A stretch of 64,000 bases of DNA, taken from assembly GCA_029243485.1 (NCBI GenBank), contig JAQWRY010000086.1:1-64000 (forward strand). Reading direction: 5' to 3'. Both the position numbers and the translations under genes were made by a program. The notes below the pieces were generated by a model. It was given only the letters and a program-made list of their open reading frames with translations. It was not told where the DNA came from and did not search any database. The stretch is from Candidatus Binatia bacterium (lineage in GTDB: Bacteria; Desulfobacterota; Binatia; UBA12015). Below, piece by piece: positions 1 to 64,000 of the stretch (its first letter is position 1; each line of letters begins with the position of its first letter).

Positions 1-62
1 CAAAATGTTTAGTCGTCGTGCCAAGGTGGAGACCACTGGCGGCGCGACGACTAAACATTTTG
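1..62. repeat. Perfect 18-bp inverted repeat (long hairpin) at the window edge
   Basis: Positions 1-18 (CAAAATGTTTAGTCGTCG) are the exact reverse complement of 45-62, with a 26-nt spacer. After one G-T mismatch, three more bases (20-22 with 41-43) can pair. The element lies downstream of the small minus-strand gene at 98..256. It could be an intrinsic terminator or part of a dispersed repeat, because its right arm continues into the repeat shared with 7129..7165. Confidence 0.8.
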
Positions 63-83
63 GCCGAGACTAACCAACGTCCC
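47..83 (-). repeat. Copy A of a dispersed repeat, inverted relative to copy B at 7129..7165
   Basis: Read on the minus strand from 83 to 47 it matches 7129..7165 at 30 of 37 positions without gaps. The first 16 bases (GGGACGTTGGTTAGTC) and the last ten (GTTTAGTCGT) are identical. The two copies are in opposite orientation about 7 kb apart and flank the selenoprotein operon and esterase genes. The nature of the element is unknown. A MITE-like or REP-like element or a shared regulator site are options. Confidence 0.7.
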
Positions 84-97
84 CTATCTAACGCTAT

Positions 98-256
98 CTA
101 ACGATTGAAGCCGCTCATGATCATCGAGACTACTAGGGTCAGCACGATACTCCCGACGATGGAGATGTGCAGGCCGTAGTTCATCTCGCCGAGCAACCAG
201 TTCAGCCCGAGAAGCACCAACACGAAGACGATCAAGCTCTGTAGGGAACGACCCAT
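98..256 (-). CDS. Small two-helix membrane protein (52 aa)
   Basis: This short frame opens with ATG at 254-256 and ends with TAG at 98-100. After a short polar start (MGRSLQSL) it has two hydrophobic stretches, about residues 8-22 and 31-48, separated by a polar turn (GEMNYG). It ends with a short basic tail (FNR). The pattern is a hairpin of two membrane helices, with good codon use. It lies downstream of the AhpD-like selenoprotein gene on the same strand and before the long hairpin at 1..62, which may end its transcript. I recognise no family and no function is proposed. Confidence 0.6.
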   Translation of the reverse strand: MGRSLQSLIVFVLVLLGLNWLLGEMNYGLHISIVGSIVLTLVVSMIMSGFNR

Positions 257-295
257 CGGAGCATTGTGCCGGGCTCGCGGCGCCGACGGAAGGAC

Positions 296-760
296 CTAGC
301 CCCGAGGGGTGTATATCTCGCAGGCGGCCTGGTGCCGCCCTAGCATGACCAGGAGCCGGCCGAACGCGAGGTATTGGCCAATCATCATGCCGAGTTCGAC
401 GAACTCCGCCTCGGTGAAATGCTTCCGCAGTTCGGACCGGAAGTGGTCGTCCACGGTCCGGAAGTCCGTGGCGAGCTTCTCCGCCCAGCGCACCGCCAAT
501 GCCTCGCGCGGTTCCAGGCGACGATCGGCCTCGGGCTTTCGAATCTCTGCAATGATCTCTTCGGTCAGGCCATCACGCGCCGCCGGCGCGTAGCGAGCGA
601 ACAGTCAAGTGTCGCATTCGTTCAGTTCGGCGACCTTGAGGCGCGCGAGCTCCTTCAGGCGACACGGAACGACGCCTTCCTGGTGACCCGGGCGAAAGAA
701 CGAGAAGTACCGCTCGAAAAAGTCGGGAAGGAGTTCGAGGGGACTCGACGCGTCGGACAT
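296..760 (-). CDS. AhpD-like (carboxymuconolactone decarboxylase family) selenoprotein, CxxU
   Basis: The frame opens at ATG 758-760 and runs to TAG 296-298 (154 residues), with one in-frame TGA at 605-607. Reading TGA as selenocysteine gives an uninterrupted CMD-fold protein. Before it lies LKELARLKVAELNECDT, and after it LFARYAPAARDGLTEE and later FTEAEFVELGMMIGQYLAFGR, all typical of the family. The TGA sits exactly where AhpD-like proteins carry the second Cys of their CxxC redox pair (Cys49, Sec52). A SECIS-like hairpin follows at 574..592. AhpD-like proteins are peroxidase-linked disulfide reductases or CMD enzymes, and Sec-containing AhpD-like proteins are known from metagenomes. It is the last gene of the TetR-FAA hydrolase-hydroxylase operon, 72 nt after the hydroxylase. 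A plain nonsense mutation is the alternative, but nothing else in the gene is degraded. Confidence 0.87.
574..592 (-). promoter_or_regulatory. Bacterial SECIS-like hairpin for Sec52 of the AhpD-like gene
   Basis: On the minus strand, bases 591-585 (ACGCGCC) pair perfectly with 581-575 (GGCGCGT) around a GGC loop (584-582). A U-G pair (592/574) adds an eighth step. Twenty nucleotides separate the UGA (607-605) from the loop. The loop starts with G and lies within the 16-37 nt distance known for bacterial SECIS elements, which bind SelB. The hairpin is inside the coding sequence. Confidence 0.7.
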
Positions 761-832
761 GCGTACGTTCTACCTCACCCAATCCACGAAAGGGAACATT
801 TCAGAACGCCGCGCCCTCGGGCACAACGAGAC

Positions 833-2308
833 TCAGACGGTGCGGTGCGCGAAGGCCGACGGCAGAGACTTGTCCGATCCGAGCGAGAACACCACCCGGT
901 CCGGTCGGAGCAGCGCCACGTCGCCGGCGCCCAAGAGCCATTCGGCTCCAGGGTCATCGAGCTCGAGGAACGCCGCCCCGAGACTTTCCCAGGCGCGCTT
1001 CTGCCCTTGGGTCAGGATATCCCTCGGCGGGTCCTTGGAGAGAACGACCCACCGCGGACCGGCGAGATCATCGAGAGAACCGACCTTCGTACCGTCCTTG
1101 ACCTTACACTGCGGCATCAACCGGCCGACCCAATCACTGCCGCCATCGGCGAGGAGACCGGTCGACAGGTTCGGAAGCTCCTTGCTGCCGCCGTACCCGT
1201 ACCCGATCAAATCCGCGGGTGGCGGTTCCCCAGTCACCGTCATGTCGGCGTAGGCGTCGATCAGACGGCCCGTGTTAGTCGAGTGCAGCACCATCGCCAC
1301 AGCCATCGGGTGCCGCTCTTCGGTGTAGGTGTCGAGTAGGGCGTCGGTCGCGTGCCCTCGCTTCACGGCGGCGAGCTTCCAGATCAGATTCTCGGCATCG
1401 CGCACGCCGGTGCACAGCCCCTGGCCCATGAAGGGCGGCGTCTGATGCGCGGCATCCCCGGCGAGAAACACGCGCCCGCGGCGGAACGTGTCGGCAACCG
1501 TTGCGTGGAACCGGTAGACGACCGCGCGCAGAATGCGCGCGTCTTCACGCGAAACCCACGGAGCGAGAAGCTCCCACACCCGGTCGCGGTCCTCCATCTC
1601 GGCCCGCGTCTCTCCGGCGCGCAGCTGGAACTCCCACCGATAGAGGCGACCCGGCATCGGGATGAGAGTCGTCGGCCGCGCCGGATCACAGATCTGCTGC
1701 GCGAGCCGCGGTAGCTCCGCCGACAGCTCGCGCTCCACATCGATCACCAACCATTCGCGATCATACCCCAGGCTGTCCCAGGAAATCCCGCAGCCCTTCC
1801 GGACGGCACTGCTTGCCCCGTCCGCTCCGATCACCCAACGGGCTCGGACCGGACGGCCCTCGCCGTGAGCGAGATCGTGCACCCGAAGCTCCACGTGATC
1901 GTCGTGCTCGGCGATCTCACGCACCTCGTGCGAGACGCACAGCTCGACGTCGTCATGGCGGGCGAGGCAACCACGCAACCCCTTCTCGATGATCGGCTGG
2001 GCGATCGAAAGAACGGGCGGGAAGCCGTTGAGCGTCTTCAGCCCCGGGAACTCGATCCCGATGAGGCGCTTGCCTTCGGGGTCGAGAAACTCGGCTCCTA
2101 CGTGCTCCTGCGTCCCCGGAAGGATCGCTTCGAGGAGGCCCGCGTTCTGCAGGATCCGCTGGACGTCATCGTGCATCCCCGCAGCGCGCGGTAGATCGTA
2201 GACCTCGGGCTCGCGATCGAAAGCGACCGCGGACAGCCCGTATTGCCCACAGAGATTGGCGGCGACGACGCCGGCCGGGCCGGCACCGACGATGGCGACG
2301 TCGATCAT
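833..2308 (-). CDS. FAD-dependent aromatic hydroxylase (MhpA/PheA-like group A monooxygenase)
   Basis: A 491-residue single-component flavoprotein. It has the N-terminal dinucleotide-binding GxGxxG (GAGPAG, residues about 8-13), the middle NAD(P)H/FAD motif (GADGASSAVR) and the C-terminal FAD ribityl motif (GRVFLAGDAAHQTPPFMGQG). These mark the group A hydroxylases of phenols and 3-(3-hydroxyphenyl)propionate-type compounds. Its ATG directly abuts the TAA of the FAA hydrolase gene upstream, so translation is probably coupled. With the hydrolase, the divergent VOC dioxygenase-like gene and the TetR regulator it looks like part of an aromatic ring hydroxylation and cleavage route. The exact substrate cannot be read from the sequence. 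Confidence 0.88.
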   Translation of the reverse strand: MIDVAIVGAGPAGVVAANLCGQYGLSAVAFDREPEVYDLPRAAGMHDDVQRILQNAGLLEAILPGTQEHVGAEFLDPEGKRLIGIEFPGLKTLNGFPPVLSIAQPIIEKGLRGCLARHDDVELCVSHEVREIAEHDDHVELRVHDLAHGEGRPVRARWVIGADGASSAVRKGCGISWDSLGYDREWLVIDVERELSAELPRLAQQICDPARPTTLIPMPGRLYRWEFQLRAGETRAEMEDRDRVWELLAPWVSREDARILRAVVYRFHATVADTFRRGRVFLAGDAAHQTPPFMGQGLCTGVRDAENLIWKLAAVKRGHATDALLDTYTEERHPMAVAMVLHSTNTGRLIDAYADMTVTGEPPPADLIGYGYGGSKELPNLSTGLLADGGSDWVGRLMPQCKVKDGTKVGSLDDLAGPRWVVLSKDPPRDILTQGQKRAWESLGAAFLELDDPGAEWLLGAGDVALLRPDRVVFSLGSDKSLPSAFAHRTV

Positions 2309-3154
2309 TTATCCGTTCTTCGCGACGCAACGGTTGGTCATGCTGCCGAGGCCTTCGATCGTGGTCGTGAGAACATCGCCCGGCTTGAGGAACGTTCCTT
2401 CCATGAACCCGACGCCTGAGGGCGTCCCGGTGAAGATCAGATCGCCCGGCTCGAAGGTGCAGATTCCCGAGATGTACGACACGAGCTTCTCGATCCCGAA
2501 GATGAGATCGTCCGTCTGGGTCTCCTGCTTCCGAACGCCGTTTAGCTCGCAGCTGAGCGCCAGGTTGGAGCGGTCCGCCAGCTGATCGTGCGACACCACG
2601 CACGGGCCGATCGGCCCGAAGGTGTCGAAGGACTTCCCGAGATCGAAGTGGGGCGGCTTGCTCGCGAACTGCGTTCCGCGCTCCGACACGTCCTGGCCGA
2701 TCGTGAGGCCGGCGATGTGATCCCACACCCGATCCTCGGGGATGTCCCGCGCACGGGAGCCCATGACCAGGACGAGCTCCGCCTCGTAGTCGGTCGTGGG
2801 CCCGAAGACGATGATGTCGGCCGTGCTCGAGGCGATGCAGTTGGTGAACTTCGCGAAGACGAGCGGGTTCGGCGGGATCTCCATCTTCGACTCTTCGGCG
2901 TGGGCCCGGTAGTTCAACCCGATCCCGAAGATCTTCTGCGGGCGCGGCACGCAGATGCCGAGCTCATTTTCGTCGAGGGGCGCATCGGGCGCGCTCCCGA
3001 GACTCTTCGCAACCTCGTGGAGATCGCCGTGGCGCGCGATCGCTTCCATCGGGTCAGACGTGAACTTGCCACCACTGTGCTTCTCGAGGTCGTAGACGCC
3101 GTTGTTGGCGACGAGTACCGCGCGGTCGTCCTTGGTCGCGAGTCGAAATGCCAT
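2309..3154 (-). CDS. Fumarylacetoacetate hydrolase family protein
   Basis: A 281-residue FAH-fold enzyme. The metal-binding E-x-E is in TTDYEAELVLVMG, the Asp/Glu region is GQDVSERG, and the C-terminal GDLIFTGTPSGVG is typical of the family. Members hydrolyse acylpyruvates or decarboxylate/hydrate oxo-dienoates from ring cleavage. The N-terminal leader (about residues 1-70) matches the small N-domain of the long FAH-type proteins. The gene follows the TetR gene by 24 nt with an AGGGAGA ribosome-binding site and is fused stop-to-start with the hydroxylase gene. Context suggests it acts on the ring-cleavage product of the aromatic substrate hydroxylated by the next gene. Confidence 0.88.
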   Translation of the reverse strand: MAFRLATKDDRAVLVANNGVYDLEKHSGGKFTSDPMEAIARHGDLHEVAKSLGSAPDAPLDENELGICVPRPQKIFGIGLNYRAHAEESKMEIPPNPLVFAKFTNCIASSTADIIVFGPTTDYEAELVLVMGSRARDIPEDRVWDHIAGLTIGQDVSERGTQFASKPPHFDLGKSFDTFGPIGPCVVSHDQLADRSNLALSCELNGVRKQETQTDDLIFGIEKLVSYISGICTFEPGDLIFTGTPSGVGFMEGTFLKPGDVLTTTIEGLGSMTNRCVAKNG

Positions 3155-3178
3155 GGTCTGTCTCCCTGTCTTCTATCG

Positions 3179-3832
3179 TCAGGCGGCGGCCGTGTCGGCC
3201 GGCAGTAGGGTCAATGGAATGTGAGCGATGCGCTTGGCCTCGGAACGTTCGACGCCAAACATGCGCAGGAGGTGCTCGACGGCATCGTCCAAGTCGTGGT
3301 CGTCGAACCGACCCTCGACCCGCGCCGTGATCGTAGCGATGAAGACACCAGGTAAGAGCTGCTGCATGACCTTCTTGTTTTCTACGTAAAAGCGGCCGGC
3401 GTCGGTCGCCCGCATCACATCGCGAAGCGCGCTCTCCCCAAATCCCTCGTGCAGTCGCTTGACCGGCAGCCCCGAGTGCAGGGCGAACCAGCAGCAGAGC
3501 GGGTCGGACGGAATCTGGCGGAGGCCGTGGCGCATCGCCGTAGCCATGCCCTCGGCGGGATCCTCGATCGTCTGAACGAGCCGGTCGAGCCGCCGGTTCA
3601 GCGCCTCGCTGCGCGCCCGCGCGATCGGAATCAGAACTTCGTGTTTGCTCTCGAAGTGGTGATAGAAGCTGCGCCGCGAGATGTTCGCCGCCTCCGTGAT
3701 CGCCTCGATGGTGACGCCATCGACCCCACGCTCGAGCATGAGCTCCTCGGCCACTCGGAGGAGACGCTCTCGGACCTCCGCCCGCCGGCGAGCAACCCTG
3801 CCCTCGGGGGCCGTATCTGCGGTTACCGTCAT
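3179..3832 (-). CDS. TetR/AcrR family transcriptional regulator
   Basis: A 217-residue regulator. Residues about 15-65 form the TetR HTH (RERLLRVAEELMLERGVDG, then ITEAANISRRSFYHHFESK), followed by an all-helical ligand domain. It is the first gene of an operon with the FAA hydrolase, hydroxylase and AhpD-like selenoprotein, and it is divergent from the VOC gene. The 80-bp gap between them carries two TetR-type palindromes (3858..3889), so it probably represses both directions and itself until an aromatic ligand binds. The ligand is unknown. Confidence 0.9.
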   Translation of the reverse strand: MTVTADTAPEGRVARRRAEVRERLLRVAEELMLERGVDGVTIEAITEAANISRRSFYHHFESKHEVLIPIARARSEALNRRLDRLVQTIEDPAEGMATAMRHGLRQIPSDPLCCWFALHSGLPVKRLHEGFGESALRDVMRATDAGRFYVENKKVMQQLLPGVFIATITARVEGRFDDHDLDDAVEHLLRMFGVERSEAKRIAHIPLTLLPADTAAA

Positions 3833-3857
3833 GATCGAAGACGCCCCTACACTTAAT

Positions 3858-3889
3858 TTGCACTAAGTGCAAGTGTGCGCTAGGTGCAA
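3858..3889. promoter_or_regulatory. Tandem TetR operator palindromes
   Basis: TTGCACTAAGTGCAA at 3858-3872 is a perfect 6-bp inverted repeat around TAA. A second, imperfect copy (GTGCGCTAGGTGCAA, 3875-3889) matches it at 12 of 15 positions, with centres 17 bp apart. Both lie in the intergenic region shared by the TetR operon and the VOC gene. Two closely spaced sites suit cooperative binding of two TetR dimers. Confidence 0.75.
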
Positions 3890-3912
3890 TATATCAATCA
3901 AGGAGGCAGAAA

Positions 3913-4455
3913 ATGCAGCTGCGCTGGTCCCATTGCGTGATGTACGTCCGCGACATCGAGAAGATGGTCGCTTTCTATTCAGAAGTCCTGGGCTTCCAGG
4001 TCTCCGACCGCGGCCCGATGGACCCAGGCAATCCCGAGGGCATCCAGGTCGTCTTCATGACCCAGGTCGGGTCGGACCACCATCAGATCGCGTTTGCGAA
4101 CGTCCGCGGCGACGGCCCGTCGACGACGCTCGATCACATCGCGTTCCGGGTCGACAACCTGAGCGAGGTGAAGGAGATGGCCGAACGCCTCCGAGCAGAC
4201 GGCCGCGCCACCGGAATCGGCGCGGTAAACCATGGCAACGCGTGGTCCTGCTACTTCCAGGACCCCGAGGAGAACCGCCTCGAAGTCTTCTGCGACTCGC
4301 CCTTCCACGTAAACCAGCCGCAGATCGACAGGTGGGACTTTGCCATGTCCGAGGGCGACCTCAAGAAGGCCACCAAAGAGCACTATGGCCCTCAGGCCGG
4401 CTTCCAGCCCATGGACGACTTCAAGGCCGCCCAGCGTCGCAAGCACGACGGCTGA
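3913..4455 (+). CDS. VOC (glyoxalase/extradiol dioxygenase superfamily) protein
   Basis: A 180-residue protein with two beta-alpha-beta-beta-beta halves. Likely metal ligands are His7 (RWSHCVMY), the His of TLDHIAFRV and the Glu of NRLEVFCDS, as in single-domain extradiol dioxygenases and related VOC enzymes. The last 45 residues are a polar extension (PQIDRWDFAMSEGDLKK). A strong AGGAGG precedes the ATG. It is transcribed away from the TetR operon and shares its operator region. A role in ring cleavage of the hydroxylated aromatic is the natural inference, but the fold also covers glyoxalases and antibiotic-resistance proteins. Confidence 0.8.
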   Translation: MQLRWSHCVMYVRDIEKMVAFYSEVLGFQVSDRGPMDPGNPEGIQVVFMTQVGSDHHQIAFANVRGDGPSTTLDHIAFRVDNLSEVKEMAERLRADGRATGIGAVNHGNAWSCYFQDPEENRLEVFCDSPFHVNQPQIDRWDFAMSEGDLKKATKEHYGPQAGFQPMDDFKAAQRRKHDG

Positions 4456-4475
4456 CCGTTCAGCGGGAATCCCGT

Positions 4476-4503
4476 AGCCCCGCCGTCTCCGCGGGGCTAT
4501 TCT
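4476..4503 (+). terminator. Intrinsic terminator after the VOC gene
   Basis: AGCCCCGC (4476-4483) pairs perfectly with GCGGGGCT (4491-4498) over a 7-nt loop and is followed by ATTCTTC. It lies between the VOC stop codon and the next gene on the same strand, which starts only a few bases later. Confidence 0.75.
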
Positions 4504-4510
4504 TCGCGGG

Positions 4511-5413
4511 ATGAGGATTCTCGCCTGTCTGGCTCTCGCGTTCGCCCTCGGTTGCGGCTCTTCCACCACCGGCCCCGCCACTGATGATGGGGGCCCGGTT
4601 TCATACCCGGCAGCGCCAGCCACGGAAATCGGCGGAGATCGTCCCGCCGTGGTCTACAGTCCGAGCGATTACGATGCGGGGAACCCCTACCCGCTCGTGA
4701 TCCTTCTGCACGGGTTCAACACCCCCGGATTCGTACAGAACGCCTACCTACAGACGTCGAACTCCGTAGACGAGAAACAGTTCGTCTTCCTCCTCCCCGA
4801 AGGCCTCACGAACCCCAACGGCGCGCAGTTCTGGAACGGGACCCCGGCGTGCTGCGACGGCTTCGGAAGCGGCGTCGACGACGTCGGGTACCTCCGCGGT
4901 CTCATCGCCGAGGCGAGCGAGCAGTACAACATCGACGCTCGGCGCGTGTACGTCATGGGCCACTCCAACGGCGGCTTCATGTCCTACCGAATGGCCTGCG
5001 AGGCCTCTGACGTCGTGACGGCAATCGCCTCGCTCGCCGGTGCAACGTTCGCCACCGAGGCGGAATGTACTCCCGACGAGCCCGTGAGCGTCCTGCAGAT
5101 CCACGGCACCGACGACAGCACCATCCTGTACGACGGCGGCGCCAACGGTGGCGGCCGCTACCCGAGTGCCCTCGACAGCGTGCGACGTCATGCGCAGGTC
5201 GCCGGATGCAACCTCGATGCTCCGTCGCTCTTGCCGGGCCTCGACATCCTCCTCGCCGACGGGAACGACACCGAAGCCCTGCGATTCGAAGACGGTTGTG
5301 CGAACGGAATCGAGGCCGAGCTCTGGACCCTTCCCGGGGCACCTCACATTCCCGGGGTCAGCCCGGACTTCAGTCCGGCGATCCTCGATTGGCTCTTCCG
5401 CCAAAGCAAATGA
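4511..5413 (+). CDS. PHB depolymerase/feruloyl esterase-like (LpqC-type) alpha/beta-hydrolase lipoprotein
   Basis: A 300-residue protein with a lipoprotein signal (MRILACLALAFALGC, lipid Cys15). The alpha/beta-hydrolase core has PLVILLHGFNTPG as oxyanion region, the nucleophile elbow GHSNGGFMSYRMACE, a DDST acid region in HGTDDSTILYDGG, and a C-terminal His (PGAPHIPG). This is the poly(3-hydroxybutyrate) depolymerase/CE1 esterase family, expected in the periplasm or on the outer membrane. The next gene encodes a related esterase lipoprotein 25 nt downstream, suggesting a tandem duplication and one transcript. The ester substrate is not determined. Confidence 0.83.
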   Translation: MRILACLALAFALGCGSSTTGPATDDGGPVSYPAAPATEIGGDRPAVVYSPSDYDAGNPYPLVILLHGFNTPGFVQNAYLQTSNSVDEKQFVFLLPEGLTNPNGAQFWNGTPACCDGFGSGVDDVGYLRGLIAEASEQYNIDARRVYVMGHSNGGFMSYRMACEASDVVTAIASLAGATFATEAECTPDEPVSVLQIHGTDDSTILYDGGANGGGRYPSALDSVRRHAQVAGCNLDAPSLLPGLDILLADGNDTEALRFEDGCANGIEAELWTLPGAPHIPGVSPDFSPAILDWLFRQSK

Positions 5414-5425
5414 GATTTCCGGCCC

Positions 5426-5441
5426 AAGGAGAAAAGCCATA
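5426..5441 (+). promoter_or_regulatory. Ribosome-binding site that fixes an AUA start codon
   Basis: AAGGAG (5426-5431) stands 7 nt before ATA (5439-5441). No ATG, GTG or TTG in this frame lies near it, and the frame opens straight into a lipoprotein signal peptide from this point. The start is therefore read as AUA. Confidence 0.6.
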
Positions 5442-6404
5442 AACAAGAACGCAGACAAACTCGCTTCGATCCTCGCCGCCCTGACTCTCGTCGGCGCGCT
5501 CGGCGCCTGCGGCAGCAGCAGCACCGACGGCAGTGGAGGCACGGGTGCACCCCAAGAGGTGGCCCTCCCCGCGACGCAGCCGGTTCCGCCTCCGGAGGCC
5601 GACAGCTGTATCAGGGACACCAGCGCGGGCCGGCAGTCGCTCGAGTGCGAGGGGCTCTCGTTCGAGCTCAGCGTTCCCGAGGCGTGCCAGGACACGGCCT
5701 GTGGCCTCATCGTCGATGTCCATGGCTTCGGAATGAACGGTCCGACCGAGGACCTCCACACGCAATTGAGCGAGATCGCCACGCGCGAGGGCTTCATCGT
5801 GATGCAGCCCTCGGCCCCGGTCGACGGAGACAGCGGCTTCGCTTCCTGGTCCTCGTCCGGTTCGAATGACGGTCAGGTGCTCGCAATCCTCAATCGCATC
5901 AAGAACGTCTTCCACGTGATGGACGAACGCGTGCACATGACCGGGTACTCGCAGGGCGGGTTCATGACGTGGCGCTTCCTCTGCGCCCAAACCGAGTTGT
6001 TCGGCTCAGTCGCGCCACTCTCGGCGGGATCCGGCAATTGCTTCGGTGACGATCTTCCCTCCGAAGAGGTCGACATCCTCTACGGCCACGGCACGTCCGA
6101 CGGACTCGTTCCCTTCGCGGGCGCGACCACGACGATCGAGCGGATCAACGACCGCTGGAACATGACGTCCGGCGAGACGCTCTCACAGGACGCCGACCAC
6201 GAGTGGACCCGCTACACCAACGACCGGGGGACCCGGTTCGAGTTCATTCAGTGGGAGTGGGAGACGAGCCTGGTTCTCGGGACGAGCCCACTTCTCGGCC
6301 ACTGCTTCCCCGGAAGCGACGGGTTCGTCGGCTGCGGGCTCGACAATGCGTTCCACTGGGGCGAAGAGCTCACCAAATTCTTCCTCGAGCATCCCCGCGG
6401 CTGA
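5439..6404 (+). CDS. Second PHB depolymerase-like esterase lipoprotein, AUA start
   Basis: A 321-residue relative of the preceding esterase. From the ATA start at 5439 the protein begins with a lipoprotein signal (NKNADKLASILAAL, then GALGAC with the lipid Cys). The hydrolase core shows LIVDVHGFGMNG, the nucleophile elbow MTGYSQGGFMTW (GxSxG) and YGHGTSDGLVPF around the acid, with a His in the C-terminal region. Earlier in-frame starts would all lie deep inside the upstream gene, whereas the perfect Shine-Dalgarno at 5426 points to ATA. This is either a genuine rare AUA start or a point change/sequence error from ATG. The gene ends base-to-base against the convergent gene at 6405. Confidence 0.8.
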   Translation: MNKNADKLASILAALTLVGALGACGSSSTDGSGGTGAPQEVALPATQPVPPPEADSCIRDTSAGRQSLECEGLSFELSVPEACQDTACGLIVDVHGFGMNGPTEDLHTQLSEIATREGFIVMQPSAPVDGDSGFASWSSSGSNDGQVLAILNRIKNVFHVMDERVHMTGYSQGGFMTWRFLCAQTELFGSVAPLSAGSGNCFGDDLPSEEVDILYGHGTSDGLVPFAGATTTIERINDRWNMTSGETLSQDADHEWTRYTNDRGTRFEFIQWEWETSLVLGTSPLLGHCFPGSDGFVGCGLDNAFHWGEELTKFFLEHPRG

Positions 6405-6863
6405 TCAGAGCAGAACCACCAACACGCCGAGCCCGGCCACTGCGACGTGGAGGCCGAGCCAGATCAAATTCGTGCGCGCCGTTTTCTCGCTCAAGACGGG
6501 GAAGCGGCGTGCGTGCTTCTGGTTCGCTTCCGCGTAGAGATCCAGCACGGGGAAGCTGCGAGAAATCTCGTCGCGCACGGCGTGCACCCGCTCCACATGA
6601 AGACGACCGCGCTCGTAGTGCCGCAGGCACGCGAGAAAGCCATGCCCGCCGAGGACGACCAGGAACAACCCGGCCGGGATTCTCGAAGCCGCATCCGGAG
6701 CGAGGGCCGCGAAGCCAAGAAGAATCGCGGCGGCGATCGCGACCGTGGTCGTCACCGTCTGCCGCTGCTGCTCGTAGCTGCGCGACTGAAGCGCGTTCTC
6801 TTTATAGAACGTGAGCAGGATCTCGCGTGCAGCCACCGGATCGTTTGCGGGTGATTCGTCCAT
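6405..6863 (-). CDS. Uncharacterised three-helix membrane protein
   Basis: A 152-residue protein. A polar N-terminus (about 35 residues, with YKENALQSRSYEQQRQ) is followed by two closely spaced membrane helices (about 38-57 and 62-80). A charged helical middle (RHYERGRLHVERVHAVRDE) comes next, then a C-terminal helix (LIWLGLHVAVAGLGVLVVLL) ending at the last residue. I do not recognise the family. It follows the small Cys-rich secreted protein gene by 9 nt, so the two are probably co-transcribed. Confidence 0.7.
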   Translation of the reverse strand: MDESPANDPVAAREILLTFYKENALQSRSYEQQRQTVTTTVAIAAAILLGFAALAPDAASRIPAGLFLVVLGGHGFLACLRHYERGRLHVERVHAVRDEISRSFPVLDLYAEANQKHARRFPVLSEKTARTNLIWLGLHVAVAGLGVLVVLL

Positions 6864-6872
6864 GGGTCGTCC

Positions 6873-7115
6873 TCAGTGCTGGGGCGTGCAGACGTAGCAC
6901 GGCGGCTCGGTGCCGGGTGCACAATTTGTCTGCTGACAGACGCCGATCGGACCGTCGCTGCGCTGGCACCGCGCACCGATCGACGTGCATTCGACGGAGA
7001 CCGGAGCCCCCGCAACTCCACCGAGATCACAGCCGTACCAGCCGACGCACAACCCGCAGAGCACCAGCAAGCGAAGACGGCGCACGGCGCGCCCAGTGGG
7101 TTCAACATCGGTCAT
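6873..7115 (-). CDS. Small Cys-rich secreted or membrane-anchored protein
   Basis: An 80-residue protein with a basic N-terminus and a hydrophobic segment (LRLLVLCGLCVGWYGC). It then has a compact Cys-rich tail containing six cysteines (VECTSIGARCQRSDG, VCQQTNCAPG, CYVCTPQH), suited to disulfide bonding outside the cytoplasm. YGC could be a lipobox-like Cys. It is the first gene of a two-gene unit with the membrane protein downstream. Function is unknown. Confidence 0.6.
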   Translation of the reverse strand: MTDVEPTGRAVRRLRLLVLCGLCVGWYGCDLGGVAGAPVSVECTSIGARCQRSDGPIGVCQQTNCAPGTEPPCYVCTPQH

Positions 7116-7128
7116 GGCTCCTCCAGGA

Positions 7129-7169
7129 GGGACGTTGGTTAGTCGTGCAAGAAAAGTTTAGTCGTGCAA
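7129..7169. repeat. Copy B of the dispersed repeat, with an internal 12-nt direct repeat
   Basis: Positions 7129-7165 match the minus strand of 83..47 at 30 of 37 positions. Inside, TTAGTCGTGCAA occurs exactly twice (7139-7150 and 7158-7169), 19 bp apart. The element occupies the divergent gap between the Cys-rich small gene (minus) and the MBL-fold gene (plus), so a role as a regulator binding site is possible. Confidence 0.7.
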
Positions 7170-7212
7170 TCCCACTTGGGCCACCCCTTTCGTTGGGCTA
7201 GAGCATAGCGCT

Positions 7213-8283
7213 GTGAGCATGCTCCAAAACTTCGCGACCACAATTCTATGCATCACTCTCCTCGGCTGCACCGCCAGCACTCAGGACGGCATCATTCGAG
7301 ACATGCTCTCTGAGCGGATAGCGAATTCGCCGACCTGGATCGATCAACCGGGCCTGCAAGTCCTCATCTGCGGATCCGGTGGGCCTCTCGTCGCGACGGA
7401 TCGGGCGGCCGCCTGCGTCGCCGTCGTCGCCGGCGGAAAGATGTACATCGTCGACGTCGGCGCCGGCAGTGCGGAGAACCTCGGAGCGTGGCAAGCACCG
7501 ATGGCGAAGATCGCCGGAGTGTTCCTCACGCACTTCCATTCCGACCACATCATGGAACTCGGGGAGTTCAATCTTCAGTCCTGGGCGGCCGGACGAGAGG
7601 CTCCGCTTCCGGTATACGGCCCCACGGGCGTCGAGCAGGTCGTCACTGGATTCAATACCGCCTACGCGCAGTCTCGTTCGTATCGCACCGCGCACCACGG
7701 GGCCGACTTCCTGAAACCTGAAACCGGGCTTCTGAAAGCGCATCCGTTCACAGTCGCGACCGGGGCCTCACCGAACGACACGACGGTCGTACTCGAGAGC
7801 GATGGGCTCGTCGTCCGCGCCTTCTCGGTCGCCCACCCGCCGGTGTCACCCGCCGTCGGGTACCGCTTCGACTACGCGGGCCGCTCGGTCGTGATCACCG
7901 GCGACACTGGACCGTCCGAGGCCGTCGTGAGCGCTGCTAAGGACGTCGACGTGTTGGTCCACGACGCAATGGCTCACCACATGATGAACATCGTCTCGGA
8001 GGTCGCGGCAGAGGCGGGGCTCGATCGCAACGCCAAGATCGCCCACGACGTCCCCGAGTACCACGCCTCCGTCACCGAAGCGGCCAAAGCCGCGAACGAC
8101 GCGGGCGCGAAGCTCCTCGTGATGTACCACCTCGTACCCCCGCCTCAGAACTTTGTCTTGGAACGAATCTTCCTGCGCGGGGTCGACGACGTCCGGTCGG
8201 AAGATGTCGTCCTGGCGGAAGATGGGATGTGGATTGATCTACCGCCCGACTCGGATGAGATTCTTCAGGACAGCGTCCGCTGA
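7213..8283 (+). CDS. Metallo-beta-lactamase-fold hydrolase lipoprotein (RNase Z/arylsulfatase-like)
   Basis: A 356-residue protein with a lipoprotein signal (LCITLLGC, lipid Cys19). The MBL metal motif is THFHSDHIMEL (His107, His109, Asp111, His112), later ligands are in the GDTGPSE (Asp) and HDAMAHH regions, and YHLVPPP is near the C-terminus. The long-form RNase Z-type arrangement suits an extracytoplasmic phosphodiesterase- or lactonase-like hydrolase rather than a beta-lactamase. The start is GTG at 7213, or ATG at 7219. Neither has a clear Shine-Dalgarno. It faces the decayed TonB receptor gene tail to tail. Confidence 0.8.
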   Translation: MSMLQNFATTILCITLLGCTASTQDGIIRDMLSERIANSPTWIDQPGLQVLICGSGGPLVATDRAAACVAVVAGGKMYIVDVGAGSAENLGAWQAPMAKIAGVFLTHFHSDHIMELGEFNLQSWAAGREAPLPVYGPTGVEQVVTGFNTAYAQSRSYRTAHHGADFLKPETGLLKAHPFTVATGASPNDTTVVLESDGLVVRAFSVAHPPVSPAVGYRFDYAGRSVVITGDTGPSEAVVSAAKDVDVLVHDAMAHHMMNIVSEVAAEAGLDRNAKIAHDVPEYHASVTEAAKAANDAGAKLLVMYHLVPPPQNFVLERIFLRGVDDVRSEDVVLAEDGMWIDLPPDSDEILQDSVR

Positions 8284-8287
8284 GCCG

Positions 8288-9845
8288 TCAGAACCGATAG
8301 CTCAGTTCGCCGCCGAACGTACGTGGCGGCGCGTACGTCCGAAGCACGTGCCCGAACGTCGAGGCGAGCGGCTGACCGTTGATGAACACGATCTCGTGCG
8401 CGAGGTTCTTGCCCCACAACGCAACCTGCGCGTGGTCAGGTGCCCGGAAAGCCATTCCGGCACGACCAGGTTCGTCTGAAGCTCCAATGAGTTGTTGAAG
8501 GATTCTCGGGCTCGAACGGCGTGAGGGTACCCAGGCTCGGGTTCAGCACGGCGTTGAACCCACCGCCGCGAAACCCGCGTGAGAACGTAAAGTAGCCCAT
8601 AAGGTGATCGAGCGGCGCACCGCTCATCATGTCTTCGGGCGGGGTGAGCGCGAGAGTGGCCATGGGCGTCCAGGCTGTGTGGATCGCGCTCGCCGGCTGG
8701 GTCATCGACTCGCCCTCGACGGGAAGGATCGCCTGCACCGAGAAATCGGCGCCCTTCTTCTCTTCGGTGTAGCCCAGACCCGCGATCAGGCTCAGCCACT
8801 CGAGGATGTCGACGGTCCCCTGCGAGTAGATCGCCCAGTCCCAGTTCCGGGTGCCATTCGTTGTGAGGTTCGCCTGAGTAACGTCGCCACCGAGGCGCAG
8901 AGTCGTCGTGATCGGTGTCGTGGCGCGTTCCCAGCATCCTAGTTCCCGACGCCCCAGACCCCATGGCTCTCCTGCCCGACGATCTGAAGAACGTCCGATT
9001 GATAGTCCAACGGCCCAGAGCGGGTACACGCGTCCCGCCATTCGGTTCCCGGGGGTGCGAGCGGCCCTTGCTGCACTGAGAAGCAACTACTCCCCGGGCC
9101 GTGCGTGTCGTACCGGTTCCAACTACCGCTCACATCGATCGTGAGATCCTCGATCGGAATCCAGCGCACCGAGCCGATGGTCGCGACCGACTGACGGCCG
9201 GAGGTCTACTCGTCCGTCGTCGTATTGAACGTGAAGCCGTCGAAGTTGTTCGTCGAGATCGAGAAACGAGTGAGCAGCTTGTCCAGAATCGGAAGGTTCA
9301 CCATCGCGCGCGTATCGACCGACCCTAAATTTCCAGGGCGCACCTGCGCGAGACTCTCGAGTTCCTCGTGCGGCTTCACCGTCGTCAGACTGATCGCGCC
9401 CCCAATAGAGTTCTTACCGAAGAGAGTTCCCTGCAGACCGCGAAGAACCTCGATCCGTTGGATGTCGATGACGCTCGTGACCGCGCGGACGGAACGCGAA
9501 AAGTAGACACCATCTACGTAGACACCGACGCCCGGATCGAACGCCGCCGCGATGCGCGTGGTTCCGATTCCCCGAATGCGAAACTGGGCGGACTGATTCA
9601 GCCCTACCGGGGTCTGCTGCCAATTCAGGTTTGGAACGAGATTCTTGATCTCGTTGAGCCGCGTGATGTCGTGATCGCGGAGTGCCTCGACGCCGATGGC
9701 CGTCACCGCGAGTGGCGTGTCCTCCAGCATCTCCGCCCGCTTCCTCCTGAACCACCTCGAGCTCGCCTGCCGTATCCGCCGGCGGCCCGTAGGCGACCGG
9801 CACCGAAAGTCACCCCAGAAGAACGGTGGCAAGAATCCCAAGCAT
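8288..9845 (-). pseudogene. Decayed TonB-dependent outer-membrane receptor
   Basis: Parts of one receptor appear in all three minus frames. A signal peptide start (ATG 9843-9845, MLGILATVLLG) is interrupted by TGA. The plug domain is recognisable (EDTPLAVTAIGVEAL, QFRIRGIGTTR, GLQGTLFGKNSIGGA), with a shift just before it. Barrel pieces follow in shifted frames (WDWAIYSQGTVDILEWLS, GYFTFSRGFRGGGFNAV), and the end GELSYRF with terminal Phe is typical of outer-membrane beta-barrels. At least four frame breaks and a shortened length (about 500 codons against the usual 700-800) show loss of function. Confidence 0.85.
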
Positions 9846-9912
9846 CCAATGCACGAGCTGTATTCATTTTATTGGCATAGCTACTGCAAAAAGGGCAACT
9901 CGGACCCGCGCG

Positions 9913-10419
9913 TCAGTCTCCCGAAATAGGCCGGTACGGCTTCTTCAGCCGAGGCTCGACCCCCGCGTCGAGGTAGGCCTCCAGCCAGCCATGCCCAGCA
10001 TCGGGCCACGAATCGACCATCGGGAGATAGGGCTTGATGTCGAGGATCGGGGTCTCGTCGAGAAGATCGATGCCCTGCACCCGCAGAAGACCCTCCGCCA
10101 CGGCGACGGACTTCACCACGACGTTCGTGAGGCCGATGCCCGAAGGTCGATCGGGGGCCCTCGTCGCGAAGATGCCGCGCTTCGGACCGCCACGAGGCGG
10201 CTTCACCTTCGAAGTCCAGCCGCGGTTCCGGTCGAACACGAACACCAGCCAAATGCGCTCGAAACTCGCGACATCCGCGAGCGCGGGCGCGAACTGCGGC
10301 TCGACCTCGATCGTTCCTTCGGTCTCCGGAGAAGCGACTGGCTGATGAGGCGTATCCTCACGTCGCCGCCACGGCGTACGTGCTCGGCCGATCACCGGGA
10401 TCTCGATGCACTTGCTCAT
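9913..10419 (-). CDS. tsaA: tRNA (N6-threonylcarbamoyladenosine37-N6)-methyltransferase TsaA/TrmO
   Basis: A 168-residue member of the TsaA/YaeB (TrmO) family. It methylates the N6 of t6A37 in tRNA-Thr(GGU) using SAM. Family signatures are visible: the N-terminal IPVIGRARTPW, FERIWLVFVFDRN, the SAM-binding TRAPDRPSGIGLTNV and LDIKPYLPMVD near the end. The length matches the single-domain form without the E. coli C-terminal extension. The gene overlaps the APC permease stop by 4 nt (ATGA), so the two are translationally coupled, though no functional link is obvious. Confidence 0.9.
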   Translation of the reverse strand: MSKCIEIPVIGRARTPWRRREDTPHQPVASPETEGTIEVEPQFAPALADVASFERIWLVFVFDRNRGWTSKVKPPRGGPKRGIFATRAPDRPSGIGLTNVVVKSVAVAEGLLRVQGIDLLDETPILDIKPYLPMVDSWPDAGHGWLEAYLDAGVEPRLKKPYRPISGD

Positions 10420-11813
10420 CTCCGCTCACCGCGGAGTCCCCGGAGAAGCCAGACGGCGACGAACACTCCGATGCCGAGCAACGGGAGCCCACTCGCACCC
10501 TCCGCGCCGGTCGCGAACGACCAGAACTCGAACCCAATCACAGAGAGCGCCGTCGCGAGGTAGAGCAGCGGAAGCCACGGGTAGGCGCTCGCCCGATACG
10601 GTCGCTCTGTACCCGGCTCGCGGCGGCGCAGTACGAACAACGCGCCCACCGTGAGGGACCCCAACAGGAACATCGCGACGCTCGTCAGCTGCACCAACTC
10701 TTCGAAGGTCCCACTCGCGACGAGAAACACCGAGAAGGCGGCCTGGGCCCACAGTGCCCGCGCCGGCACCTGACCATGCTCCGAGAGGGCCCCGAACGAG
10801 CGCGGCAACGCGCCATCCCGACCCATCGCGTATCCGATCCGCGCGCCGCCGAGCACCGTCGCATTGATCGACCCCACGAGCGCGAGCGCGATGATGACGG
10901 CGACGACGCCCTCCGCACTCTCACCCAGAAGAACACGGGCCGCCGCCGTGCCCGACTCAAACGCTTCGGCGATGCCGCCCATTCCCAGAACCGAGATCCA
11001 TGCGGCACACAGGAGCAGGTACAATCCGGTCACCAGCGTCGTGCCGAGCAGCAGCGCCCGCGGAATCGTGCGCCCCGGATCGGCGACCTCACCCCCCACG
11101 TAGGCCACCGCGTTCCAACCGGCGTAGGCAAAGTAGACGTTCAGAACAGCCGCGCTGATCGAACCGACCCCGCCCGCGGACGCCGCCGCGGGCACCGCCG
11201 AGGCATGCGGAGCAGTCGCCAACGCCCCTGCGGCGAAGACCGTCAGGAGACCGACCGGAACGAGCGTAAGAAGGGTCTGCGTCAACGAAGAGAGCCGAAC
11301 GCCCGCGATGTTCAAGACGGTCAACAGGAGAATGAGGAGGATCGCGACGAGCTCGCCGCCACTCAGCTGGAGGCCCACCACGGAAAGATCAATCCAGGAT
11401 GCCGAGAGATCCACGCCCACGAGCGCGGCGAGCAAGCTCAGTTGGTACTGGCTCACGGCCGCCGACATGCTCGCGATCGAGCCCGCAAACACCCCCGCGA
11501 AGAGTACGACGCCCGCCGCGAAGCCCAGGGTCGGTCCGAAGGCCCGCCGCAGATATACGTAATCGCCGCCCGCGTCGGGTATCATCGCGCCGAGCTCGGC
11601 GTACGTGACGGCTCCGGCGATCGCGATCACCCCGCCGAGCGCCCAGAGCAGAAGGAACGGTCCGGGCGACGTGACGCTCTGCGCCACGAGATGCGGCGTC
11701 AAGAAGATGCCGACACCCACCATCGAACCGGCGACGATCGTCGTGGCGCCGAGCATTCCGATCGCCCGCGGGGCACTGGACCTCGTCACGAGATCCCCCG
11801 AACATCGAGACAC
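10416..11813 (-). CDS. APC-family amino acid permease
   Basis: A 465-residue integral membrane protein with about 12 hydrophobic helices. It opens with the APC signature GATTIVAGSMVGVGIFLTP (helix 1 break) and continues with PDAGGDYVYLRRAFGP, as in amino acid/polyamine/organocation transporters of the inner membrane. The conserved YAGWNAVAYVGGEV segment of helix 6 is present. The substrate is unknown. It leads a two-gene unit with tsaA. Confidence 0.9.
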   Translation of the reverse strand: MSRCSGDLVTRSSAPRAIGMLGATTIVAGSMVGVGIFLTPHLVAQSVTSPGPFLLLWALGGVIAIAGAVTYAELGAMIPDAGGDYVYLRRAFGPTLGFAAGVVLFAGVFAGSIASMSAAVSQYQLSLLAALVGVDLSASWIDLSVVGLQLSGGELVAILLILLLTVLNIAGVRLSSLTQTLLTLVPVGLLTVFAAGALATAPHASAVPAAASAGGVGSISAAVLNVYFAYAGWNAVAYVGGEVADPGRTIPRALLLGTTLVTGLYLLLCAAWISVLGMGGIAEAFESGTAAARVLLGESAEGVVAVIIALALVGSINATVLGGARIGYAMGRDGALPRSFGALSEHGQVPARALWAQAAFSVFLVASGTFEELVQLTSVAMFLLGSLTVGALFVLRRREPGTERPYRASAYPWLPLLYLATALSVIGFEFWSFATGAEGASGLPLLGIGVFVAVWLLRGLRGERR

Positions 11814-11879
11814 GACACTGCTTCAGCCATCGACCCGAGTCCCGTTGGTCCGCCTCTCCAACCATTGTAGACTCGACGC

Positions 11880-12101
11880 GTGCCTCTGCACTTCGTGATC
11901 GACGAGACAATCAGCCTCGTCTCGACCACGGCCGTCGGAGACGTGGCGGAAGCGGACTTGCTCGCGCACGCGATGAAGCTCGCTGCGGTGCCCGATCGCC
12001 CGCGCCGCGAGTTCGTCGACTTCACGGACCGAACGGGCGCCACGCGGAATTGGGTAGGAGCGAACGACGCGGCGACAAGGCAAGGGCAGAGTTCCTCATA
12101 G
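11880..12101 (+). CDS. Short uncharacterised protein, possibly a truncated remnant
   Basis: A 73-codon frame from GTG. Residues 1-50 look like the start of a small alpha/beta (STAS/SpoIIAA-like) domain (LVSTTAVGDVAEADLLAH, REFVDFTDRTGA). The remaining residues are low in hydrophobicity and do not continue the fold, which suggests a frameshift or truncation near 12045. It sits between the permease and sulfatase genes with no strong ribosome-binding site. Confidence 0.35.
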   Translation: MPLHFVIDETISLVSTTAVGDVAEADLLAHAMKLAAVPDRPRREFVDFTDRTGATRNWVGANDAATRQGQSSS

Positions 12102-12201
12102 GCGCACTGGTACCACGGCCGGTTCTGGACGAGGAACCCACAGCGGACGACCCTCTCCACGCCACATGGATCCCCCCGCTGCGCCACGTTAGACCTAAGG
12201 C

Positions 12202-13821
12202 ATGGGCATCACTTCTCGGACCCTCCCGTTCTTACTGGGCCTTTTGATTCTGCCGAGCCTCGCGGGCGCCGACGATGCACGTCCCAACGTGGTCATCTTT
12301 CTCGCAGACGACCTCGGCTGGTCCGACGTCGGCTTCCACGGCGAAGAGGTCATCGAGACGCCGGCCATCGACCGGATCGCCCGCGAGGGTGTGGAACTCC
12401 ACCGCTTCTACTCGACGCCCATCTGTTCACCGACCCGCGCCGCGCTCATGACCGGCCGGGACCCGATGCGACTCGGCGTCGCGTACGGCGTGATCATGCC
12501 CTGGATGACCAACGGCGTTCATCCCTCCGAACACTTCATGCCCCAGAGCTTCCATGCAGCCGGGTACCAGACCGCCATGGTCGGCAAGTGGCACCTCGGA
12601 CACGCGCAAGAGACGTATCACCCCAACAAGCGCGGCTTCGATCATTTCTACGGGCACCTGCACACCGAGGTCGGCTACTTCCCGCCCTTCGCCAACCAAG
12701 GCGGGCGCGACTTCCAGGTCAACGGCCGTTCCACCGAGGGCGAGGGCTACGAAACGTTCGTGCTCGCCGACGAAGCCACTCGCTGGATCAAAGACCGGGA
12801 CCCGGACCGACCGTTCTTTCTTTATATGCCGTTCATCGCGCCCCACACTCCGCTCGAGGCGCCCGACGACCTCCTCGCCAAGTACGCCGACATGGACGAC
12901 GATCGCGAGAAGGCCCGCAGCCCGCAGACCGATCAGTCGCGCTTGATAAGCAAACTGATGCTGCGACCGAGCGCACGACCGGTGTACGCCGCCGTCGTCG
13001 ACGCGATGGACCAGGCCATCGGCCGCGTGCTCGACACGCTCGACGAACAAGGGATCGCCGACAACACGATCGTCTTGTTCTTCAGTGACAACGGCGGCGC
13101 CGCGTACGCAACGGGTGGCGCGGACAACGTGCCTCTCCGAGGCGGCAAGGGCGACGTGTTCGAGGGCGGCATCCGCGTGGTCTCGGTCATGCGCTACCCG
13201 GCGAAGATCGAGGCCGGCACTCGTTTCGACAGCATCATGTCGGCGATGGACGTCTTCCCGACGATTGCCGCCGGGGCCGGAGTTCCCAGGCGCAACACGG
13301 CCGATCTCGATGGGCGCAACCTCTGGAACGCCATCCAGGAGAAGCGACACGTGCCGCGCGACGAGTACATGTTCTTCGCCTCTGAGACGCCCATCAGCGG
13401 CTGGTTCAACTTGACGGCCTTCAACGACGAGTGGAAGTTGGTCCAGCAGGTCCAGCAGGGTCTTCTCTCCGCCGATGTCACCGACTACCTGTTCCACACG
13501 ACCGAGGATCCGTACGAGTACGAGAACCTCGCCGAGGCGCACCCCGACGTCGTCGCGAAGATGGCCAAGGCGATTCACGTGTGGCGACAGCGCTACCCGA
13601 TCTCCGGAACGCGGCATCAGCTGGTGCCGCCGCCCGGCTGGCGCGCACCCAAGGACTGGGCCGGGTACCCGATCCCGCTGGATCAACTCCAGGACGAGCC
13701 CGCCATCGGCATGCCGCCGCCGTTCGCAATCCCCGCCCTCGATTGGCAGCACGGCGAGGTCGGCCGACTGATCTACGATTGCGAACCGTACGAGTTCCTC
13801 GGCGGCGGACTCTGCAAGTAG
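12202..13821 (+). CDS. Secreted sulfatase (arylsulfatase type I)
   Basis: A 539-residue protein with a Sec signal peptide (TLPFLLGLLILPSLAGA). The metal-binding start is PNVVIFLADDLGWSD, and the sulfatase signature is Cys75-Ser-Pro-Thr-Arg followed by AALMTGRDP, in which Cys75 is matured to formylglycine. GKWHLGH and the FFSDNGG metal-site motif follow. It should hydrolyse sulfate esters in the periplasm or outside. The formylglycine-generating enzyme is not in this window. It is convergent with the SNF2 helicase gene. Confidence 0.92.
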   Translation: MGITSRTLPFLLGLLILPSLAGADDARPNVVIFLADDLGWSDVGFHGEEVIETPAIDRIAREGVELHRFYSTPICSPTRAALMTGRDPMRLGVAYGVIMPWMTNGVHPSEHFMPQSFHAAGYQTAMVGKWHLGHAQETYHPNKRGFDHFYGHLHTEVGYFPPFANQGGRDFQVNGRSTEGEGYETFVLADEATRWIKDRDPDRPFFLYMPFIAPHTPLEAPDDLLAKYADMDDDREKARSPQTDQSRLISKLMLRPSARPVYAAVVDAMDQAIGRVLDTLDEQGIADNTIVLFFSDNGGAAYATGGADNVPLRGGKGDVFEGGIRVVSVMRYPAKIEAGTRFDSIMSAMDVFPTIAAGAGVPRRNTADLDGRNLWNAIQEKRHVPRDEYMFFASETPISGWFNLTAFNDEWKLVQQVQQGLLSADVTDYLFHTTEDPYEYENLAEAHPDVVAKMAKAIHVWRQRYPISGTRHQLVPPPGWRAPKDWAGYPIPLDQLQDEPAIGMPPPFAIPALDWQHGEVGRLIYDCEPYEFLGGGLCK

Positions 13822-13832
13822 CTGGAGCTACT
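13817..13832. terminator. Compact palindrome between convergent genes (possible bidirectional terminator)
   Basis: AGTAGCT (13817-13823) and AGCTACT (13826-13832) form a perfect inverted repeat with only GG between them. It contains the stop codons of both convergent genes (TAG 13819-13821, and TAG read from 13830-13828). There is no U-run on either side, so termination is only suggested. Confidence 0.35.
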
Positions 13833-16770
13833 CTTCGAGAAGCGCGAGAATCTCGTCGCGTGTGACGCCGCCCGCCACGAGTGCCTCACCGGAGAGTGCG
13901 GTCTCGGCGATCTGCTTCTTGCGCTTCTGAAGATCCAAGACCCGCTCTTCCACGGTGTCCTTCGCGACGAGTCGGTACACCATGACGGGGCGATCCTGCC
14001 CGATCCGGTGCGCGCGATCGGCAGCCTGCTCCTCTACCGCCGGGTTCCACCACGGGTCGAGGAGAAAGACGTGGTCGGCGGCCGTGAGGTTCAACCCCGT
14101 GCCCCCCGCGGTCAGCGAGATGAGCAGTACCGGCGGGCCGTCCGGATCCTGGAACCCGTCGACGACGGCTCCGCGGTCCCGCGTCGATCCGTCGAGCCGA
14201 GCGTGCGGAATCGAACGTGAGGCGAGATGCGGTTCGACGAGGTCGAGCATGCTCGTCCACTGGGAGAACACGAGAGCCTTGTGTCCATCGGCCACCGCAT
14301 CCTCGAGCGCTTCACACAGTGCTTCGACTTTCGAGGAGGTCGCGGCCTCGCGACCCGGGAGCAACCCGCGATGACATGCCGCTTGTCTCAACCGCAGAAG
14401 CGCTTCGAGCGCCGCCATCACGTTCGATCCCTCGCCGAGCTTCTTCACGACATCCGCGCGCGAAGAGAGGCGCACACTGTCGTAGAGGGTCCGCTCTTCG
14501 TCATCGAGCTCGCAATACAGAACGGACTCCGTGCGTGGCGGCAACTCCGTCGCAACCTCACGCTTCAGCCGACGCAGCAGGAAAGGTCGGAGTCGCGAAC
14601 GCAGGCGCTTCGTCACCGCACCGTCGCCGGCCAAGATCGGTTTCTCGTACCGCTCGGCGAAATCGCGACGACCACCGAGAAGGCCGCGATTCACGAAGTG
14701 CATCTGGCTCCAGAGCTCGTCGAGTCGATTCTCGATGGGCGTGCCCGACAGTGACAGCCGGAAGCCTGCCCGGAGATCGAACGCCGCTCGCGCAGACTGA
14801 CTGTCGGGATTCTTGATCGCTTGCGCTTCGTCGAGCACGACTACGTTCCAGTCGACCTCACCGAGAACATCGATGTCGTTCCGAAGCGTCGCGTAAGTCG
14901 TGAGCGTCACATCGGCGTCGGTGAGGGCACGGGTCGGGCCATGATAGAGCGCAACGGAGAGTTCGGGACGAAAGCGATCGGTCTCCTTAGTCCAGTTGTG
15001 GATCACGCTGCGCGGGCACACGACCAGCGTGCGCCCCTCGATCGCGCACAACGCCTGCACCGTCTTCCCGAGACCCATGTCGTCCGCAAGGATCGCACCG
15101 AGGCCCGCATCGCGCAGCCGGGTGAGCCACGCCACGCCGTCCGCCTGATACCCCCGGAGATCTCCGCGAAAGTCGTGGGGCAACTTCACGGCTCCGGCCG
15201 GCGCGTCGTCGAGAAGAGGGCGAAGGCGCTCGAGTTCGAACGGCGCCGGCGCGTCCATTGCGGCACACAGTTCCCCGAGAACCGGCAGAGCGGCCGCAGG
15301 GGTACTTCCCCCATTCGACTCGCGCGCAGCAAGAAGGTCCGTGACGAGAAGACCGTGCTTTTCGAGCCAGCCCTCGGGAACATTCGCGAAGCCGCCGCCA
15401 GACAACGGTACGAGGCCGAGGCCCTGGCGCCATGCTGCGACGACGGCACTCGCCGACACCGAACCGATGTCCTTCGCTCCACCACCGACCGCGTCGAAGA
15501 CCAGATCGATCCCAGCCGCCCCTTCGGTGAGACGTGGCGTCAGCTCCGCGCGCTCGTCCACCTCGCGTCGCCCGCGTGCGCCCTTGGGTCGTCCGTCGGC
15601 GAACGAGCGAATATCCGAAAGAAAACGTGCCGCGTCCTGCGACGCGAAGCGAACCCGGCGGTCGAGAGCGAGATTCAGCTCGTCACGAAGACGAAGCGTG
15701 AGCTTCTTCTCTTCCCCGACGTCCCGCTTCGGAACCGCTCCGCCGAGATGAACGAGCCGATCCCCCTCGATACGCGCGACCGGCGGATCCCCGTAGACGA
15801 GCTTTGCGAGGACGTCGACGCCGTCTTCCGCGGTATCGATCTCGAAATCGAGCCAGGGAGCCACGCGAGCCTGCCGCGCTTGGCGACCGGGGAGACGCGT
15901 CGATTGCACATCCACCGAGATTGACCGCTCCAACTCCGGGATGAGAGTGCCGACGAGCTCTCCCACGTCATCAGGACGGAAGGTGCGACGAAACGGGAGA
16001 CGTTCCCAGGCGCGACCAAAATGCGCACCCGCGCCGAAGGGATGCAATCGATCCCCCGCGCGCAGCACGCCCGGTGCCACGACTTCCGACACCGACGGAT
16101 CCGCTTCGATCACCAACTCGACGCCTCCCCCCTTCGCGTCGAGGACCCGCGCACACGGGAAGAGCGGCTGCGCCGAAGCCCGCACCTCCATCTCTTCGAG
16201 CCGAAGGTCCTTCACGCCCACGAGAGCGGACAGGACCGTCTTCGCGCGCTCGAATTCGATCGGTACCTCCCTCCGCGCAAGCAGCAGATCGACGTCGAGA
16301 TCCTCGACGCTCGGCTCGAAGTTCAACTCGGCCCCCTCACTCTCGATGAGGTCGTAGAGGGACTGCTCGAGCCGCCGCGGTTCGTCGTCGCCGCAGAGCA
16401 GGAACCGGTCGACGATGAGTCCCCCGTCGGTTCGCCGGAGCACGTACCGGATCGTGCCGATCCGGCCTGCCCCGTGAAAGAGCGCCTCGAGTTCGCCTCC
16501 CATCTGCACCGCGGCGATCGCGCAGGCCGCGACGTGCTCGCAGGGGTCACACGGCCCCTCGCAATCGCAATCCCACTCTTGATCGCCCGGGAAGAGAATG
16601 ACGGTCGGTGCGACCTCGTCGCCAGAGAGCCGCACCCGAAAGGTCCATTCGTCCGCGGTGTGCGAATCCCCTGCCACCGAATCGGTGCGCCCGAGTGCCA
16701 CCCCTTTGGACCACAGGCCGGGGAGGCAATCCTCCTTCACTGCGTCGAGCATCAGCTTCCAGTTCGGCAC
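13828..16770 (-). CDS. SWIM-SNF2 family helicase/ATPase
   Basis: A 980-residue protein. An N-terminal SWIM zinc finger ([12 protein letters not shown], about residues 68-80) is followed by a long linker domain and a SNF2 ATPase with [10 protein letters not shown] (Walker A, about 565), DEAQAIKNP (Walker B-like, about 645) and [15 protein letters not shown]. The helicase C domain has [16 protein letters not shown] and [15 protein letters not shown]. Such proteins are DNA-dependent translocases of the bacterial HepA/RapA-like SNF2 class. No defence partner is adjacent. The start is GTG, with an alternative ATG seven codons in. Confidence 0.9.
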
Positions 16771-16827
16771 TGCTAGTGAGGCGTAACGGCGGAACCGGGC
16801 TCTTTCTACTCCGCCGCTTCGTGACGG

Positions 16828-18759
16828 TCAGCGGAGCTCGAAGTCGTCGAGGTCCGGCTCGCGGGTCCAGCCCCAATAGTCGACGAGCAGCCAGGGGGAG
16901 ACGGTCGTCACGCGGCCGGCTTCGTTCTTGTACCAGCTCCGAGTTCCCGTGTGCGCCCACACGGTGCGCTGTGTCGCCCCGAGATGCCGTTGCTCGTAGG
17001 CGGCAGCCACGTCCTCACGACACTCGATCGTACGATGGCCTCCCTTCAGCAACGCTGAAAGGCACCCCATAATGTAGCGGACCTGGCACTCGGAGTGAAA
17101 AATGATGCTCCCGGCGTGCGCGAGATTCGTGCCCGGACCGTAGAGACAAAACAGATTTGGAAAGCTTGGCACGGTGATCCCCAGATACGCGCTCGGCTCC
17201 TCGCCCCATCTCTCGCGCAGAGTCGAGCCTTTCTTCCCCGTGATCTCCATCGGCCAGAGGAACTTGTTCGCGTGAAAGCCGGTCGCGAACACGATGACGT
17301 CGACCTCGATCTCCGTACCGCTCTCGAGCTCCAAACCCGTAGGCGTGATCTTCGCGATCCGATCTGTCACGAGGTCCACGTCGTCCTGCTGCAACGTGCT
17401 GAGCCAGGACCCATTGTCCTGCAGCATGCGCTTCACGAAGGGCGGATACTTTGGGACGACCTTCTCCAGCAACGCAGCATCTTCGCCCACCTGGAACTTC
17501 ACGTACTCCGTGAAGCCGATGCGCGTCTGCTCGTTCAGCTCGTTCACGGACCGCTCCTGGTGCGGCCAGTCCGGGTCGACGATCAGCGACGGCATGAGGC
17601 CGTCGGATGCGGGCCAGAAGAGCAGGAACCGGTACCAGCGCGCATAGTAGGGCACGTGCCGCAGGAGCCACTTCTTTCCTGCCGGAACGGTGCGGTGGTA
17701 GGCGGGATTCGGGCTCATCCAAGCGGCCGAACGCTGCATCACGTAGAGATGCTCCGCCTCTTTCGCGACCTCGGGGACGAGCTGCAGAGCGCTCGCGCCG
17801 GTTCCAACGACCGCGACTCGCTTGCCTCGCAGATCGACATCGTGATCCCAGCGGGCCGAATGAAACGCCGGTCCCCGGAAGGAGTCGCGTCCCGCGATGT
17901 CTGGGACGCGCGGACGATTCAGCTGCCCTACGCCGCTGATGATCGCGTCGTATCGATCGCTCGACTCCGTACCGTCGGCCGAGCGAGTGACCACATCCCA
18001 GGAGGCGGATCCCTCGTCCCACCGCGCGGAGACAACTTCCGTGCGAAAGCGAATCTGCGGGCGCACGCCGTACTTGATCGCACAGGTTTCGAAGTACTCG
18101 CGCAACTCGGGCCGCTTGGAGAAGTACTCACTCCAATCCGGATTGGGTTCGAACGAGTAGCAGTAGAAGTGGTTCGCGACGTCGACCCGACAGCCGGGGT
18201 AGCTGTTCTCGAGCCAGGTGCCTCCGACACCGTCGTTCTTCTCGACGATCTCGTACGGCACGCCGTACTCCTGCAGGCGGATCGCCGCGAGAAGGCCGGA
18301 CATGCCCGCGCCGATCACCAGTACGCGCAGGTTCGCCCTTGTGTCTGCGGGAACGTCGTCCCACGAGACGTCGCGAGCATCGCGGCCGTCGAGGGCCATC
18401 TCCTCCTGCATCATCGGGACGTACGATTCCGGAACAGGCTCCCCCGTGGCGAAACTCATCATCTCCCGAATCGTCTCTGCCGTCGGGGGCGGCGGCAGGG
18501 TGCATCCGCGATCGCGGTAGTCCGCAAGCGCACGCAGAACCTGCGCACGGACCGCAGCCTTCTCCTCCTTCGCCAGCCCCTTCCCGATTCGCCCCACGAC
18601 CTTGGGAGGTCGAATCGGCCCGCGCAGCACGTCGGTTCGTCCCGTGAGATGGACGAGACTCATCAGGAGCGCCGGAATGTTCGCGCTCTCGAGCGCTTCA
18701 GCGATCGTCTCGTCGTCGTCCTCGAAGGGCTCCCCGGAGGGGCGAAGTGTGTCCGTCAT
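16828..18759 (-). CDS. Baeyer-Villiger-type flavin monooxygenase
   Basis: A 643-residue flavoprotein from ATG 18757-18759, chosen because longer frames would run into the divergent carboxylase gene. It has an N-terminal helical extension of about 140 residues as in the 4-hydroxyacetophenone monooxygenase subgroup. Then come Rossmann motif 1 (VIGAGMSGL, about 150), the BVMO fingerprint F-R-G-x3-H-x3-W-D (FRGPAFHSARWD, about 293) and Rossmann motif 2 (VVGTGASALQ). It should insert oxygen into a ketone with NADPH and O2. It is divergent from the acyl-CoA carboxylase operon, so it may serve the same terpenoid- or ketone-degrading route. Confidence 0.88.
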   Translation of the reverse strand: MTDTLRPSGEPFEDDDETIAEALESANIPALLMSLVHLTGRTDVLRGPIRPPKVVGRIGKGLAKEEKAAVRAQVLRALADYRDRGCTLPPPPTAETIREMMSFATGEPVPESYVPMMQEEMALDGRDARDVSWDDVPADTRANLRVLVIGAGMSGLLAAIRLQEYGVPYEIVEKNDGVGGTWLENSYPGCRVDVANHFYCYSFEPNPDWSEYFSKRPELREYFETCAIKYGVRPQIRFRTEVVSARWDEGSASWDVVTRSADGTESSDRYDAIISGVGQLNRPRVPDIAGRDSFRGPAFHSARWDHDVDLRGKRVAVVGTGASALQLVPEVAKEAEHLYVMQRSAAWMSPNPAYHRTVPAGKKWLLRHVPYYARWYRFLLFWPASDGLMPSLIVDPDWPHQERSVNELNEQTRIGFTEYVKFQVGEDAALLEKVVPKYPPFVKRMLQDNGSWLSTLQQDDVDLVTDRIAKITPTGLELESGTEIEVDVIVFATGFHANKFLWPMEITGKKGSTLRERWGEEPSAYLGITVPSFPNLFCLYGPGTNLAHAGSIIFHSECQVRYIMGCLSALLKGGHRTIECREDVAAAYEQRHLGATQRTVWAHTGTRSWYKNEAGRVTTVSPWLLVDYWGWTREPDLDDFELR

Positions 18760-18874
18760 CGCATCGACTGATGTCGCACAACGCCGGCCCGTGCAACGTC
18801 GGGCCCGCTGGACCCCTCCCGGCAACAAGCTATGCATTACGTGCGATCTCTCGAGCACTCGCGGAGGCTTCTTG

Positions 18875-20497
18875 ATGCCCGTATTCCAATCCAGCATCGC
18901 CCCGTCCTCGGAGGCGTTCCAAAAGAACCGCACGGACATGCTGTCTAAGATCGACGAGCTGCGCGCACTCGAGGCGCGTGCCGTCACGGCATCCAACAAG
19001 CGGCGGCCGGTTTTCGAGAAACGCGGACAGATCGTACCGCACGAGCGTATTGCCCGACTACTCGATCCAGGGATGCCCTTTCTGCGTCTCCACACTCTTG
19101 CGAACTACCTCGTCGATGATCCGAATCCCGAGACGAGTGTTCCGGGAGCAAGCCTCTTGTGTGGCATCGGATTCGTGCGCGGCGTGCGTTGCATGATCTG
19201 GGCGGACGATAGTGGGATCCGCGCCGGGTCGGTGACCCGGAACACGCTACCGACGGTCTTGAGCCTCGAGGATATCGCGCTCCGCCAAAAGCTCCCTCTC
19301 ATCCATCTCGTCGAGAGCGCCGGCGCCGACCTCATGAGCTTTCTCGTGGAGAGCTGGGCGGGCTTCGGGGCCGCATTTCGAAATCTCGCGCTGCTCAGCT
19401 CCGCCGGGATCCCGACGACGGTCGTCTTGCATGGCCCGTCGACGGCGGGCGGTGCTTACATGCCCGGCATGTCGGACTATGTAATTGGGGTGAAAGAGAA
19501 CGGCCTCGCGGCACTCGGTGGCGCCGCACTCGTCCGCGCCGCCACCGGCGAGATCGCGGACGAACGCGAGCTCGGCGGCAGTGAGATGCACGCGACGGTC
19601 TCGGGCCTCGTCGAGTACCTCGCCGACGACGATGCGCAGGGCCTCGCGATGGCTCGCGACGTGATGGGACGGCTCGATTGGAACAAGACCACGGATCTCC
19701 CGAAGCGCCGAGAGTACGCACCGCCCCTCTGCGACGCCGACGAACTCGCCGGCGTCGTCCCGGTCGATTACCGAACCCCCTACGACGTTCGTGAAGTGCT
19801 CGCACGGATCGTCGACGGCTCGGACTTCGAGGAGTTCAAGCCGCGCTACGGCGTCTCCACCTTCTGCGCGCAGACGAGCATCATGGGGTACGCCTGCGCG
19901 ATAATCGGGAACAATGGCCCGATCGACCCCGACGGCGCGACCAAGGCGGCCCAGTTCATCCAGCTCTGCGATTCGTCCGGAACCCCGCTCATCTTTCTGC
20001 AGAACACGACCGGCTACATGGTGGGCACGGAGTACGAGCAGGCCGGCATGATCAAGCACGGCTCCAAGATGATCCAGGCAGTGAGCACCGTCCGGGTGCC
20101 GAAGATCACGATGTACATCGGCGCCAGCTACGGTGCCGGCAACTACGGGATGTGCGGCTACGCCTACAAGCCCGACTTCCTCTTCTCTTGGCCGAACTCG
20201 TCGAGCAACGTGATGGGCGGCGAGCAGGCCGCGAAGACGATGCGGCAGGTGATCGAGTCGGCCGCCGAGCGTCGCGGAACCGAAGTAGACCCCGCGCAAC
20301 TCCAGGGCCAGGAAGACGCCATCATCGCGCACTTCTCCAAGCAGGAGAGCGCCTTCTACACGTCGGGACGAGTTCTGGACCACGGCGTGATTGATCCTCG
20401 CGACACCCGTCGCGTTCTGGGCTTCACGTTGGAAACCTGCCTGGAGGCTCGCGCCCGAACGTGCAACCCGAACACGTTCGGCGTAGCGCGGATGTAG
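18875..20497 (+). CDS. Biotin-dependent acyl-CoA carboxylase, beta (carboxyltransferase) subunit
   Basis: A 540-residue carboxyltransferase with tandem crotonase-like domains, of the methylcrotonyl/geranyl-CoA type. The N-half carries PLIHLVESAGADL and GPSTAGGAYMPGMSDY. The C-half carries PLIFLQNTTGYMVGTEYE and IGASYGAGNYGMCGYAYKPDFLFSWP. The ATG at 18875 has GGAGG 7 nt upstream. Seven bases separate its stop from the biotin-carrying subunit, so the two form one operon and one enzyme. Substrate choice (3-methylcrotonyl-, geranyl- or another branched acyl-CoA) cannot be fixed from sequence alone. Confidence 0.92.
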   Translation: MPVFQSSIAPSSEAFQKNRTDMLSKIDELRALEARAVTASNKRRPVFEKRGQIVPHERIARLLDPGMPFLRLHTLANYLVDDPNPETSVPGASLLCGIGFVRGVRCMIWADDSGIRAGSVTRNTLPTVLSLEDIALRQKLPLIHLVESAGADLMSFLVESWAGFGAAFRNLALLSSAGIPTTVVLHGPSTAGGAYMPGMSDYVIGVKENGLAALGGAALVRAATGEIADERELGGSEMHATVSGLVEYLADDDAQGLAMARDVMGRLDWNKTTDLPKRREYAPPLCDADELAGVVPVDYRTPYDVREVLARIVDGSDFEEFKPRYGVSTFCAQTSIMGYACAIIGNNGPIDPDGATKAAQFIQLCDSSGTPLIFLQNTTGYMVGTEYEQAGMIKHGSKMIQAVSTVRVPKITMYIGASYGAGNYGMCGYAYKPDFLFSWPNSSSNVMGGEQAAKTMRQVIESAAERRGTEVDPAQLQGQEDAIIAHFSKQESAFYTSGRVLDHGVIDPRDTRRVLGFTLETCLEARARTCNPNTFGVARM

Positions 20498-20504
20498 AGG
20501 AACC

Positions 20505-22493
20505 ATGCCGAGCTTTTCGACACTGCTGGTCGCCAACCGTGGGGAGATCGCTCTTCGGATCATGCGTACCGCGCACGCCCAGGGCCTCCGCACCGTCGCC
20601 GTGTATTCGGACGCCGACGCGGATGCCCCCCACGTGAAGTACGCCGACGACGCCGTACACATCGGCCCGTCACCGGTCGGCGAGTCCTACCTCGTCGCCG
20701 AGAAGATCCTCAACGCCGCCAAGGCGAGTGGCGCCGAAGCGATCCACCCCGGGTACGGATTCTTGTCAGAGAACGCAGCGTTCGCCCGAGCCGTCGAGGC
20801 GGCGGGACTGACATTCGTCGGGCCGCCGGCAAACGCCATCGACGTCATGGGGGACAAGGCGCGTGCGAAGCGCGCGATGATCGAGGCCGGGGTCCCCTGC
20901 GTCCCAGGTTACCAGGGCGAGGATCAGTCCGACGAACGCCTGATTGTCGAGGCAGACGGGATCGGCTTTCCCGTCATGGTCAAAGCCGCGGCCGGCGGTG
21001 GCGGACGCGGCATGCGGCTCGTTCCGAGTGCCGACAGGCTCGGCTCCGCTCTCAAGCGCGCGCGCTCCGAAGCCGAGCGCGCCTTCGGTTCCGGCGAGCT
21101 GATCCTCGAGAAGGCGATCGTCCGGCCCCGCCACGTCGAGGTTCAAGTGTTCGCCGACGGCCACGGGAACACGATCCACCTCGGCGAACGCGACTGCTCT
21201 GTCCAACGACGCCACCAGAAGGTCATCGAAGAAGCCCCGTGTCCGGTAATGACGCCCGCACTGCGCGACGCCATGGGCTCGGCGGCCACCCACGCGGCGC
21301 GTGCCGTCGACTACCGCGGCGCCGGCACCGTCGAGTTCCTCCTTGACGAGGGCGGTGGGTTCTACTTCCTGGAGATGAATACGAGGCTCCAAGTGGAGCA
21401 CCCGGTGACCGAGATGGTGACCGGGCTCGATCTGGTCGCAATGCAGCTTCAGGTCGCGCGAGGCGCAGCGCTGGACGTCACCCAAGAGGAGGTCCGTCTC
21501 GACGGGCACGCAATCGAGGTCCGGTTCTACACCGAGGACCCCGAGGCAAGCTTCCTCCCGAGCACGGGGCCGATCCTCCTGTGGCACCCGCCCGGCGGCG
21601 ACGGCATCCGCGTCGATGGAGGCATCAAAACCGGCGGAGAGGTTTCTCCGTTCTACGATGCCATGGTCGCAAAGATCGTCGCCCACGGCGCGACGCGCGA
21701 AGATGCGCGCCGGCGGCTCATTCGCGCATTGGAACGAACTAGTTTGTTCGGCCCGAAGACCAACCGAGACTTCTTGATCGATGCGCTCGGCCAACCTGCA
21801 TTCGCCGCGGGCGACGCGACGACGGCCTTCATCGAAGAGACCTACGGCAAGAGCGGCTTCGAGAGCGGAGAGATCCCCGCGTCGGCACACGCCGCCGCCG
21901 CCGCGATCCAGCGGAACCTCGCGCGCGAACGCGCACGGGCGGAAGCACTGGCCATCAGCCCGGAGCTTCTCGAGTGGTCGAGCGCCGGTGTCCTCGAATC
22001 CGTCGTGCAGTACGAGATCGGCGAGAACCGCGTGACGATCCCAGTCGAATCGTACGCCGACGGCGCCTACGACGTCCGCGTAGCCGATTCCGCCTTCCGG
22101 ATCGCGATCACCACGCTGCGGTCGGAGACCGCCCACGTCATCATCGACGGCCGTGGCGTCGACGCGATCTTCCACGAGGACCGACAGCGAACCCTGCACG
22201 TCTCGTTCGGTCCCCGAAGCTACGTATTCACAGACCTCTCGGCCGCCACCAGCACCGGCGAGGATACCGCCGCGAGTGGACGGGTAGTCGCCCCGATGCA
22301 TGGGCGTCTCCTGCAGATCCTCGTGTCGGAGGGCCAAGCGGTGAAGAAGGGCGATCGCCTCGCGATCCTCGAAGCAATGAAGATGCAGCACGAGATTCTT
22401 GCAGAGGTGGACGGGAGCGTGACGACCATTTCCGCCAAGGCGGAGACACAGATCGGTGCGGGGGACCTCCTCCTGGAGATCGAGCCCGCCTGA
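20505..22493 (+). CDS. Acyl-CoA carboxylase, alpha subunit (biotin carboxylase plus BCCP)
   Basis: A 662-residue protein. The biotin carboxylase part has LLVANRGEIALRIMR at the N-terminus, the ATP-grasp glycine loop AAAGGGGRGMR and the catalytic region ERDCSVQRRHQKVIEEAP. FLEMNTRLQVEHPVTE completes this part. A BT-like linker follows, then the biotinyl domain with EAMKM (Lys626 is biotinylated). It supplies carboxybiotin to the beta subunit encoded just upstream. This order and size match MccA/AtuF-type subunits. Confidence 0.93.
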   Translation: MPSFSTLLVANRGEIALRIMRTAHAQGLRTVAVYSDADADAPHVKYADDAVHIGPSPVGESYLVAEKILNAAKASGAEAIHPGYGFLSENAAFARAVEAAGLTFVGPPANAIDVMGDKARAKRAMIEAGVPCVPGYQGEDQSDERLIVEADGIGFPVMVKAAAGGGGRGMRLVPSADRLGSALKRARSEAERAFGSGELILEKAIVRPRHVEVQVFADGHGNTIHLGERDCSVQRRHQKVIEEAPCPVMTPALRDAMGSAATHAARAVDYRGAGTVEFLLDEGGGFYFLEMNTRLQVEHPVTEMVTGLDLVAMQLQVARGAALDVTQEEVRLDGHAIEVRFYTEDPEASFLPSTGPILLWHPPGGDGIRVDGGIKTGGEVSPFYDAMVAKIVAHGATREDARRRLIRALERTSLFGPKTNRDFLIDALGQPAFAAGDATTAFIEETYGKSGFESGEIPASAHAAAAAIQRNLARERARAEALAISPELLEWSSAGVLESVVQYEIGENRVTIPVESYADGAYDVRVADSAFRIAITTLRSETAHVIIDGRGVDAIFHEDRQRTLHVSFGPRSYVFTDLSAATSTGEDTAASGRVVAPMHGRLLQILVSEGQAVKKGDRLAILEAMKMQHEILAEVDGSVTTISAKAETQIGAGDLLLEIEPA

Positions 22494-22528
22494 TTGGCAA
22501 TGTCGGGACCTTCGCGTAGCGTCGAGCC

Positions 22529-22957
22529 ATGCTGAGATCGATCGCCTCGACCTTCACTGTCCTACTCCTCCTGGCTGCACCCGCGACCGCACGCGCTGCG
22601 GACCCCGAGCACGTCGACGTCGCCGGGGCCGAGGCGCTTCTGGGGACAAAGACCGAGATCGTCGTCCTCGATGTCCGCACGCCGGGCGAGTTCGAGGCAA
22701 TCCACCTGGCCGGCGCGAAGAACATCGACATCGACGGCGCTTCCTTCCGCGAAGACGCGGCCAAGCTCGACCGGGACCAAGCCTATCTCGTGCACTGTGC
22801 CGCCGGAATCCCCGGCGGCCGCAGCGCCCGCTCCGTCGAGATTCTCGAAGAACTCGGGTTCACGAGAGTCTACCACCTCGACGGCGGGATCAACGCGTGG
22901 AAAGCCGCGGGGAAGGGCGTCGAAGGAACAGCGGCCGGCTCCGTCGCGAGCGACTAG
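22529..22957 (+). CDS. Periplasmic rhodanese-domain protein
   Basis: A 142-residue protein with a Sec signal peptide (TVLLLLAAPATARAA) and one rhodanese domain (VVLDVRTPGEFEAIHLAGAKNID, YHLDGGINAWK). The catalytic Cys lies in VHCAAGIPGGRSARS. The loop from Cys to Arg is longer than the usual C-x4-R of GlpE-type enzymes, as in other extracytoplasmic PGGR-type rhodaneses. It follows the carboxylase operon by 35 nt on the same strand but is probably functionally separate. Sulfur transfer in the periplasm is likely, acceptor unknown. Confidence 0.85.
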   Translation: MLRSIASTFTVLLLLAAPATARAADPEHVDVAGAEALLGTKTEIVVLDVRTPGEFEAIHLAGAKNIDIDGASFREDAAKLDRDQAYLVHCAAGIPGGRSARSVEILEELGFTRVYHLDGGINAWKAAGKGVEGTAAGSVASD

Positions 22958-23032
22958 TTCCGCCGATCACGACTTCGGCATGGCACCACGTAACGCCATG
23001 TCGCGAGACGGCAAGCGGCGACTCGGCGACCG

Positions 23033-24034
23033 TCAGCGCGTCTCCAAGACCTCACGCATCTTCGGCGCGAGAGCCGCTGCGAGCAACGCCGAACCCTCGT
23101 GTGTGTAGTGGCCGGACTCGTCGCGATAGTGCTCCTTCTTGAGAACGCGGTGCCCGTCGAAGAAGTGGCCTCCGTTCTCCTCGACCACCTGACGGAGCAC
23201 GTCGATCGTCTGCGGCTCGTACCAACCTTGCGCTTCGAGCTTCTCGTAGGGAATCGGGCTCACGACGACCAGAACTTCTGCGCCGCTGCGGCGCGCCATC
23301 CCGACGGTCGCGCCCATCATCTCGACGACGGGATGATCCGCTGCGAGATCGAGGCCGTAGGACCGGAGATACTCCAGCGCGGGCCGACGGCCACCCTTTG
23401 CCAGCGTCTCGAAGTACGTCGGGCTACGCGCGACGAGCCCCGTCGGGTCCTTGTCCTGGATCAGACGCTGGGTTCCCTCGTAGGCCAGGAAAGCCGACTC
23501 CGCGCCCGGCAGGCGCAGGAGTTGGTAGCCCAGCAAGTCGAGAGGGCCGACGTCGCGCTCGCGGAACGGGAGCATCACCGCCCGCGGCAGCTCCCCCGGC
23601 GGAATGAAGCTGCAGAGGTCCATGAACTCAGGCGCGCCGTCTACGAACATCCGTAGATGCGCGACCAGCACGACGAAGTCCGGCTTCTCTTCGAGGATTC
23701 GGCCGAGCATGCAGTAGTAGTGGAAGAAATCGAGACCGACCATGGCCACGGTCCCGTGCGGAGGGATGATGCCGCCCTCCGCACGAATCTCGTCGGCGAG
23801 CAGGTCCGCGTACGAGGGGATCTTGATCGAATCGAGAAGGGTCGAATCCCCGAGCCACATCACCTTCGGGTCCTTCGGCGCAAGCCTTGCCATCGTCTTC
23901 TCGAATTCGACGCGATTCGGCCGAATGAAGACACCGGTTTCCATCACCTCGTCGCCGGCACGCCAGAACAGGACGCCGACGAACACCACGAGGCAAGCAA
24001 CGAACACGACGGCGATGAGAACGAGACGATTCAC
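23033..24034 (-). CDS. SGNH-hydrolase-like partner of an MBOAT acyltransferase
   Basis: A 333-residue protein starting at GTG (24032-24034). It has an N-terminal membrane anchor (LIAVVFVACLVVFVGVLFW) and an extracytoplasmic SGNH-like domain with block I as MWLGDSTLLDS and a C-terminal D-x2-H region (YRDESGHYTHEGS). Genes of this kind (DltD, AlgJ/AlgX, PatB) follow MBOAT genes and complete O-acyl transfer onto an extracellular polymer. Here the start lies 11 nt after the MBOAT stop. The acceptor polymer is unknown. Confidence 0.75.
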   Translation of the reverse strand: MNRLVLIAVVFVACLVVFVGVLFWRAGDEVMETGVFIRPNRVEFEKTMARLAPKDPKVMWLGDSTLLDSIKIPSYADLLADEIRAEGGIIPPHGTVAMVGLDFFHYYCMLGRILEEKPDFVVLVAHLRMFVDGAPEFMDLCSFIPPGELPRAVMLPFRERDVGPLDLLGYQLLRLPGAESAFLAYEGTQRLIQDKDPTGLVARSPTYFETLAKGGRRPALEYLRSYGLDLAADHPVVEMMGATVGMARRSGAEVLVVVSPIPYEKLEAQGWYEPQTIDVLRQVVEENGGHFFDGHRVLKKEHYRDESGHYTHEGSALLAAALAPKMREVLETR

Positions 24035-24045
24035 GGGTTCACGTT

Positions 24046-25446
24046 TCAGAACTGGAAATAGATGAACTGACTGGTCGTGGGAGAAAAGAGATACACGAGG
24101 ATCGCCACGACCGCGTACGCGGCCCCTTGCGCAACGGGGCTCCTTCGAGCCAGGCCCTGCTGCCACTGCTGCGGCAGCCCGATGCCATGGATGAGAGCCG
24201 CGACCACCAGAACCACCAGGGTGCGCAGCATGTCGGGAGTGAACTCGAACGACATCCGGCCGAGCCCACTGAGGATCTCGCCCGCACTCGCGAGATCCGG
24301 CGAACGGAAGAAGACCCAGCCGAGCACGACGAGATGGAACGTGATGCCGATCCGCACCCAGGCCGGGAGCGCAGCCAGCGCGGGGAAGCGGGGAGTCGCC
24401 CACCGCTGCACGACGAGGAGGACCCCGTGGAAACCGCCCCAGAAGACGAACGACCACCCCGCTCCGTGCCAAAGGCCGCCGAGAAGCATCGTGAGGAAGA
24501 GGTTGAACCGCGTTCGCCCCTCGGACGCGCGGTTGCCGCCGAGCGAAATGTAGAGATAGTCGCGCAGCCACGTGGAAAGGGTGATGTGCCAGCGCCGCCA
24601 GAACTCCCGGGGGCTGGTCGACAGATACGGACGCAGGAAGTTCTCCGGGAGCCGGAATCCGAACAGCCGCGCGAGGCCGATCGCCATGTCCGAGTACCCG
24701 GAGAAATCGAAGTAAATCTGGAAGGCAAAGGCGTACGCCGCGAGTAGGAGAGCGGGGCCGCCGAAGTCGCCTGGTGCGTCCCAAACCCGGTCGACATAGA
24801 GCGCGAGCGTATCGGCGAACACGACCTTCTTGATGAGGCCACCCGCGATGCGTGCAAGGCTCTCTTCGATGTCCGCCCCGTCGACGGTTCGATCGCCATC
24901 GAGCTGCGGCAGGAATTCGCGTGCTCGAACGATCGGTCCGGCAACGAGCTGCGGGAAGAACGAGACGTACAACGCCAGATCCCAGAAGCTCCGAACCGGC
25001 TGCAACCGCCCGCGATAGACATCCATGGAGTAGCTGAGGCTCTGGAACGTATAGAACGAGATCCCCACCGGAAGGATCACATCGATCACCGGCCCACCCT
25101 CTGCCGCCGGCCCCAGTCCTGCGAGCGTCAAGTACGTGTCCGCGAAGAAGTTCCCGTATTTGAAGAACGCGAGTACGCCAAGATTGCCGAAAAGGCTGAC
25201 CGCAAGCAGCGCTCGCCGTGCCGCCTGCCCGGTCGTGCGAACCAGCCGAAGGGCGACGACATAGTCCAGACAGGTCGAGTACAGGAGAAGAAGAACGAAC
25301 GGTGCGTTCCAGGAGCCGTAGAACAGGTAGCTCGCTCCGAGCAGGAAGAGACGTCGCGCCCTCTCCTGCTTGGCCGGGATCACCCAGTAGTGAACGGTCA
25401 GAACAAGGAGGAGAAAGGCAACGAACTGGAGGCTGTTGAAGAGCAT
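24046..25446 (-). CDS. MBOAT-family O-acyltransferase (AlgI-like)
   Basis: A 466-residue polytopic protein with about 11 hydrophobic helices. The MBOAT hallmark is GGLWHGAGWSFVFWGGFHG, with the catalytic His in LWHGAG. RRWHITLSTWLRDYLYISLGG and the Asp-rich FSGYSDMAIGLARLFG are shared with AlgI/DltB. It should move acyl groups from the cytoplasm across the inner membrane for polymer O-acylation, together with the SGNH partner encoded next. No polymer biosynthesis genes are nearby. Confidence 0.9.
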   Translation of the reverse strand: MLFNSLQFVAFLLLVLTVHYWVIPAKQERARRLFLLGASYLFYGSWNAPFVLLLLYSTCLDYVVALRLVRTTGQAARRALLAVSLFGNLGVLAFFKYGNFFADTYLTLAGLGPAAEGGPVIDVILPVGISFYTFQSLSYSMDVYRGRLQPVRSFWDLALYVSFFPQLVAGPIVRAREFLPQLDGDRTVDGADIEESLARIAGGLIKKVVFADTLALYVDRVWDAPGDFGGPALLLAAYAFAFQIYFDFSGYSDMAIGLARLFGFRLPENFLRPYLSTSPREFWRRWHITLSTWLRDYLYISLGGNRASEGRTRFNLFLTMLLGGLWHGAGWSFVFWGGFHGVLLVVQRWATPRFPALAALPAWVRIGITFHLVVLGWVFFRSPDLASAGEILSGLGRMSFEFTPDMLRTLVVLVVAALIHGIGLPQQWQQGLARRSPVAQGAAYAVVAILVYLFSPTTSQFIYFQF

Positions 25447-25472
25447 GGCGGAGCGGCCCGGATCGCCGAATC

Positions 25473-26813
25473 CTACCGCTTGTCTGCGATCGAGGACAGC
25501 AGACGCTGGAACTCGGGCGAGGAACGCAGGACCTCCCGACTCGTCTCGAGCAACGTGTCTACTTCCTCGCCACTCAGGTCGAAGTTGGTTCCGATCTCGT
25601 TGAGCATGGCTCGCCTCTGGTCATCGGCCACGCGGTCGAAGCTGACCTCGACGAAGACGAACTCCACTGGCCGGCCCGGCTTCGAGCGCTCCCGGGTCCA
25701 TTCCCCGAGCCGCGCCTGAACGAGCTCGATCGTCTCGAAATTGTAGTGATCGATCTGCGCCGACGCGACGCTCCCGACGAGTTCCGCCATGGTCGGCGAA
25801 GCGGCGGTCAGCGCGAACGTCGGCTCTGGGTGCGTCTCCGCGTCCACCAGGAGGACGACGATCCAGCCCGGGTTCGGGTGCCCCATCTCGGCGAGGCCCG
25901 CCTCGGCACTCCCTGCAAGGGTCATCAACTCCAGGGCGCCCCGGAGGCCCAGGTTGTCCGAGATCCCTCCGTCGACCAGGTGGACGTACCGGCGCAGCTT
26001 CGAGTCGAGGTACGAAGCACGCACTTTCGCCTCTGCGCGACGCCGCGCGTTCGTATTGTCTTGCAGTGCCGCCGTCATCCACGTCGGCTCTTTGTAACCG
26101 CAGGCCGGCTCGTAGTTCTTGAGGGTGATGGGCGACAGAAGAATCGGAACGGCCGAGGAAGCGGCGACCGCTTCTGCAACCGAGTACGCCGGGAGATCGG
26201 AACAAAGCGCGTCGAAGAATTCACGCGTGAACCCGAATCGACTGCCCGTCGCGAGATCCGTCACGTTGATCAAGATGAACGGCGTGCCGGGACGCTCAAG
26301 ATCGGCGAAGGTGGCCTCGTGGAAAAGCTCCTCGTCGTAATACCGCGCCGCGAGGTCACTTTGACCGTAGGCACCCGAACCGAGCCGAAACCAGTTCGGC
26401 GGCCAGAAGAGGCTCGCGATGAGGGAGCCTTCGACGTTCTTGCGAAGGAACTTCTCCTCGTACCCGTCAAAGATTTCGTCGCCGTACAGGCCATAGTACG
26501 CCGAGGTGAAACTGCCGCCAGAGACCGACGAAATCACGTCGACCTCGTCCAGGAAACGTCGCTCCCGGCCGTCCACTTCGACCTTCGTCTCCGCCAATTC
26601 TTGGAGAACGCCGCACGCGAACGCCGAGGCGCGCGTCCCGCCGCCCGAAAAAGCGAGCATGACGAGGAGCTCCTCCGAGCCGCCCGACATCTCCTTCGTC
26701 AACGCGGCCTCGTCAGCTGGGCTCCATTTGGGAAGCCCCTTGTTCAGCACGGCCCACGCGCAGCCCTGGAGCAGAACAAGGGCTAGTAGGAGAACGCAGG
26801 AGAGCCGCTGCAT
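25473..26813 (-). CDS. Patatin-like phospholipase lipoprotein
   Basis: A 446-residue protein from ATG 26811-26813, with a lipobox (LLQGC, lipid Cys18). The patatin core shows the oxyanion loop FSGGGTRA (residues 55-62), the nucleophile Ser98 in SVSGGS (S-x-S-x-G in place of G-x-S-x-G) and the catalytic Asp in LVDGGISDNLG. It should hydrolyse lipid acyl chains at the inner or outer membrane. It is the first gene of the unit with the MBOAT and SGNH genes (26 nt gap), so acyl chain release and transfer may be linked. Confidence 0.87.
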   Translation of the reverse strand: MQRLSCVLLLALVLLQGCAWAVLNKGLPKWSPADEAALTKEMSGGSEELLVMLAFSGGGTRASAFACGVLQELAETKVEVDGRERRFLDEVDVISSVSGGSFTSAYYGLYGDEIFDGYEEKFLRKNVEGSLIASLFWPPNWFRLGSGAYGQSDLAARYYDEELFHEATFADLERPGTPFILINVTDLATGSRFGFTREFFDALCSDLPAYSVAEAVAASSAVPILLSPITLKNYEPACGYKEPTWMTAALQDNTNARRRAEAKVRASYLDSKLRRYVHLVDGGISDNLGLRGALELMTLAGSAEAGLAEMGHPNPGWIVVLLVDAETHPEPTFALTAASPTMAELVGSVASAQIDHYNFETIELVQARLGEWTRERSKPGRPVEFVFVEVSFDRVADDQRRAMLNEIGTNFDLSGEEVDTLLETSREVLRSSPEFQRLLSSIADKR

Positions 26814-26883
26814 CGTGACGGAGCGTAGCCAGCAGAGAGCGAGTGGGGAAGAGCCTCGGCCGGCTCTATGGTAGGAGTCGGCC

Positions 26884-27663
26884 GTGCTTCTGGAGAACAA
26901 AGTCGTCCTCGTATCGGGCATCGGGCCCGGTCTCGGTCGGGCCACGGCACTCGCCGCCGCTCGTCACGGGGCCGATGTCGTACTGGCCGCCCGGACCGAG
27001 TCCCGCCTGACCCAGGTCGCCACCGAAGTGGAAGCGGTCGGACGCCGCGCCCTTCCCGTGGTCACGGACATCAGCTTGCAGGAAGACTGCACGGCTCTCG
27101 TCGCGCGCACAATGGAGGAGTTCGGCCGCATCGATGTCCTCGTGAACAACGCGTTCAAGATGCCACCGTTCGAGCCGCTGACCGAACAGGCCGTCGCGAC
27201 CATCCAGGACACGTTCGAAGTGAACGTCTTCGCTCCGATGCGACTCTCACAGGCCGTGGTGCCCCACATGAGCGCCGCAGGAGGCGGGTCAATTGTCATG
27301 ATCAACTCCGTCATCCTTCGACAGCAGAAGCCGGCCTACGGCGCATACAAGATGGCGAAGCACTCCCTCCTCGGTCTCGCGCGCAGCCTCGCGGTCGAGG
27401 TCGGGCCGATGAACATCCGCGTGAACTCGGTCGCACCCGGCTTCATCGGAGCGGCGGTCGTCGACCTCGTCGCGCAGATCGAGGCGACCGAGCGAGGCGT
27501 CTCACCCGAGAAGGCGAAAGAGCAGATCCTCGAGTCGCTTATGCTCCGGCGCGCACCCGAACCGGGAGAGATCGCGGAAGCCGTTGTGTTCTTCGCGTCT
27601 GACATGTCCCGATCGATCACGGGACAGTGCTTGGATGTGAACTCCGGCCAGTTCACGCACTGA
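26884..27663 (+). CDS. Short-chain dehydrogenase/reductase
   Basis: A 259-residue classical SDR. The cofactor motif is SGIGPGLGRATA near the N-terminus, followed by DVLVNNAF (NNAG-like) and SIVMINSV (catalytic Ser). The active-site Tyr and Lys are in PAYGAYKMAKHS and the C-terminal motif is NIRVNSVAPGFI. The start is GTG with no strong Shine-Dalgarno. It is divergent from the patatin operon. The substrate is unknown, though neighbouring acyl-CoA genes suggest a hydroxyacyl-CoA or alcohol in catabolism. The decayed SDR fragment follows directly. Confidence 0.9.
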   Translation: MLLENKVVLVSGIGPGLGRATALAAARHGADVVLAARTESRLTQVATEVEAVGRRALPVVTDISLQEDCTALVARTMEEFGRIDVLVNNAFKMPPFEPLTEQAVATIQDTFEVNVFAPMRLSQAVVPHMSAAGGGSIVMINSVILRQQKPAYGAYKMAKHSLLGLARSLAVEVGPMNIRVNSVAPGFIGAAVVDLVAQIEATERGVSPEKAKEQILESLMLRRAPEPGEIAEAVVFFASDMSRSITGQCLDVNSGQFTH

Positions 27664-27879
27664 GGACCTCACGTCCGCCCCGGTCATTCTCATCGCCGGC
27701 GGGAGTCCCGGCATCGGCGCAGCGACCGCGCGACTCGCGGCCGAGACCGGCTGAAGTCGGGCATCCCGATGCAACGAGGCGGCAAGCCCGAGGAAGTCGC
27801 GCGAGCCATTCTGTGGCTCGTCGGGTCCGAGTCGAGCTACACGACCGGAAGCTTCGTCGACGTGTCCGGCGGCCGCTAA
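27664..27879 (+). pseudogene. SDR remnant with internal deletion
   Basis: Immediately after the intact SDR stop, the same strand reads VILIAGGSPGIGAATARLAA (a Rossmann N-terminus), then ETG and TGA. The next codons give KSGIPMQRGGKPEEVARAIL and then SYTTGSFVDVSGGR, the standard SDR C-terminus. About 180 middle codons, including the Ser-Tyr-Lys active site, are missing. No start codon is obvious. This is the scar of a second SDR gene and not a functional gene. Confidence 0.75.
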
Positions 27880-27887
27880 CGTCCAAC

Positions 27888-28112
27888 CTACTCGGACCGA
27901 ATCGACAACTCCTTCGGGCCGATGACCTGGACAACGATCTTGGTGCCGACCGTAGCCGTGCGATACGACGAAGGTCTCGAGCACGCCTCCACGCGGCGCT
28001 CGCCCGGCGTCCGCCAGATGCCAGCGCCGATCGAGAAAAGGGCGGCCGTCGCTTCCTCCGCGGAGGTGAGCGACGGCCGGCCGGCCGAAAACTCTACGAG
28101 AACCCCGCTCAC
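27888..28112 (-). CDS. Small uncharacterised protein downstream of the acyl-CoA dehydrogenases
   Basis: A 74-residue frame starting at GTG (28110-28112), 7 nt after the acyl-CoA dehydrogenase stop. It has an acidic/hydrophobic first half (SGVLVEFSAGRPSL, EEATAALFSIGAG) and a beta-rich end (VGTKIVVQVIGPKELSIRS). I recognise no family. Position and codon use favour a real last gene of the operon, but the evidence is limited. Confidence 0.45.
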   Translation of the reverse strand: MSGVLVEFSAGRPSLTSAEEATAALFSIGAGIWRTPGERRVEACSRPSSYRTATVGTKIVVQVIGPKELSIRSE

Positions 28113-28119
28113 GAGATCC

Positions 28120-29304
28120 CTATTTCAGATCCTCACGCGTGTAATCGAACAGACCGCGAGCGATGATGAGCCGCTGGATCTGGCCCGTTCCCTCGTAAAT
28201 ATCGATGATGCGCGAATCCCGCATCCACTTCTCGACGAGGTTGTCGCGAGACACACCGAGCGGCCCGAGGATGTCGATGCAGCCCTGGGTGATCGCCCGG
28301 ACGGCCGTGCCCGCGTGCGCCTTGCAGACGGACGACTCCATGTTGTTCGGCTGGCCTTGATCGGCGAGCCACGCGGCCCGAAGGACTGTGAGCTTGCTCG
28401 CCTCGTGCAGGGTCTCGAGCTTCATGAACTTCTCGGCCACGGCCGAGCGGCTACCGATGCCCGTGCCGTAGTCGAATTCGACGCCGGCCTTCTCGAGCTC
28501 GTCGCGGGTGAAATCGAGGGCCGCTTCGGAGATACCGATTCCGAAGGCCGCCACCGCCGGCCGGGTCATGTTGAAGGTCTTCATGACGCCGCGGAAGCCG
28601 CCCGAGCCCTTCTTGCTCACCTCTTCGTTTCCACCGAGGAGCTGATCACGGGGGATCCGGCAATCGCTGAAAACGTACGTCGCCGTGTCCTCGCCGCGGA
28701 TTCCGAGCTTCCGCTCCTTGTGCGCCACCTCGAAACCGGGAGCGCCCTTCATCACGATGAACGACTTGATACCGGCGCGACCGGCCGACTTGTCGAGCGT
28801 GGCCCACATGACGACACCGCTCGCGCGCACGCCACCGGTGACGAAGATCTTCTCACCGTTCAGGACCCACTCATTGGTCTTCTCGTCGAGCACCGCGGAC
28901 GCGGTCACACGCGACGGATCCGAGCCGCAACCCGGCTCCGTGATCGCCATCGAGAGGAAATTGTTCATCCATTGCCGCTTCTGCTCGTCGGTTCCCGCGG
29001 CCATGAGCGCCGCGTTGCCGAGACCACCCATCTTCGGCTGCCGCAACTTCACCGCGTAATCGCCCCAGCAGCGGTAGATCGTGTAGAGCATCGCCATCAC
29101 GGAAGGACCGCTGTCCTCTTCGCTCTGGGTCGACGCCAGATTCGGCGTGGGCTTGAAGTCCTTCGCCTCGGGAAGTTCGTCGGGCGGGATTTCGCTGTCT
29201 TCGTTTTCGTCGTAGTACCGCGCGTACTTGCGGCAGATGAGGCCCTCTTCCTTGATGACGTCGATCTTAGCCCGGTCGTACTCGCTCAGTTCGAAATTGA
29301 TCAT
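28120..29304 (-). CDS. Acyl-CoA dehydrogenase family protein
   Basis: A 394-residue flavoenzyme from ATG 29302-29304 (GGGAG upstream). It has the ACAD middle-domain motif MAITEPGCGSDPS and the nucleotide region GEKIFVTGG. The C-terminal EGTGQIQRLIIARGL includes the catalytic-Glu segment (YEGT). The N-terminal helix domain is somewhat short and acidic (EDSEIPPDELPEAKD). It is second in a tandem pair of dehydrogenases behind an HxlR-type regulator. A branched, aromatic or steroid acyl-CoA substrate is possible, and a heteromeric pair with the upstream dehydrogenase is a reasonable inference. Confidence 0.9.
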   Translation of the reverse strand: MINFELSEYDRAKIDVIKEEGLICRKYARYYDENEDSEIPPDELPEAKDFKPTPNLASTQSEEDSGPSVMAMLYTIYRCWGDYAVKLRQPKMGGLGNAALMAAGTDEQKRQWMNNFLSMAITEPGCGSDPSRVTASAVLDEKTNEWVLNGEKIFVTGGVRASGVVMWATLDKSAGRAGIKSFIVMKGAPGFEVAHKERKLGIRGEDTATYVFSDCRIPRDQLLGGNEEVSKKGSGGFRGVMKTFNMTRPAVAAFGIGISEAALDFTRDELEKAGVEFDYGTGIGSRSAVAEKFMKLETLHEASKLTVLRAAWLADQGQPNNMESSVCKAHAGTAVRAITQGCIDILGPLGVSRDNLVEKWMRDSRIIDIYEGTGQIQRLIIARGLFDYTREDLK

Positions 29305-29315
29305 GGCAATCTCCC

Positions 29316-30413
29316 TTAGATGGACACGGTGCCTTCGAGCACGCCCAGGGTCCGCGCATTGCGGAACCACAATTCGACCGGATGCTCACGAATGAACCCG
29401 TGGCCGCCGAGCACCTGGATACCGTTGTCGGCAACCCAGAGTCCCTTCTCACCGGCATAGCTCCAGGCCTGAAAGCTAGCCTTGGTCGCGTCGAGCCCTT
29501 TTTCGAGCTTCGACGCCCCCTGCCACACGAGCCATCGCATCGCCTCGACCTCCGTGTGGGACTCGGAGAGCATGAAGGCGATCGCCTGCTTCTTTGCGAT
29601 CTCCTCGCCGAAAGCGACGCGCTCCTTCGCATAGGGAACGCAGTAGTCGACCATCGCCTTACCGATGCCGACGAGGCACGCCGCGATGCCGACCCGGCTC
29701 GCGTCGAGCAGAGCACGCACGTTACATCCGCTCGGCCCGCCGAGACGATCGCCTTCGGCTACTTCCACCCCATCGAGTTCGAGGACGTGAACCGGGACGG
29801 CGCGCAGGCCGAGGTTTTTCTCGGCCTCCTCGCTGATCGTGAGGCCGGCGGCATCCCTCGCAACGAGGAAGGCGCCGAGGCCACCATCGGCTGCAGCGAC
29901 GACCAGGAAGTGCGAGGCACGATCCCCGAACGGCACGAAGCGCTTGGTTCCGCTCAGCACGTACCCGCCGCTCTTGGCGGTCGCGCTCGTCTTGGGCTCG
30001 GCCGCGTTCATCATGGCGCCCGGCTCGACGACGGCGAGGGATCCCAGCGCGAAGCTGGTACCGCAGAGTCCGGGCAGCAAACGCTGCTTCTGCTCTTCGG
30101 TGCCGTGATCGAGAAGCGCGTTCACGAAGAGTGACGGGGCGAGCGCGGCGACCGCGAGGCCCGCATCTCCCCACGCCAGTTCTTCGAGCGCGATGGCATT
30201 CGTGGTGTGCGCCCGATCGGCGCCCATACCCCCGAACGTTTCGGGAACCTGCGTCGTCGTGAGGCCCAACTCCCAGACCTGCTGAAGGAAGTCGTCGGAG
30301 ACCGTCGACTCCTCATCACATATGCGCGCAAGGGGTCGTACGACTCCTTCGGCGAACTCGTGAATCGCGCCGCGAATGGCGTCTTGCTCTTCGGTAAGAC
30401 CGAACGAGATCAT
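29316..30413 (-). CDS. Acyl-CoA dehydrogenase family protein (short C-terminus)
   Basis: A 365-residue ACAD from ATG 30411-30413 with AGGAGG upstream. Recognisable are the N-terminal FGLTEEQDAIRGAIHEFAE, the weakened middle motif LAVVEPGAMMN (where most members read T-E-P-x-A-G-S-D) and the end IQVLGGHGFIREHPVELWFR. The protein stops at LEGTVSI, so the usual IQR-L-I-A-R tail after the catalytic EGT is missing. The unusual motif and short tail suggest the non-catalytic or partner half of a heteromeric dehydrogenase with the next gene. It overlaps the regulator stop by 4 nt (ATGA). Confidence 0.87.
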   Translation of the reverse strand: MISFGLTEEQDAIRGAIHEFAEGVVRPLARICDEESTVSDDFLQQVWELGLTTTQVPETFGGMGADRAHTTNAIALEELAWGDAGLAVAALAPSLFVNALLDHGTEEQKQRLLPGLCGTSFALGSLAVVEPGAMMNAAEPKTSATAKSGGYVLSGTKRFVPFGDRASHFLVVAAADGGLGAFLVARDAAGLTISEEAEKNLGLRAVPVHVLELDGVEVAEGDRLGGPSGCNVRALLDASRVGIAACLVGIGKAMVDYCVPYAKERVAFGEEIAKKQAIAFMLSESHTEVEAMRWLVWQGASKLEKGLDATKASFQAWSYAGEKGLWVADNGIQVLGGHGFIREHPVELWFRNARTLGVLEGTVSI

Positions 30414-31162
30414 GATGGTTTCCTCCTGTCGGGTCCGACTTGCTGTTCGCGGCCCGGGCCACCACTGCCGAGTGTCGACACGCGGTGAAAGTAATGGTCG
30501 AGAGCCTGCGAGCCCCCGTCCTTCGTCATGAGACCTCGCCTCACGACGTCTCGTGCATCGAGAAGACCGAGTGCGACGCCACACCAGGCGCTCGTGTCGG
30601 CGGTGTATCGAACGTCGGCGTGCTCAGCGAAACCGCGAGCGACTTCACAACGTCCGTCGTGAATGGAAATGCACCAAACCCCGCCGCCCTCGCCTTCGAG
30701 TCGAATCTCGAACACGACGTTCTCGCCGTGAGCGCGCTCTTCGCGCAGCAAGAAAGGAAGGGCCTCGAGGATCGACTGCGGGGACGTCTCGTTGAAATCA
30801 GCGACGTTGATCGAGAGTTCCTGGATCCCGTGGTGAATCCACCACTGGGCGAGCGACGATATGATCGGCTCGAGAGAACGACCTCGGTCTGTCGCGGCGT
30901 ACGCCGAGCGGGTTCCGTTCTCGACTTGCTCGACGAACCCGTCCGCCGCCAGTTGGCGAAGGCGACTCGAGAGAACGCGCGGTGCGATTCCCGTGCGCTG
31001 CCGCAGCTCCGTGAAGCCCTTGAGGCCGACGATCAGTTGGCGAACCAGGACGAGGGTCCAGCGATCGCCAATGACGTCGAGAGCGCGCGCGACCGGATCG
31101 AAGATCTGACCCGGCCGCGGCACCCCGGCGGTCTTGGCTGCCTGAGAAGGTCTCGGTGCCAT
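30410..31162 (-). CDS. HxlR-type transcriptional regulator with a C-terminal SCP2-like domain
   Basis: A 250-residue protein. Residues about 15-120 are an HxlR winged helix (IFDPVARALDVIGDRWTLVL, then GLKGFTELRQRTGIAPRVLS), with Trp and Arg at the usual positions. Residues about 135-235 form an SCP2/sterol-carrier-like sensor (VVFEIRLEGEGGGVWCISI, then DVRYTADTSAWCGVALG). It leads an operon with two acyl-CoA dehydrogenases, so it may sense an acyl or sterol-like ligand and control them. A palindromic site lies upstream (31186..31212). Confidence 0.85.
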   Translation of the reverse strand: MAPRPSQAAKTAGVPRPGQIFDPVARALDVIGDRWTLVLVRQLIVGLKGFTELRQRTGIAPRVLSSRLRQLAADGFVEQVENGTRSAYAATDRGRSLEPIISSLAQWWIHHGIQELSINVADFNETSPQSILEALPFLLREERAHGENVVFEIRLEGEGGGVWCISIHDGRCEVARGFAEHADVRYTADTSAWCGVALGLLDARDVVRRGLMTKDGGSQALDHYFHRVSTLGSGGPGREQQVGPDRRKPS

Positions 31163-31185
31163 GCCTGAATATCTACATGAATCCG

Positions 31186-31212
31186 CACCTAGTATTCAAT
31201 AGATACCACCTA
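31186..31212. promoter_or_regulatory. Possible operator for the HxlR-SCP2 regulator
   Basis: GTAT (31192-31195) and ATAC (31203-31206) form a short inverted repeat with a 7-nt spacer. They are flanked by CACCTA twice (31186-31191 and 31207-31212), 21 bp apart. The local sequence is AT-rich compared with the genes and lies just upstream of the regulator start, as expected for autoregulation. Confidence 0.4.
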
Positions 31213-31242
31213 TGGACTTTTACATATAGTGAGAGGTCGGAA

Positions 31243-31644
31243 TCAGCGGCTCTTGAGCGCGTCCCGGATCTCGCCCAGCAGCACTTCTTCCTTGCTGGGC
31301 TCCGGTGGGGCCGAAGGCTCCTCCTCTTCCTTGCGCTTCATCGAGTTCAGCCCCTTCACGACCATGAAGATGCAGAACGCGATGATCACGAAGTTGATGA
31401 TGTTGTTGATGAAGAGGCCGTAGTTGATCGCGACGGCCTCGACTCCCTCCGTCGCGGGCACCAACACCACGGCCAGCTCCGAAAAGTCGACCTTCCCGAG
31501 CAGCATCCCGATCGGCGGCATGATCACGTCGTTCACCAGCGACGTGGTGATCTTTCCGAAGGCCGCACCGACCACGACGCCGACCGCCATGTCGACGACG
31601 TTTCCGCGCATCGCGAACTCTTTGAACTCCTGCCCCATGCTCAT
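31243..31644 (-). CDS. mscL: Large-conductance mechanosensitive channel MscL
   Basis: A 133-residue MscL. The N-terminal amphipathic helix and TM1 read [20 protein letters not shown], followed by [20 protein letters not shown], then a periplasmic loop and TM2 ([20 protein letters not shown]). The Glu-rich cytoplasmic helix [13 protein letters not shown] closes the protein. It forms a homopentameric channel that opens under osmotic downshock. Single gene, separate from the regulator operon. Confidence 0.97.
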
Positions 31645-31855
31645 TCTCGTTCTCCTTGTTCAGACAACTATTGGCTTTTCATGCGGATAGTCCCGTGCCG
31701 CGCACACCCGACGCGAGAGTGGATTTCCCCGTAGCGCTCCCCGGAAAATCCCTATCCTCCGCGTCTCTCCATTTCCGAGGATACCCACGCCCGCCGCTCT
31801 GCGGTTAGGCCGATGCAACGCTTCACGAATGACGGACCATAACGGAGGGGTACGC

Positions 31856-32178
31856 ATGAAAACCAACGGGAGAACGGCTCTGGCGGCACGGGTTGCAGCA
31901 TGCGTTCTGGCCTCGTGGATGGTACCGACCCTCGCCGACCGGCGAAGCCGATCTCGCCACGGCACAGCGCCCCCTCGGCACGCGAGTTCGGAACACGGGT
32001 ACCATCGTGTTTCTGGATGCGGTTCCCCCGAGCCGCATCGGTACAAACTTCGTCGAACACGTGATCCCGCTTCCGAGTGAGGTCCCGGTCGTCGATCCGT
32101 CGACGCTCGACTGCGTCCCCGACGGTGATCGTGATCGACGATACGGTGCGCTTCTCGCATCCGGACGATCCGCTGTAG
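31856..32178 (+). pseudogene. Frameshifted gene for a small secreted protein
   Basis: A strong GGAGGGG ribosome-binding site precedes ATG 31856-31858, which opens a signal peptide (TALAARVAACVLASWMVPTLA). The frame then turns to low-complexity Arg/Ser. In the next frame a coherent protein continues (GEADLATAQRPLG, GTIVFLDAVPPSRIGTNFVE, VPVVDPSTLDC). A third segment (TVIVIDDTVRFSHPDDPL, stop 32176-32178) ends it. Two indels are needed to join the parts. Family unknown. The following 285 bp up to the OmpA gene hold nothing I can identify. Confidence 0.55.
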
Positions 32179-32463
32179 ACGGGGCCATGTCCGACCGCGG
32201 CGTCGTCAAGCTCCCGACGCTCGACGCGCGTCGATCGCGACCGCGTCGTGGTCCGCGGCTCCTTTGACAAGCCCGGCGTGTCCCGCGGGGAATACGCTGC
32301 GAGTGGGCCGGGAGAGTAGAGAGCCGGACCGTCGGCTCGCTCACGTACCCGTGCCGACCTGTCCTTGACACTCCAGCCGGTTCCGCCAAGCTATTCGAGT
32401 ACGTTCGCGCAGAATCCGAACGCACACGCGGGCAACCGCGCAAGACCGAGGAGGGGTGGGGCC

Positions 32464-33417
32464 ATGAGGAGAGGGGTAGGAATCCTGGTTGTGTGTTCGT
32501 TGGCGCTGGGCGTCGCGACCGATGCAAGCGCCGATGGCTTCGAGTTCGGCGTCGAAACTGGTGCGACGTTCCCGCTTTCGAAAACCAAGCGTAGCATGGG
32601 TGACGTCGGCGGCTCGATCGGCCTGCCCGGAGGCTACCGATTCAACATGGGCCAGAACTTCGCGCTGTCGATCATCGGACAGCCGAACTTCTTCGCCTTC
32701 CCGACGGAGACGGGGTTCCCCGGCAGCAACATGTCGAGCAACTTCTCCTACACGGTCGGCCCCAAGTTCACCCTCCTCACGAAGTGGGTCACGGCCCACG
32801 CCGGGGCTCAGGGCGGCTACTACCAAGATCTGACCGGACCGATGGACGACGGTGGCGCCGGCTTCAACGGCAATGCCGGGGTCAGCTACCGGTTAGACCA
32901 GTATCAGAGCCTCGGGGTGTTCGGTCGCTACGACTACTCGACCCAGGACGCCGCGCCGAGTTCCACCGACTCACGGCAGATGGTCACCGGCGGCCTGCAA
33001 TACCTTTACTCCTGGGCCCAACCCGAACCGCCGCCGCCCGCGCCGGAGCCGCCGCCACCGGCCGCGCCCGCGAAGCGCAAGATCATCCTTCGCGGTGTGA
33101 ATTTCGACTTCGACAAGTCGAACATCCGAGCCGACGCACAGCCGATTCTGAACGCGGCCATCGACGTGCTGAAGGCTGAGCCCGGCATCAACGTCTCGGT
33201 CCAGGGCTACACTGACAGCATCGGGAGCGATGCCTACAACCTGAAGCTGTCCCAGCGACGCGCTGAGTCCGTGACCCGCTACATGGTCACCGGCGGCGTT
33301 TCGGCGACTCGACTCACGGCCGTCGGTTTCGGCGAATCGGACCCCGTTGCGACCAACGAGACCGAGGACGGACGCGCGCAGAATCGCCGTGTCGAACTCC
33401 GCGTTCTCGGTGAGTAG
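32464..33417 (+). CDS. OmpA-family outer-membrane protein
   Basis: A 317-residue protein: Sec signal peptide (VGILVVCSLALGVATDASA), then an N-terminal beta-barrel of about 170 residues with alternating aromatic strands. A Pro-rich hinge (PEPPPPAPEPPPPAAP) leads to a C-terminal OmpA peptidoglycan-binding domain (GVNFDFDKSNIRADAQPIL, VQGYTDSIGSDAYNLKLSQR, NRRVELRV). The Asp and Arg that hold diaminopimelate are present. It should tie the outer membrane to peptidoglycan. Single gene with ATG at 32464. Confidence 0.93.
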   Translation: MRRGVGILVVCSLALGVATDASADGFEFGVETGATFPLSKTKRSMGDVGGSIGLPGGYRFNMGQNFALSIIGQPNFFAFPTETGFPGSNMSSNFSYTVGPKFTLLTKWVTAHAGAQGGYYQDLTGPMDDGGAGFNGNAGVSYRLDQYQSLGVFGRYDYSTQDAAPSSTDSRQMVTGGLQYLYSWAQPEPPPPAPEPPPPAAPAKRKIILRGVNFDFDKSNIRADAQPILNAAIDVLKAEPGINVSVQGYTDSIGSDAYNLKLSQRRAESVTRYMVTGGVSATRLTAVGFGESDPVATNETEDGRAQNRRVELRVLGE

Positions 33418-33634
33418 ACCAGATGCCACGGCCCGCCGGGCGGCACGCCGCACTCCGTGACAAGATACCCGCCTTCGCCGAGGATCGCGCCGACCCGAAA
33501 GCGACTCCCACTCCCGGCCGAAATCGTTAGAAGCCCTCGTACCCACCTGAGATCAGGACGAACCACTGAAGGCCCCCCCGCGGGCCGGACCGGACTTCCG
33601 AGGTTAAGCTGGCCGGACGGAGGAAGGACGACCC

Positions 33635-34474
33635 ATGCGGAATTTCAAAGGTAAGGTCGCGGTGGTCACCGGCGCGGGTTCGGGAATCGGACGCGCGCTG
33701 GCTCTCGCGCTGGCCCGCAACGGCGCCGAGCTCGCGCTTTCCGACATCGACGAAGCGAGTCTGGAAGAAACCCGAGCGCAGGCCGCTCCCACCTCGCCGC
33801 GGGTGACCACCCGACGGATCGACGTCTCCGACCGGGGCGCCATCGAGGCCTGGGCGACGGACGTCGCCGCGGAGCACGGCCGGGTGAACCTCGTGTTCAA
33901 CAATGCAGGCGTCGCCCTCTCCTCCGCGATCGTCGACATGTCCCACGAAGATCTCGAGTGGCTCATGGGCATCAACTTTTGGGGCGTCGTGTACGGAACC
34001 AAGTCGTTTCTTCCGCACCTCCTCGAATCGGGCGACGGCCACGTGATCAACATCTCGAGCGTCTTCGGAATGATCGCGGTCCCCGGCCAGAGCGCGTACA
34101 ACGCCGCCAAGTTCGCCGTTCGCGGGTACACCGAGTGCCTGCGGGAAGAACTCGACATCATGGAAGCTGGCGTCTCGGCGACCTGCGTTCACCCGGGCGG
34201 GATCAAGACGAACATCGCACGGAGCGCCCGCATGTCCGGCACGACTCTCGGCGACTTCCCTCCCGATGCCTCCATCCAACGGTTTGACGAGCTCGCCCGC
34301 ACCACCCCGGCGAATGCCGCAGAGACGATCCTGAAAGGCGTGCAGAAAGACGCTCGGCGTGTCCTCATCGGCTTCGATGCCCGCATCATCGACACGGTAC
34401 AGCGCCTCCTCCCGACGACGTACCAACGCATCCTCGTGAACCGATCCAAGGCGGAGCGAGCGAAGCTTCTCTAG
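33635..34474 (+). CDS. Short-chain dehydrogenase/reductase
   Basis: A 279-residue classical SDR. It has VVTGAGSGIGRALAL (TGxxxGxG), NLVFNNAGVALS (NNAG), INISSVFG (Ser) and QSAYNAAKFAVRGYTE (Tyr-x3-Lys), then VHPGGIKTNIARSAR. The longer C-terminal third (LARTTPANAAETILKGVQ) matches SDRs annotated as acyl-glycerone or ketone reductases. An Arg in the second beta strand region is not obvious, so cofactor preference is open. A monocistronic gene with GGAGGAAGG before the ATG. Confidence 0.9.
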   Translation: MRNFKGKVAVVTGAGSGIGRALALALARNGAELALSDIDEASLEETRAQAAPTSPRVTTRRIDVSDRGAIEAWATDVAAEHGRVNLVFNNAGVALSSAIVDMSHEDLEWLMGINFWGVVYGTKSFLPHLLESGDGHVINISSVFGMIAVPGQSAYNAAKFAVRGYTECLREELDIMEAGVSATCVHPGGIKTNIARSARMSGTTLGDFPPDASIQRFDELARTTPANAAETILKGVQKDARRVLIGFDARIIDTVQRLLPTTYQRILVNRSKAERAKLL

Positions 34475-34514
34475 GAAGCCCTTGAACGGCTCCGGGCCGA
34501 GCCATTTGCGTCGA

Positions 34515-35636
34515 TCAAGTCTCCCAGGTGAACAGCCTGCACTCGAGATCACCGTTGTAGAGCGTGTGCTCGCGGGTCGCCTTGGCCCCGACATGTTCGG
34601 GAAGGCTCCGGTCCGGGGTGATGGCGACGACCGTACTCCCCTGCAGGCGCGCGAGGGCATCCCGGAAATCGTCCAGCCACTCCTGGTCGCGTTCGAGCCG
34701 TACGCCGTAAGGCGGATTGGTCAAGACGAGGGTGCCCTTCGGGGGCACTGTCATGCCTGCAAGGTCTTCCCGATCGAACCGAACATCGACACCGGCGCGC
34801 TTCGCATTCCCGCGCGCGGACTTGAGAGCCCGCGGATCGCGATCACTGCCACGGATCTCCGTCTCGATGGGTTCAGCAAAGTCTACGGCCCGCTGCCGTT
34901 CGAGCGCCCAATCGCTCTGTGCCGCATCGTCGAAACAGCGCCAACGCTCGAACCCGAAAGGCCGAAGGCCCCCGGCCGGTCGCCCCTCTGCCCACACGGC
35001 CGCCTCGATCGGTAAAGTTCCCGAGCCGCACATCGGATCGAAGAGCGGCGTGCCCGGGCGGAAACCCCCGAGACGCAGCATCGCCGCAGCAAGATGCTCG
35101 CGCAGCGGCGCTTCACCGCTCTGCGTCCGATAGCCGCGCTTGGAAAGAGGGGTTCCGGCGAGGTCGACGAAGATCTGCGCGCGATTCCGTTCGACGTGCG
35201 CGACGATTCGCACATCGGGATCACCAGGGGCAACGTCGGGCCGCTCACCGTCGCGCTCACGAAGCTGATCGACGACGGCATCCTTGATCTTCTGCGCGAC
35301 GAAGCCCGTATGCGTGAGCGTGCTGTTCTTCACGGTCGCGTAGACGGCGAGAGTACGATCCTGATCGAGCCAACGAGACCAGTCGATTCCCCGCGTGCCT
35401 TCGTACAACGCTTCGGGATCACGCGCCTGAAACTCGGCTTGTCGCCAGAGGATCCGGAGTCCGATGCGACTGCGCAGGCAGGCACGCATCGCGTGCGCGA
35501 ACCCGCCTCCGAAGTGAACCCCGCCCCGATCAGCGCGGACCTTCGGCAGGCGCAGTTCGCGAAGCTCGTCACGCAACGCACCTTCCGTCCCGCGGGCCGC
35601 CGTCGCAAAAAAGGAGCGCTCTTCGTCGGTGCTCAC
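34515..35636 (-). CDS. THUMP-domain N2-guanosine RNA methyltransferase (RlmL/TrmG-like)
   Basis: A 373-residue protein. An N-terminal ferredoxin-like/THUMP part (ATAARGTEGALRDELREL, then AQIFVDLAGTPLSKRGYR) is followed by a SAM-binding Rossmann methylase (LFDPMCGSGTLPIEAA, IRGSDRDPRALKSARGN). The catalytic N-P-P-Y motif is LTNPPYGVRL. It corresponds to the N-terminal m2G2445 half of E. coli RlmL without the RlmK part, as in many bacteria. The target (23S rRNA or tRNA) is not certain. Confidence 0.88.
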   Translation of the reverse strand: MSTDEERSFFATAARGTEGALRDELRELRLPKVRADRGGVHFGGGFAHAMRACLRSRIGLRILWRQAEFQARDPEALYEGTRGIDWSRWLDQDRTLAVYATVKNSTLTHTGFVAQKIKDAVVDQLRERDGERPDVAPGDPDVRIVAHVERNRAQIFVDLAGTPLSKRGYRTQSGEAPLREHLAAAMLRLGGFRPGTPLFDPMCGSGTLPIEAAVWAEGRPAGGLRPFGFERWRCFDDAAQSDWALERQRAVDFAEPIETEIRGSDRDPRALKSARGNAKRAGVDVRFDREDLAGMTVPPKGTLVLTNPPYGVRLERDQEWLDDFRDALARLQGSTVVAITPDRSLPEHVGAKATREHTLYNGDLECRLFTWET

Positions 35637-35648
35637 GATACGCCCGCT

Positions 35649-36029
35649 CTACTCGGCTTCTTGCAAGAGCAAGCGACCCGACCAGATCGCGGTTGCGAAC
35701 TCGAAGACAAGGGCGAGGCTCGTGTACGCGCCCATCCCCCCGTCGAGCCCCAGCCCAATCACTCGGGCCGTACCGATTCCGCTGGTTAGCAGGAACAGCA
35801 TCCAGACGGCGCTCCGCTCCAGATCCTCGGAGACCGCTCCCCAGATGCACCCGGCGCCAATTGCGAACTGGAGCCCGCCGTACATGGCTCGCAGTTCCGT
35901 AACCCCGGTCGCGCTCGTCGCAGTGACAGTGGCACCGTCGGCCAGAACCCCCGGGACCAGCAGGCAATAGATCCCGTAGGGAACCCAAAGCAGTGCTTCG
36001 AGCAGTAAGAAGATCTGGATTCCGCTCAT
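35649..36029 (-). CDS. Small four-helix membrane protein (DUF4345-like)
   Basis: A 126-residue protein with four hydrophobic stretches (IQIFLLLEALLWVPYGIYCL, LQFAIGAGCIWGAV, AVWMLFLLTSGIGTARVIGLG, LALVFEFATAIWSG). The short conserved ELRAMYGGLQ turn after helix 1 is typical of DUF4345-type inner-membrane proteins. The start ATG (36027-36029) lies 14 nt after the Hsp33 stop, and its own stop lies 13 nt before the methyltransferase ATG. The three genes are probably one transcript. Function unknown. Confidence 0.75.
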   Translation of the reverse strand: MSGIQIFLLLEALLWVPYGIYCLLVPGVLADGATVTATSATGVTELRAMYGGLQFAIGAGCIWGAVSEDLERSAVWMLFLLTSGIGTARVIGLGLDGGMGAYTSLALVFEFATAIWSGRLLLQEAE

Positions 36030-36042
36030 CACATGCTCCCTC

Positions 36043-36978
36043 TCATCCCACCGGACGCTGAAGCTCTTCGGGCGAGATCTCGAACTTCGTAAGGCAGAAC
36101 TCACACGTGGTCTCGATCGGCGTGCCCTCCTCAACCATCTCTCTCACCTCATTCTCCGGCAGTCCCTTCAGAACGGCGACGAGGCGCTCGCGCGAACAGC
36201 GGCACACGAACGAAACGTCTTCACGCGCGGACTGGTCCCACTTGTACCCCTCGAAAAGACGATCACCGAAGGCGCGCGCGTCGGGATCCGCATCCGTCAT
36301 CAGATCCGCCAGCGGCGGCACCTCCTCGAGGTTCTCAAGCAGCCGCTCGATGTCCTCGCGGCCGCCTTCCGGCGTGATCTGAACGAGAAAGCCACAGGCC
36401 TGAATGAGGTCGTCACCGGCGTACCGAACATCGAGCTGAAGAACAGCGCGAATCTGGTCACTGTCGAGCAAGTGCGCCATGAACGCGTCCGACAACGACT
36501 CGGTATCGAGAACCCGCGCGGATCGATGCGGGGTCCCACCGGCCCGGCTACGGAGCAAATCGAACTCGCCGCCCAGGAACAGCGGGGCTTCGGCGCTTTC
36601 GCGGACTTCCGGGTGCTGCATCGACGCGCGAAACCCGGCACCCGAAGCCCACACGTCGAGGTACAGGCTACCCGCGGCACCCGGGTTGCGAATCGTGAGC
36701 TGTACCTGTGCATCGGGATCCATCGCGGAACGCACGAGCAGCCCACCCGCGGTCAACTCCGCGACGAGCCGCCCGGTGTCACCGTTTGTCGCGAGCGTTT
36801 GGGAGACCTCGCGCACCGAGGCGGTCGCGCGCACGACGAGAAGACGGAGCTCTCCGCCACGCGTCATCCCACGCCACAACGTATCCTCAGCGAGCGGCGG
36901 CGCGAATGGAAGATGGACCGAGTCCGCTTCCTTCCGCGCCAGCTTGCGAGCGAAATAGCGTGCTTTCGCCTGGCTCAT
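36043..36978 (-). CDS. hslO: Hsp33 redox-regulated chaperone
   Basis: A 311-residue Hsp33. The N-terminal chaperone domain includes GELRLLVVRATASVREVSQ and LLVRSAMDPDAQVQLTIRN. The C-terminal redox switch has the zinc-binding C-x-C (Cys259, Cys261) and C-x2-C (Cys292, Cys295). On oxidation the zinc is lost and the holdase is activated in the cytosol. It is the first gene of the unit with the DUF4345-like and methyltransferase genes. Confidence 0.93.
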   Translation of the reverse strand: MSQAKARYFARKLARKEADSVHLPFAPPLAEDTLWRGMTRGGELRLLVVRATASVREVSQTLATNGDTGRLVAELTAGGLLVRSAMDPDAQVQLTIRNPGAAGSLYLDVWASGAGFRASMQHPEVRESAEAPLFLGGEFDLLRSRAGGTPHRSARVLDTESLSDAFMAHLLDSDQIRAVLQLDVRYAGDDLIQACGFLVQITPEGGREDIERLLENLEEVPPLADLMTDADPDARAFGDRLFEGYKWDQSAREDVSFVCRCSRERLVAVLKGLPENEVREMVEEGTPIETTCEFCLTKFEISPEELQRPVG

Positions 36979-37042
36979 GGCCGCCCTTTAGCCAGCAATC
37001 CCGAGGGGGTCCAGCCGGCATTGGATCCGGCGCTTCTTATAT

Positions 37043-37058
37043 GTAACTATCCTGTTAC
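37043..37058. promoter_or_regulatory. Inverted repeat, likely ArsR operator
   Basis: GTAAC (37043-37047) and GTTAC (37054-37058) are perfect inverted halves around TATCCT. The site lies in an AT-rich stretch upstream of the SRPBCC/ArsR pair. ArsR-family regulators of such pairs bind sites of this form next to their own promoter. Confidence 0.6.
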
Positions 37059-37087
37059 TCATTGAACCTTCGACCAGGAGACGAGTG

Positions 37088-37381
37088 ATGGGCATCCAAC
37101 TCAGCCACCTGAAAGTTTCCCGGAATCTTCTTATCCGCGCGACGCCGGAGAAGGTCTCCGAAGAGTTCGAGCGCTTCGCCGCCTGGTTCAGGCGAGCCCA
37201 CACCTTCGAGAAGTTCGAACCCCGGATCGGAGCGAGGGTGAAGCTCAGCATCGAGATGGACGGAGGGCCAATCGTGGTGCTCGAGCCCGCGCGCGCGATC
37301 ACGTGGGAGAACAACTGGGAGGAGGCCAACCTCCAGGGCTACGAGGAGGGCTGGGACGTGAAGCACCTGAGTGCGCTTTGA
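37088..37381 (+). CDS. SRPBCC (START/AHSA1-like) domain protein, internally shortened
   Basis: A 97-residue protein beginning like a full AHSA1/SRPBCC domain (NLLIRATPEKVSEEFERFAA, then FEPRIGARVKLSIE) and ending like one (GYEEGWDVKHLSAL). The middle strands between ITWENNW and EEANLQGYEEGW, usually about 45 residues, are absent while the frame is kept. The ligand cavity is therefore probably not formed as usual. CAGGAG precedes the ATG at 37088. The 3' end overlaps the ArsR gene by 11 nt, as in normal SRPBCC-ArsR operons. Confidence 0.7.
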   Translation: MGIQLSHLKVSRNLLIRATPEKVSEEFERFAAWFRRAHTFEKFEPRIGARVKLSIEMDGGPIVVLEPARAITWENNWEEANLQGYEEGWDVKHLSAL

Positions 37382-37706
37382 GAGATCATTGAAGCGTAGA
37401 GACACCTTCACCGCCCTCGCGGACCCCACGCGACGAAGGATCCTCGAACTCCTACGCGACCGCGGACCGCTCCCGGCCGGGCAGATTGCGTCGCGCTTCC
37501 GCGGCGCGGCGCGCCCCGGGATCTCCCGTCATCTTCGCGTCCTGCGGGAGTCCGGTCTCGTCCGGGTCGAAAGTCTCGGCCGCTCGCGACGTTACGAGTT
37601 GAACGCGAAGCCACTCGTCGACCTCCACCGAGGATGGCTCGAGAGCTTCGCCAAGTCCCATACCAACAGCCTGGCCGAGCTCAGGCGACACGTGGAAAAA
37701 CCTTAG
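37371..37706 (+). CDS. ArsR/SmtB-type winged-helix regulator
   Basis: A 111-residue regulator with the ArsR winged helix (FTALADPTRRRILELLRDRG, then PGISRHLRVLRESGLV). No Cys metal site is visible, so it belongs to the non-metal type commonly paired with SRPBCC genes. The GTG at 37371 lies inside the SRPBCC gene. TTG at 37389 is an alternative. It probably represses its own operon through the palindrome at 37043. Confidence 0.87.
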   Translation: MRFERSLKRRDTFTALADPTRRRILELLRDRGPLPAGQIASRFRGAARPGISRHLRVLRESGLVRVESLGRSRRYELNAKPLVDLHRGWLESFAKSHTNSLAELRRHVEKP

Positions 37707-39109
37707 GACTGCGCGTACTTCGCAGGGTCGAGCGAGAACGCCATCCCCCGCATCGGCTCGCCACGGCTTCGACGCTCCGCATTGGCGCGGCACGTCGCGC
37801 GATAGCACTCGTACGCGGCCCGGTCCTCCAAACGCGCGGTATTGACGTCCAAGTGCTCCTCCAGCAGGGCGCATCGCAAAGCCCGCACCGTCGGGGCGTG
37901 CCAGACCGATGCGTTCAACTCGGTGTCGCCGTAGAACGAGCGATTGGCGATGTTCGTCGACCCAATTGTGCACCAAACGTCGTCGATCAGACAGATCTTC
38001 GCGTGCACGTAGACGTGCTGGTACACCCCGGACCCTGCCGGGGAGGCGATCCCGGCGAGCGTAAAACGCTCGTACGTTCCGAGGCGGGCCAGGGCTTCCC
38101 AAAATCGGCTGTGTCCATCATCTTTGCGCCCCTCCACCATGTCGGTGTTCGCATCCGCGGGGACCAGGAAGACGACTTCGACGTCGCGATCGAGTGCCGT
38201 GAGAAGATGCTCGACCACCTCCGGAGATCCAATCGCCTGATCCTCGAGGTAGATCGTGCGATGCGCGGCGTCGATCGCGCGGAGGTACTGGTCGGCGATA
38301 CTGTAGTCCCCGTCTTCGATGCAGAAGGACTCTCCGCCCGGCGTCGCGACGGCATTGCGGTACGTGCCTCGACGCACCGTCCTTTGGATCTGCACGACCG
38401 CGTCGCCGGTCGGCGCAGAGGCCACTTCGGGGAACTCGAGATCATCGCCGGCCGACTCCGAGAACCAGGTGCCATCGGCGGCATTCCGCTCGCTCGCTTC
38501 GTTCCAGCGCTGAACGAAGTTGTGGTGAACGTCGGTCGCGGACGGACCGCGGATCTCGGAGTACACGTCGTGCACATTTGCGTAGTGGGCGTCTACCTCG
38601 GGCCCCGTCCGGACGGGGTGTCCGCAGGGCACGACGGAGCCGTGATCGAGATTGATGCCGCCGACGAACGCGACCTCGCTCGGCTCGCCGGCATCGACCA
38701 GCCAACTCTTCTGGTGGTGACAGTAGAGCTTTGTAGCCCTGTCCCACCGCGCGAAGAAGGTCGAACCACCTGCGCGCAGCCCGTCGCGCTGCTCATCCGT
38801 CCCCATGAAGTGAGTGGACGGTCGGACCTCCTCCAGTTCAGGGCAGCGCCAGAAGATCACCCGGACGTCGAGGCCGCGGGCCCGCGCGCGATCCAGCACA
38901 TCGAAGAACGTCCCGCGGTCGTCCGGCATCTGCACGCCCGGCTCGAGGAACGCGACTGTGACCCACACACTTTTGCGCGCCTGCTCCGTCGCCTCGCAAA
39001 TTCGGCGAAACGCAGGCTCGCCGTCGATTAGCGGGTCGAGCGTGTTGCCCGCTCGAATCGGATACGCGCCCGAACTCACGAAGGGGATGTGCTCTCCGTC
39101 ACGTTCCAT
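37703..39109 (-). CDS. Phospholipase D superfamily protein (cardiolipin synthase-like)
   Basis: A 468-residue protein with two HKD catalytic motifs, HHQKSWLVD (about residue 140) and HAKICLIDD (about 380). Each is followed by the usual strand (FVGGINLD; IGSTNIANRSF). There is no N-terminal membrane segment, so it is a soluble PLD-type phosphatidyltransferase or hydrolase. ATG at 39107-39109 is preferred because GGAGG stands 9 nt upstream. The upstream TTG would touch that site. It shares the strand with the two genes at 39132..41443. Confidence 0.87.
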   Translation of the reverse strand: MERDGEHIPFVSSGAYPIRAGNTLDPLIDGEPAFRRICEATEQARKSVWVTVAFLEPGVQMPDDRGTFFDVLDRARARGLDVRVIFWRCPELEEVRPSTHFMGTDEQRDGLRAGGSTFFARWDRATKLYCHHQKSWLVDAGEPSEVAFVGGINLDHGSVVPCGHPVRTGPEVDAHYANVHDVYSEIRGPSATDVHHNFVQRWNEASERNAADGTWFSESAGDDLEFPEVASAPTGDAVVQIQRTVRRGTYRNAVATPGGESFCIEDGDYSIADQYLRAIDAAHRTIYLEDQAIGSPEVVEHLLTALDRDVEVVFLVPADANTDMVEGRKDDGHSRFWEALARLGTYERFTLAGIASPAGSGVYQHVYVHAKICLIDDVWCTIGSTNIANRSFYGDTELNASVWHAPTVRALRCALLEEHLDVNTARLEDRAAYECYRATCRANAERRSRGEPMRGMAFSLDPAKYAQS

Positions 39110-39131
39110 GTCGATCAACCTCCGTTGCGTC

Positions 39132-39701
39132 TCAACCGTCGCACGCCAGCGCGAGTCGTCCGTCGAGGGCGACAGGCAACTCGAACTCCACCGAGCGGTC
39201 CTTGGTCTGCACCGTTCCGCGCAAGGTCAAGGTCGCGTCGGCCGACGCGCGATCGTCCGCGCAGGTCGGCACGTCACACTGTCGATCAAGAGACGCATTC
39301 TCCAAGTTCGGCTCGACGGCGAGGTCGAGCACCTGCTCTCCGCCGCGAGAGACTCCAATGCGCCGCGCGACTCCGAAGATCTTCGCGCGCGGCTCGTCCC
39401 GGAACCGGCAACACCGCCGGATGTCGGGCTTCGGACCTCCACCGGCATTACACTGAACGGATTCACCGTCCGCTACCAGGCAGATCCGACTCACCCCGCG
39501 CAGGGCCTCGCCGAGGTCCTCACGCACGTCCTCCGACAACAGGTCGAGCGGGTACTCGCCGAGCAGATCCGCAATCCGGGCGCCCGAGAGAGGCGCGCAA
39601 TGCCCGGGCAACGCCGCGTCGGGCGCGGACGACGAGCTACAGGCCACCATCATCGTGAGGACCAGCCCCAACGCGCCCAGCGTCGCGATCGAGCGCGTCA
39701 T
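39132..39701 (-). CDS. Uncharacterised Cys-containing lipoprotein
   Basis: A 189-residue protein with a lipoprotein signal (ATLGALGLVLTMMVAC, lipid Cys21). It has eight further cysteines spread through the mature part (GHCAPL, RICLVA, VQCNAG, RRCCRF, RQCDVPTCAD, LACDG), suggesting disulfides in the periplasm. I recognise no domain. Its start overlaps the amidohydrolase stop by 4 nt, so both are translated from one message, and the phospholipase D gene follows by 22 nt. Confidence 0.75.
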   Translation of the reverse strand: MTRSIATLGALGLVLTMMVACSSSSAPDAALPGHCAPLSGARIADLLGEYPLDLLSEDVREDLGEALRGVSRICLVADGESVQCNAGGGPKPDIRRCCRFRDEPRAKIFGVARRIGVSRGGEQVLDLAVEPNLENASLDRQCDVPTCADDRASADATLTLRGTVQTKDRSVEFELPVALDGRLALACDG

Positions 39702-41443
39702 CGAACCGGCGCCGCCTGGGGGCCGCGCAAGAGACGTCCCGGCTGCGCGCCCGTCGGTTCACCGTTTGCCATGACTACCTCTCCCGAGACGATGTTGGCC
39801 TCGTACCCTTCCGACCGTTGCAGCAGACGACGACCTCCACCCGGGAGATCGTGTGCCATCCGCGGAGGACAGAGGCGCACGTTCTCGAGGTCGATCAGAT
39901 TCAGATCCGCCTTGTAACCCGGCGCGAGAACACCCCGATCGAGCAATCCATAGAGCCGAGCCGTGTCCTGAGTCATCCGATGGATGACCCGCTCGAGCGG
40001 CACCGTAGCGCCCCGGGTTCGATCGCGAACCCAATGCGTCAGCATGAACGTCGGAATGCTCGCGTCACAGATCAGCCCGCAGTGGGCCCCGCCGTCCCCG
40101 AGACCGAGAACGACCCGGTCGTGATCCATCATCTCGCGCAGGGGTTCGCAGTCCCCGCTCGCGTAGTTGAGGATCGGCAGGAGGAGCAGCTCCCGAGCAT
40201 CGTCTCCAAGGAGCAGCTCGTACGCGAACTCGTGTACGTCACGCCCTTCCCGCCTTGCGATCGCGGCGACGCTCTCCTCAGGCGCCGGCTCGTAGTTCGG
40301 GGGATCTCCCAGTGGGAACATCGTCTCGAAGATCTTCGCGCTCCCGAAGAAGTTCGCTCCGTCCGCCGGGCGCTCAGCGAGAATCTTCCGGCGCACCTCG
40401 GCGTCTCGTAGGCGGGCTGCCCGTTGCGCGAGCGGCAGTTGCGCGATCGCGTCGTACGTCGGCCTTCCCAGAAATGGATTCGCGATGGTCTGGTGGCCGG
40501 CGAGAATCCCGAACGGTCGCCCTGCCATCTGCGGCCGGACGTCGGCACCGTTCGCCACTGCGCGCTCCGCGATATCGATCAGCTGCCGCCACATCTCGGG
40601 ACGCGACGTGTACGTGAGCATGGCGAAGCTGACCGGGCGACGAATCTCCGCCGACAGGCGACACATCCAATCGATCTCTTCGAGAATGGCGTCGGGCGGA
40701 TCACCCGGGGCGTCCCCGCCCGCGCCCAGCGGCGCGAGTTCGAAGACGCCGAGGCCGGTGTCCGCGAGTGCCTTGCCGATTCCGAACAGCTCATCTTCCG
40801 CAGCGTACGTCCCGGGAACCGGCTCGCCGTCGACGGCGCGGTGCCCGAGGGTGCGCGACGTCGAGAAGCCAAGCGCACCGGCGAGGAGACCCTCCTTCAC
40901 GATCTTCGCCATCCCGATGATGTCGTCTGCCGTCGCGGCCTCGTTCTTCGCACCTCGATCGCCCATGACGTACCCGCGCACGGCGCCATGCGGCACCTGT
41001 GTGCCGAAGTCCAGAGCGCGGGGCGCACGCTCGAGAGCGTCGAGATACTCGGGAAAGCTCTCCCAATCCCACTTGATGCCCTCGGACAGCGCCGCACCCG
41101 GGATGTCCTCGACCCCTTCCATCAGGCCGATCAACCACTCATGGCGGTCCGGTCGAGCCGGGGCGAAACCGACGCCGCAGTTTCCGCACACGGCCGTCGT
41201 GACGCCGTGCCAACACGAAGGTGTGAGAAGGGGATCCCAGGTCGCCTGGGCATCGTAATGCGTGTGGATGTCGACGAACCCGGGCGTCACCACCAGACCA
41301 TCGGCATCGATCGTTCGGCGTGCGTCGCCCTCGACCTTGCCTACGGCGGTGATGCGACCGCCCTGAATGGCGACGTCGCCGTTTCGGGGCTCGGCACCCG
41401 TCCCGTCGACGACCTGCCCCCCGCGAATCACGAGATCATGCAT
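39698..41443 (-). CDS. Amidohydrolase (N-acyl-D-amino-acid deacylase/dihydroorotase-like)
   Basis: A 581-residue metal-dependent amidohydrolase. The N-terminal composite domain is DLVIRGGQVVDGTGAEP, followed by PGFVDIHTHYDAQATWDP (HxH metal motif, Asp) and the D-aminoacylase-like TTAVCGNCGVGFAP. LGLGDGGAHCGLICDA and PLERVIHRMTQDTARLYGL are in the C-terminal half, ending with KADLNLIDLENV. Proteins of this group are cytoplasmic zinc hydrolases of D-amino acid amides or related cyclic amides. The substrate is unknown. It is first of the unit that continues with the Cys lipoprotein and phospholipase D genes. Confidence 0.88.
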   Translation of the reverse strand: MHDLVIRGGQVVDGTGAEPRNGDVAIQGGRITAVGKVEGDARRTIDADGLVVTPGFVDIHTHYDAQATWDPLLTPSCWHGVTTAVCGNCGVGFAPARPDRHEWLIGLMEGVEDIPGAALSEGIKWDWESFPEYLDALERAPRALDFGTQVPHGAVRGYVMGDRGAKNEAATADDIIGMAKIVKEGLLAGALGFSTSRTLGHRAVDGEPVPGTYAAEDELFGIGKALADTGLGVFELAPLGAGGDAPGDPPDAILEEIDWMCRLSAEIRRPVSFAMLTYTSRPEMWRQLIDIAERAVANGADVRPQMAGRPFGILAGHQTIANPFLGRPTYDAIAQLPLAQRAARLRDAEVRRKILAERPADGANFFGSAKIFETMFPLGDPPNYEPAPEESVAAIARREGRDVHEFAYELLLGDDARELLLLPILNYASGDCEPLREMMDHDRVVLGLGDGGAHCGLICDASIPTFMLTHWVRDRTRGATVPLERVIHRMTQDTARLYGLLDRGVLAPGYKADLNLIDLENVRLCPPRMAHDLPGGGRRLLQRSEGYEANIVSGEVVMANGEPTGAQPGRLLRGPQAAPVR

Positions 41444-41566
41444 TCACAAAGCCTATCAGAGGAATCAGGCGGCGTGGTAGCTCGTCTTCCCCTCGCAGGG
41501 TTTTGAACGCTACGCTTCGTAGATGCACGCGCGCACCGCACAGGCAGCAGCCCACGGAGCTGGTTC

Positions 41567-42127
41567 GTGATCGTTCTGGTCTACGGATACGGGGGCTCCG
41601 GCGAAGGCCATTGGCAGCGACTCCTCCACGAGGAACTCTCGGCTCGAGAGATTCCCTGCCTGTTTCCCGAGCTGCCCCACCCCCTCGAACCAGACAAGGA
41701 TCGCTGGGTCGCGGAGTTGGCCGAGTGCGTGGCGCACGCCAACGGGCAGGCCGTCACCTTCGTCGGACACTCGCTGGGGTGCTGGGCGATCGATCACTAT
41801 CTGACCGAGAAGGGAGCGGGCGGCATCCACGGCGTCCTCCTGGTGGCGCCCCCTTCCCCGTATCTGCTCTTCGAAGCCGTCCAGAGCTTCATGCCGCCCC
41901 CCATGTCCAAGGAGGCCTGGGCGCCCGTCGCCGACCGATCCGTCCTCATGGCGGCGGACGACGACGACTACGCCTCGAGCGATGAACACGCCGAAATGGC
42001 CCGGACGCTGGGGGTCGAGCACCGCGTCGTGCGCGGCGGCCGGCATCTCAACACCGATGCAGGCTACGGGAAGTGGCTCCTGCCACTCGAATGGCTGGGT
42101 TCGGTGGGGGCGATTCCAAGGCCCTGA
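41567..42127 (+). CDS. RBBP9/YdeN-type serine hydrolase
   Basis: A 186-residue small alpha/beta-hydrolase. It has the opening strand IVLVYGYGGSGEGHWQ, the nucleophile elbow FVGHSLGCWAIDHYL (GHSLG), the Asp region MAADDDDYAS and the catalytic His in GGRHLNTDAGYGKW. RBBP9-family enzymes are soluble esterases or serine hydrolases of unclear substrate. The start is GTG at 41567. The 240 bp after its stop contain nothing identifiable before the response-regulator remnant. Confidence 0.87.
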   Translation: MIVLVYGYGGSGEGHWQRLLHEELSAREIPCLFPELPHPLEPDKDRWVAELAECVAHANGQAVTFVGHSLGCWAIDHYLTEKGAGGIHGVLLVAPPSPYLLFEAVQSFMPPPMSKEAWAPVADRSVLMAADDDDYASSDEHAEMARTLGVEHRVVRGGRHLNTDAGYGKWLLPLEWLGSVGAIPRP

Positions 42128-42369
42128 ATGGATGAGATGCTCCGTTGAGCGGCCGTCCCGGGCCGTGAGACGGTGGACCGGAGACGAAAGACCGCGCTTC
42201 TCCCCTTCGGATACGTCGCGTGCGGCGTCGACGTGACCGGGATCCGCCTCGCCGGGGCAGCCCACGCGAAAGACCAGAACCGACTGGCACATTCGCTCCC
42301 TCACGCTACCCGCAGCCCCGAACAAGGACGAACGCGAAACGCCGAGCGAACGACGAACGACGACTCTGC

Positions 42370-42710
42370 TTAACGAACGAGCAGCTCAGGCCGTCGCGCG
42401 GCCTTCGGTCGACCGCACCACCCTTCAAGCCACGCACAGCCGTCGAGAACTCCGCGAACGCCGTGATCAAAATGGTCGGCACCAACCGGTTCTCACGTTG
42501 AAGCTTCTCAACCAACTCGAGACCGCTCACCCCGCGCAGCCGTACGTCCAGCAGCAGGCACGCGACCTAGCTCGAGTCGTAGGCCTCGAGATGTTCGGCC
42601 GCAGACGAGTAGAATCGCGTCTCCAAGCCAATGGACTCGACGAGCCACCCCACCGCCTTACGCACTGACGCGTCATCATCGACGACATACACGGCGCCAT
42701 CGGAGGACAT
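42370..42710 (-). pseudogene. FixJ-type response regulator remnant
   Basis: From ATG 42708-42710 the frame gives a receiver domain start (GAVYVVDDDASVRKAVGWL, with the acidic pair). TAG after AEHLEAYDSS interrupts it. The reading frame then continues VACLLLDVRLRGVSGLELVE and LVPTILITAFAEFSTAVRGL, with the phospho-acceptor Asp in LLLD and the Thr of LITA. Normal sequence stops at KGGAVD, where the Lys-Pro end and the whole LuxR-type output domain are missing. A nonsense codon plus truncation make it non-functional. Confidence 0.75.
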
Positions 42711-42725
42711 TGCCTCACGCTAGAC

Positions 42726-42736
42726 GGGGGGGGGGG
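42726..42736. repeat. Homopolymer tract of 11 G
   Basis: Eleven consecutive G residues lie in the divergent gap between the response-regulator remnant (minus) and the crotonase gene (plus). Long G runs are slippage-prone, so this could be a phase-variable promoter tract or an assembly uncertainty. Confidence 0.85.
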
Positions 42737-42818
42737 CCGTGGCAGACAACTCCCGGACTCGAATAGAGTCCGGCATCACGCCCTTGTGATCAGATGGCCC
42801 CAAATGCCAAGGGAAGCC

Positions 42819-43601
42819 ATGACGGAATTCGGAGTCTTCGGAGATGTGCGCGTGGAACTCGGGGAGAACTACGTGGCCACGGTCGAGCTACGGCGAGGCC
42901 CCAACAACTTCTTCGACATCACCCTGATCACCTCGATTGGGGATGCCTTCGAGGCGCTCGACGGCGAGCCCGGATGCCGTGCGATCGTTCTGTGCTCTGA
43001 TGGAAAGCACTTCTGTGCCGGGGCGAATTTCGGAAATGACGACCAGGGATTGGAAGACCCCTCCGGTCGGCACCTCTACGACGAAGCCGTCCGGCTCTTT
43101 TCCACAAAGACCCCCGCCGTCGCTGCGGTCCAAGGTGCCGCCATAGGTGGTGGCCTGGGCCTCGCTCTAATGCCCGACTTTCGCGTCGCCTCGCCCGAAT
43201 CGAGGTTCAGCGCCAACTTCGCCCGACTGGGATTTCACCAGGGCTTCGGGCTCTCCGTCACCCTTCCCGATCTCGTCGGGCAGCAGCGCGCGATGGAGCT
43301 CCTCTATGTAGGTCGCCGTGTCCCGGGCAAGGAGGCCTTCGCGATGGGCCTCTGCGACCGGCTCGTGCCCGCCGACCAGATCCGCTCCGAAGCGACCGCG
43401 CTCGCGGCGGAGATCGCGACGTCCGGCCCTCTTGCGATCGAATCGATTCGACAGACACTCCGAGGAAGCCTCGCGCAGCGCATTCGCGTCGTCACCGATC
43501 GCGAGAAGGCCGAGCAGAATCGCCTTCAGTCGACCGAGGACTTCCGGGAGGGCATCCGAGCGATGGCCGACCGCCGGAAGCCCGACTTCAAGGGACGCTG
43601 A
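42819..43601 (+). CDS. Enoyl-CoA hydratase/isomerase (crotonase) family protein
   Basis: A 260-residue crotonase-fold protein from ATG 42819, which has CAAGGGA just upstream (earlier starts at 42786 and 42804 lack a site). It has the CoA/oxyanion motif GKHFCAGANFGN and QGAAIGGGLGLALMPDFRVA. The two catalytic glutamates of enoyl-CoA hydratase are not conserved: the position of the first (usually PE-x-x-LG) reads FARLG, and the second falls in QQRAMELL. The fold is clear but hydratase activity is doubtful. Isomerase, hydrolase or another crotonase activity is possible. Confidence 0.85.
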   Translation: MTEFGVFGDVRVELGENYVATVELRRGPNNFFDITLITSIGDAFEALDGEPGCRAIVLCSDGKHFCAGANFGNDDQGLEDPSGRHLYDEAVRLFSTKTPAVAAVQGAAIGGGLGLALMPDFRVASPESRFSANFARLGFHQGFGLSVTLPDLVGQQRAMELLYVGRRVPGKEAFAMGLCDRLVPADQIRSEATALAAEIATSGPLAIESIRQTLRGSLAQRIRVVTDREKAEQNRLQSTEDFREGIRAMADRRKPDFKGR

Positions 43602-43628
43602 TCGCCGTCGCTTGACTCGTCTTGCGCG

Positions 43629-44270
43629 GTGGCGTTCGTTCGCGGTGTGGTCACCCCGCAACCGCGCATCGGCTGGGCCGAAACGGCCCGTCTGATCGAA
43701 CTCGATCTCGAGATCTACGACGTCTGGTTTCCGGGCGTCGGGAGTGACCGCCCGACGTGGTTACGCTCCGGCTTGGCCGTGTTCCGCACGGAGATGTTCG
43801 GCGCGAACCTTCTCTTTCGGCTGCAGACGTTCCTGCACGGCGCCGGTCATCCCGGGCTCGCGACGACCCTGACGCGCCTCAGCCGAATCTTCTTCGCCGT
43901 GACCATCGGACGCGACGTCCGCATCGGCGGAGGGCTCTACATCGCGCACGGGAACATCGTCGTGGAAGGCACCACCACCATCGGCAGCCGGGCGAGCATT
44001 GCCCCGTTCGTGACGGTCGGACTCGCGACGTCCGCGGGGGCCGCGTTCGACGTTCGGGGCCCGGACATGGGCGACGAGGTCATGCTGGGGACCGGCGCGA
44101 AGGTGCTGGGCGGCGTGACGATAGGGGACGGGGCGCGCATCGGAGCTAACGCGGTTGTCCTCTCGGACGTCCCCGCCGACTACACTGCCGTAGGGATCCC
44201 TGCGCGCGCCCTCGCCCCCAAGAGAAAACGGTCCGACCTCCGCGTCTTCACCGGCGGCGATCGCTCCTGA
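43629..44270 (+). CDS. Serine acetyltransferase-like hexapeptide-repeat transferase
   Basis: A 213-residue protein with an N-terminal helical part (ARLIELDLEIYDVWFPG, then LLFRLQTFLHGAGHPGLA). A left-handed beta-helix with hexapeptide repeats follows (IGRDVRIGGGLYIAHGNIVV, GTGAKVLGGVTIGDGARIG) and ends ADYTAVGIPARAL, as in CysE-type acyltransferases. The active-site His of IAHGN is present. The N-terminal domain is shorter than in CysE, so the acceptor may be a sugar or another hydroxyl. Start GTG, 27 nt after the crotonase gene. Confidence 0.8.
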   Translation: MAFVRGVVTPQPRIGWAETARLIELDLEIYDVWFPGVGSDRPTWLRSGLAVFRTEMFGANLLFRLQTFLHGAGHPGLATTLTRLSRIFFAVTIGRDVRIGGGLYIAHGNIVVEGTTTIGSRASIAPFVTVGLATSAGAAFDVRGPDMGDEVMLGTGAKVLGGVTIGDGARIGANAVVLSDVPADYTAVGIPARALAPKRKRSDLRVFTGGDRS

Positions 44271-44297
44271 CGCGCCCAACCGACGGGCGACACCGCG

Positions 44298-44921
44298 CTA
44301 GACGCCGGTGTACCCGAGGATCACGACGTAATGAGCCGCACTGCCGGCCATCACGAACAGGTGCCAGATCCCGTGTCCGTGGGGGATCTTCGTGTCGAAG
44401 ATGAAAAAGAAGACCCCGACCGTGTAGAAGATGCCGCCCGCGAGGAGCCAGGCGAATCCGCCCGCCGGAAACGCAGCGAGAAGTGCCTCGATGCCGAACA
44501 TGCACGTCCAACCCATGGCGAGGCAGATCACGACCTGCAGCCCAGTTCCGCCACCATCCGGCCGCAGGGCCGAGTGTGTGATCCCAATCGCCGCGAGCGT
44601 CCACACGGCGGCGAAGAGCTGCCCGCCGAGCTCGCCCCCGAGGAGAACGAGCGTCAGCGGCGTGTAGGTTCCGGCTATCAAGAGATAGACCGCCATGTGG
44701 TCGAAGCGTCGGAACAGCGCTTTACGCCGCCCCACGAACGAGTGGTAAAGGGTCGACATCACGTATAGCAGGAGAAGCGTGACGCCGTAGACCGTGAAGG
44801 CCGCGATCTCCCACGCGTCTCCCCGGCCGGCGGAGACCACGATCAACGGGACGAGCCCTACTAGAGCAAAGGCTGCACCCACCAGATGGGTGATGCTGTT
44901 CATCTTCTCTCCGTGACTCAT
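44298..44921 (-). CDS. Hemolysin III/PAQR-family membrane protein
   Basis: A 207-residue seven-helix protein from ATG 44919-44921. It has the PAQR signatures NSITHLVGAAFALVG, STLYHSF with its zinc-ligand His, FDHMAVYLLIAGTYTPL and the C-terminal HGIWHLFVMAGSAAHY. Bacterial members (YqfA/HlyIII) are inner-membrane proteins with a zinc site. Lipid or sterol-related hydrolase activity has been proposed for the family. Monocistronic. Confidence 0.9.
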   Translation of the reverse strand: MSHGEKMNSITHLVGAAFALVGLVPLIVVSAGRGDAWEIAAFTVYGVTLLLLYVMSTLYHSFVGRRKALFRRFDHMAVYLLIAGTYTPLTLVLLGGELGGQLFAAVWTLAAIGITHSALRPDGGGTGLQVVICLAMGWTCMFGIEALLAAFPAGGFAWLLAGGIFYTVGVFFFIFDTKIPHGHGIWHLFVMAGSAAHYVVILGYTGV

Positions 44922-44965
44922 CGCTAAGCCCACTGTACCCTTTCATGCTCGCGGAAGCACCCGCC

Positions 44966-45490
44966 TCAATCGGCCTTCGCCTTGAAGAGGCCGTTCTCGT
45001 TGTTGATGTTCGTGGAGTACTCGGCACCCCAGCAGAAGCCGAGATCGTTGATGATCTGAACGGTGGTCGTGGCGTCCTGCGAGAACGGGACGGCTGGCGT
45101 CGTGAGCCCGGCGCACGTCCCCGTCCGGCGGGATCACCGACTGCACCAGGAGCGTGGTCGGCGCTCCACCGGTGGACTCGTCCCACGCGCAGAACGTGAA
45201 GGTCGTAGAACCGGTGAGAGGGTCGCCGAAATCGGCCGGGTCGGTGTCGGTCTGCAGCGGGTTCGCCAGGTCGAGGCAGTTGTCACAGGCGTCGCCCACG
45301 AAGTCGCCGTCGAAGGCCAGCGCATCGATCACACCGCCTGTGACGAGACCGTTCGCGGCCGCCGGGACGAAGACGGCGGACGGTCCGCCTGCGCGCCCGG
45401 AACGAGGATCGCGAGCCCTGCGAAAAGGACGAAGGCGAAGGTGTAGGTCCTAACGAGAGTCCGGATCGAGGGGGGCCGTCGTCGATAAAT
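44966..45490 (-). pseudogene. Frameshifted secreted protein with a thrombospondin type 3-like Ca-binding segment
   Basis: AGGAG stands 6 nt before ATT (45488-45490), which opens a basic N-terminus and signal peptide (TYTFAFVLFAGLAILVPGAQA). The frame then shifts to VFVPAAANGLVTGGVIDALA and DGDFVGDACDNCLDLANPLQ, a calcium-binding TSP3-like stretch. After SVIPPDGDV a second shift leads to CAGLTTPAVPFSQDATTTVQ and finally NINNENGLFKAKAD (stop 44966-44968). Two indels and a non-standard start indicate decay. Similar TSP3 motifs occur in the large protein ending at 63340. Confidence 0.65.
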
Positions 45491-45656
45491 GGAACTCTCC
45501 TGGTCGGCCTAACGCCACAAACGTTATTCCGCCGAGGCCGCGTGCGCGACAATCCATTTTGCTGCGGTGCACCGTCGCTGGCTGGCCCCCAGCCAGGCCG
45601 GGCATGGTAGTATCGCCGAAGGCGCCCGCCCAAGCGGGTTTCCGCCCAATCGCCGA

Positions 45657-48600
45657 ATGTCGCCCCTTGCGAAAACCAGGTTCCTCAGCCTCGCCCTGGC
45701 GGCCCTTCTCCTCGGGCCCGCCGCCTCGGGAAGCGCCGCGGACGCTCCGCCATCCGACGAGGCCGTCTCCCAGGCGATCCGGGACGGCATCGCCTACCTA
45801 CAGCGCGAGATCGTCGAGGAACCGTATGGACTCGCATTCGCCTACTTCGTCCACCGCCGATTCGGTCTCGACGAGTTCGCGTACGCGCCCACGAGATACC
45901 AGGAACTGCTGAAGGCCACTCCCACCGAGGAGGAGAAGTCGGACGGGGGCCGTCGCAAGAAGCGGCGCTATCGCAAAGGCGAGCTGCGCCTCTTTCAACG
46001 TCTCCTCACACCCGACAGCCAATTTACCCGCGAAGATCTCGAGGTCGCCCGGGCCGACTTCGACCAGATGACGGCACGGGCGCTCTACTGCGACCGCCAC
46101 CCGCTGCCCGCCGACTTTGCCGAGACCATGGACGCCATGGCTGCAAAAGGCCGGTACCGCCTCACGCACGTCGGGCTCGCGTTGATGTGGCTCGCCGACA
46201 ACGGGTGTGAATGGCCCGTAGGTGAGAAGCGCGTGAGCGAGTGGGCCGACGCGTGGGCGCAGCAACTGCGCGACCAGCCGAAGGACGATCTCTCGTACGA
46301 AGCAGCCGGCATCCTCGCCTATCTCGGCTACGCAGACCGAATTCCGCAGGACTACATCGCCACCGTCGTCGACGCGCAGGAGGCCGATGGAGGCTGGCGT
46401 CGGGATCTCGGGCGGACGAACAGCCATTGGCACCCGACGGTCCTCGCCGTCTGGTTCCTGCTCGAAACGCAGCAATCGAGGAAGAACGACACGTTTGTTC
46501 CCCAGGGCACCGCCGAGGATCATGCACGATCCCAGAAAGAGCGACGCATCGAGAACGAGTCGATGTGGAAGTCGATGGTCGCAAGTGAAGAGCGATTGCT
46601 CGCCCTCACGCCCGACCTCACTCGACTTGCAAGAGCGATCCGAAACCTGCACCTCCCGTCCGAGCGCGTGCGAAACCTGTTCGCGGAAAAGGTCGACGTT
46701 CGAGACATCGGCGCTCCCGGAACGACATTGCCGTGGCCGGGCAGCCCGGGCGCGCAGCGACTCGAGTTCACGCTCGGCTCAGATCGCACGACCGACCGAG
46801 CCGCGCTGGACCTCTGGAGGCCGCTGCTGGAATCGGTCGAGTCGTTCGACCGCGTCGATCTCCGAATGGTCCGCGGCGCCCACGAGAAGGACGGAGAGGA
46901 GTACGAAGCCACGGTCGCTCTCGACGCGACCGCCCGCCTGTCGTCCAACGAGCGCGCCTGGGTTCGCGGGAAGCTGACCCTTCGATGGCGACTGACCTCG
47001 GACGCCGAGTCGGCGCCGTGGCGAATTGTCTCCTGGCGCACGGATGCGCTCGAACTCGTAGAGGCCCCGGCGGCCCTCTTCCAGGAGGTTCTCCCCGAGG
47101 CCCTGCGCGACGACGGCCAGATCGAGGCGGCGCGGCGTTCCGGCCACGACGAGCTCGTGCGCAGTTGGCTCGCCAACCCATCGCAGAAGCCGCATCCGCA
47201 CTTCTTCGCCCCCGCGATGGACCGGCATCCGGGCGTCGCCGTCGTCGACCTCGACGCCGACGGCTTCGACGACATCTATCTGCTCCCCCATTGGGGCAAG
47301 AACCTCTTCTATCGAAATCGCGGCGACGGAACGTTCGAGGAGATCGGCGCCGACCTGGGGCTCGACGTGGACGGGGATGCTTCTTCCGCCGTCTTTGCCG
47401 ACTTCGACAACGACGGCGACCCCGATGTGTTCATCGGGCGAACCCTCTCGCCGAGCCTCTACCTCGAGAACCAGGACGGTAAGTTCGCGGACGCCTCCGG
47501 AGACGTCGACGGCGAACTCCCCCGACTCGTGTCCTCGGTCACCGCGGTCGACGTCGATCAGGACGGTCTTCTCGACGTCTACGCTTCCACGTACGCAGTC
47601 CGGATGCTCACACGAGAGGGCCGTGCCCGCGGCCCCCGGTTGAAGGGCTTCCTACCCGAGGAAGATGGGTTGGAACTCGCGGAACGTCTCCGCACGAAGC
47701 TCGAAGTCTACGATCTCGCCGGGCCACCCAACGTCCTCCTTCGAAACGCGGGCGACGGCAAGCTCGTCGTCGATCGCAGCTCCGACCTGCGGGTGTTCAC
47801 CAATACCTACCAGTCGACCTGGGCCGACTACGACGGCGACGGCGACTCCGACGTGTACCTCGCGAACGACTTCGGACCGAACCACCTCCTACGCAACGAC
47901 GGCGCGGGAGACTTCGCCGACGTCACCCAGGAGACCGGCACGGCCGACGTCGGATTCGGCATGGGCGCCACCTGGGGCGACTACGACGGGGACGGATTCG
48001 AAGACCTCTACGTTTCGAACATGTACAGCAAGGCCGGACGACGCATCACCGAACGGATGGGTGCACTCGACCCGAGATTCCCGAAGATGGCCCGCGGGAA
48101 CACGCTCTTCCGACGCGAGGACAACAGATTCACCGACATCACCGCCGGACACAGCGACAAGGGCGGGAAGGCCGGCTGGTCGTGGGGCGGCCAGTTCGCG
48201 GATGTCGACAACGATGGCCACCTCGACCTGCACGTCTTGTCCGGCTACTACAGCGCGCCGCCGGAGTACGCGCTCCCCGTCGACACTTGAAGCACCTATT
48301 GGCGCGCGGTCGTGCGCCAGGACAAAGGACTCGAGTTCCGACCGGAGTTCCGACCACGCGGGAGCGGCGGGATCGGCGGGAGTGGGTTCTCCGAAGGTGC
48401 GTCGCTCAGCGGGCACGAACGAAACCATCTCTTCGTGAACGACGGGCGAGGCAATCTCGTGGACGCGTCGGGCGTTTCCGGGCTCGATGCACCCGCGGAC
48501 GGCCGGGCGCTCGCCTGGACCGACCTCGACCGAGACGGCTGGCTCGACTTCGTGGTCGTCAACGCGAACGCGCCGACCCTACAACTGTTCCGAAACCAGA

Positions 48601-49415
48601 TGGGCGACTCGCGGCCGGAGAACGGAGTCGTCGCAATCCGGCTGGTCGGCGGAAACACCTCGGCGAAGCCGAGTGAGAAGTGGAGCAACCGAGACGGAAT
48701 CGGCGCCAGCCTCGAGCTGCACGTGGGCGATCGCCGGCTCGTCCGTGAGCAGCGAGCGGGCGAAGGATTCGCCGCACAGAACGGATCCACGATCGTCGTG
48801 GGGATCGGCGCCGCCGAGAAGGCGGACGGAATCTTCGTCCGCTGGCCCTCCGGCCAGACCCAGGCGACCGAGGCCGTCCCGCGCGGGAGTCTCGTAACGT
48901 TCTACGAAAACCCCACGAGAGCCGGCTCCGACAGCCCGGCGAAGATCGAACCGTACGCCGTTCCCAGCGACCGGGAAGGGACCCTCCGGACCGCGTACCA
49001 ACCGAGCCGCACACCGATCGGAATCGCCGGGACGGCAGACCGAAGCGGCCGGATTCGAATCTACACGACCACCGCGACCTGGTGTGAGGTGTGTCGCTCC
49101 GAGCTCGCGGACATCGCACTCCTTCGCTCGACGTTCCCGCCCGAAGAACTGGGCCTGTACGCCGTCCCCGTCGACGAGAACGACACCCGTGAGAAACTCG
49201 AGGCCTACCTCGAAGCGAACGCGCCGGCGTACGAAATGCTCCTCGAAGTGACGCCGCCCGAAGTCGCCGACGTGAAGACTCGTATCATCGCGGCGTTGCG
49301 ACAGGACGCGCTTCCCGCTTCGATCGTCACGAACGAACGGGACGAGGTGATCGACGTGTCATGGGGCGTTCCCACCGTCTCCGATGTCCGCAGCTGGCTT
49401 CGCAACGCTCGCTGA
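45657..49415 (+). CDS. CRTAC1-type FG-GAP/ASPIC-UnbV selenoprotein with thioredoxin-like C-terminus
   Basis: One 1252-residue frame if the TGA at 48288-48290 is read as Sec878. Parts in order: Sec signal peptide (LSLALAALLLGPAASGSAA); alpha-toroid repeats (residues about 40-300, VVDAQEADGGWRRD as in prenyltransferase/terpene cyclase repeats); FG-GAP propeller (about 520-870, with DLDADGFDDIYLL and DYDGDGDSDVYLA calcium motifs); SGYYSAPPEYALPVDT-Sec-STYWRAVVRQ; more FG-GAP; ASPIC/UnbV (about 988-1085); and a thioredoxin-like domain with Cys1143-x-x-Cys1146 (TWCEVCRSEL). Downstream sequence continues in the same frame for 374 codons without damage, and a SECIS-like hairpin follows the TGA. The region after the TGA has no ribosome-binding site. 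Sec may form a redox pair with the thioredoxin domain. The alternatives are a recent nonsense mutation or two separate proteins. Confidence 0.75.
48300..48319 (+). promoter_or_regulatory. SECIS-like hairpin for Sec878, GGUC apical loop
   Basis: TGGCGCGC (48300-48307) pairs with GTGCGCCA (48312-48319) in eight steps (one G-U) around the loop GGTC (48308-48311). Seventeen nucleotides separate the UGA from the loop. The distance and the GGUC loop match the SelB-binding part of the E. coli fdhF SECIS. Confidence 0.7.
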
Positions 49416-50282
49416 TCCGAGATCGTTCTCCGCGAGCTTCTCGATCAAGTCCGGCGTGAGCTCCATGTCGGTCGCGAAGTCTCCCGCGGGGTGGTCCAGG
49501 AACCAGACGTGGAGCATCTCGGGGCTCCGCGGGGCCGCGAACCCCTTCCAGCATTCTCCGTTCTCGCTCGGCTCCCCGATCGGGAGTCCGTTCTCCCAAC
49601 AGGACGGGCGCGGCCACTGGTGGTAGTGCCAGAGCGTGAGCGGTCCCCCGATCTGCTCGCCGTGGCCCTCCTGGGTATCCGCGAGATACATGATCCCCGC
49701 CAACTTCTTTCCCTTCGGCGTGTCGTAGAACATCAGGAACTCCGGACGCTCTGGATTGAGTTCCTCGTCGTCGGCGAGGAACTCGTCGTTCGCGTAGTGC
49801 AGCCGGTCGAGTTCCTGCCTGCGGCTGAAGCCGTCGGCGAGCGCCTTCTGGTAGTCGAACCAACCCTTCGCCTTCGCCGCCTCGAGCGAGCGCTTGGCGA
49901 ATGCCTGCGCGGCCGCCTTCTGTTCCGTGGTCGGCTTCGCGTCGGGAAAGCGTGTGACCTCATAGATCCCCGGAGCGAGCCCACTGGAGCCCTTCGCCTT
50001 GTGGCCGGCATGCGGGTCCGCCGCCTTCGTATCCTTGGAGCTCTTGGCGTCCTTCTTCGCGCCCTTGTCTTTCGACCCCTTCGCCCCGCCGTGACCATCG
50101 TGGTCATGCATCGGAACGTAGCGGACCGACGTACCGTCCGAGTCGGGCGACACCTGCCACGGGGTCGGCTCCGCCGCGACCGGGTCGGGATCCTTCGCCA
50201 GCGCAGGCCCGATAGACAAGAGGATCCCAGCGCCCACTGCCAAGGAAACGATCGAGAGGTGCGGGTGTCGAAGAGCTTTCAT
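49359..50282 (-). CDS. Secreted protein with an LWHYH motif, paralogue A
   Basis: A 307-residue protein with a Sec signal peptide (LSIVSLAVGAGILLSIGPALA). A His/Lys-rich linker follows (MHDHDGHGGAKGSKDKG, then ADPHAGHKAKG), then a domain from about residue 125. Conserved marks are KGWFDYQKALADGF, LNPERPEFLMFYD, the His-rich LTLWHYHQWPRPSCWENG and SPEMLHVWFLDHPAGDF. The same marks recur in the divergent gene at 50382. Conserved His, Asp and Cys pairs suggest a metal- or heme-related extracytoplasmic domain, but I know no named family. Its 3' end overlaps the convergent selenoprotein gene by 57 nt. Confidence 0.75.
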   Translation of the reverse strand: MKALRHPHLSIVSLAVGAGILLSIGPALAKDPDPVAAEPTPWQVSPDSDGTSVRYVPMHDHDGHGGAKGSKDKGAKKDAKSSKDTKAADPHAGHKAKGSSGLAPGIYEVTRFPDAKPTTEQKAAAQAFAKRSLEAAKAKGWFDYQKALADGFSRRQELDRLHYANDEFLADDEELNPERPEFLMFYDTPKGKKLAGIMYLADTQEGHGEQIGGPLTLWHYHQWPRPSCWENGLPIGEPSENGECWKGFAAPRSPEMLHVWFLDHPAGDFATDMELTPDLIEKLAENDLGSASVAKPAADIGDGGNAP

Positions 50283-50381
50283 GGGGTCGCACTCTGCCAC
50301 CGCCCCCCGATCGAATCCAGATGAGAACCGGGCAGGTTTCGATCCTCGACCGGCTTCGGCGCAGATGATAGCAACCGCGCC

Positions 50382-51326
50382 TTGACCACCTTTCAGAGAC
50401 GATTCCCGCGCGCGCTGGCCGCTGCAGTAGTTCTCGGGTTCGGCGCGATTGCGTGTGAGCCTGCAGCACCGCCGAAGGTGGACTTCGAGAAGATCACCGC
50501 GCAGCCCCAATTCTACGCGCAGTCGATCACCCTGGCGGAAGACCCTGCGGCCGGCGTCTGCGTCACGCAGGAACGCCCGGGCGTTCCCCTGGCGAAGGCC
50601 GGTGCGACTCCCAAACTCCACGTGATTGCAGGCGAGGCCAGCGCCATCGACGCGCAGTACGCGTCAGCCCGGTTCCTGAACTACCACCCGGGCTCGGGGA
50701 AAGATGAGAAGTACCGCCAAGAGTGGTCGCCGGAAGCGGCCGCGCTACCGACCGATCCCGGAACGTACGAGATCTCGATCGCGCCCTGTGCAGCAGCGAG
50801 CGGAAGCGAGATGAACGGCGCACAACGCCTGTGGCAGGAAAGCCTGGACGCCGCGGTTCGCAACGGCTGGTTCGACTACGACAAGGCCAAGGCCGACGGC
50901 TTCCACCTCGGCCACCCCCAAGAGGAAGTACACTACGTTCACACCGACTTCGTGGGAGACGACGACGTACTGAACCCCGACAAGCCCGAGTTCCTGATGT
51001 ACTACGACTACGAGGGCACGCCGCTCCTCGCCGGCTACATGTACATGATGCCGAACGTCGAGGACCGCGGCCCGCAGGTCGGGGGCCCGCACACGCTCTG
51101 GCATTATCACGTCATGCCGGAGTTCTGTTACCGCGACGGCCTCGTGGTCGGGGCTCCGAACGACGACGGCACGTGCACCAAGGGGGATCTCACGACACGA
51201 ACCCCCGAGATGCTGCACGTGTGGTTCTTCGAACGCGACGACGGGCCGTTCGCCTCATCGATGTCGCCGGCGACGGCCTCGGGCACCAAGGGCGATCAGT
51301 TCAAATCCGTAGAACACCATCACTGA
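50382..51326 (+). CDS. Lipoprotein with an LWHYH motif, paralogue B
   Basis: A 314-residue protein starting at TTG, with a lipoprotein signal (ALAAAVVLGFGAIAC). The N-terminal half is unique (VDFEKITAQPQFYAQSITLA). The C-terminal half repeats the paralogue A domain: NGWFDYDKAKADGF, LNPDKPEFLMYYD, HTLWHYHVMPEFCYRDG, TPEMLHVWFFERDDGPFA. It is divergent from paralogue A across a 99-bp gap that must hold both promoters. Unrecognised family. Both proteins sit between the CRTAC1 selenoprotein and the HTTM operon, hinting at a shared envelope process. Confidence 0.75.
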   Translation: MTTFQRRFPRALAAAVVLGFGAIACEPAAPPKVDFEKITAQPQFYAQSITLAEDPAAGVCVTQERPGVPLAKAGATPKLHVIAGEASAIDAQYASARFLNYHPGSGKDEKYRQEWSPEAAALPTDPGTYEISIAPCAAASGSEMNGAQRLWQESLDAAVRNGWFDYDKAKADGFHLGHPQEEVHYVHTDFVGDDDVLNPDKPEFLMYYDYEGTPLLAGYMYMMPNVEDRGPQVGGPHTLWHYHVMPEFCYRDGLVVGAPNDDGTCTKGDLTTRTPEMLHVWFFERDDGPFASSMSPATASGTKGDQFKSVEHHH

Positions 51327-51778
51327 GACTCGCAGGCCGCCCCGCCCGCCGGCTTCGCCGCGCACTCGAATCGGATCGCGGTGGCCGACCTCATTCCCTG
51401 CGCGTCGAGCCCGTACTTCTCGAGCGTGAATCGCACGCGGTCCGCCGGCACCGCGGATAGGAGGGCCGCCGCCTCGCCCTCGAGCGGCGCCAGGTCTCCG
51501 TAAGCCTGCCGACTACGCATCGTCGCGCCGACCGCCGCACGCGCGGCCGCCGGATCCGCCGCAGCCCGGAGCTGCAGCCGGCGAAGCGGCCCACCCGCGG
51601 AACCGACTTCGACGTTTGCCACCCGAACAGCCGGTCTCTCGATCGCGTACATCGCGAGCCCGAAGAACCGCCACGGATCGACGTCGTAACCGGCCACGAG
51701 CGCTCGATGGACGAACGGCCACAGCGTGATCAGCACGAGCACGACGAAGACGAGACTCTCTTTGCGTTGAAATCGCAT
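51320..51778 (-). CDS. Single-pass membrane protein, last gene of the HTTM operon
   Basis: A 152-residue protein with one N-terminal helix (SLVFVVLVLITLWPFVHRALV). A periplasmic part follows (DPWRFFGLAMYAIERPAVRV, VPADRVRFTLEKYGLD) that resembles the small partner encoded at 54252 (membrane anchor, F-x-x-F/M motif, then a short beta-rich domain). It starts 4 nt after the stop of the second HTTM gene and overlaps paralogue B's end by 7 nt. Unknown function, probably an accessory of the HTTM proteins. Confidence 0.75.
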   Translation of the reverse strand: MRFQRKESLVFVVLVLITLWPFVHRALVAGYDVDPWRFFGLAMYAIERPAVRVANVEVGSAGGPLRRLQLRAAADPAAARAAVGATMRSRQAYGDLAPLEGEAAALLSAVPADRVRFTLEKYGLDAQGMRSATAIRFECAAKPAGGAACESQ

Positions 51779-51782
51779 CGGT

Positions 51783-52691
51783 TCACATGAAATCGAAGCC
51801 GCTCAAGTAGCCGAGCTTGAACGGGACCAGGACGAGGACGATGCCACCGAGAACCGCAGCGCCGATCCGCTGCGATCGGACGGGTAGCGAGCAAAAGAGA
51901 AGGTTCGCCGTGACCAGGCCGAACGTCACCTCCCGCATCAACGCCTCGATCACCAAGAGCAGGCCGAGACCGGCGATCGCGCCGTACAAACGCGTTGCAG
52001 GAATCAGCAGCAGTACGCCGATCGCGATCTCCGCGACCCAAGACGCATTGGCGACGGCGGGCAGAATCGACGATGTCGGGAGGAACGGCCCGGCGCCGAT
52101 CCGCCGAGGGTCGAGTGCGGCGATGTGCCCCCACTCGTCCGCAGAAAGGATCTGAGCGAACGGTGCCGCAAAGCTCTCTCGACCCGAGGCCAGCAGAACG
52201 AACAGCCGGCCATCGAAGTACGCGCCGTACCAGATCTTGTTCAGCCCGGCCCACACGAACACCAACACCGTGAGCCAACGGACCCCCTGAAGTGCGAGCG
52301 CCCCCTCCTCCTTCCGTCGCTCATCGCCGAGAGAGAGAAGCAAGAGGAGAACGGACTCCAGATACGAGTGGTTGGAGACGTCAGGAAACGTGGAGACATG
52401 CCGGCCCGCGAGCAGGACGAACCCTACGAGACACGCCCAGCGGCCGGCTCCCGGCACGAGCGACAGAGCTGCCGCGCCGAAGAATGCGACGCCGATCATC
52501 GGAAAGCTGTTCAGCTGATGCAGGGCGATCGCGAGGAGCAGCGCGACGCGCAGAGGCTGAAGACGCATGGTGTCCTGCGCGGCGTCGCCGATCTGAAAGA
52601 AGGCGAGAGTCCCGTGCACGAGCGACGGCGCGGGCGGGCTCACCGGCGCCGGACGTCTCTCCTTCTTCTTTTGGCGGCGGCTCTTCGCCAT
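51783..52691 (-). CDS. HTTM-like multi-pass membrane protein (gamma-carboxylase-related), short form
   Basis: A 302-residue protein from ATG 52689-52691. It has a basic N-terminus (KSRRQKKKERR) and then about eight hydrophobic helices. Marks such as HVSTFPDVSNHSYLESVLLLL, LVFVWAGLNKIWYGAYFDGR and LVIEALMREVTFGLV resemble the HTTM (horizontally transferred transmembrane) family related to vitamin K-dependent gamma-carboxylase. It follows the larger HTTM gene by 19 nt. Whether it is catalytic is unclear, and no classic gamma-carboxylase active-site Lys region is evident. Confidence 0.7.
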   Translation of the reverse strand: MAKSRRQKKKERRPAPVSPPAPSLVHGTLAFFQIGDAAQDTMRLQPLRVALLLAIALHQLNSFPMIGVAFFGAAALSLVPGAGRWACLVGFVLLAGRHVSTFPDVSNHSYLESVLLLLLSLGDERRKEEGALALQGVRWLTVLVFVWAGLNKIWYGAYFDGRLFVLLASGRESFAAPFAQILSADEWGHIAALDPRRIGAGPFLPTSSILPAVANASWVAEIAIGVLLLIPATRLYGAIAGLGLLLVIEALMREVTFGLVTANLLFCSLPVRSQRIGAAVLGGIVLVLVPFKLGYLSGFDFM

Positions 52692-52710
52692 TCTTCGGTC
52701 TCGAACCGAG

Positions 52711-54255
52711 TCAGCGCCCGAGCTGCTGTCGGAGCCGATCGATCTTCTGTCTTCTGGACTGTCCGGGCGGCGCGTACTGCTCGGCTTCGATGTATGACGC
52801 GAGCGCCTCTTCGGGAAGACCACGCCGGCCGAAATCCCCTCCGCTGGCACGATAGAAGTCCCAACGAAGATTCGTACTGGAGACCGCAAGCAGCATGACG
52901 ACCGAGCCGACGGCCGCTGCCCCGAGCACCGCGCGGACGTGCGCGCCGTCGCCTCGTGCCGCAGAGGCGACGCTCGCCGCGACGAGGAAGACCGCAGCCG
53001 CACCGCCGAGCCACGCGGAGCCTGGAAGGTTGATGGTGTAGAAGGCGCCCCAGACGACGCCACCCGCAGCGACCGCGACGGCGGTAGTCGCGCCGACACT
53101 CGGCGACCCACCCTTCTCCTGCAGCGCCTGCCCACGCGCGACGACCCATCGGGCGGGCCACGTGACGAAGGTTGCGCCGGCAATCAGGACACGCTCCGGG
53201 AGGAAATATACCGTCGCGATGAGCAGCATGTAGTAGCTGAACCAACCGATCTGCAGCGTGAGCATCTCGGCGCCGAGATGGACCACCATCGCCGCGAACC
53301 ACGCGGCCCCGCAGACCGTCGTAGGCCAACGCGCCGGGCCACGGTCGCGGAGCGGCGCGACGGCATATCCGGCCGCGATCAGAAGCTCCAGTGGAACGAC
53401 CGCGCAGGCCATCAGCGGCCAGAACGTCTGCTCACTGACGCCGACCGCCGCAAAGAGCGCCTGCAGAGGCCTGGCCGCGACCTCGACGTTTCCAAGCTGC
53501 CGAAATGCGAATCCCGAGACCCACTGCGGATTCATCTTCGCGATCGCTGTGTAGAGGTACACCACGGCACAGCTCGCACCGATCAACGCGAAGCCCCACG
53601 CGGGGACCCGCGGGCCCTCCTCGACACGACTCAACCGCAGCGCAGTAGAGGCCGCGACGGCGACGGCCACGATGGCCCAGGCCATGCCTCCGGTCGGCGT
53701 ACCCGGGCCCGTCCAGTAGGCGAGTGCCGCAACGACCCCAGCCACGACGATCCCGACCGAACGCCATCCCGCGCGCTCACGTTCCTGAAGCTCTTCCCGT
53801 CTGCGCTGCTTCTTTCGCTTATCGCCCGCCGGCGCCTCTTCGAGCGGATGGATGTCGGTCACGCGCACCACCGGAATGAAGACGAGCCCGACCAGGAGGA
53901 TCGAGATGAAGTAGTGGTGCTGAAAGCTGTCCAGCATCGACATCAGCCAGGACCACGAGTACGCCCCGCAAAGGAGCGCGAGCAGGGTCCTGTTCGTTCC
54001 CGCCAGAACGATCACGAGCGAGAGGAGTCCGCTCGTGAGAAGCAGGCCGACATAGAGCCCCCGCGTCGGCGTCGGCTGAATCAAATCCAACAGAGGCAAC
54101 TGCGCGACGTTGAAATCTGCGGAACTGAACCGCGTTCCACCGATCAACATCTGCATGCAGATGTCGAGGGCGAACAGGGTGAGGAACGCCTTCACCAGCA
54201 GGAACGGCCGCACCGCCGCAACGCCACCGAAGAGGTAGGCGTCCCATCCCTTCAT
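52711..54255 (-). CDS. HTTM-domain membrane protein with a C-terminal TPR-like tail
   Basis: A 514-residue protein from ATG 54253-54255, which overlaps the upstream stop by 4 nt. About 12 helices are visible. The HTTM core has LMSMLDSFQHHYFISILLVG, VVYLYTAIAKMNPQWVSG and AMVVHLGAEMLTLQIGWFSY, followed by extra helices. The end is a soluble TPR-like segment (GRRGLPEEALASYIEAEQYA). HTTM proteins are distant relatives of vitamin K gamma-glutamyl carboxylase, mostly uncharacterised in bacteria. Central gene of the operon. Confidence 0.8.
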   Translation of the reverse strand: MKGWDAYLFGGVAAVRPFLLVKAFLTLFALDICMQMLIGGTRFSSADFNVAQLPLLDLIQPTPTRGLYVGLLLTSGLLSLVIVLAGTNRTLLALLCGAYSWSWLMSMLDSFQHHYFISILLVGLVFIPVVRVTDIHPLEEAPAGDKRKKQRRREELQERERAGWRSVGIVVAGVVAALAYWTGPGTPTGGMAWAIVAVAVAASTALRLSRVEEGPRVPAWGFALIGASCAVVYLYTAIAKMNPQWVSGFAFRQLGNVEVAARPLQALFAAVGVSEQTFWPLMACAVVPLELLIAAGYAVAPLRDRGPARWPTTVCGAAWFAAMVVHLGAEMLTLQIGWFSYYMLLIATVYFLPERVLIAGATFVTWPARWVVARGQALQEKGGSPSVGATTAVAVAAGGVVWGAFYTINLPGSAWLGGAAAVFLVAASVASAARGDGAHVRAVLGAAAVGSVVMLLAVSSTNLRWDFYRASGGDFGRRGLPEEALASYIEAEQYAPPGQSRRQKIDRLRQQLGR

Positions 54256-54665
54256 GAGGCCGGCAACTCCTCGACCTGAGCGCTCCCGCAAGCGAGACGA
54301 AGCCGCTTCGGTGGACGCACGGAACCGTCGGCCTGCTGACAAGTCCGGGTGTAACGCACCTCGGCGATGCCCGGCTCCTCACATCGCCAGTGCAGGAACG
54401 AATCCACGACCGTCGGTCGGAATCGGGCGAGGATGTTGACCCACGGAGCGGGGAGCAGTTCCCACAGCGGCACCTTCCGGTCCGCGCCCTCCACCTGCTC
54501 TACGACGTCGATGGAACAGCGCTCGAGGTGGACCGGCGAGAACATCCGCCAACTGAACCGCTCATCGTACGCCTGGTCACCGAAGTAGTACGCGAGCGGC
54601 ATCGCGAACTGGAACAGAAGGAACAGCCCCGCGAATACGCCGAACCAGCGGCGACCAGAGGTCAC
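54252..54665 (-). CDS. Small membrane-anchored partner of the HTTM proteins
   Basis: A 137-residue protein with one N-terminal helix (FGVFAGLFLLFQFAMPLAYY). It then has FSWRMFSPVHLERCSIDVVE, an F-x-x-R-M-F-x-P-like motif seen in small proteins next to HTTM genes, and an extracytoplasmic domain with four more Cys. It overlaps both neighbours by 4 nt (GTGA at 54662 and ATGA at 54252), so the three genes are translationally coupled. Function unknown. Confidence 0.78.
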   Translation of the reverse strand: MTSGRRWFGVFAGLFLLFQFAMPLAYYFGDQAYDERFSWRMFSPVHLERCSIDVVEQVEGADRKVPLWELLPAPWVNILARFRPTVVDSFLHWRCEEPGIAEVRYTRTCQQADGSVRPPKRLRLACGSAQVEELPAS

Positions 54666-55828
54666 CCCCTCCGCATCCAGACGACCGCTCCGACCAGCAC
54701 GACGAACCCGAGCACGATGAGCCCCCAGGGGACGGAGGAAGAGGAGTCGGTCTGCGTCGCGGGCCCTGTCGCCGTGGCGGCCTCACGTGCCTCGTTCGCC
54801 GCGATGTCCGCAGCAGCGCGCACCAGGGGCTCCAGTTGGACCTCTGTCTTCGCGGCCTCCAGATCGATCCGGGGCGCGGCGATCCGACTGCGACCCGCCT
54901 CGATCACTTCGTCGACGTTCTCGAGCGTCGCCGCCGCGAGTGAACATCCGCCGAGCGAGAGAACGTTGGAGAGCGACTCCTGATCGAACCAACCCGCCTG
55001 ACCGTACTGGCCGACCCACGCGGTAAGAACGGCACGCGGCTCCATCTCCCGCGCACGGAGCGAGGGCGATGAGGACCCGCCTTCTTCGGGCGGACACTCC
55101 TCGACGAGCGCCGAAAGAGCGGCGATGCCTTCTTCTCGTTCGCCGGCGTACAACCGTGCCAACGCCGCCGCATAGCGCGCATCCGCACCGCCCGCCCCCG
55201 TTGCCATGCCGTCGTAGAGTTCAGCAGCCTCCACGTATTTTCCTTCCGCCATCAGCGCGTTGCCGAGGACAGCCTCCGCCATCAGCTGTACCGACGGCGG
55301 TAGGTGGTCGAGTTCGACGAGTTTGGAAACGGCTACGGAGGCCTCCGCCGGCGCACCCGACGCGATTGCAATCTGTGCGTCTGCAAGTCTCGCGAACTGC
55401 CCGAGCTCGGTCGGCGCTTCGGTCGCTCGCCCGAACGCGACACGAGCCTCTTCGAGTTGGCCACTAGCGGCGTGCGCCATGCCGAGGCCGAAGTAGACGT
55501 AATCGTTTAGATTCGAGTCCCCCGGTGCTGGACCTTCCGCGCCGGGAGCTTCCAGTGCTCTCTCGAACATCTTCCGAGCACTCGCGTAGTCTCCGCGCCG
55601 AAGGTGCACGTCTCCGACGAGAGCGATCGGCGGGGCGGGGAGCCCGGTCAATCCCTGTCGCGAGAGCTCGATCACGGCATCCGCGCCCGCGTCCGGATCC
55701 TTCAGGTAGTCCTGCATCGCCGTCCGCCATTCCTCGTACAGCGGGTGCTGCTCCTGCCCGAGGGCCTCCGGAGCGATCGCAACGAGAGACAGGACGACCA
55801 AGAGCGCGGCACCGGGGATCAGCCTCAT
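54662..55828 (-). CDS. TPR-repeat protein with signal peptide and C-terminal membrane anchor
   Basis: A 388-residue protein from ATG 55826-55828. It has a Sec signal (GAALLVVLSLVAIAPEALG) and a run of TPR-type helices (RRGDYASARKMFERALEA, YVYFGLGMAHAASGQLEEA, GKYVEAAELYDGMATGAG). A C-terminal helix (PWGLIVLGFVVLVGAVVW) and a basic end suggest a protein anchored at its C-terminus (BatE/Aer-like layout). First gene of a five-gene operon with the HTTM proteins. It probably scaffolds them on the periplasmic side. Confidence 0.82.
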   Translation of the reverse strand: MRLIPGAALLVVLSLVAIAPEALGQEQHPLYEEWRTAMQDYLKDPDAGADAVIELSRQGLTGLPAPPIALVGDVHLRRGDYASARKMFERALEAPGAEGPAPGDSNLNDYVYFGLGMAHAASGQLEEARVAFGRATEAPTELGQFARLADAQIAIASGAPAEASVAVSKLVELDHLPPSVQLMAEAVLGNALMAEGKYVEAAELYDGMATGAGGADARYAAALARLYAGEREEGIAALSALVEECPPEEGGSSSPSLRAREMEPRAVLTAWVGQYGQAGWFDQESLSNVLSLGGCSLAAATLENVDEVIEAGRSRIAAPRIDLEAAKTEVQLEPLVRAAADIAANEAREAATATGPATQTDSSSSVPWGLIVLGFVVLVGAVVWMRRG

Positions 55829-55962
55829 GCAGCGGAAATATCGAACGACCATTGACGCAGAGTCAAATTCCATCTTTGGGGGCTCCCGGCCCCAATCATC
55901 TCGCCTGCTGAGAGGACGCCGCTACAGCCCCTCCCATGCGGCGCACCCTACTCAAACACATG

Positions 55963-55992
55963 TTGACCTCCCCTTCACCATGTCTGTATACA
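55963..55992 (+). promoter_or_regulatory. Sigma70-type promoter in the 364-bp divergent gap
   Basis: TTGACC (55963-55968) and TATACA (55987-55992) are separated by 18 bp in an unusually AT-rich part of the gap between the TPR operon (minus) and the giant Cys-rich gene (plus). A start near 56000 would give a leader of about 190 nt before ATG 56193. Nothing else is recognisable in the gap. Confidence 0.5.
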
Positions 55993-56192
55993 TTTCGGTA
56001 TCAGAATCCGTACCAAACTCTCTTCTTAACACCTCTTACTTACAGGGGATCTTCTTGGTCCGACTCCAGCCCAACTCTGACAACACACTCGGGGCTTCCA
56101 CAGCCCCGACCCCGGCGACTTCCGTCGTCTCGACCCTAGCCCCGGTGCGCGTGCTCGCGGGGCCGCTACCCGCGAGAGCAAGGAGAATGCGG

Positions 56193-58856
56193 ATGACCCT
56201 CTCGACCCTCAGGCGGGAGCCTGACCACTTTTCCTGGAAAGCAAATCTAGGCCTCACACTCCTAGGAGCGGCTATAATGCTGTTCGCTCCGTCGTATGCC
56301 GATGCGCAGTGTAACGGCGACTTCGGGACGACCTGCAATGCCAGCATCGCGAGCGCAAACAACGATGGCACGAATCACAGCCCGTCCTGCGGCAACCAGT
56401 GCGGCGGTGCCGGCCCCAGTGACGATCGTGGTTACGGCTTCACCGCTCCGGTGACGGGCGTGTACAACTTCTCGTTGGCGAACAACTACGACGCCGTTCT
56501 CCAGGTCCGTAACGGCTTCTGCTCGACGGGCGGCGGGAACCTCGGCTGCGCCGACAGCGCCGGCAGCGGCGGCACCGAGCAGCTCAACGTGGCTCTGGCC
56601 GCCGGACAAGCGGTCACGGTCTGGGCGGACGGCTTTGACGACTTCGTCTCGGGGTTCTTCGGCTTTGACGAGTGTAACCAGAGCCAGGGTAACTTCACGC
56701 TGACGATCACCGGACCGGGCACCTGCTTCGTGTGCGGCAACGGCACGATCGAAGGCCCTGAGCAGTGCGAGGGCGGTGCTTGCTGTACCGGCTCCAGCTG
56801 TCTGTTCCGGCCGTCGTCGTTCACATGCCGCAGCGGCTCGGGCGACTCCTGCGATCCGTCCGAATCCTGCTCGGGCGGAAGCGCGAGCTGCCCCAGTGAC
56901 ACCGTCCTAGGCGCTGGCACCCTGTGCAGGTCTGGTTCGGGCGACTCCTGTGACCCGGACGAGGCCTGCACGGGCGCCCCCGCCCAGGCGTGTCCCACCG
57001 ACATCGTGCAGCCGAACACCGCGGTCTGCCGCAACGGCTCCGGCGACTCCTGTGACCCCGACGAGCTCTGCACTGGCAGCGCCGGCGTCGCCTGCCCGGG
57101 TGACACGATCACCTCGGCGGGAACGGTCTGCAACGCCGGTTCCGGAGATCTCTGCGATACCGATGAAACCTGCTCCGGCTCCGCCGGCGCCGCCTGCCCG
57201 GCCGACTCGTTCGAGCCGACTACGACACTCTGCAACCCGGGCTCCGGCGACCTCTGTGACGTCGACGAGTTCTGCCCCGGCGCCGCGGATGGCGCCTGTC
57301 CTTCCGACACCGTCGCCAGCTCGGGCACGACCTGCCGCGCCGGCTCCGGTGACATTTGTGATCCCGATGAGACCTGCAGCGGCCTCGCGGACGATCCCTG
57401 CACGGCCGACATCGTTCTGTCGGCGGGCACCGTCTGTAACGCCGGCTCCGGTGATCTCTGCGATCGCGACGAGACCTGCTCCGGCAGCGCCGGCGTCGCC
57501 TGCCCGGCCGATTCGGTCGAGCCTGCGACGACCGTCTGCCGCGCGGGTTCGGGTACGCCGAACGGCGGCCTCGAGTGTGATCCCGCCGAGCTCTGCACCG
57601 GCGTCGCCGATGCGGCTTGCCCAGGCGACGCTGTTCTGAGTTCTGGGACGGTCTGCAACGCTGGTGGCGGCGACCCGAACGGATCGGGCTTCACCTGTGA
57701 CACCGACGAAGTTTGCTCGGGCACGCTCCTCGATGCCTGCCCGGTCGACTCCATTTCGGGCGCCGGCACGGTCTGTAACGCCGGTGGCGGCGATCCGAAC
57801 TCCTCGGGCTTCACCTGTGATCCGGATGAAGTCTGTGACGGCGCGGCCGACACGGCCTGCCCGGCCGATTCGTTCTCTCCGGCCGCGACCGTTTGTAACG
57901 CCGGCTCCGGCGATCCGAACAGCTCCGGCTTCACCTGTGACACCGACGAGGTCTGCGACGGCTCTGCCGACACGGCCTGTCCGGCGGATGCCCTCTCGGG
58001 CGCCGGCACCCTCTGCAACGAGGGCTCGGGCGATCCGAACTTCTCCGGTGTGGTCTGTGACCCCGACGAGAGCTGCTCGGGTGTCCCCGACGATCCGTGC
58101 GCGGCGGACAACATCCTGCCCGCCGGATCGCTGTGCCGCGCCGGTTTCAGCGAGTGTGACGCCAGCGAATCTTGCAGCGGCGTCGCGGACGACCCGTGTG
58201 CTCTGACGGGTGACTACCCTGACGGCACCTCTTGCTACAGCGGCTCGGGAATCGTCGACCCGCACAACCCTCCGCCCACGACGGTGCCCCTGCCGTGTAA
58301 CGACGGCGAGTGCATCTGCTTCGGCGGACGCTGCATCGGACCTGGTCAGAACGACCTGGTCATCGACAAGGCCAAGGCGAAGGTTTCCAAGTCCGGCAAG
58401 AGCACCGGCCTGGTCAAGATCGAAGGCCTGATCATGGACGAAGAGACCGAGCCCGCCGTCTTCGGTGGCGACTTCCGCTTGCAGTTGCTGGCCGGAAACG
58501 TCGACGTCTTCATCTCGGACGCTGCCGGCCTTTCGCTAACGACGACCATCGACGGCTGCACCGAGACCAGAACCGGCCAGATCATCAGGTGTAAGGACGG
58601 TGATCTCAAAGCAACGTTCCGGCTCACCAATGCCGGTCCCGTGGCCTACGACATGAAGCTGAACATCAAAGGACTCACGTCTGGTCAAACGGGCATTGGT
58701 CCTCTCACCCCGCCTGTGACCGCCAGCCTGTTCCAAGGCTCTGATCCCTTCTACCGGGTCGAGCGCGCTGGCAACATCGGAATCGTCGCCGGCGTCTGCA
58801 CAGTCAGCGGTTCGGGCCAGAGCATGAAATGCAAAGAACCCAAACAGCTAAACTAG
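56193..58856 (+). CDS. Giant secreted protein with tandem disintegrin-like Cys repeats
   Basis: An 887-residue protein. ATG 56193 is preferred because AGGAG lies 7 nt upstream (ATG 56187 would be too close). Signal peptide: ANLGLTLLGAAIMLFAPSYA. Residues about 35-180 are a pre-peptidase-C-like beta domain (YGFTAPVTGVYNFSLANNYD). CGNGTIEGPEQCEGGACC then begins a disintegrin-like unit, followed by 13 tandem repeats of pattern C-x4-D-x-C-D-x2-E-x-C-x-G-x5-C-x2-D. A hinge (CNDGECICFGGRC) leads to a C-terminal beta domain of about 165 residues that appears again in the next two genes. Expected outside the cell. An adhesion or structural role is inferred only. Confidence 0.85.
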   Translation: MTLSTLRREPDHFSWKANLGLTLLGAAIMLFAPSYADAQCNGDFGTTCNASIASANNDGTNHSPSCGNQCGGAGPSDDRGYGFTAPVTGVYNFSLANNYDAVLQVRNGFCSTGGGNLGCADSAGSGGTEQLNVALAAGQAVTVWADGFDDFVSGFFGFDECNQSQGNFTLTITGPGTCFVCGNGTIEGPEQCEGGACCTGSSCLFRPSSFTCRSGSGDSCDPSESCSGGSASCPSDTVLGAGTLCRSGSGDSCDPDEACTGAPAQACPTDIVQPNTAVCRNGSGDSCDPDELCTGSAGVACPGDTITSAGTVCNAGSGDLCDTDETCSGSAGAACPADSFEPTTTLCNPGSGDLCDVDEFCPGAADGACPSDTVASSGTTCRAGSGDICDPDETCSGLADDPCTADIVLSAGTVCNAGSGDLCDRDETCSGSAGVACPADSVEPATTVCRAGSGTPNGGLECDPAELCTGVADAACPGDAVLSSGTVCNAGGGDPNGSGFTCDTDEVCSGTLLDACPVDSISGAGTVCNAGGGDPNSSGFTCDPDEVCDGAADTACPADSFSPAATVCNAGSGDPNSSGFTCDTDEVCDGSADTACPADALSGAGTLCNEGSGDPNFSGVVCDPDESCSGVPDDPCAADNILPAGSLCRAGFSECDASESCSGVADDPCALTGDYPDGTSCYSGSGIVDPHNPPPTTVPLPCNDGECICFGGRCIGPGQNDLVIDKAKAKVSKSGKSTGLVKIEGLIMDEETEPAVFGGDFRLQLLAGNVDVFISDAAGLSLTTTIDGCTETRTGQIIRCKDGDLKATFRLTNAGPVAYDMKLNIKGLTSGQTGIGPLTPPVTASLFQGSDPFYRVERAGNIGIVAGVCTVSGSGQSMKCKEPKQLN
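56826..58235 (+). repeat. Array of 13 coding repeats (disintegrin-like), 102-120 bp each
   Basis: Units 1-7 are 34 codons (C-R/N-x-G-S-G-D-x-C-D). Units 8-12 carry an insertion of five or six residues (as in GGGDPNSSGFTCDTDE), and unit 13 is shorter. Conserved DNA words such as TGTAACGCCGG recur, showing amplification by unequal crossing-over. Confidence 0.85.
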
Positions 58857-58873
58857 GCTGGAAGGATAACACC

Positions 58874-59443
58874 ATGAGAATCCAGATTCTTTCCGTACTC
58901 TCCGCAGGCCTGGCCGTCGGAGCCCTGCTTCTTACGGGCGCCCCGGCGCAGGCTGAACCTCAGGGCCTCGACATCGGTAAGGTGTCGCTGAACCTCGCGT
59001 TCCAGCCGGGCCCGCGCCAACCCGGCCAGGTCAAGATCAAGGGCATCGTCGACGACAATGACACCGAGAACTTGGTGGCGGACCTCCTGACCAACACCGT
59101 CACGGTGCGGATCGTGGATGGGGACGCCTTCGACGTCACGGCGACCTTGACGAATTGCACCTTGGGGGCAACCAGCGTCGTGTGCAACGACGACAGCACC
59201 GGCTACCGGGTGAGGGCGCACGTGAAGCGCTGGAAGAACTTCAAGGACGTATGGCGCGCGAACTTTCGCGTCAAAGACCTCACCGAGGCCGACACCGGAT
59301 TCGGCCCGCTCACCGAGCCGGTCACGGTCACCCTCACCCACGGCGCAAAGACGCGCGTCGACGTGGTCGCCCAGGCGGGTGGCAACGAGGGTGACTGCAA
59401 GGTCAAGAAGCGCGGAGCTCGGCTCCGCTGCAAATCCAAGTAA
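58874..59443 (+). CDS. Secreted stand-alone version of the shared C-terminal beta domain
   Basis: A 189-residue protein from ATG 58874, 17 nt after the giant gene, with a Sec signal (LSAGLAVGALLLTGAPAQA). The mature part follows the same plan as the last ~165 residues of the upstream protein: an alternating-strand start (KVSLNLAFQPGPRQPGQVKI, compare KAKAKVSKSGKSTG), VRIVDGDAFDVTATLTNCT and FRVKDLTEADTGFGPLTEPV (compare LTSGQTGIGPLTPPV). The end is C-x-V-x5-A-R-L-R-C-K. The strong match at G-x-G-P-L-T-x-P-V indicates homology. Function unknown. Confidence 0.8.
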   Translation: MRIQILSVLSAGLAVGALLLTGAPAQAEPQGLDIGKVSLNLAFQPGPRQPGQVKIKGIVDDNDTENLVADLLTNTVTVRIVDGDAFDVTATLTNCTLGATSVVCNDDSTGYRVRAHVKRWKNFKDVWRANFRVKDLTEADTGFGPLTEPVTVTLTHGAKTRVDVVAQAGGNEGDCKVKKRGARLRCKSK

Positions 59444-59487
59444 AGCGGTTCTGCCCGCGCGCCAGCGCTGGCAACCGACATAGCAAC

Positions 59488-59535
59488 ACGCAGCGAGCGC
59501 GGCTCGGGATTCCCGGGTCGTGCTCGCTGCGTTTT
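59488..59535 (+). terminator. Strong intrinsic terminator
   Basis: ACGCAGCGAGC (59488-59498) pairs perfectly with GCTCGCTGCGT (59522-59532). Inside it is a smaller GC-rich hairpin, and a TTTT run ends at 59535. It closes the two-gene unit 56193..59443. Confidence 0.88.
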
Positions 59536-59599
59536 ACCCCCTTGTGAGATCCCTTTTTTGTACGACGCCCCACCCCCACCCCATGATAGGATCTCGGGG

Positions 59600-62500
59600 A
59601 TGATCCGTTTTCTCGCTGGGTCGAACCCCGCATCTGCCGCAGGCCTATGCGGCGCACTGGCCCTGCTCTTCACCGCAGCCCCCGCGGCCGCGCAGTGGAT
59701 GTTCACCGACGTCACCGCGACAGCGCAGATCACGCATGTCCACGACGGGTACACCGGCGGCTCCGACATCATGGAGATGGCGTTCTGCGGCGGCGTGGCC
59801 TCGGGCGACTACGACAACGACGGCTGGATCGACCTCTACGTGATCGGGGGCTCGACGGTTCCGAACCTGCTGTACCGCAACAAGGGCGACGGCACGTTCG
59901 AAGACAAGGCGACGTTTGCCGGAGTCGACCTCACGATGGACGGCTGCGGCGCTGCGTTCGGCGACTACGACGGCGACGGGTGGTTGGATCTAATCGTCAC
60001 GGGCTTCGACGGAGAGTCCAACTACCTATTGCGCAACAAGGGCGACGGCACGTTCGAAGACAAAAGCGTGAACCTACCCATGAATCGCCTCAACAACTTG
60101 AGCGCGTCCTTCGTGGATTACGACCGCGACGGCGACATCGACATCTTCGTCACCCACTGGGAAGAGGGCGAGATCACCCCGCCGCCGGCGGACGAGCATC
60201 TCTGGCAGAACAATGGGACCGGCGTGTTCACCGACGTGACGACCGCCGCCGAGATTTTAGTGGATCACGAACCCCTGAACCACGTCGATCGATCCTTTAC
60301 CCCGATCTTCGCCGACTCGAACAGCGACGGATGGCTCGACATGCTGCTCGCTTCCGACTTTGGAAGAAGCCGGGTCTTCGAGAGCGACGGTGATGCGACC
60401 TTTACCGACGTCACCGACCCCGCCGTCATCACCGATGAGAACGGCATGGGGGCCGCCGTCTGCGACTACGACAACGACGGCGACCTCGATTGGTTCGTCA
60501 CCAGCATCCACAACACCCTTACCGGCAAGAGTGGCAATCGCCTGTACCGCAACATCTCCGGCGCCAGCACCGCCTTCGAAGAAGTCAGCGCGGCCGCGGG
60601 CGTCCGAGTCGGCCACTGGGGCTGGGGCGCGACCTGCCAGGACATGAACCTCGACGGCTGGCCAGACCTCCTGCACGTGAACGGCTGGTTTGGCACCGTA
60701 CCACACAACGTCCAGTACGAGACGGATCCGGCGCTCCTCTACGTCTCCAATGGCGACGGCACGTTCACCGACGAGGCCGCCACGCGAAACATCGACGACA
60801 CCGGCCGCGGCCTTGGCGTCGTCGCGTTCGACTACGACCGAGATGGCGACCTCGACGTCTTCATAGCCAACAACGATGCTGCGCCGACACTGTACCGCAA
60901 CGATGGCCTCACCGAGAACTACCTCACGGTAAAACTCGATGGGCTCGCGCCCAACACACAGAGCATCGGTTCTCGCGTTCTCGTCACCGTGAACGGGTCG
61001 ACCCAGATGCGCGAGATCCGAGCCGGCAGCAACTACCTCTCCCAAGACCCGGCGGAAGCGCACTTCGGCCTCGCCGGATCCACGCAGGCCGACACGGTCG
61101 AGATCCAGTGGTTCCTCGGCGGTACGACGACGATGACCAGCGTCGCCGGCAACCAGGTTCTGACCATCACCGAGCCGGCCAACACGTGCGGCGACGGCGT
61201 CGTCGACGCGGGCGAACAGTGCGACCTCGGCGCCGCGAACGGCGCTGTCTCCTGCTGCCAGGTGAACTGCCGAAGGAGCCCTTCCGGACACACCTGCCGC
61301 GACGAGGCGGGCCTCTGTGACACGGCAGAGACGTGCGACGGCATCGCCGACACGTGTCCGGCCGACGGCGTCGTGGCCGGCGGGACCGAGTGCCGCGCCG
61401 TCGCGGACGTGTGCGACGTCGCGGAAGTGTGCGACGGCATCGCCACTACCTGTCCGACCGACGCATTCGAGCCTGTGACGACCGAGTGCCGAGGTATGGC
61501 CGGTGTCTGCGATGTCGCGGAAATGTGCACCGGCACCGAGGCCGCCTGCCCGGCGGATTTCAAGAGCACCGCCGAATGCCGCGGCCCGGCGGATGTTTGC
61601 GACGTTGCCGAGACCTGTAACGGCCTCGCCAACGATTGCCCCACCGACGGCGTGGCGCCGAACACGACCGAATGCCGGGGCACTGCCGGCGTCTGCGACA
61701 TCGCGGAAACCTGCGACGGCGTCGGCATCGCGTGCCCGGCGGATTCCAAGAGCACCGCCGAATGCCGAGCCGTCGCCGACGTTTGTGACGTCGCCGAGAG
61801 CTGTGACGGCGCAGGCGATATCTGCCCGGCCGATGGCTTCTCGACCCCCGGCCTCGAGTGCCGCGCGAGTGCCGACGTTTGCGACATCGCCGAAACCTGC
61901 ACCGGGTCCAGCAGCAGCTGCCCCAACGATGGATTTGCGTCGGCCGGCCTCGAATGCCGAGCGTCGGTCGCCAACTGCGACGTCGCGGAAGTCTGCACCG
62001 GAACCGGCGCGAGCTGCCCGGCCAACGGGTTCGAGACAGCCGGTACCGAGTGCCGCGCCGGTGCAGGTCTCTGCGACATCGCAGAGACCTGCACCGGATC
62101 AGCGCCGAGCTGCCCTGGGGACGCGCACAGGGCCGCCGGAATCGAGTGCCGCGCGGAAGCGGACGTTTGTGACGTCGGCGAAGCCTGTACCGGGCTCAGC
62201 CCGATGTGCCCAGCCGACGGATTCGAGAGTGCCGCGACGGAATGCCGCGGTGCTGCCGGCGCCTGCGACATGGCCGAGGTCTGCACCGGAACGGGTGTCA
62301 CCTGTCCGAGCGATTCGAAGAGCACCTCAGAATGCCGCGCAGCGAGCGACCTGTGCGACGACGCCGAGGTCTGCGACGGCATCGTCGACGGCTGCCCCGT
62401 GGATGCGGTGACCGTGGTCGGAGCGGAGTGCCGCGCAGCGAGCGACGTCTGCGACGTCGCGGAAGCCTGCGACGGCGTCGCGAAGGCGTGCCCCTCCGAT

Positions 62501-63340
62501 GGTTTCGCAAGCGGTACCTTGTGCCGCGCAGCCGCCGACGTCTGCGACGCAAATGAATTCTGCGACGGCCTCGGAACCGCCTGCCCGAGTGACGCGCTCG
62601 AGCCGGCCGGTCTCGAGTGCCGCGCCTCCATCGACCCGTGCGACATTCTCGAGGCGTGCACCGGAATGGACATCGCCTGTCCGAACGACACCGGGCTGCC
62701 CGATGGCGATAGCGATGGCACGTGCGACGCCCTCGACATCTGTCCGGAAACCAGTGACCCGCTCCAACTCGACGGGGATTCCGACGGCCTCGGCGACGAG
62801 TGCGACGCGTGCACCTCGACGCAGGCCTCTCTCGTCACCCAACCGCTCCTGAAGCTCGCCGGGCTCGCGCGGCCCGCCGGGGAGCACAAGCTCAAGATCA
62901 ACGGCTACGTGGAGCTCCCGGATCCGCTGACTCCCGCTCTGGACCCTCTCGCACACGGACTCCGCCTGCTTGTCTCTCGCGTAGGCGACCCGCGCAATCC
63001 GATCATCGACGTCACGGTGCCACCCGGTCCGTACGATCCCGAGACGCGTGAGGGCTGGCTCGGCAACTCGAGCGCAACGACGTTCAAGTACAAGAGCAAG
63101 ACGGGCGTGAACGGGATCCAGAAGGTGACCCTCAAGTCGCGACCGAAGGATGAAGGCAAGATCAAGGTCACGATCTCCGGGAAGGACGGCGACTATCCCG
63201 CCAGCGTGCTCGACGTCCCCCTCGCCCTCACGATCGTGATTAACGATGCCGGCGGTCAGTGCGGCGAGTACGACTTCACTGTCGACCCCGACCCGACCTG
63301 CGACGCGAACTCCAAGGGCGACAAGATCACCTGCAAGTGA
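59600..63340 (+). CDS. Giant FG-GAP/ASPIC-UnbV protein with disintegrin-like repeats and TSP3 segment
   Basis: A 1246-residue protein. Signal peptide: LCGALALLFTAAPAAA. Residues about 35-440 are FG-GAP/VCBS repeats (SGDYDNDGWIDLYVIGG, FGDYDGDGWLDLIVTGFDG). ASPIC/UnbV follows at about 445-530 (NYLTVKLDGLAPNTQSIGSR). CGDGVVDAGEQCDLG then opens a disintegrin-like unit, followed by 15 repeats of about 30-32 residues (C-R-x4-V-C-D-x-A-E-x-C-x-G-x5-C-P-x-D). A calcium-type TSP3 stretch (DGDSDGTCDALDICPE, DGDSDGLGDECDAC) and a C-terminal beta domain ending G-D-K-I-T-C-K complete it. No Sec codon is present here. Expected on the cell surface. It shares domains with both the CRTAC1 selenoprotein and the other giant protein. 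Confidence 0.87.
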   Translation: MIRFLAGSNPASAAGLCGALALLFTAAPAAAQWMFTDVTATAQITHVHDGYTGGSDIMEMAFCGGVASGDYDNDGWIDLYVIGGSTVPNLLYRNKGDGTFEDKATFAGVDLTMDGCGAAFGDYDGDGWLDLIVTGFDGESNYLLRNKGDGTFEDKSVNLPMNRLNNLSASFVDYDRDGDIDIFVTHWEEGEITPPPADEHLWQNNGTGVFTDVTTAAEILVDHEPLNHVDRSFTPIFADSNSDGWLDMLLASDFGRSRVFESDGDATFTDVTDPAVITDENGMGAAVCDYDNDGDLDWFVTSIHNTLTGKSGNRLYRNISGASTAFEEVSAAAGVRVGHWGWGATCQDMNLDGWPDLLHVNGWFGTVPHNVQYETDPALLYVSNGDGTFTDEAATRNIDDTGRGLGVVAFDYDRDGDLDVFIANNDAAPTLYRNDGLTENYLTVKLDGLAPNTQSIGSRVLVTVNGSTQMREIRAGSNYLSQDPAEAHFGLAGSTQADTVEIQWFLGGTTTMTSVAGNQVLTITEPANTCGDGVVDAGEQCDLGAANGAVSCCQVNCRRSPSGHTCRDEAGLCDTAETCDGIADTCPADGVVAGGTECRAVADVCDVAEVCDGIATTCPTDAFEPVTTECRGMAGVCDVAEMCTGTEAACPADFKSTAECRGPADVCDVAETCNGLANDCPTDGVAPNTTECRGTAGVCDIAETCDGVGIACPADSKSTAECRAVADVCDVAESCDGAGDICPADGFSTPGLECRASADVCDIAETCTGSSSSCPNDGFASAGLECRASVANCDVAEVCTGTGASCPANGFETAGTECRAGAGLCDIAETCTGSAPSCPGDAHRAAGIECRAEADVCDVGEACTGLSPMCPADGFESAATECRGAAGACDMAEVCTGTGVTCPSDSKSTSECRAASDLCDDAEVCDGIVDGCPVDAVTVVGAECRAASDVCDVAEACDGVAKACPSDGFASGTLCRAAADVCDANEFCDGLGTACPSDALEPAGLECRASIDPCDILEACTGMDIACPNDTGLPDGDSDGTCDALDICPETSDPLQLDGDSDGLGDECDACTSTQASLVTQPLLKLAGLARPAGEHKLKINGYVELPDPLTPALDPLAHGLRLLVSRVGDPRNPIIDVTVPPGPYDPETREGWLGNSSATTFKYKSKTGVNGIQKVTLKSRPKDEGKIKVTISGKDGDYPASVLDVPLALTIVINDAGGQCGEYDFTVDPDPTCDANSKGDKITCK
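61295..62699 (+). repeat. Array of 15 coding repeats (disintegrin-like), 90-96 bp each
   Basis: Fifteen units begin with C-R and carry C-D-x-A-E-x-C-x-G-x5-C-P-x-D. Three units (ending F/S-K-S-T-A/S-E) lack two residues. The units differ from those at 56826..58235 in lacking the G-S-G-D start, so the two arrays were amplified separately. Confidence 0.85.
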
Positions 63341-63354
63341 CCCGGGCCGAAGCG

Positions 63355-64000
63355 CTAGAGCTTCAGCGCCCGGCAGAGATCGACGAGTTCGAGATCTCTG
63401 CCGGGACGACCACAGACCAGCGTGCTGAGGGGTAGCCCTTCTGCGCTGACGGCGCCGGGGACGCTCACGATCGGGCTTCCAAGCGCCGTCCACGGCGCGA
63501 TGAACCGGAAATCCCCTGTCGACTCGAGCCCCCTCGGCGCGGGCGCAGGCGTCGCCGGCCATACGAACGCGTCGGCGTGCCCCACCTCGTCGAAAAACGT
63601 CGCCCGCAGACCGTCGAGGTCGCGCCGTGCTGCGAGATAGCGGTCCGTTTCGATCGCGCGGCCGTGGTGGAGCGTCTCGCGGAGCCGTTCCCCCACATCC
63701 CTCTCGGGCAGCGCGAGCAGGTGCGCGAGTGCCCTCGATGCCTCGTAGGTCATGGTGAACTCGAGCAGCTGCAGGACGCGCTCGAGCGATACGGGTGCGC
63801 GACGTTCGATCAGCCGGGCCCCGGCTTGCGACGCGCGATCACAAACGGCCTCGCGCGCGGCGACCGCATCTTTCGTTGCCCACTCCATCATGGGGTCGTG
63901 AAGAACCGCGACGACCAGATCTTCGTGCTTCACCGGGTCCGCCGTCGTGCGCGAGCCAAAAGCACACGACGCGACCGACTCGAAGGCCAGCACCACGTCA
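63355..64000 (-). CDS. Amidase-signature family protein (C-terminal part; gene runs off the window)
   Basis: The frame is open to the window end, giving about 214 residues of C-terminus. Helical stretches (LLEFTMTYEASRALAHLLAL) and the family end (FVWPATPAPAP, ALGSPIVSVPGAVSAEGLPL, GRPGRDLELVDLCRAL) match amidase-signature hydrolases (GatA/AtzF type). The catalytic Ser-Ser-Lys region would lie beyond 64000 and cannot be checked. It is convergent with the giant protein gene, 14 nt apart. Confidence 0.85.
   Translation of the reverse strand, partial: DVVLAFESVASCAFGSRTTADPVKHEDLVVAVLHDPMMEWATKDAVAAREAVCDRASQAGARLIERRAPVSLERVLQLLEFTMTYEASRALAHLLALPERDVGERLRETLHHGRAIETDRYLAARRDLDGLRATFFDEVGHADAFVWPATPAPAPRGLESTGDFRFIAPWTALGSPIVSVPGAVSAEGLPLSTLVCGRPGRDLELVDLCRALKL

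Follow-up and report, generated by a model that had tools for sequence, protein, structure and literature searches.

We refer to the whole stretch of DNA that was analysed (64,000 nucleotides of one contig from a Candidatus Binatia bacterium) as the window. On its forward strand, a gene at 45657-49415 spans 1252 codons if one in-frame TGA is read as selenocysteine (Sec) and a second TGA, at 49413-49415, as the stop. With the first TGA left open, the frame runs through 877 codons to the TGA at 48288-48290 (codon 878) and then through 374 further codons to its terminal stop; besides codon 878, no in-frame stop was found ahead of the gene's end in the frame 45657-49415. This reading confirmed the interrupted but otherwise intact frame that an earlier note on this DNA had described. 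The first codons (45657-45737, forward strand) probably encode a signal peptide, judged by eye from a hydrophobic stretch ending in ASGSA. The predicted Sec, placed by frame reading, alignment and structural model, lies in the context PVDT-x-STYWR. Full-length matches of the gene with a single TGA were found in genomes G001 and G002.

The FG-GAP/ASPIC-UnbV architecture that the note had seen continuing across the TGA was recovered with Pfam, and the thioredoxin-like tail with profile and structure matches. FG-GAP and UnbV models scored above their cut-offs in the gene product (PF13517, 139.1 bits; PF01839, 54.9 bits; PF07593, 47.7 bits). The UnbV_ASPIC match (cut-off 23.4) covers residues 1014-1079 (48696-48893, forward strand), 3′ of the TGA. 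It is followed by a thioredoxin-like domain at about residues 1127-1252 (49035-49412, forward strand), which contains the motif CEVC (Cys1143 and Cys1146; 49083-49094, forward strand). In a profile comparison, the family matched TlpA, StoA and ResA chains. The AhpC/TSA model over TWCEVC reached 16.5 bits against a cut-off of 26, and the NCBIfam ResA model 19.3 against 170. Because both scores are below the curated cut-offs, we call the tail thioredoxin-like and do not file it as ResA or TlpA. No model of NCBIfam 20.0, which includes selenoprotein families, reached its cut-off for the P0001 or L024 protein.

Residues 291-1252 (46527-49412, forward strand) were modelled by AlphaFold2 with Cys in place of Sec (pLDDT 94.1, pTM 0.94). 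The model comprises a helical start, a propeller with FG-GAP repeats, the UnbV domain and the thioredoxin-like domain. Its best PDB match was CRTAC1 (9etn_A; E = 9.8e-25, TM-score 0.71 by target length, 17% identity), and its tail matched StoA (3erw) and other thioredoxin-family chains. In this well-scored model, the predicted read-through product is a CRTAC1-like propeller that also bears a ResA/TlpA-like thioredoxin domain. In the model, residue 878 opens a ten-residue helix between propeller strands. Among five close relatives, pN/pS was 0.35-0.64 before the TGA and 0.37-0.69 after it, with synonymous sites near saturation; judged from these coding sequences, purifying selection acts similarly before and after this codon.

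We then surveyed codon 878 in relatives. Among 98 related genomes, six matched the gene at E <= 1e-60, and all six had one in-frame TGA, at the same codon. A phylum-wide search of 395 genomes gave four matches, each with one TGA; two of these were new, and their site reads GGDL-TGA-SFFWR. Altogether, each of the eight distinct genomes matched by genome search had one in-frame TGA in the gene. Named genomes were also scanned, with six TGA-type rows as seeds; with the best 80 rows kept, 78 loci were obtained. Together with the six genome-search loci they gave 99 aligned frames, of which 86 had a letter at the codon and 13 were gapped. TGA occupied the column in 69 of the 86 rows (61 loci), a figure that measures breadth and not frequency because the scan was seeded with TGA rows. 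The other rows had Glu (7), Asn (6), Ser, Val, Ile or Thr (one each). No TAA or TAG was seen at the site in any of the 99 aligned frames, the gapped rows included. According to record titles, TGA loci span six phyla: Myxococcota, Acidobacteriota, Gemmatimonadota, Planctomycetota, Verrucomicrobiota and Candidatus Latescibacterota. On this alignment, neither chance nor error would account for the TGA.

A protein database search listed 120 of its 5593 matches; one (P0058) was too long and was dropped, leaving 119 homologues for alignment. The search accepts only proteins of 0.55-1.75 times the query length, so it largely misses truncated TGA-type records and favours Glu types. At the Sec position, these 119 of 5593 matches had Glu in 107 cases, Cys in two, Ser in two and Asp in one. 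The seven with the highest identity (63-66%; again among the 119) stop exactly at LPVDT or LPIDT. The note had proposed aligning homologues across PVDT-x-STYWR for Cys or TGA. TGA stands there in the rows described above, and Cys does occur, rarely (2/119), each time beside TGA rows on the tree. In the homologues seen, the predicted Sec is usually replaced by Glu or Asn and seldom by Cys, an unusual pattern for a selenoprotein.

TGA-type genes of this propeller family seem to be split in two in public databases. Among 7998 proteins scored, 319 short ones matched the C-terminal half at E <= 0.001. At source they bear names such as thiol-disulfide isomerase/thioredoxin, peroxiredoxin and ASPIC/UnbV domain-containing protein. 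Five of the seven truncated homologues have a listed C-terminal counterpart whose longest contig equals theirs in length (16663, 50454, 387767, 71699 and 21521 bases). The 50454-base contig has the same size as the contig of locus L019. We also clustered the neighbouring genes and passed seven neighbouring ORFs, one of L019 among them, through Pfam; no neighbour common to the whole family was found.

The genome of the studied gene (97.5% complete) encodes the machinery for Sec insertion. All of selA, selB, selC and selD, which the note had listed for checking, were present above their cut-offs. The gene selA (544.6 bits, cut-off 267.9) is directly followed by selB (348.8, cut-off 242.25), and the pair lies on the gene's own contig about 115 kb away. 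The same contig bears a tRNA-Sec (75.6 bits, cut-off 47), and selD (285.4 bits, cut-off 125) is on another contig. Among 14 control genomes, selB was above the cut-off in two, selA in one, selD in two and tRNA-Sec in five; the five passing controls mean that marginal tRNA-Sec scores say little. Both selA and selB of this genome terminate in TGA, which therefore serves as a stop here; its recoding would depend on context. Reassignment of TGA was ruled out in this way, as selA, selB and the studied gene itself end in TGA.

In the six genomes matching at E <= 1e-60, selB passed in five, selA in five and selD in six. G002 (87% complete) has the TGA in its gene and a tRNA-Sec of 70.2 bits; selA and selB were not found in it. 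A broader comparison took in 38 of the 55 named TGA-type loci and 12 of the 14 sense-only loci. Genomes with selB above the cut-off were 35/38 in the TGA type and 8/12 in the sense-codon type (Fisher P = 0.048), with selB being common in the class regardless (76/98 genomes). The three TGA-type genomes without passing selB were G103, with selB at 235 bits and tRNA-Sec at 73.2; G128, with a marginal tRNA-Sec (49.2); and G122 (2.2 Mb), with no tRNA-Sec above the cut-off. Two of the four sense-codon genomes without selB, G144 and G141, retain tRNA-Sec (71.8 and 64.6 bits).

Downstream of the TGA, a SECIS-type hairpin, UUGGCGCGC-GGUC-GUGCGCCAG, lies at 48299-48320 on the forward strand. Its stem pairs 48299-48307 with 48312-48320 (nine pairs, two of them G-U), and its GGUC loop (48308-48311) is 17 nt from the UGA. 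The bacterial SECIS rules, as set out in section 5 of PMC13188914, ask for a loop of 3-9 nt with G in the first two positions, a stem of 4-16 bp, a spacing of 16-37 nt and an energy of at most -7.5 kcal/mol. In our scoring the hairpin alone had to reach -7.5 kcal/mol. The gene's own hairpin conforms to the published rules, in agreement with the note, which had pointed to a GGUC loop at this distance. Folding of the 42-mer gave -15.7 kcal/mol (z = -1.42), and 23 of 200 shuffles were as good, which is mildly unusual for a G+C-rich sequence. Over 48200-48500, Rfam returned one chance-level match only, to a lncRNA family on the opposite strand.

The significance of the hairpin comes from comparison of sequences across relatives, not from single-sequence energy. 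The rules were satisfied in 45 of 69 TGA loci, in 2 of 17 sense loci and in 545 of 8247 control windows (one per ten codons along these open frames). The strict rule thus fails in 24 TGA loci. A looser one (stem of at least six pairs) was satisfied in 54/69 TGA loci against 2/17 sense loci. Under synonymous recoding, the mean hairpin score was 10.6 for the real sequences versus 6.7; singly, P was <= 0.05 in 22 of 69 loci and 0.098 in the studied gene. Covariation was counted on 50 of the 69 TGA loci (34 + 16), with the stem register picked after inspection of the sequences. In the main register (33 distinct rows), 89.6% of cells were paired and three pairs vary on both sides. In the second (14 distinct rows), 94.0% were paired, and one pair occurs as UA, AU, CG, GC and GU. 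None of 500 shuffles reached the covariation score in either register; two other measures in the second register were no better than shuffles (reached by 460 and 73 of 500). Kinship can beat shuffles without structure and the peptide is also conserved; the difference between TGA and sense loci therefore carries more weight. The codon of residue 885 falls in the loop. This residue is Val in 39 of 42 TGA rows and otherwise Ala; it is Met in 29 of 32 Glu rows.

As the TGA is conserved across phyla, is followed by a SECIS-type hairpin and occurs in a genome with sel genes, codon 878 most likely encodes selenocysteine. We give a probability of roughly 0.9 to the reading of the product as a predicted exported selenoenzyme of the CRTAC1 family, whose Sec at residue 878 would be recharged by the protein's own thioredoxin-like CxxC. 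In what we infer of Sec insertion, export, substrate and relay, SelB with Sec-tRNA would bind the GGUC-loop hairpin 3′ of the UGA and the ribosome would insert Sec rather than stop. The chain beyond Sec would complete the propeller and add the UnbV and thioredoxin-like domains. As the first residue of a short helix in the model, Sec would occupy a position favouring a reactive selenolate. The selenolate may attack an oxidised substrate (a peroxide or disulfide), and the CEVC domain may then re-reduce the oxidised Sec.

If the TGA were a true stop, the product would be a truncated propeller, and the remainder would be a second protein starting at about GTG 48312 or would not be made. Such an ORF exists, and separate proteins of this kind stand in databases, where 319 short ones match the C-terminal half. 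However, the site shows TGA only and never TAA or TAG, sense-codon homologues encode a single chain, the break falls inside the propeller in the model, and the hairpin rule separates TGA from sense loci (45/69 vs 2/17). We regard a true stop as very improbable. Reading of the TGA as an ordinary amino acid, or partial read-through with short and long forms coexisting, is also unlikely. A short exported form is conceivable; against this reading stand the SECIS-type hairpin, the sel genes and the sister rows with Cys. The probability of a sequencing error or a decaying gene is negligible. The same codon is TGA in 61 loci, in 69/86 rows and in 6/6 genomes, pN/pS is similar on both sides of it, and it is the single in-frame stop before the gene's end; pseudogene and error were rejected on these grounds. 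We also looked in this genome for another Sec paralogue. A relaxed search returned a single full match besides 18 short FG-GAP ones, and a second paralogue was rejected. One of the short matches, L111, holds a TGA when viewed in one frame.

With codon 878 read as Sec, its history was followed on a tree of 95 rows built with the Sec letter left out (quick search, midpoint root). TGA rows occur in both deep halves (29/42 and 40/53), and the TGA/sense label needs nine changes, compared with 22.9 for shuffled labels. TGA rows surround the verrucomicrobial Glu clade, the Asn rows form a single clade, and both Cys rows adjoin TGA rows. This pattern implies that Sec is probably old in the family and was lost several times.

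The thioredoxin-like domain was compared with the same label. Among the 69 TGA loci, 42 have the domain with CxxC, 24 are without the domain, and three match it without CxxC (L022, L023 and L063). L022 and L023 carry another domain there; with these two set aside, CxxC is kept in 42 of the 43 TGA loci having the domain. The Glu loci divide into two with CxxC, two with the domain lacking CxxC and three without the domain; the Asn loci into none, four and two. The remaining four sense loci are without the domain. Among the 119 of 5593 database matches, nine of the 107 Glu homologues retain CxxC, 69 show the domain but no CxxC and 29 are without the domain; CxxC is kept in both Cys and both Ser homologues and is gone in the Asp one. 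In a second tree (79 rows), CxxC losses fall in non-Sec lineages, with L063 as an exception. There are only three independent pairs for Sec versus CxxC, so we claim no significance. Because CxxC is mostly gone along with Sec in the Glu and Asn clades, these sequences suggest a Sec-CxxC relay, at about even odds. The idea in the note that Sec878 may be a redox partner of Cys1143/Cys1146 gains indirect support from this joint loss; the relay would not be general, because the thioredoxin-like domain is missing from 24 of the 69 TGA loci. In such members another reductant would have to take its place.

Sec might instead be inserted and act independently of the thioredoxin-like CxxC, as a metal ligand or with another partner. 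This alternative is tentative, somewhat short of an even chance. The 24 TGA loci without the domain agree with it, and Glu or Asn in place of Sec would suit a residue that acts as a ligand or in the structure; on the opposite side, both Cys homologues keep CxxC, which is mostly gone in the Glu and Asn clades.

The note knew of no description of Sec in CRTAC1-type proteins. In line with this, none of the 119 prokaryotic selenoprotein families and subfamilies in Table 1 of a May 2026 catalogue has these domains (PMC13188914). FG-GAP, VCBS, CRTAC and UnbV go unmentioned in the main text of PMC12013277 and PMC9312934. Planctomycete selenoprotein candidates are listed in a supplement of PMC4807772 (table S9), which may contain an earlier mention. 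In open-licence full texts, no paper was found that joins selenocysteine with FG-GAP or VCBS, or selenoprotein with UnbV. Papers naming selenoprotein and CRTAC1 concern, by title or the start of the abstract, human or animal material, extracellular vesicles or reviews; those on selenoprotein, beta-propeller, bacterial and SECIS concern, by title, fish, human or general selenoproteins. An earlier report beyond the open-licence literature is possible.

The note's proposal of a new selenoprotein family was supported, with its scope changed: the family extends far beyond a single protein. The chances seem evenly balanced that these genes form an ancient, uncatalogued selenoprotein superfamily of at least six phyla. 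Its members would be exported propellers with Sec, many with a thioredoxin tail and a one-chain Sec-to-CxxC relay. Lineages losing Sec would take Glu or Asn, after which the relay decays, and hundreds of the genes may stand in databases as unrelated half-proteins. If true, a large family of a kind absent from the 2026 catalogue would join the prokaryotic selenoproteome, and a selenium-dependent function would be indicated for environmental phyla such as Myxococcota, Acidobacteriota, Planctomycetota and Verrucomicrobiota. Many split gene models would be explained, and there would be a testable handle on the role of bacterial CRTAC1/UnbV proteins. As it is mostly Glu or Asn, and not Cys, that takes the place of the predicted Sec, the habit of searching for selenoproteins through pairs of TGA genes and Cys homologues is called into question.

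Compared with known systems, the family shares its FG-GAP repeats, UnbV domain and fold with CRTAC1/ASPIC-UnbV proteins (PF07593 with FG-GAP; 9etn), but differs in the predicted Sec codon within the propeller and, in many members, the thioredoxin-like tail. With the bacterial SelB/SECIS selenoproteins in Table 1 of PMC13188914 it shares the in-frame UGA, a rule-conforming downstream hairpin and sel genes. No family listed there has FG-GAP or UnbV, and the replacements seen here differ in being mostly Glu or Asn and not Cys. With TlpA/ResA-like thioredoxin selenoproteins, such as the UGC-containing TlpA family of that table, the studied protein has in common a ResA/TlpA-like domain in its chain. 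In those selenoproteins Sec is inside the thioredoxin motif, whereas here the motif is CEVC and the predicted Sec lies 265 residues earlier, in the propeller.

Residues besides the predicted Sec also distinguished homologues with TGA at the Sec site (TGA type) from those with Glu there (Glu type). Position 846 in the numbering of the window protein was Gln in the TGA-type sequences, whereas it was Cys in 28 of the 32 Glu-type sequences. Lys792 and Ser918 were further differences between the two types. Judged from sequence comparison, these three positions may mark an altered active site, or they may just reflect common descent.

The domain composition of the selenoprotein also varied among its relatives. 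In two loci (L022 and L023, of genomes G068 and G031), the C-terminus was formed by the helical domain that is N-terminal in the window protein, and it occupied the place of the thioredoxin-like domain. These two loci were among the four (with L019 and L020) in which the selenoprotein gene was immediately preceded by one whose product is rich in Cys and matches a Disintegrin domain. In the window, such a gene (55710-58853, +) was found about 6 kb downstream. The assignment was made by Pfam for the window and L019, and by clustering of neighbours for L020, L022 and L023. The encoded protein could be a disulfide-rich partner.

Another FG-GAP protein in the window (59792-61258, +; open frame of 1298 aa) matched the profile of the selenoprotein family piecewise and had no TGA within its frame. 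Closer to the selenoprotein gene, two neighbouring ORFs (49359-50621, −, and 50382-51326, +) had no Pfam match. The former lies on the opposite strand to the selenoprotein gene, whose final 57 nt it overlaps. Both contain an MLHVWF stretch and, from their sequences, look like paralogues.

Two TGA-type genes lay near each other in loci L047, L049, L052, L081, L082, L084, L085 and L092. Clustering or Pfam placed HMG-CoA reductase, FAD oxidoreductase and acyltransferase genes beside such pairs in some Acidobacteriota and Planctomycetota loci, and a polyketide synthase in the related locus L086. Elsewhere, CRTAC1-type FG-GAP genes are reported to adjoin hydrazine-synthase homologues (PMC12758564).
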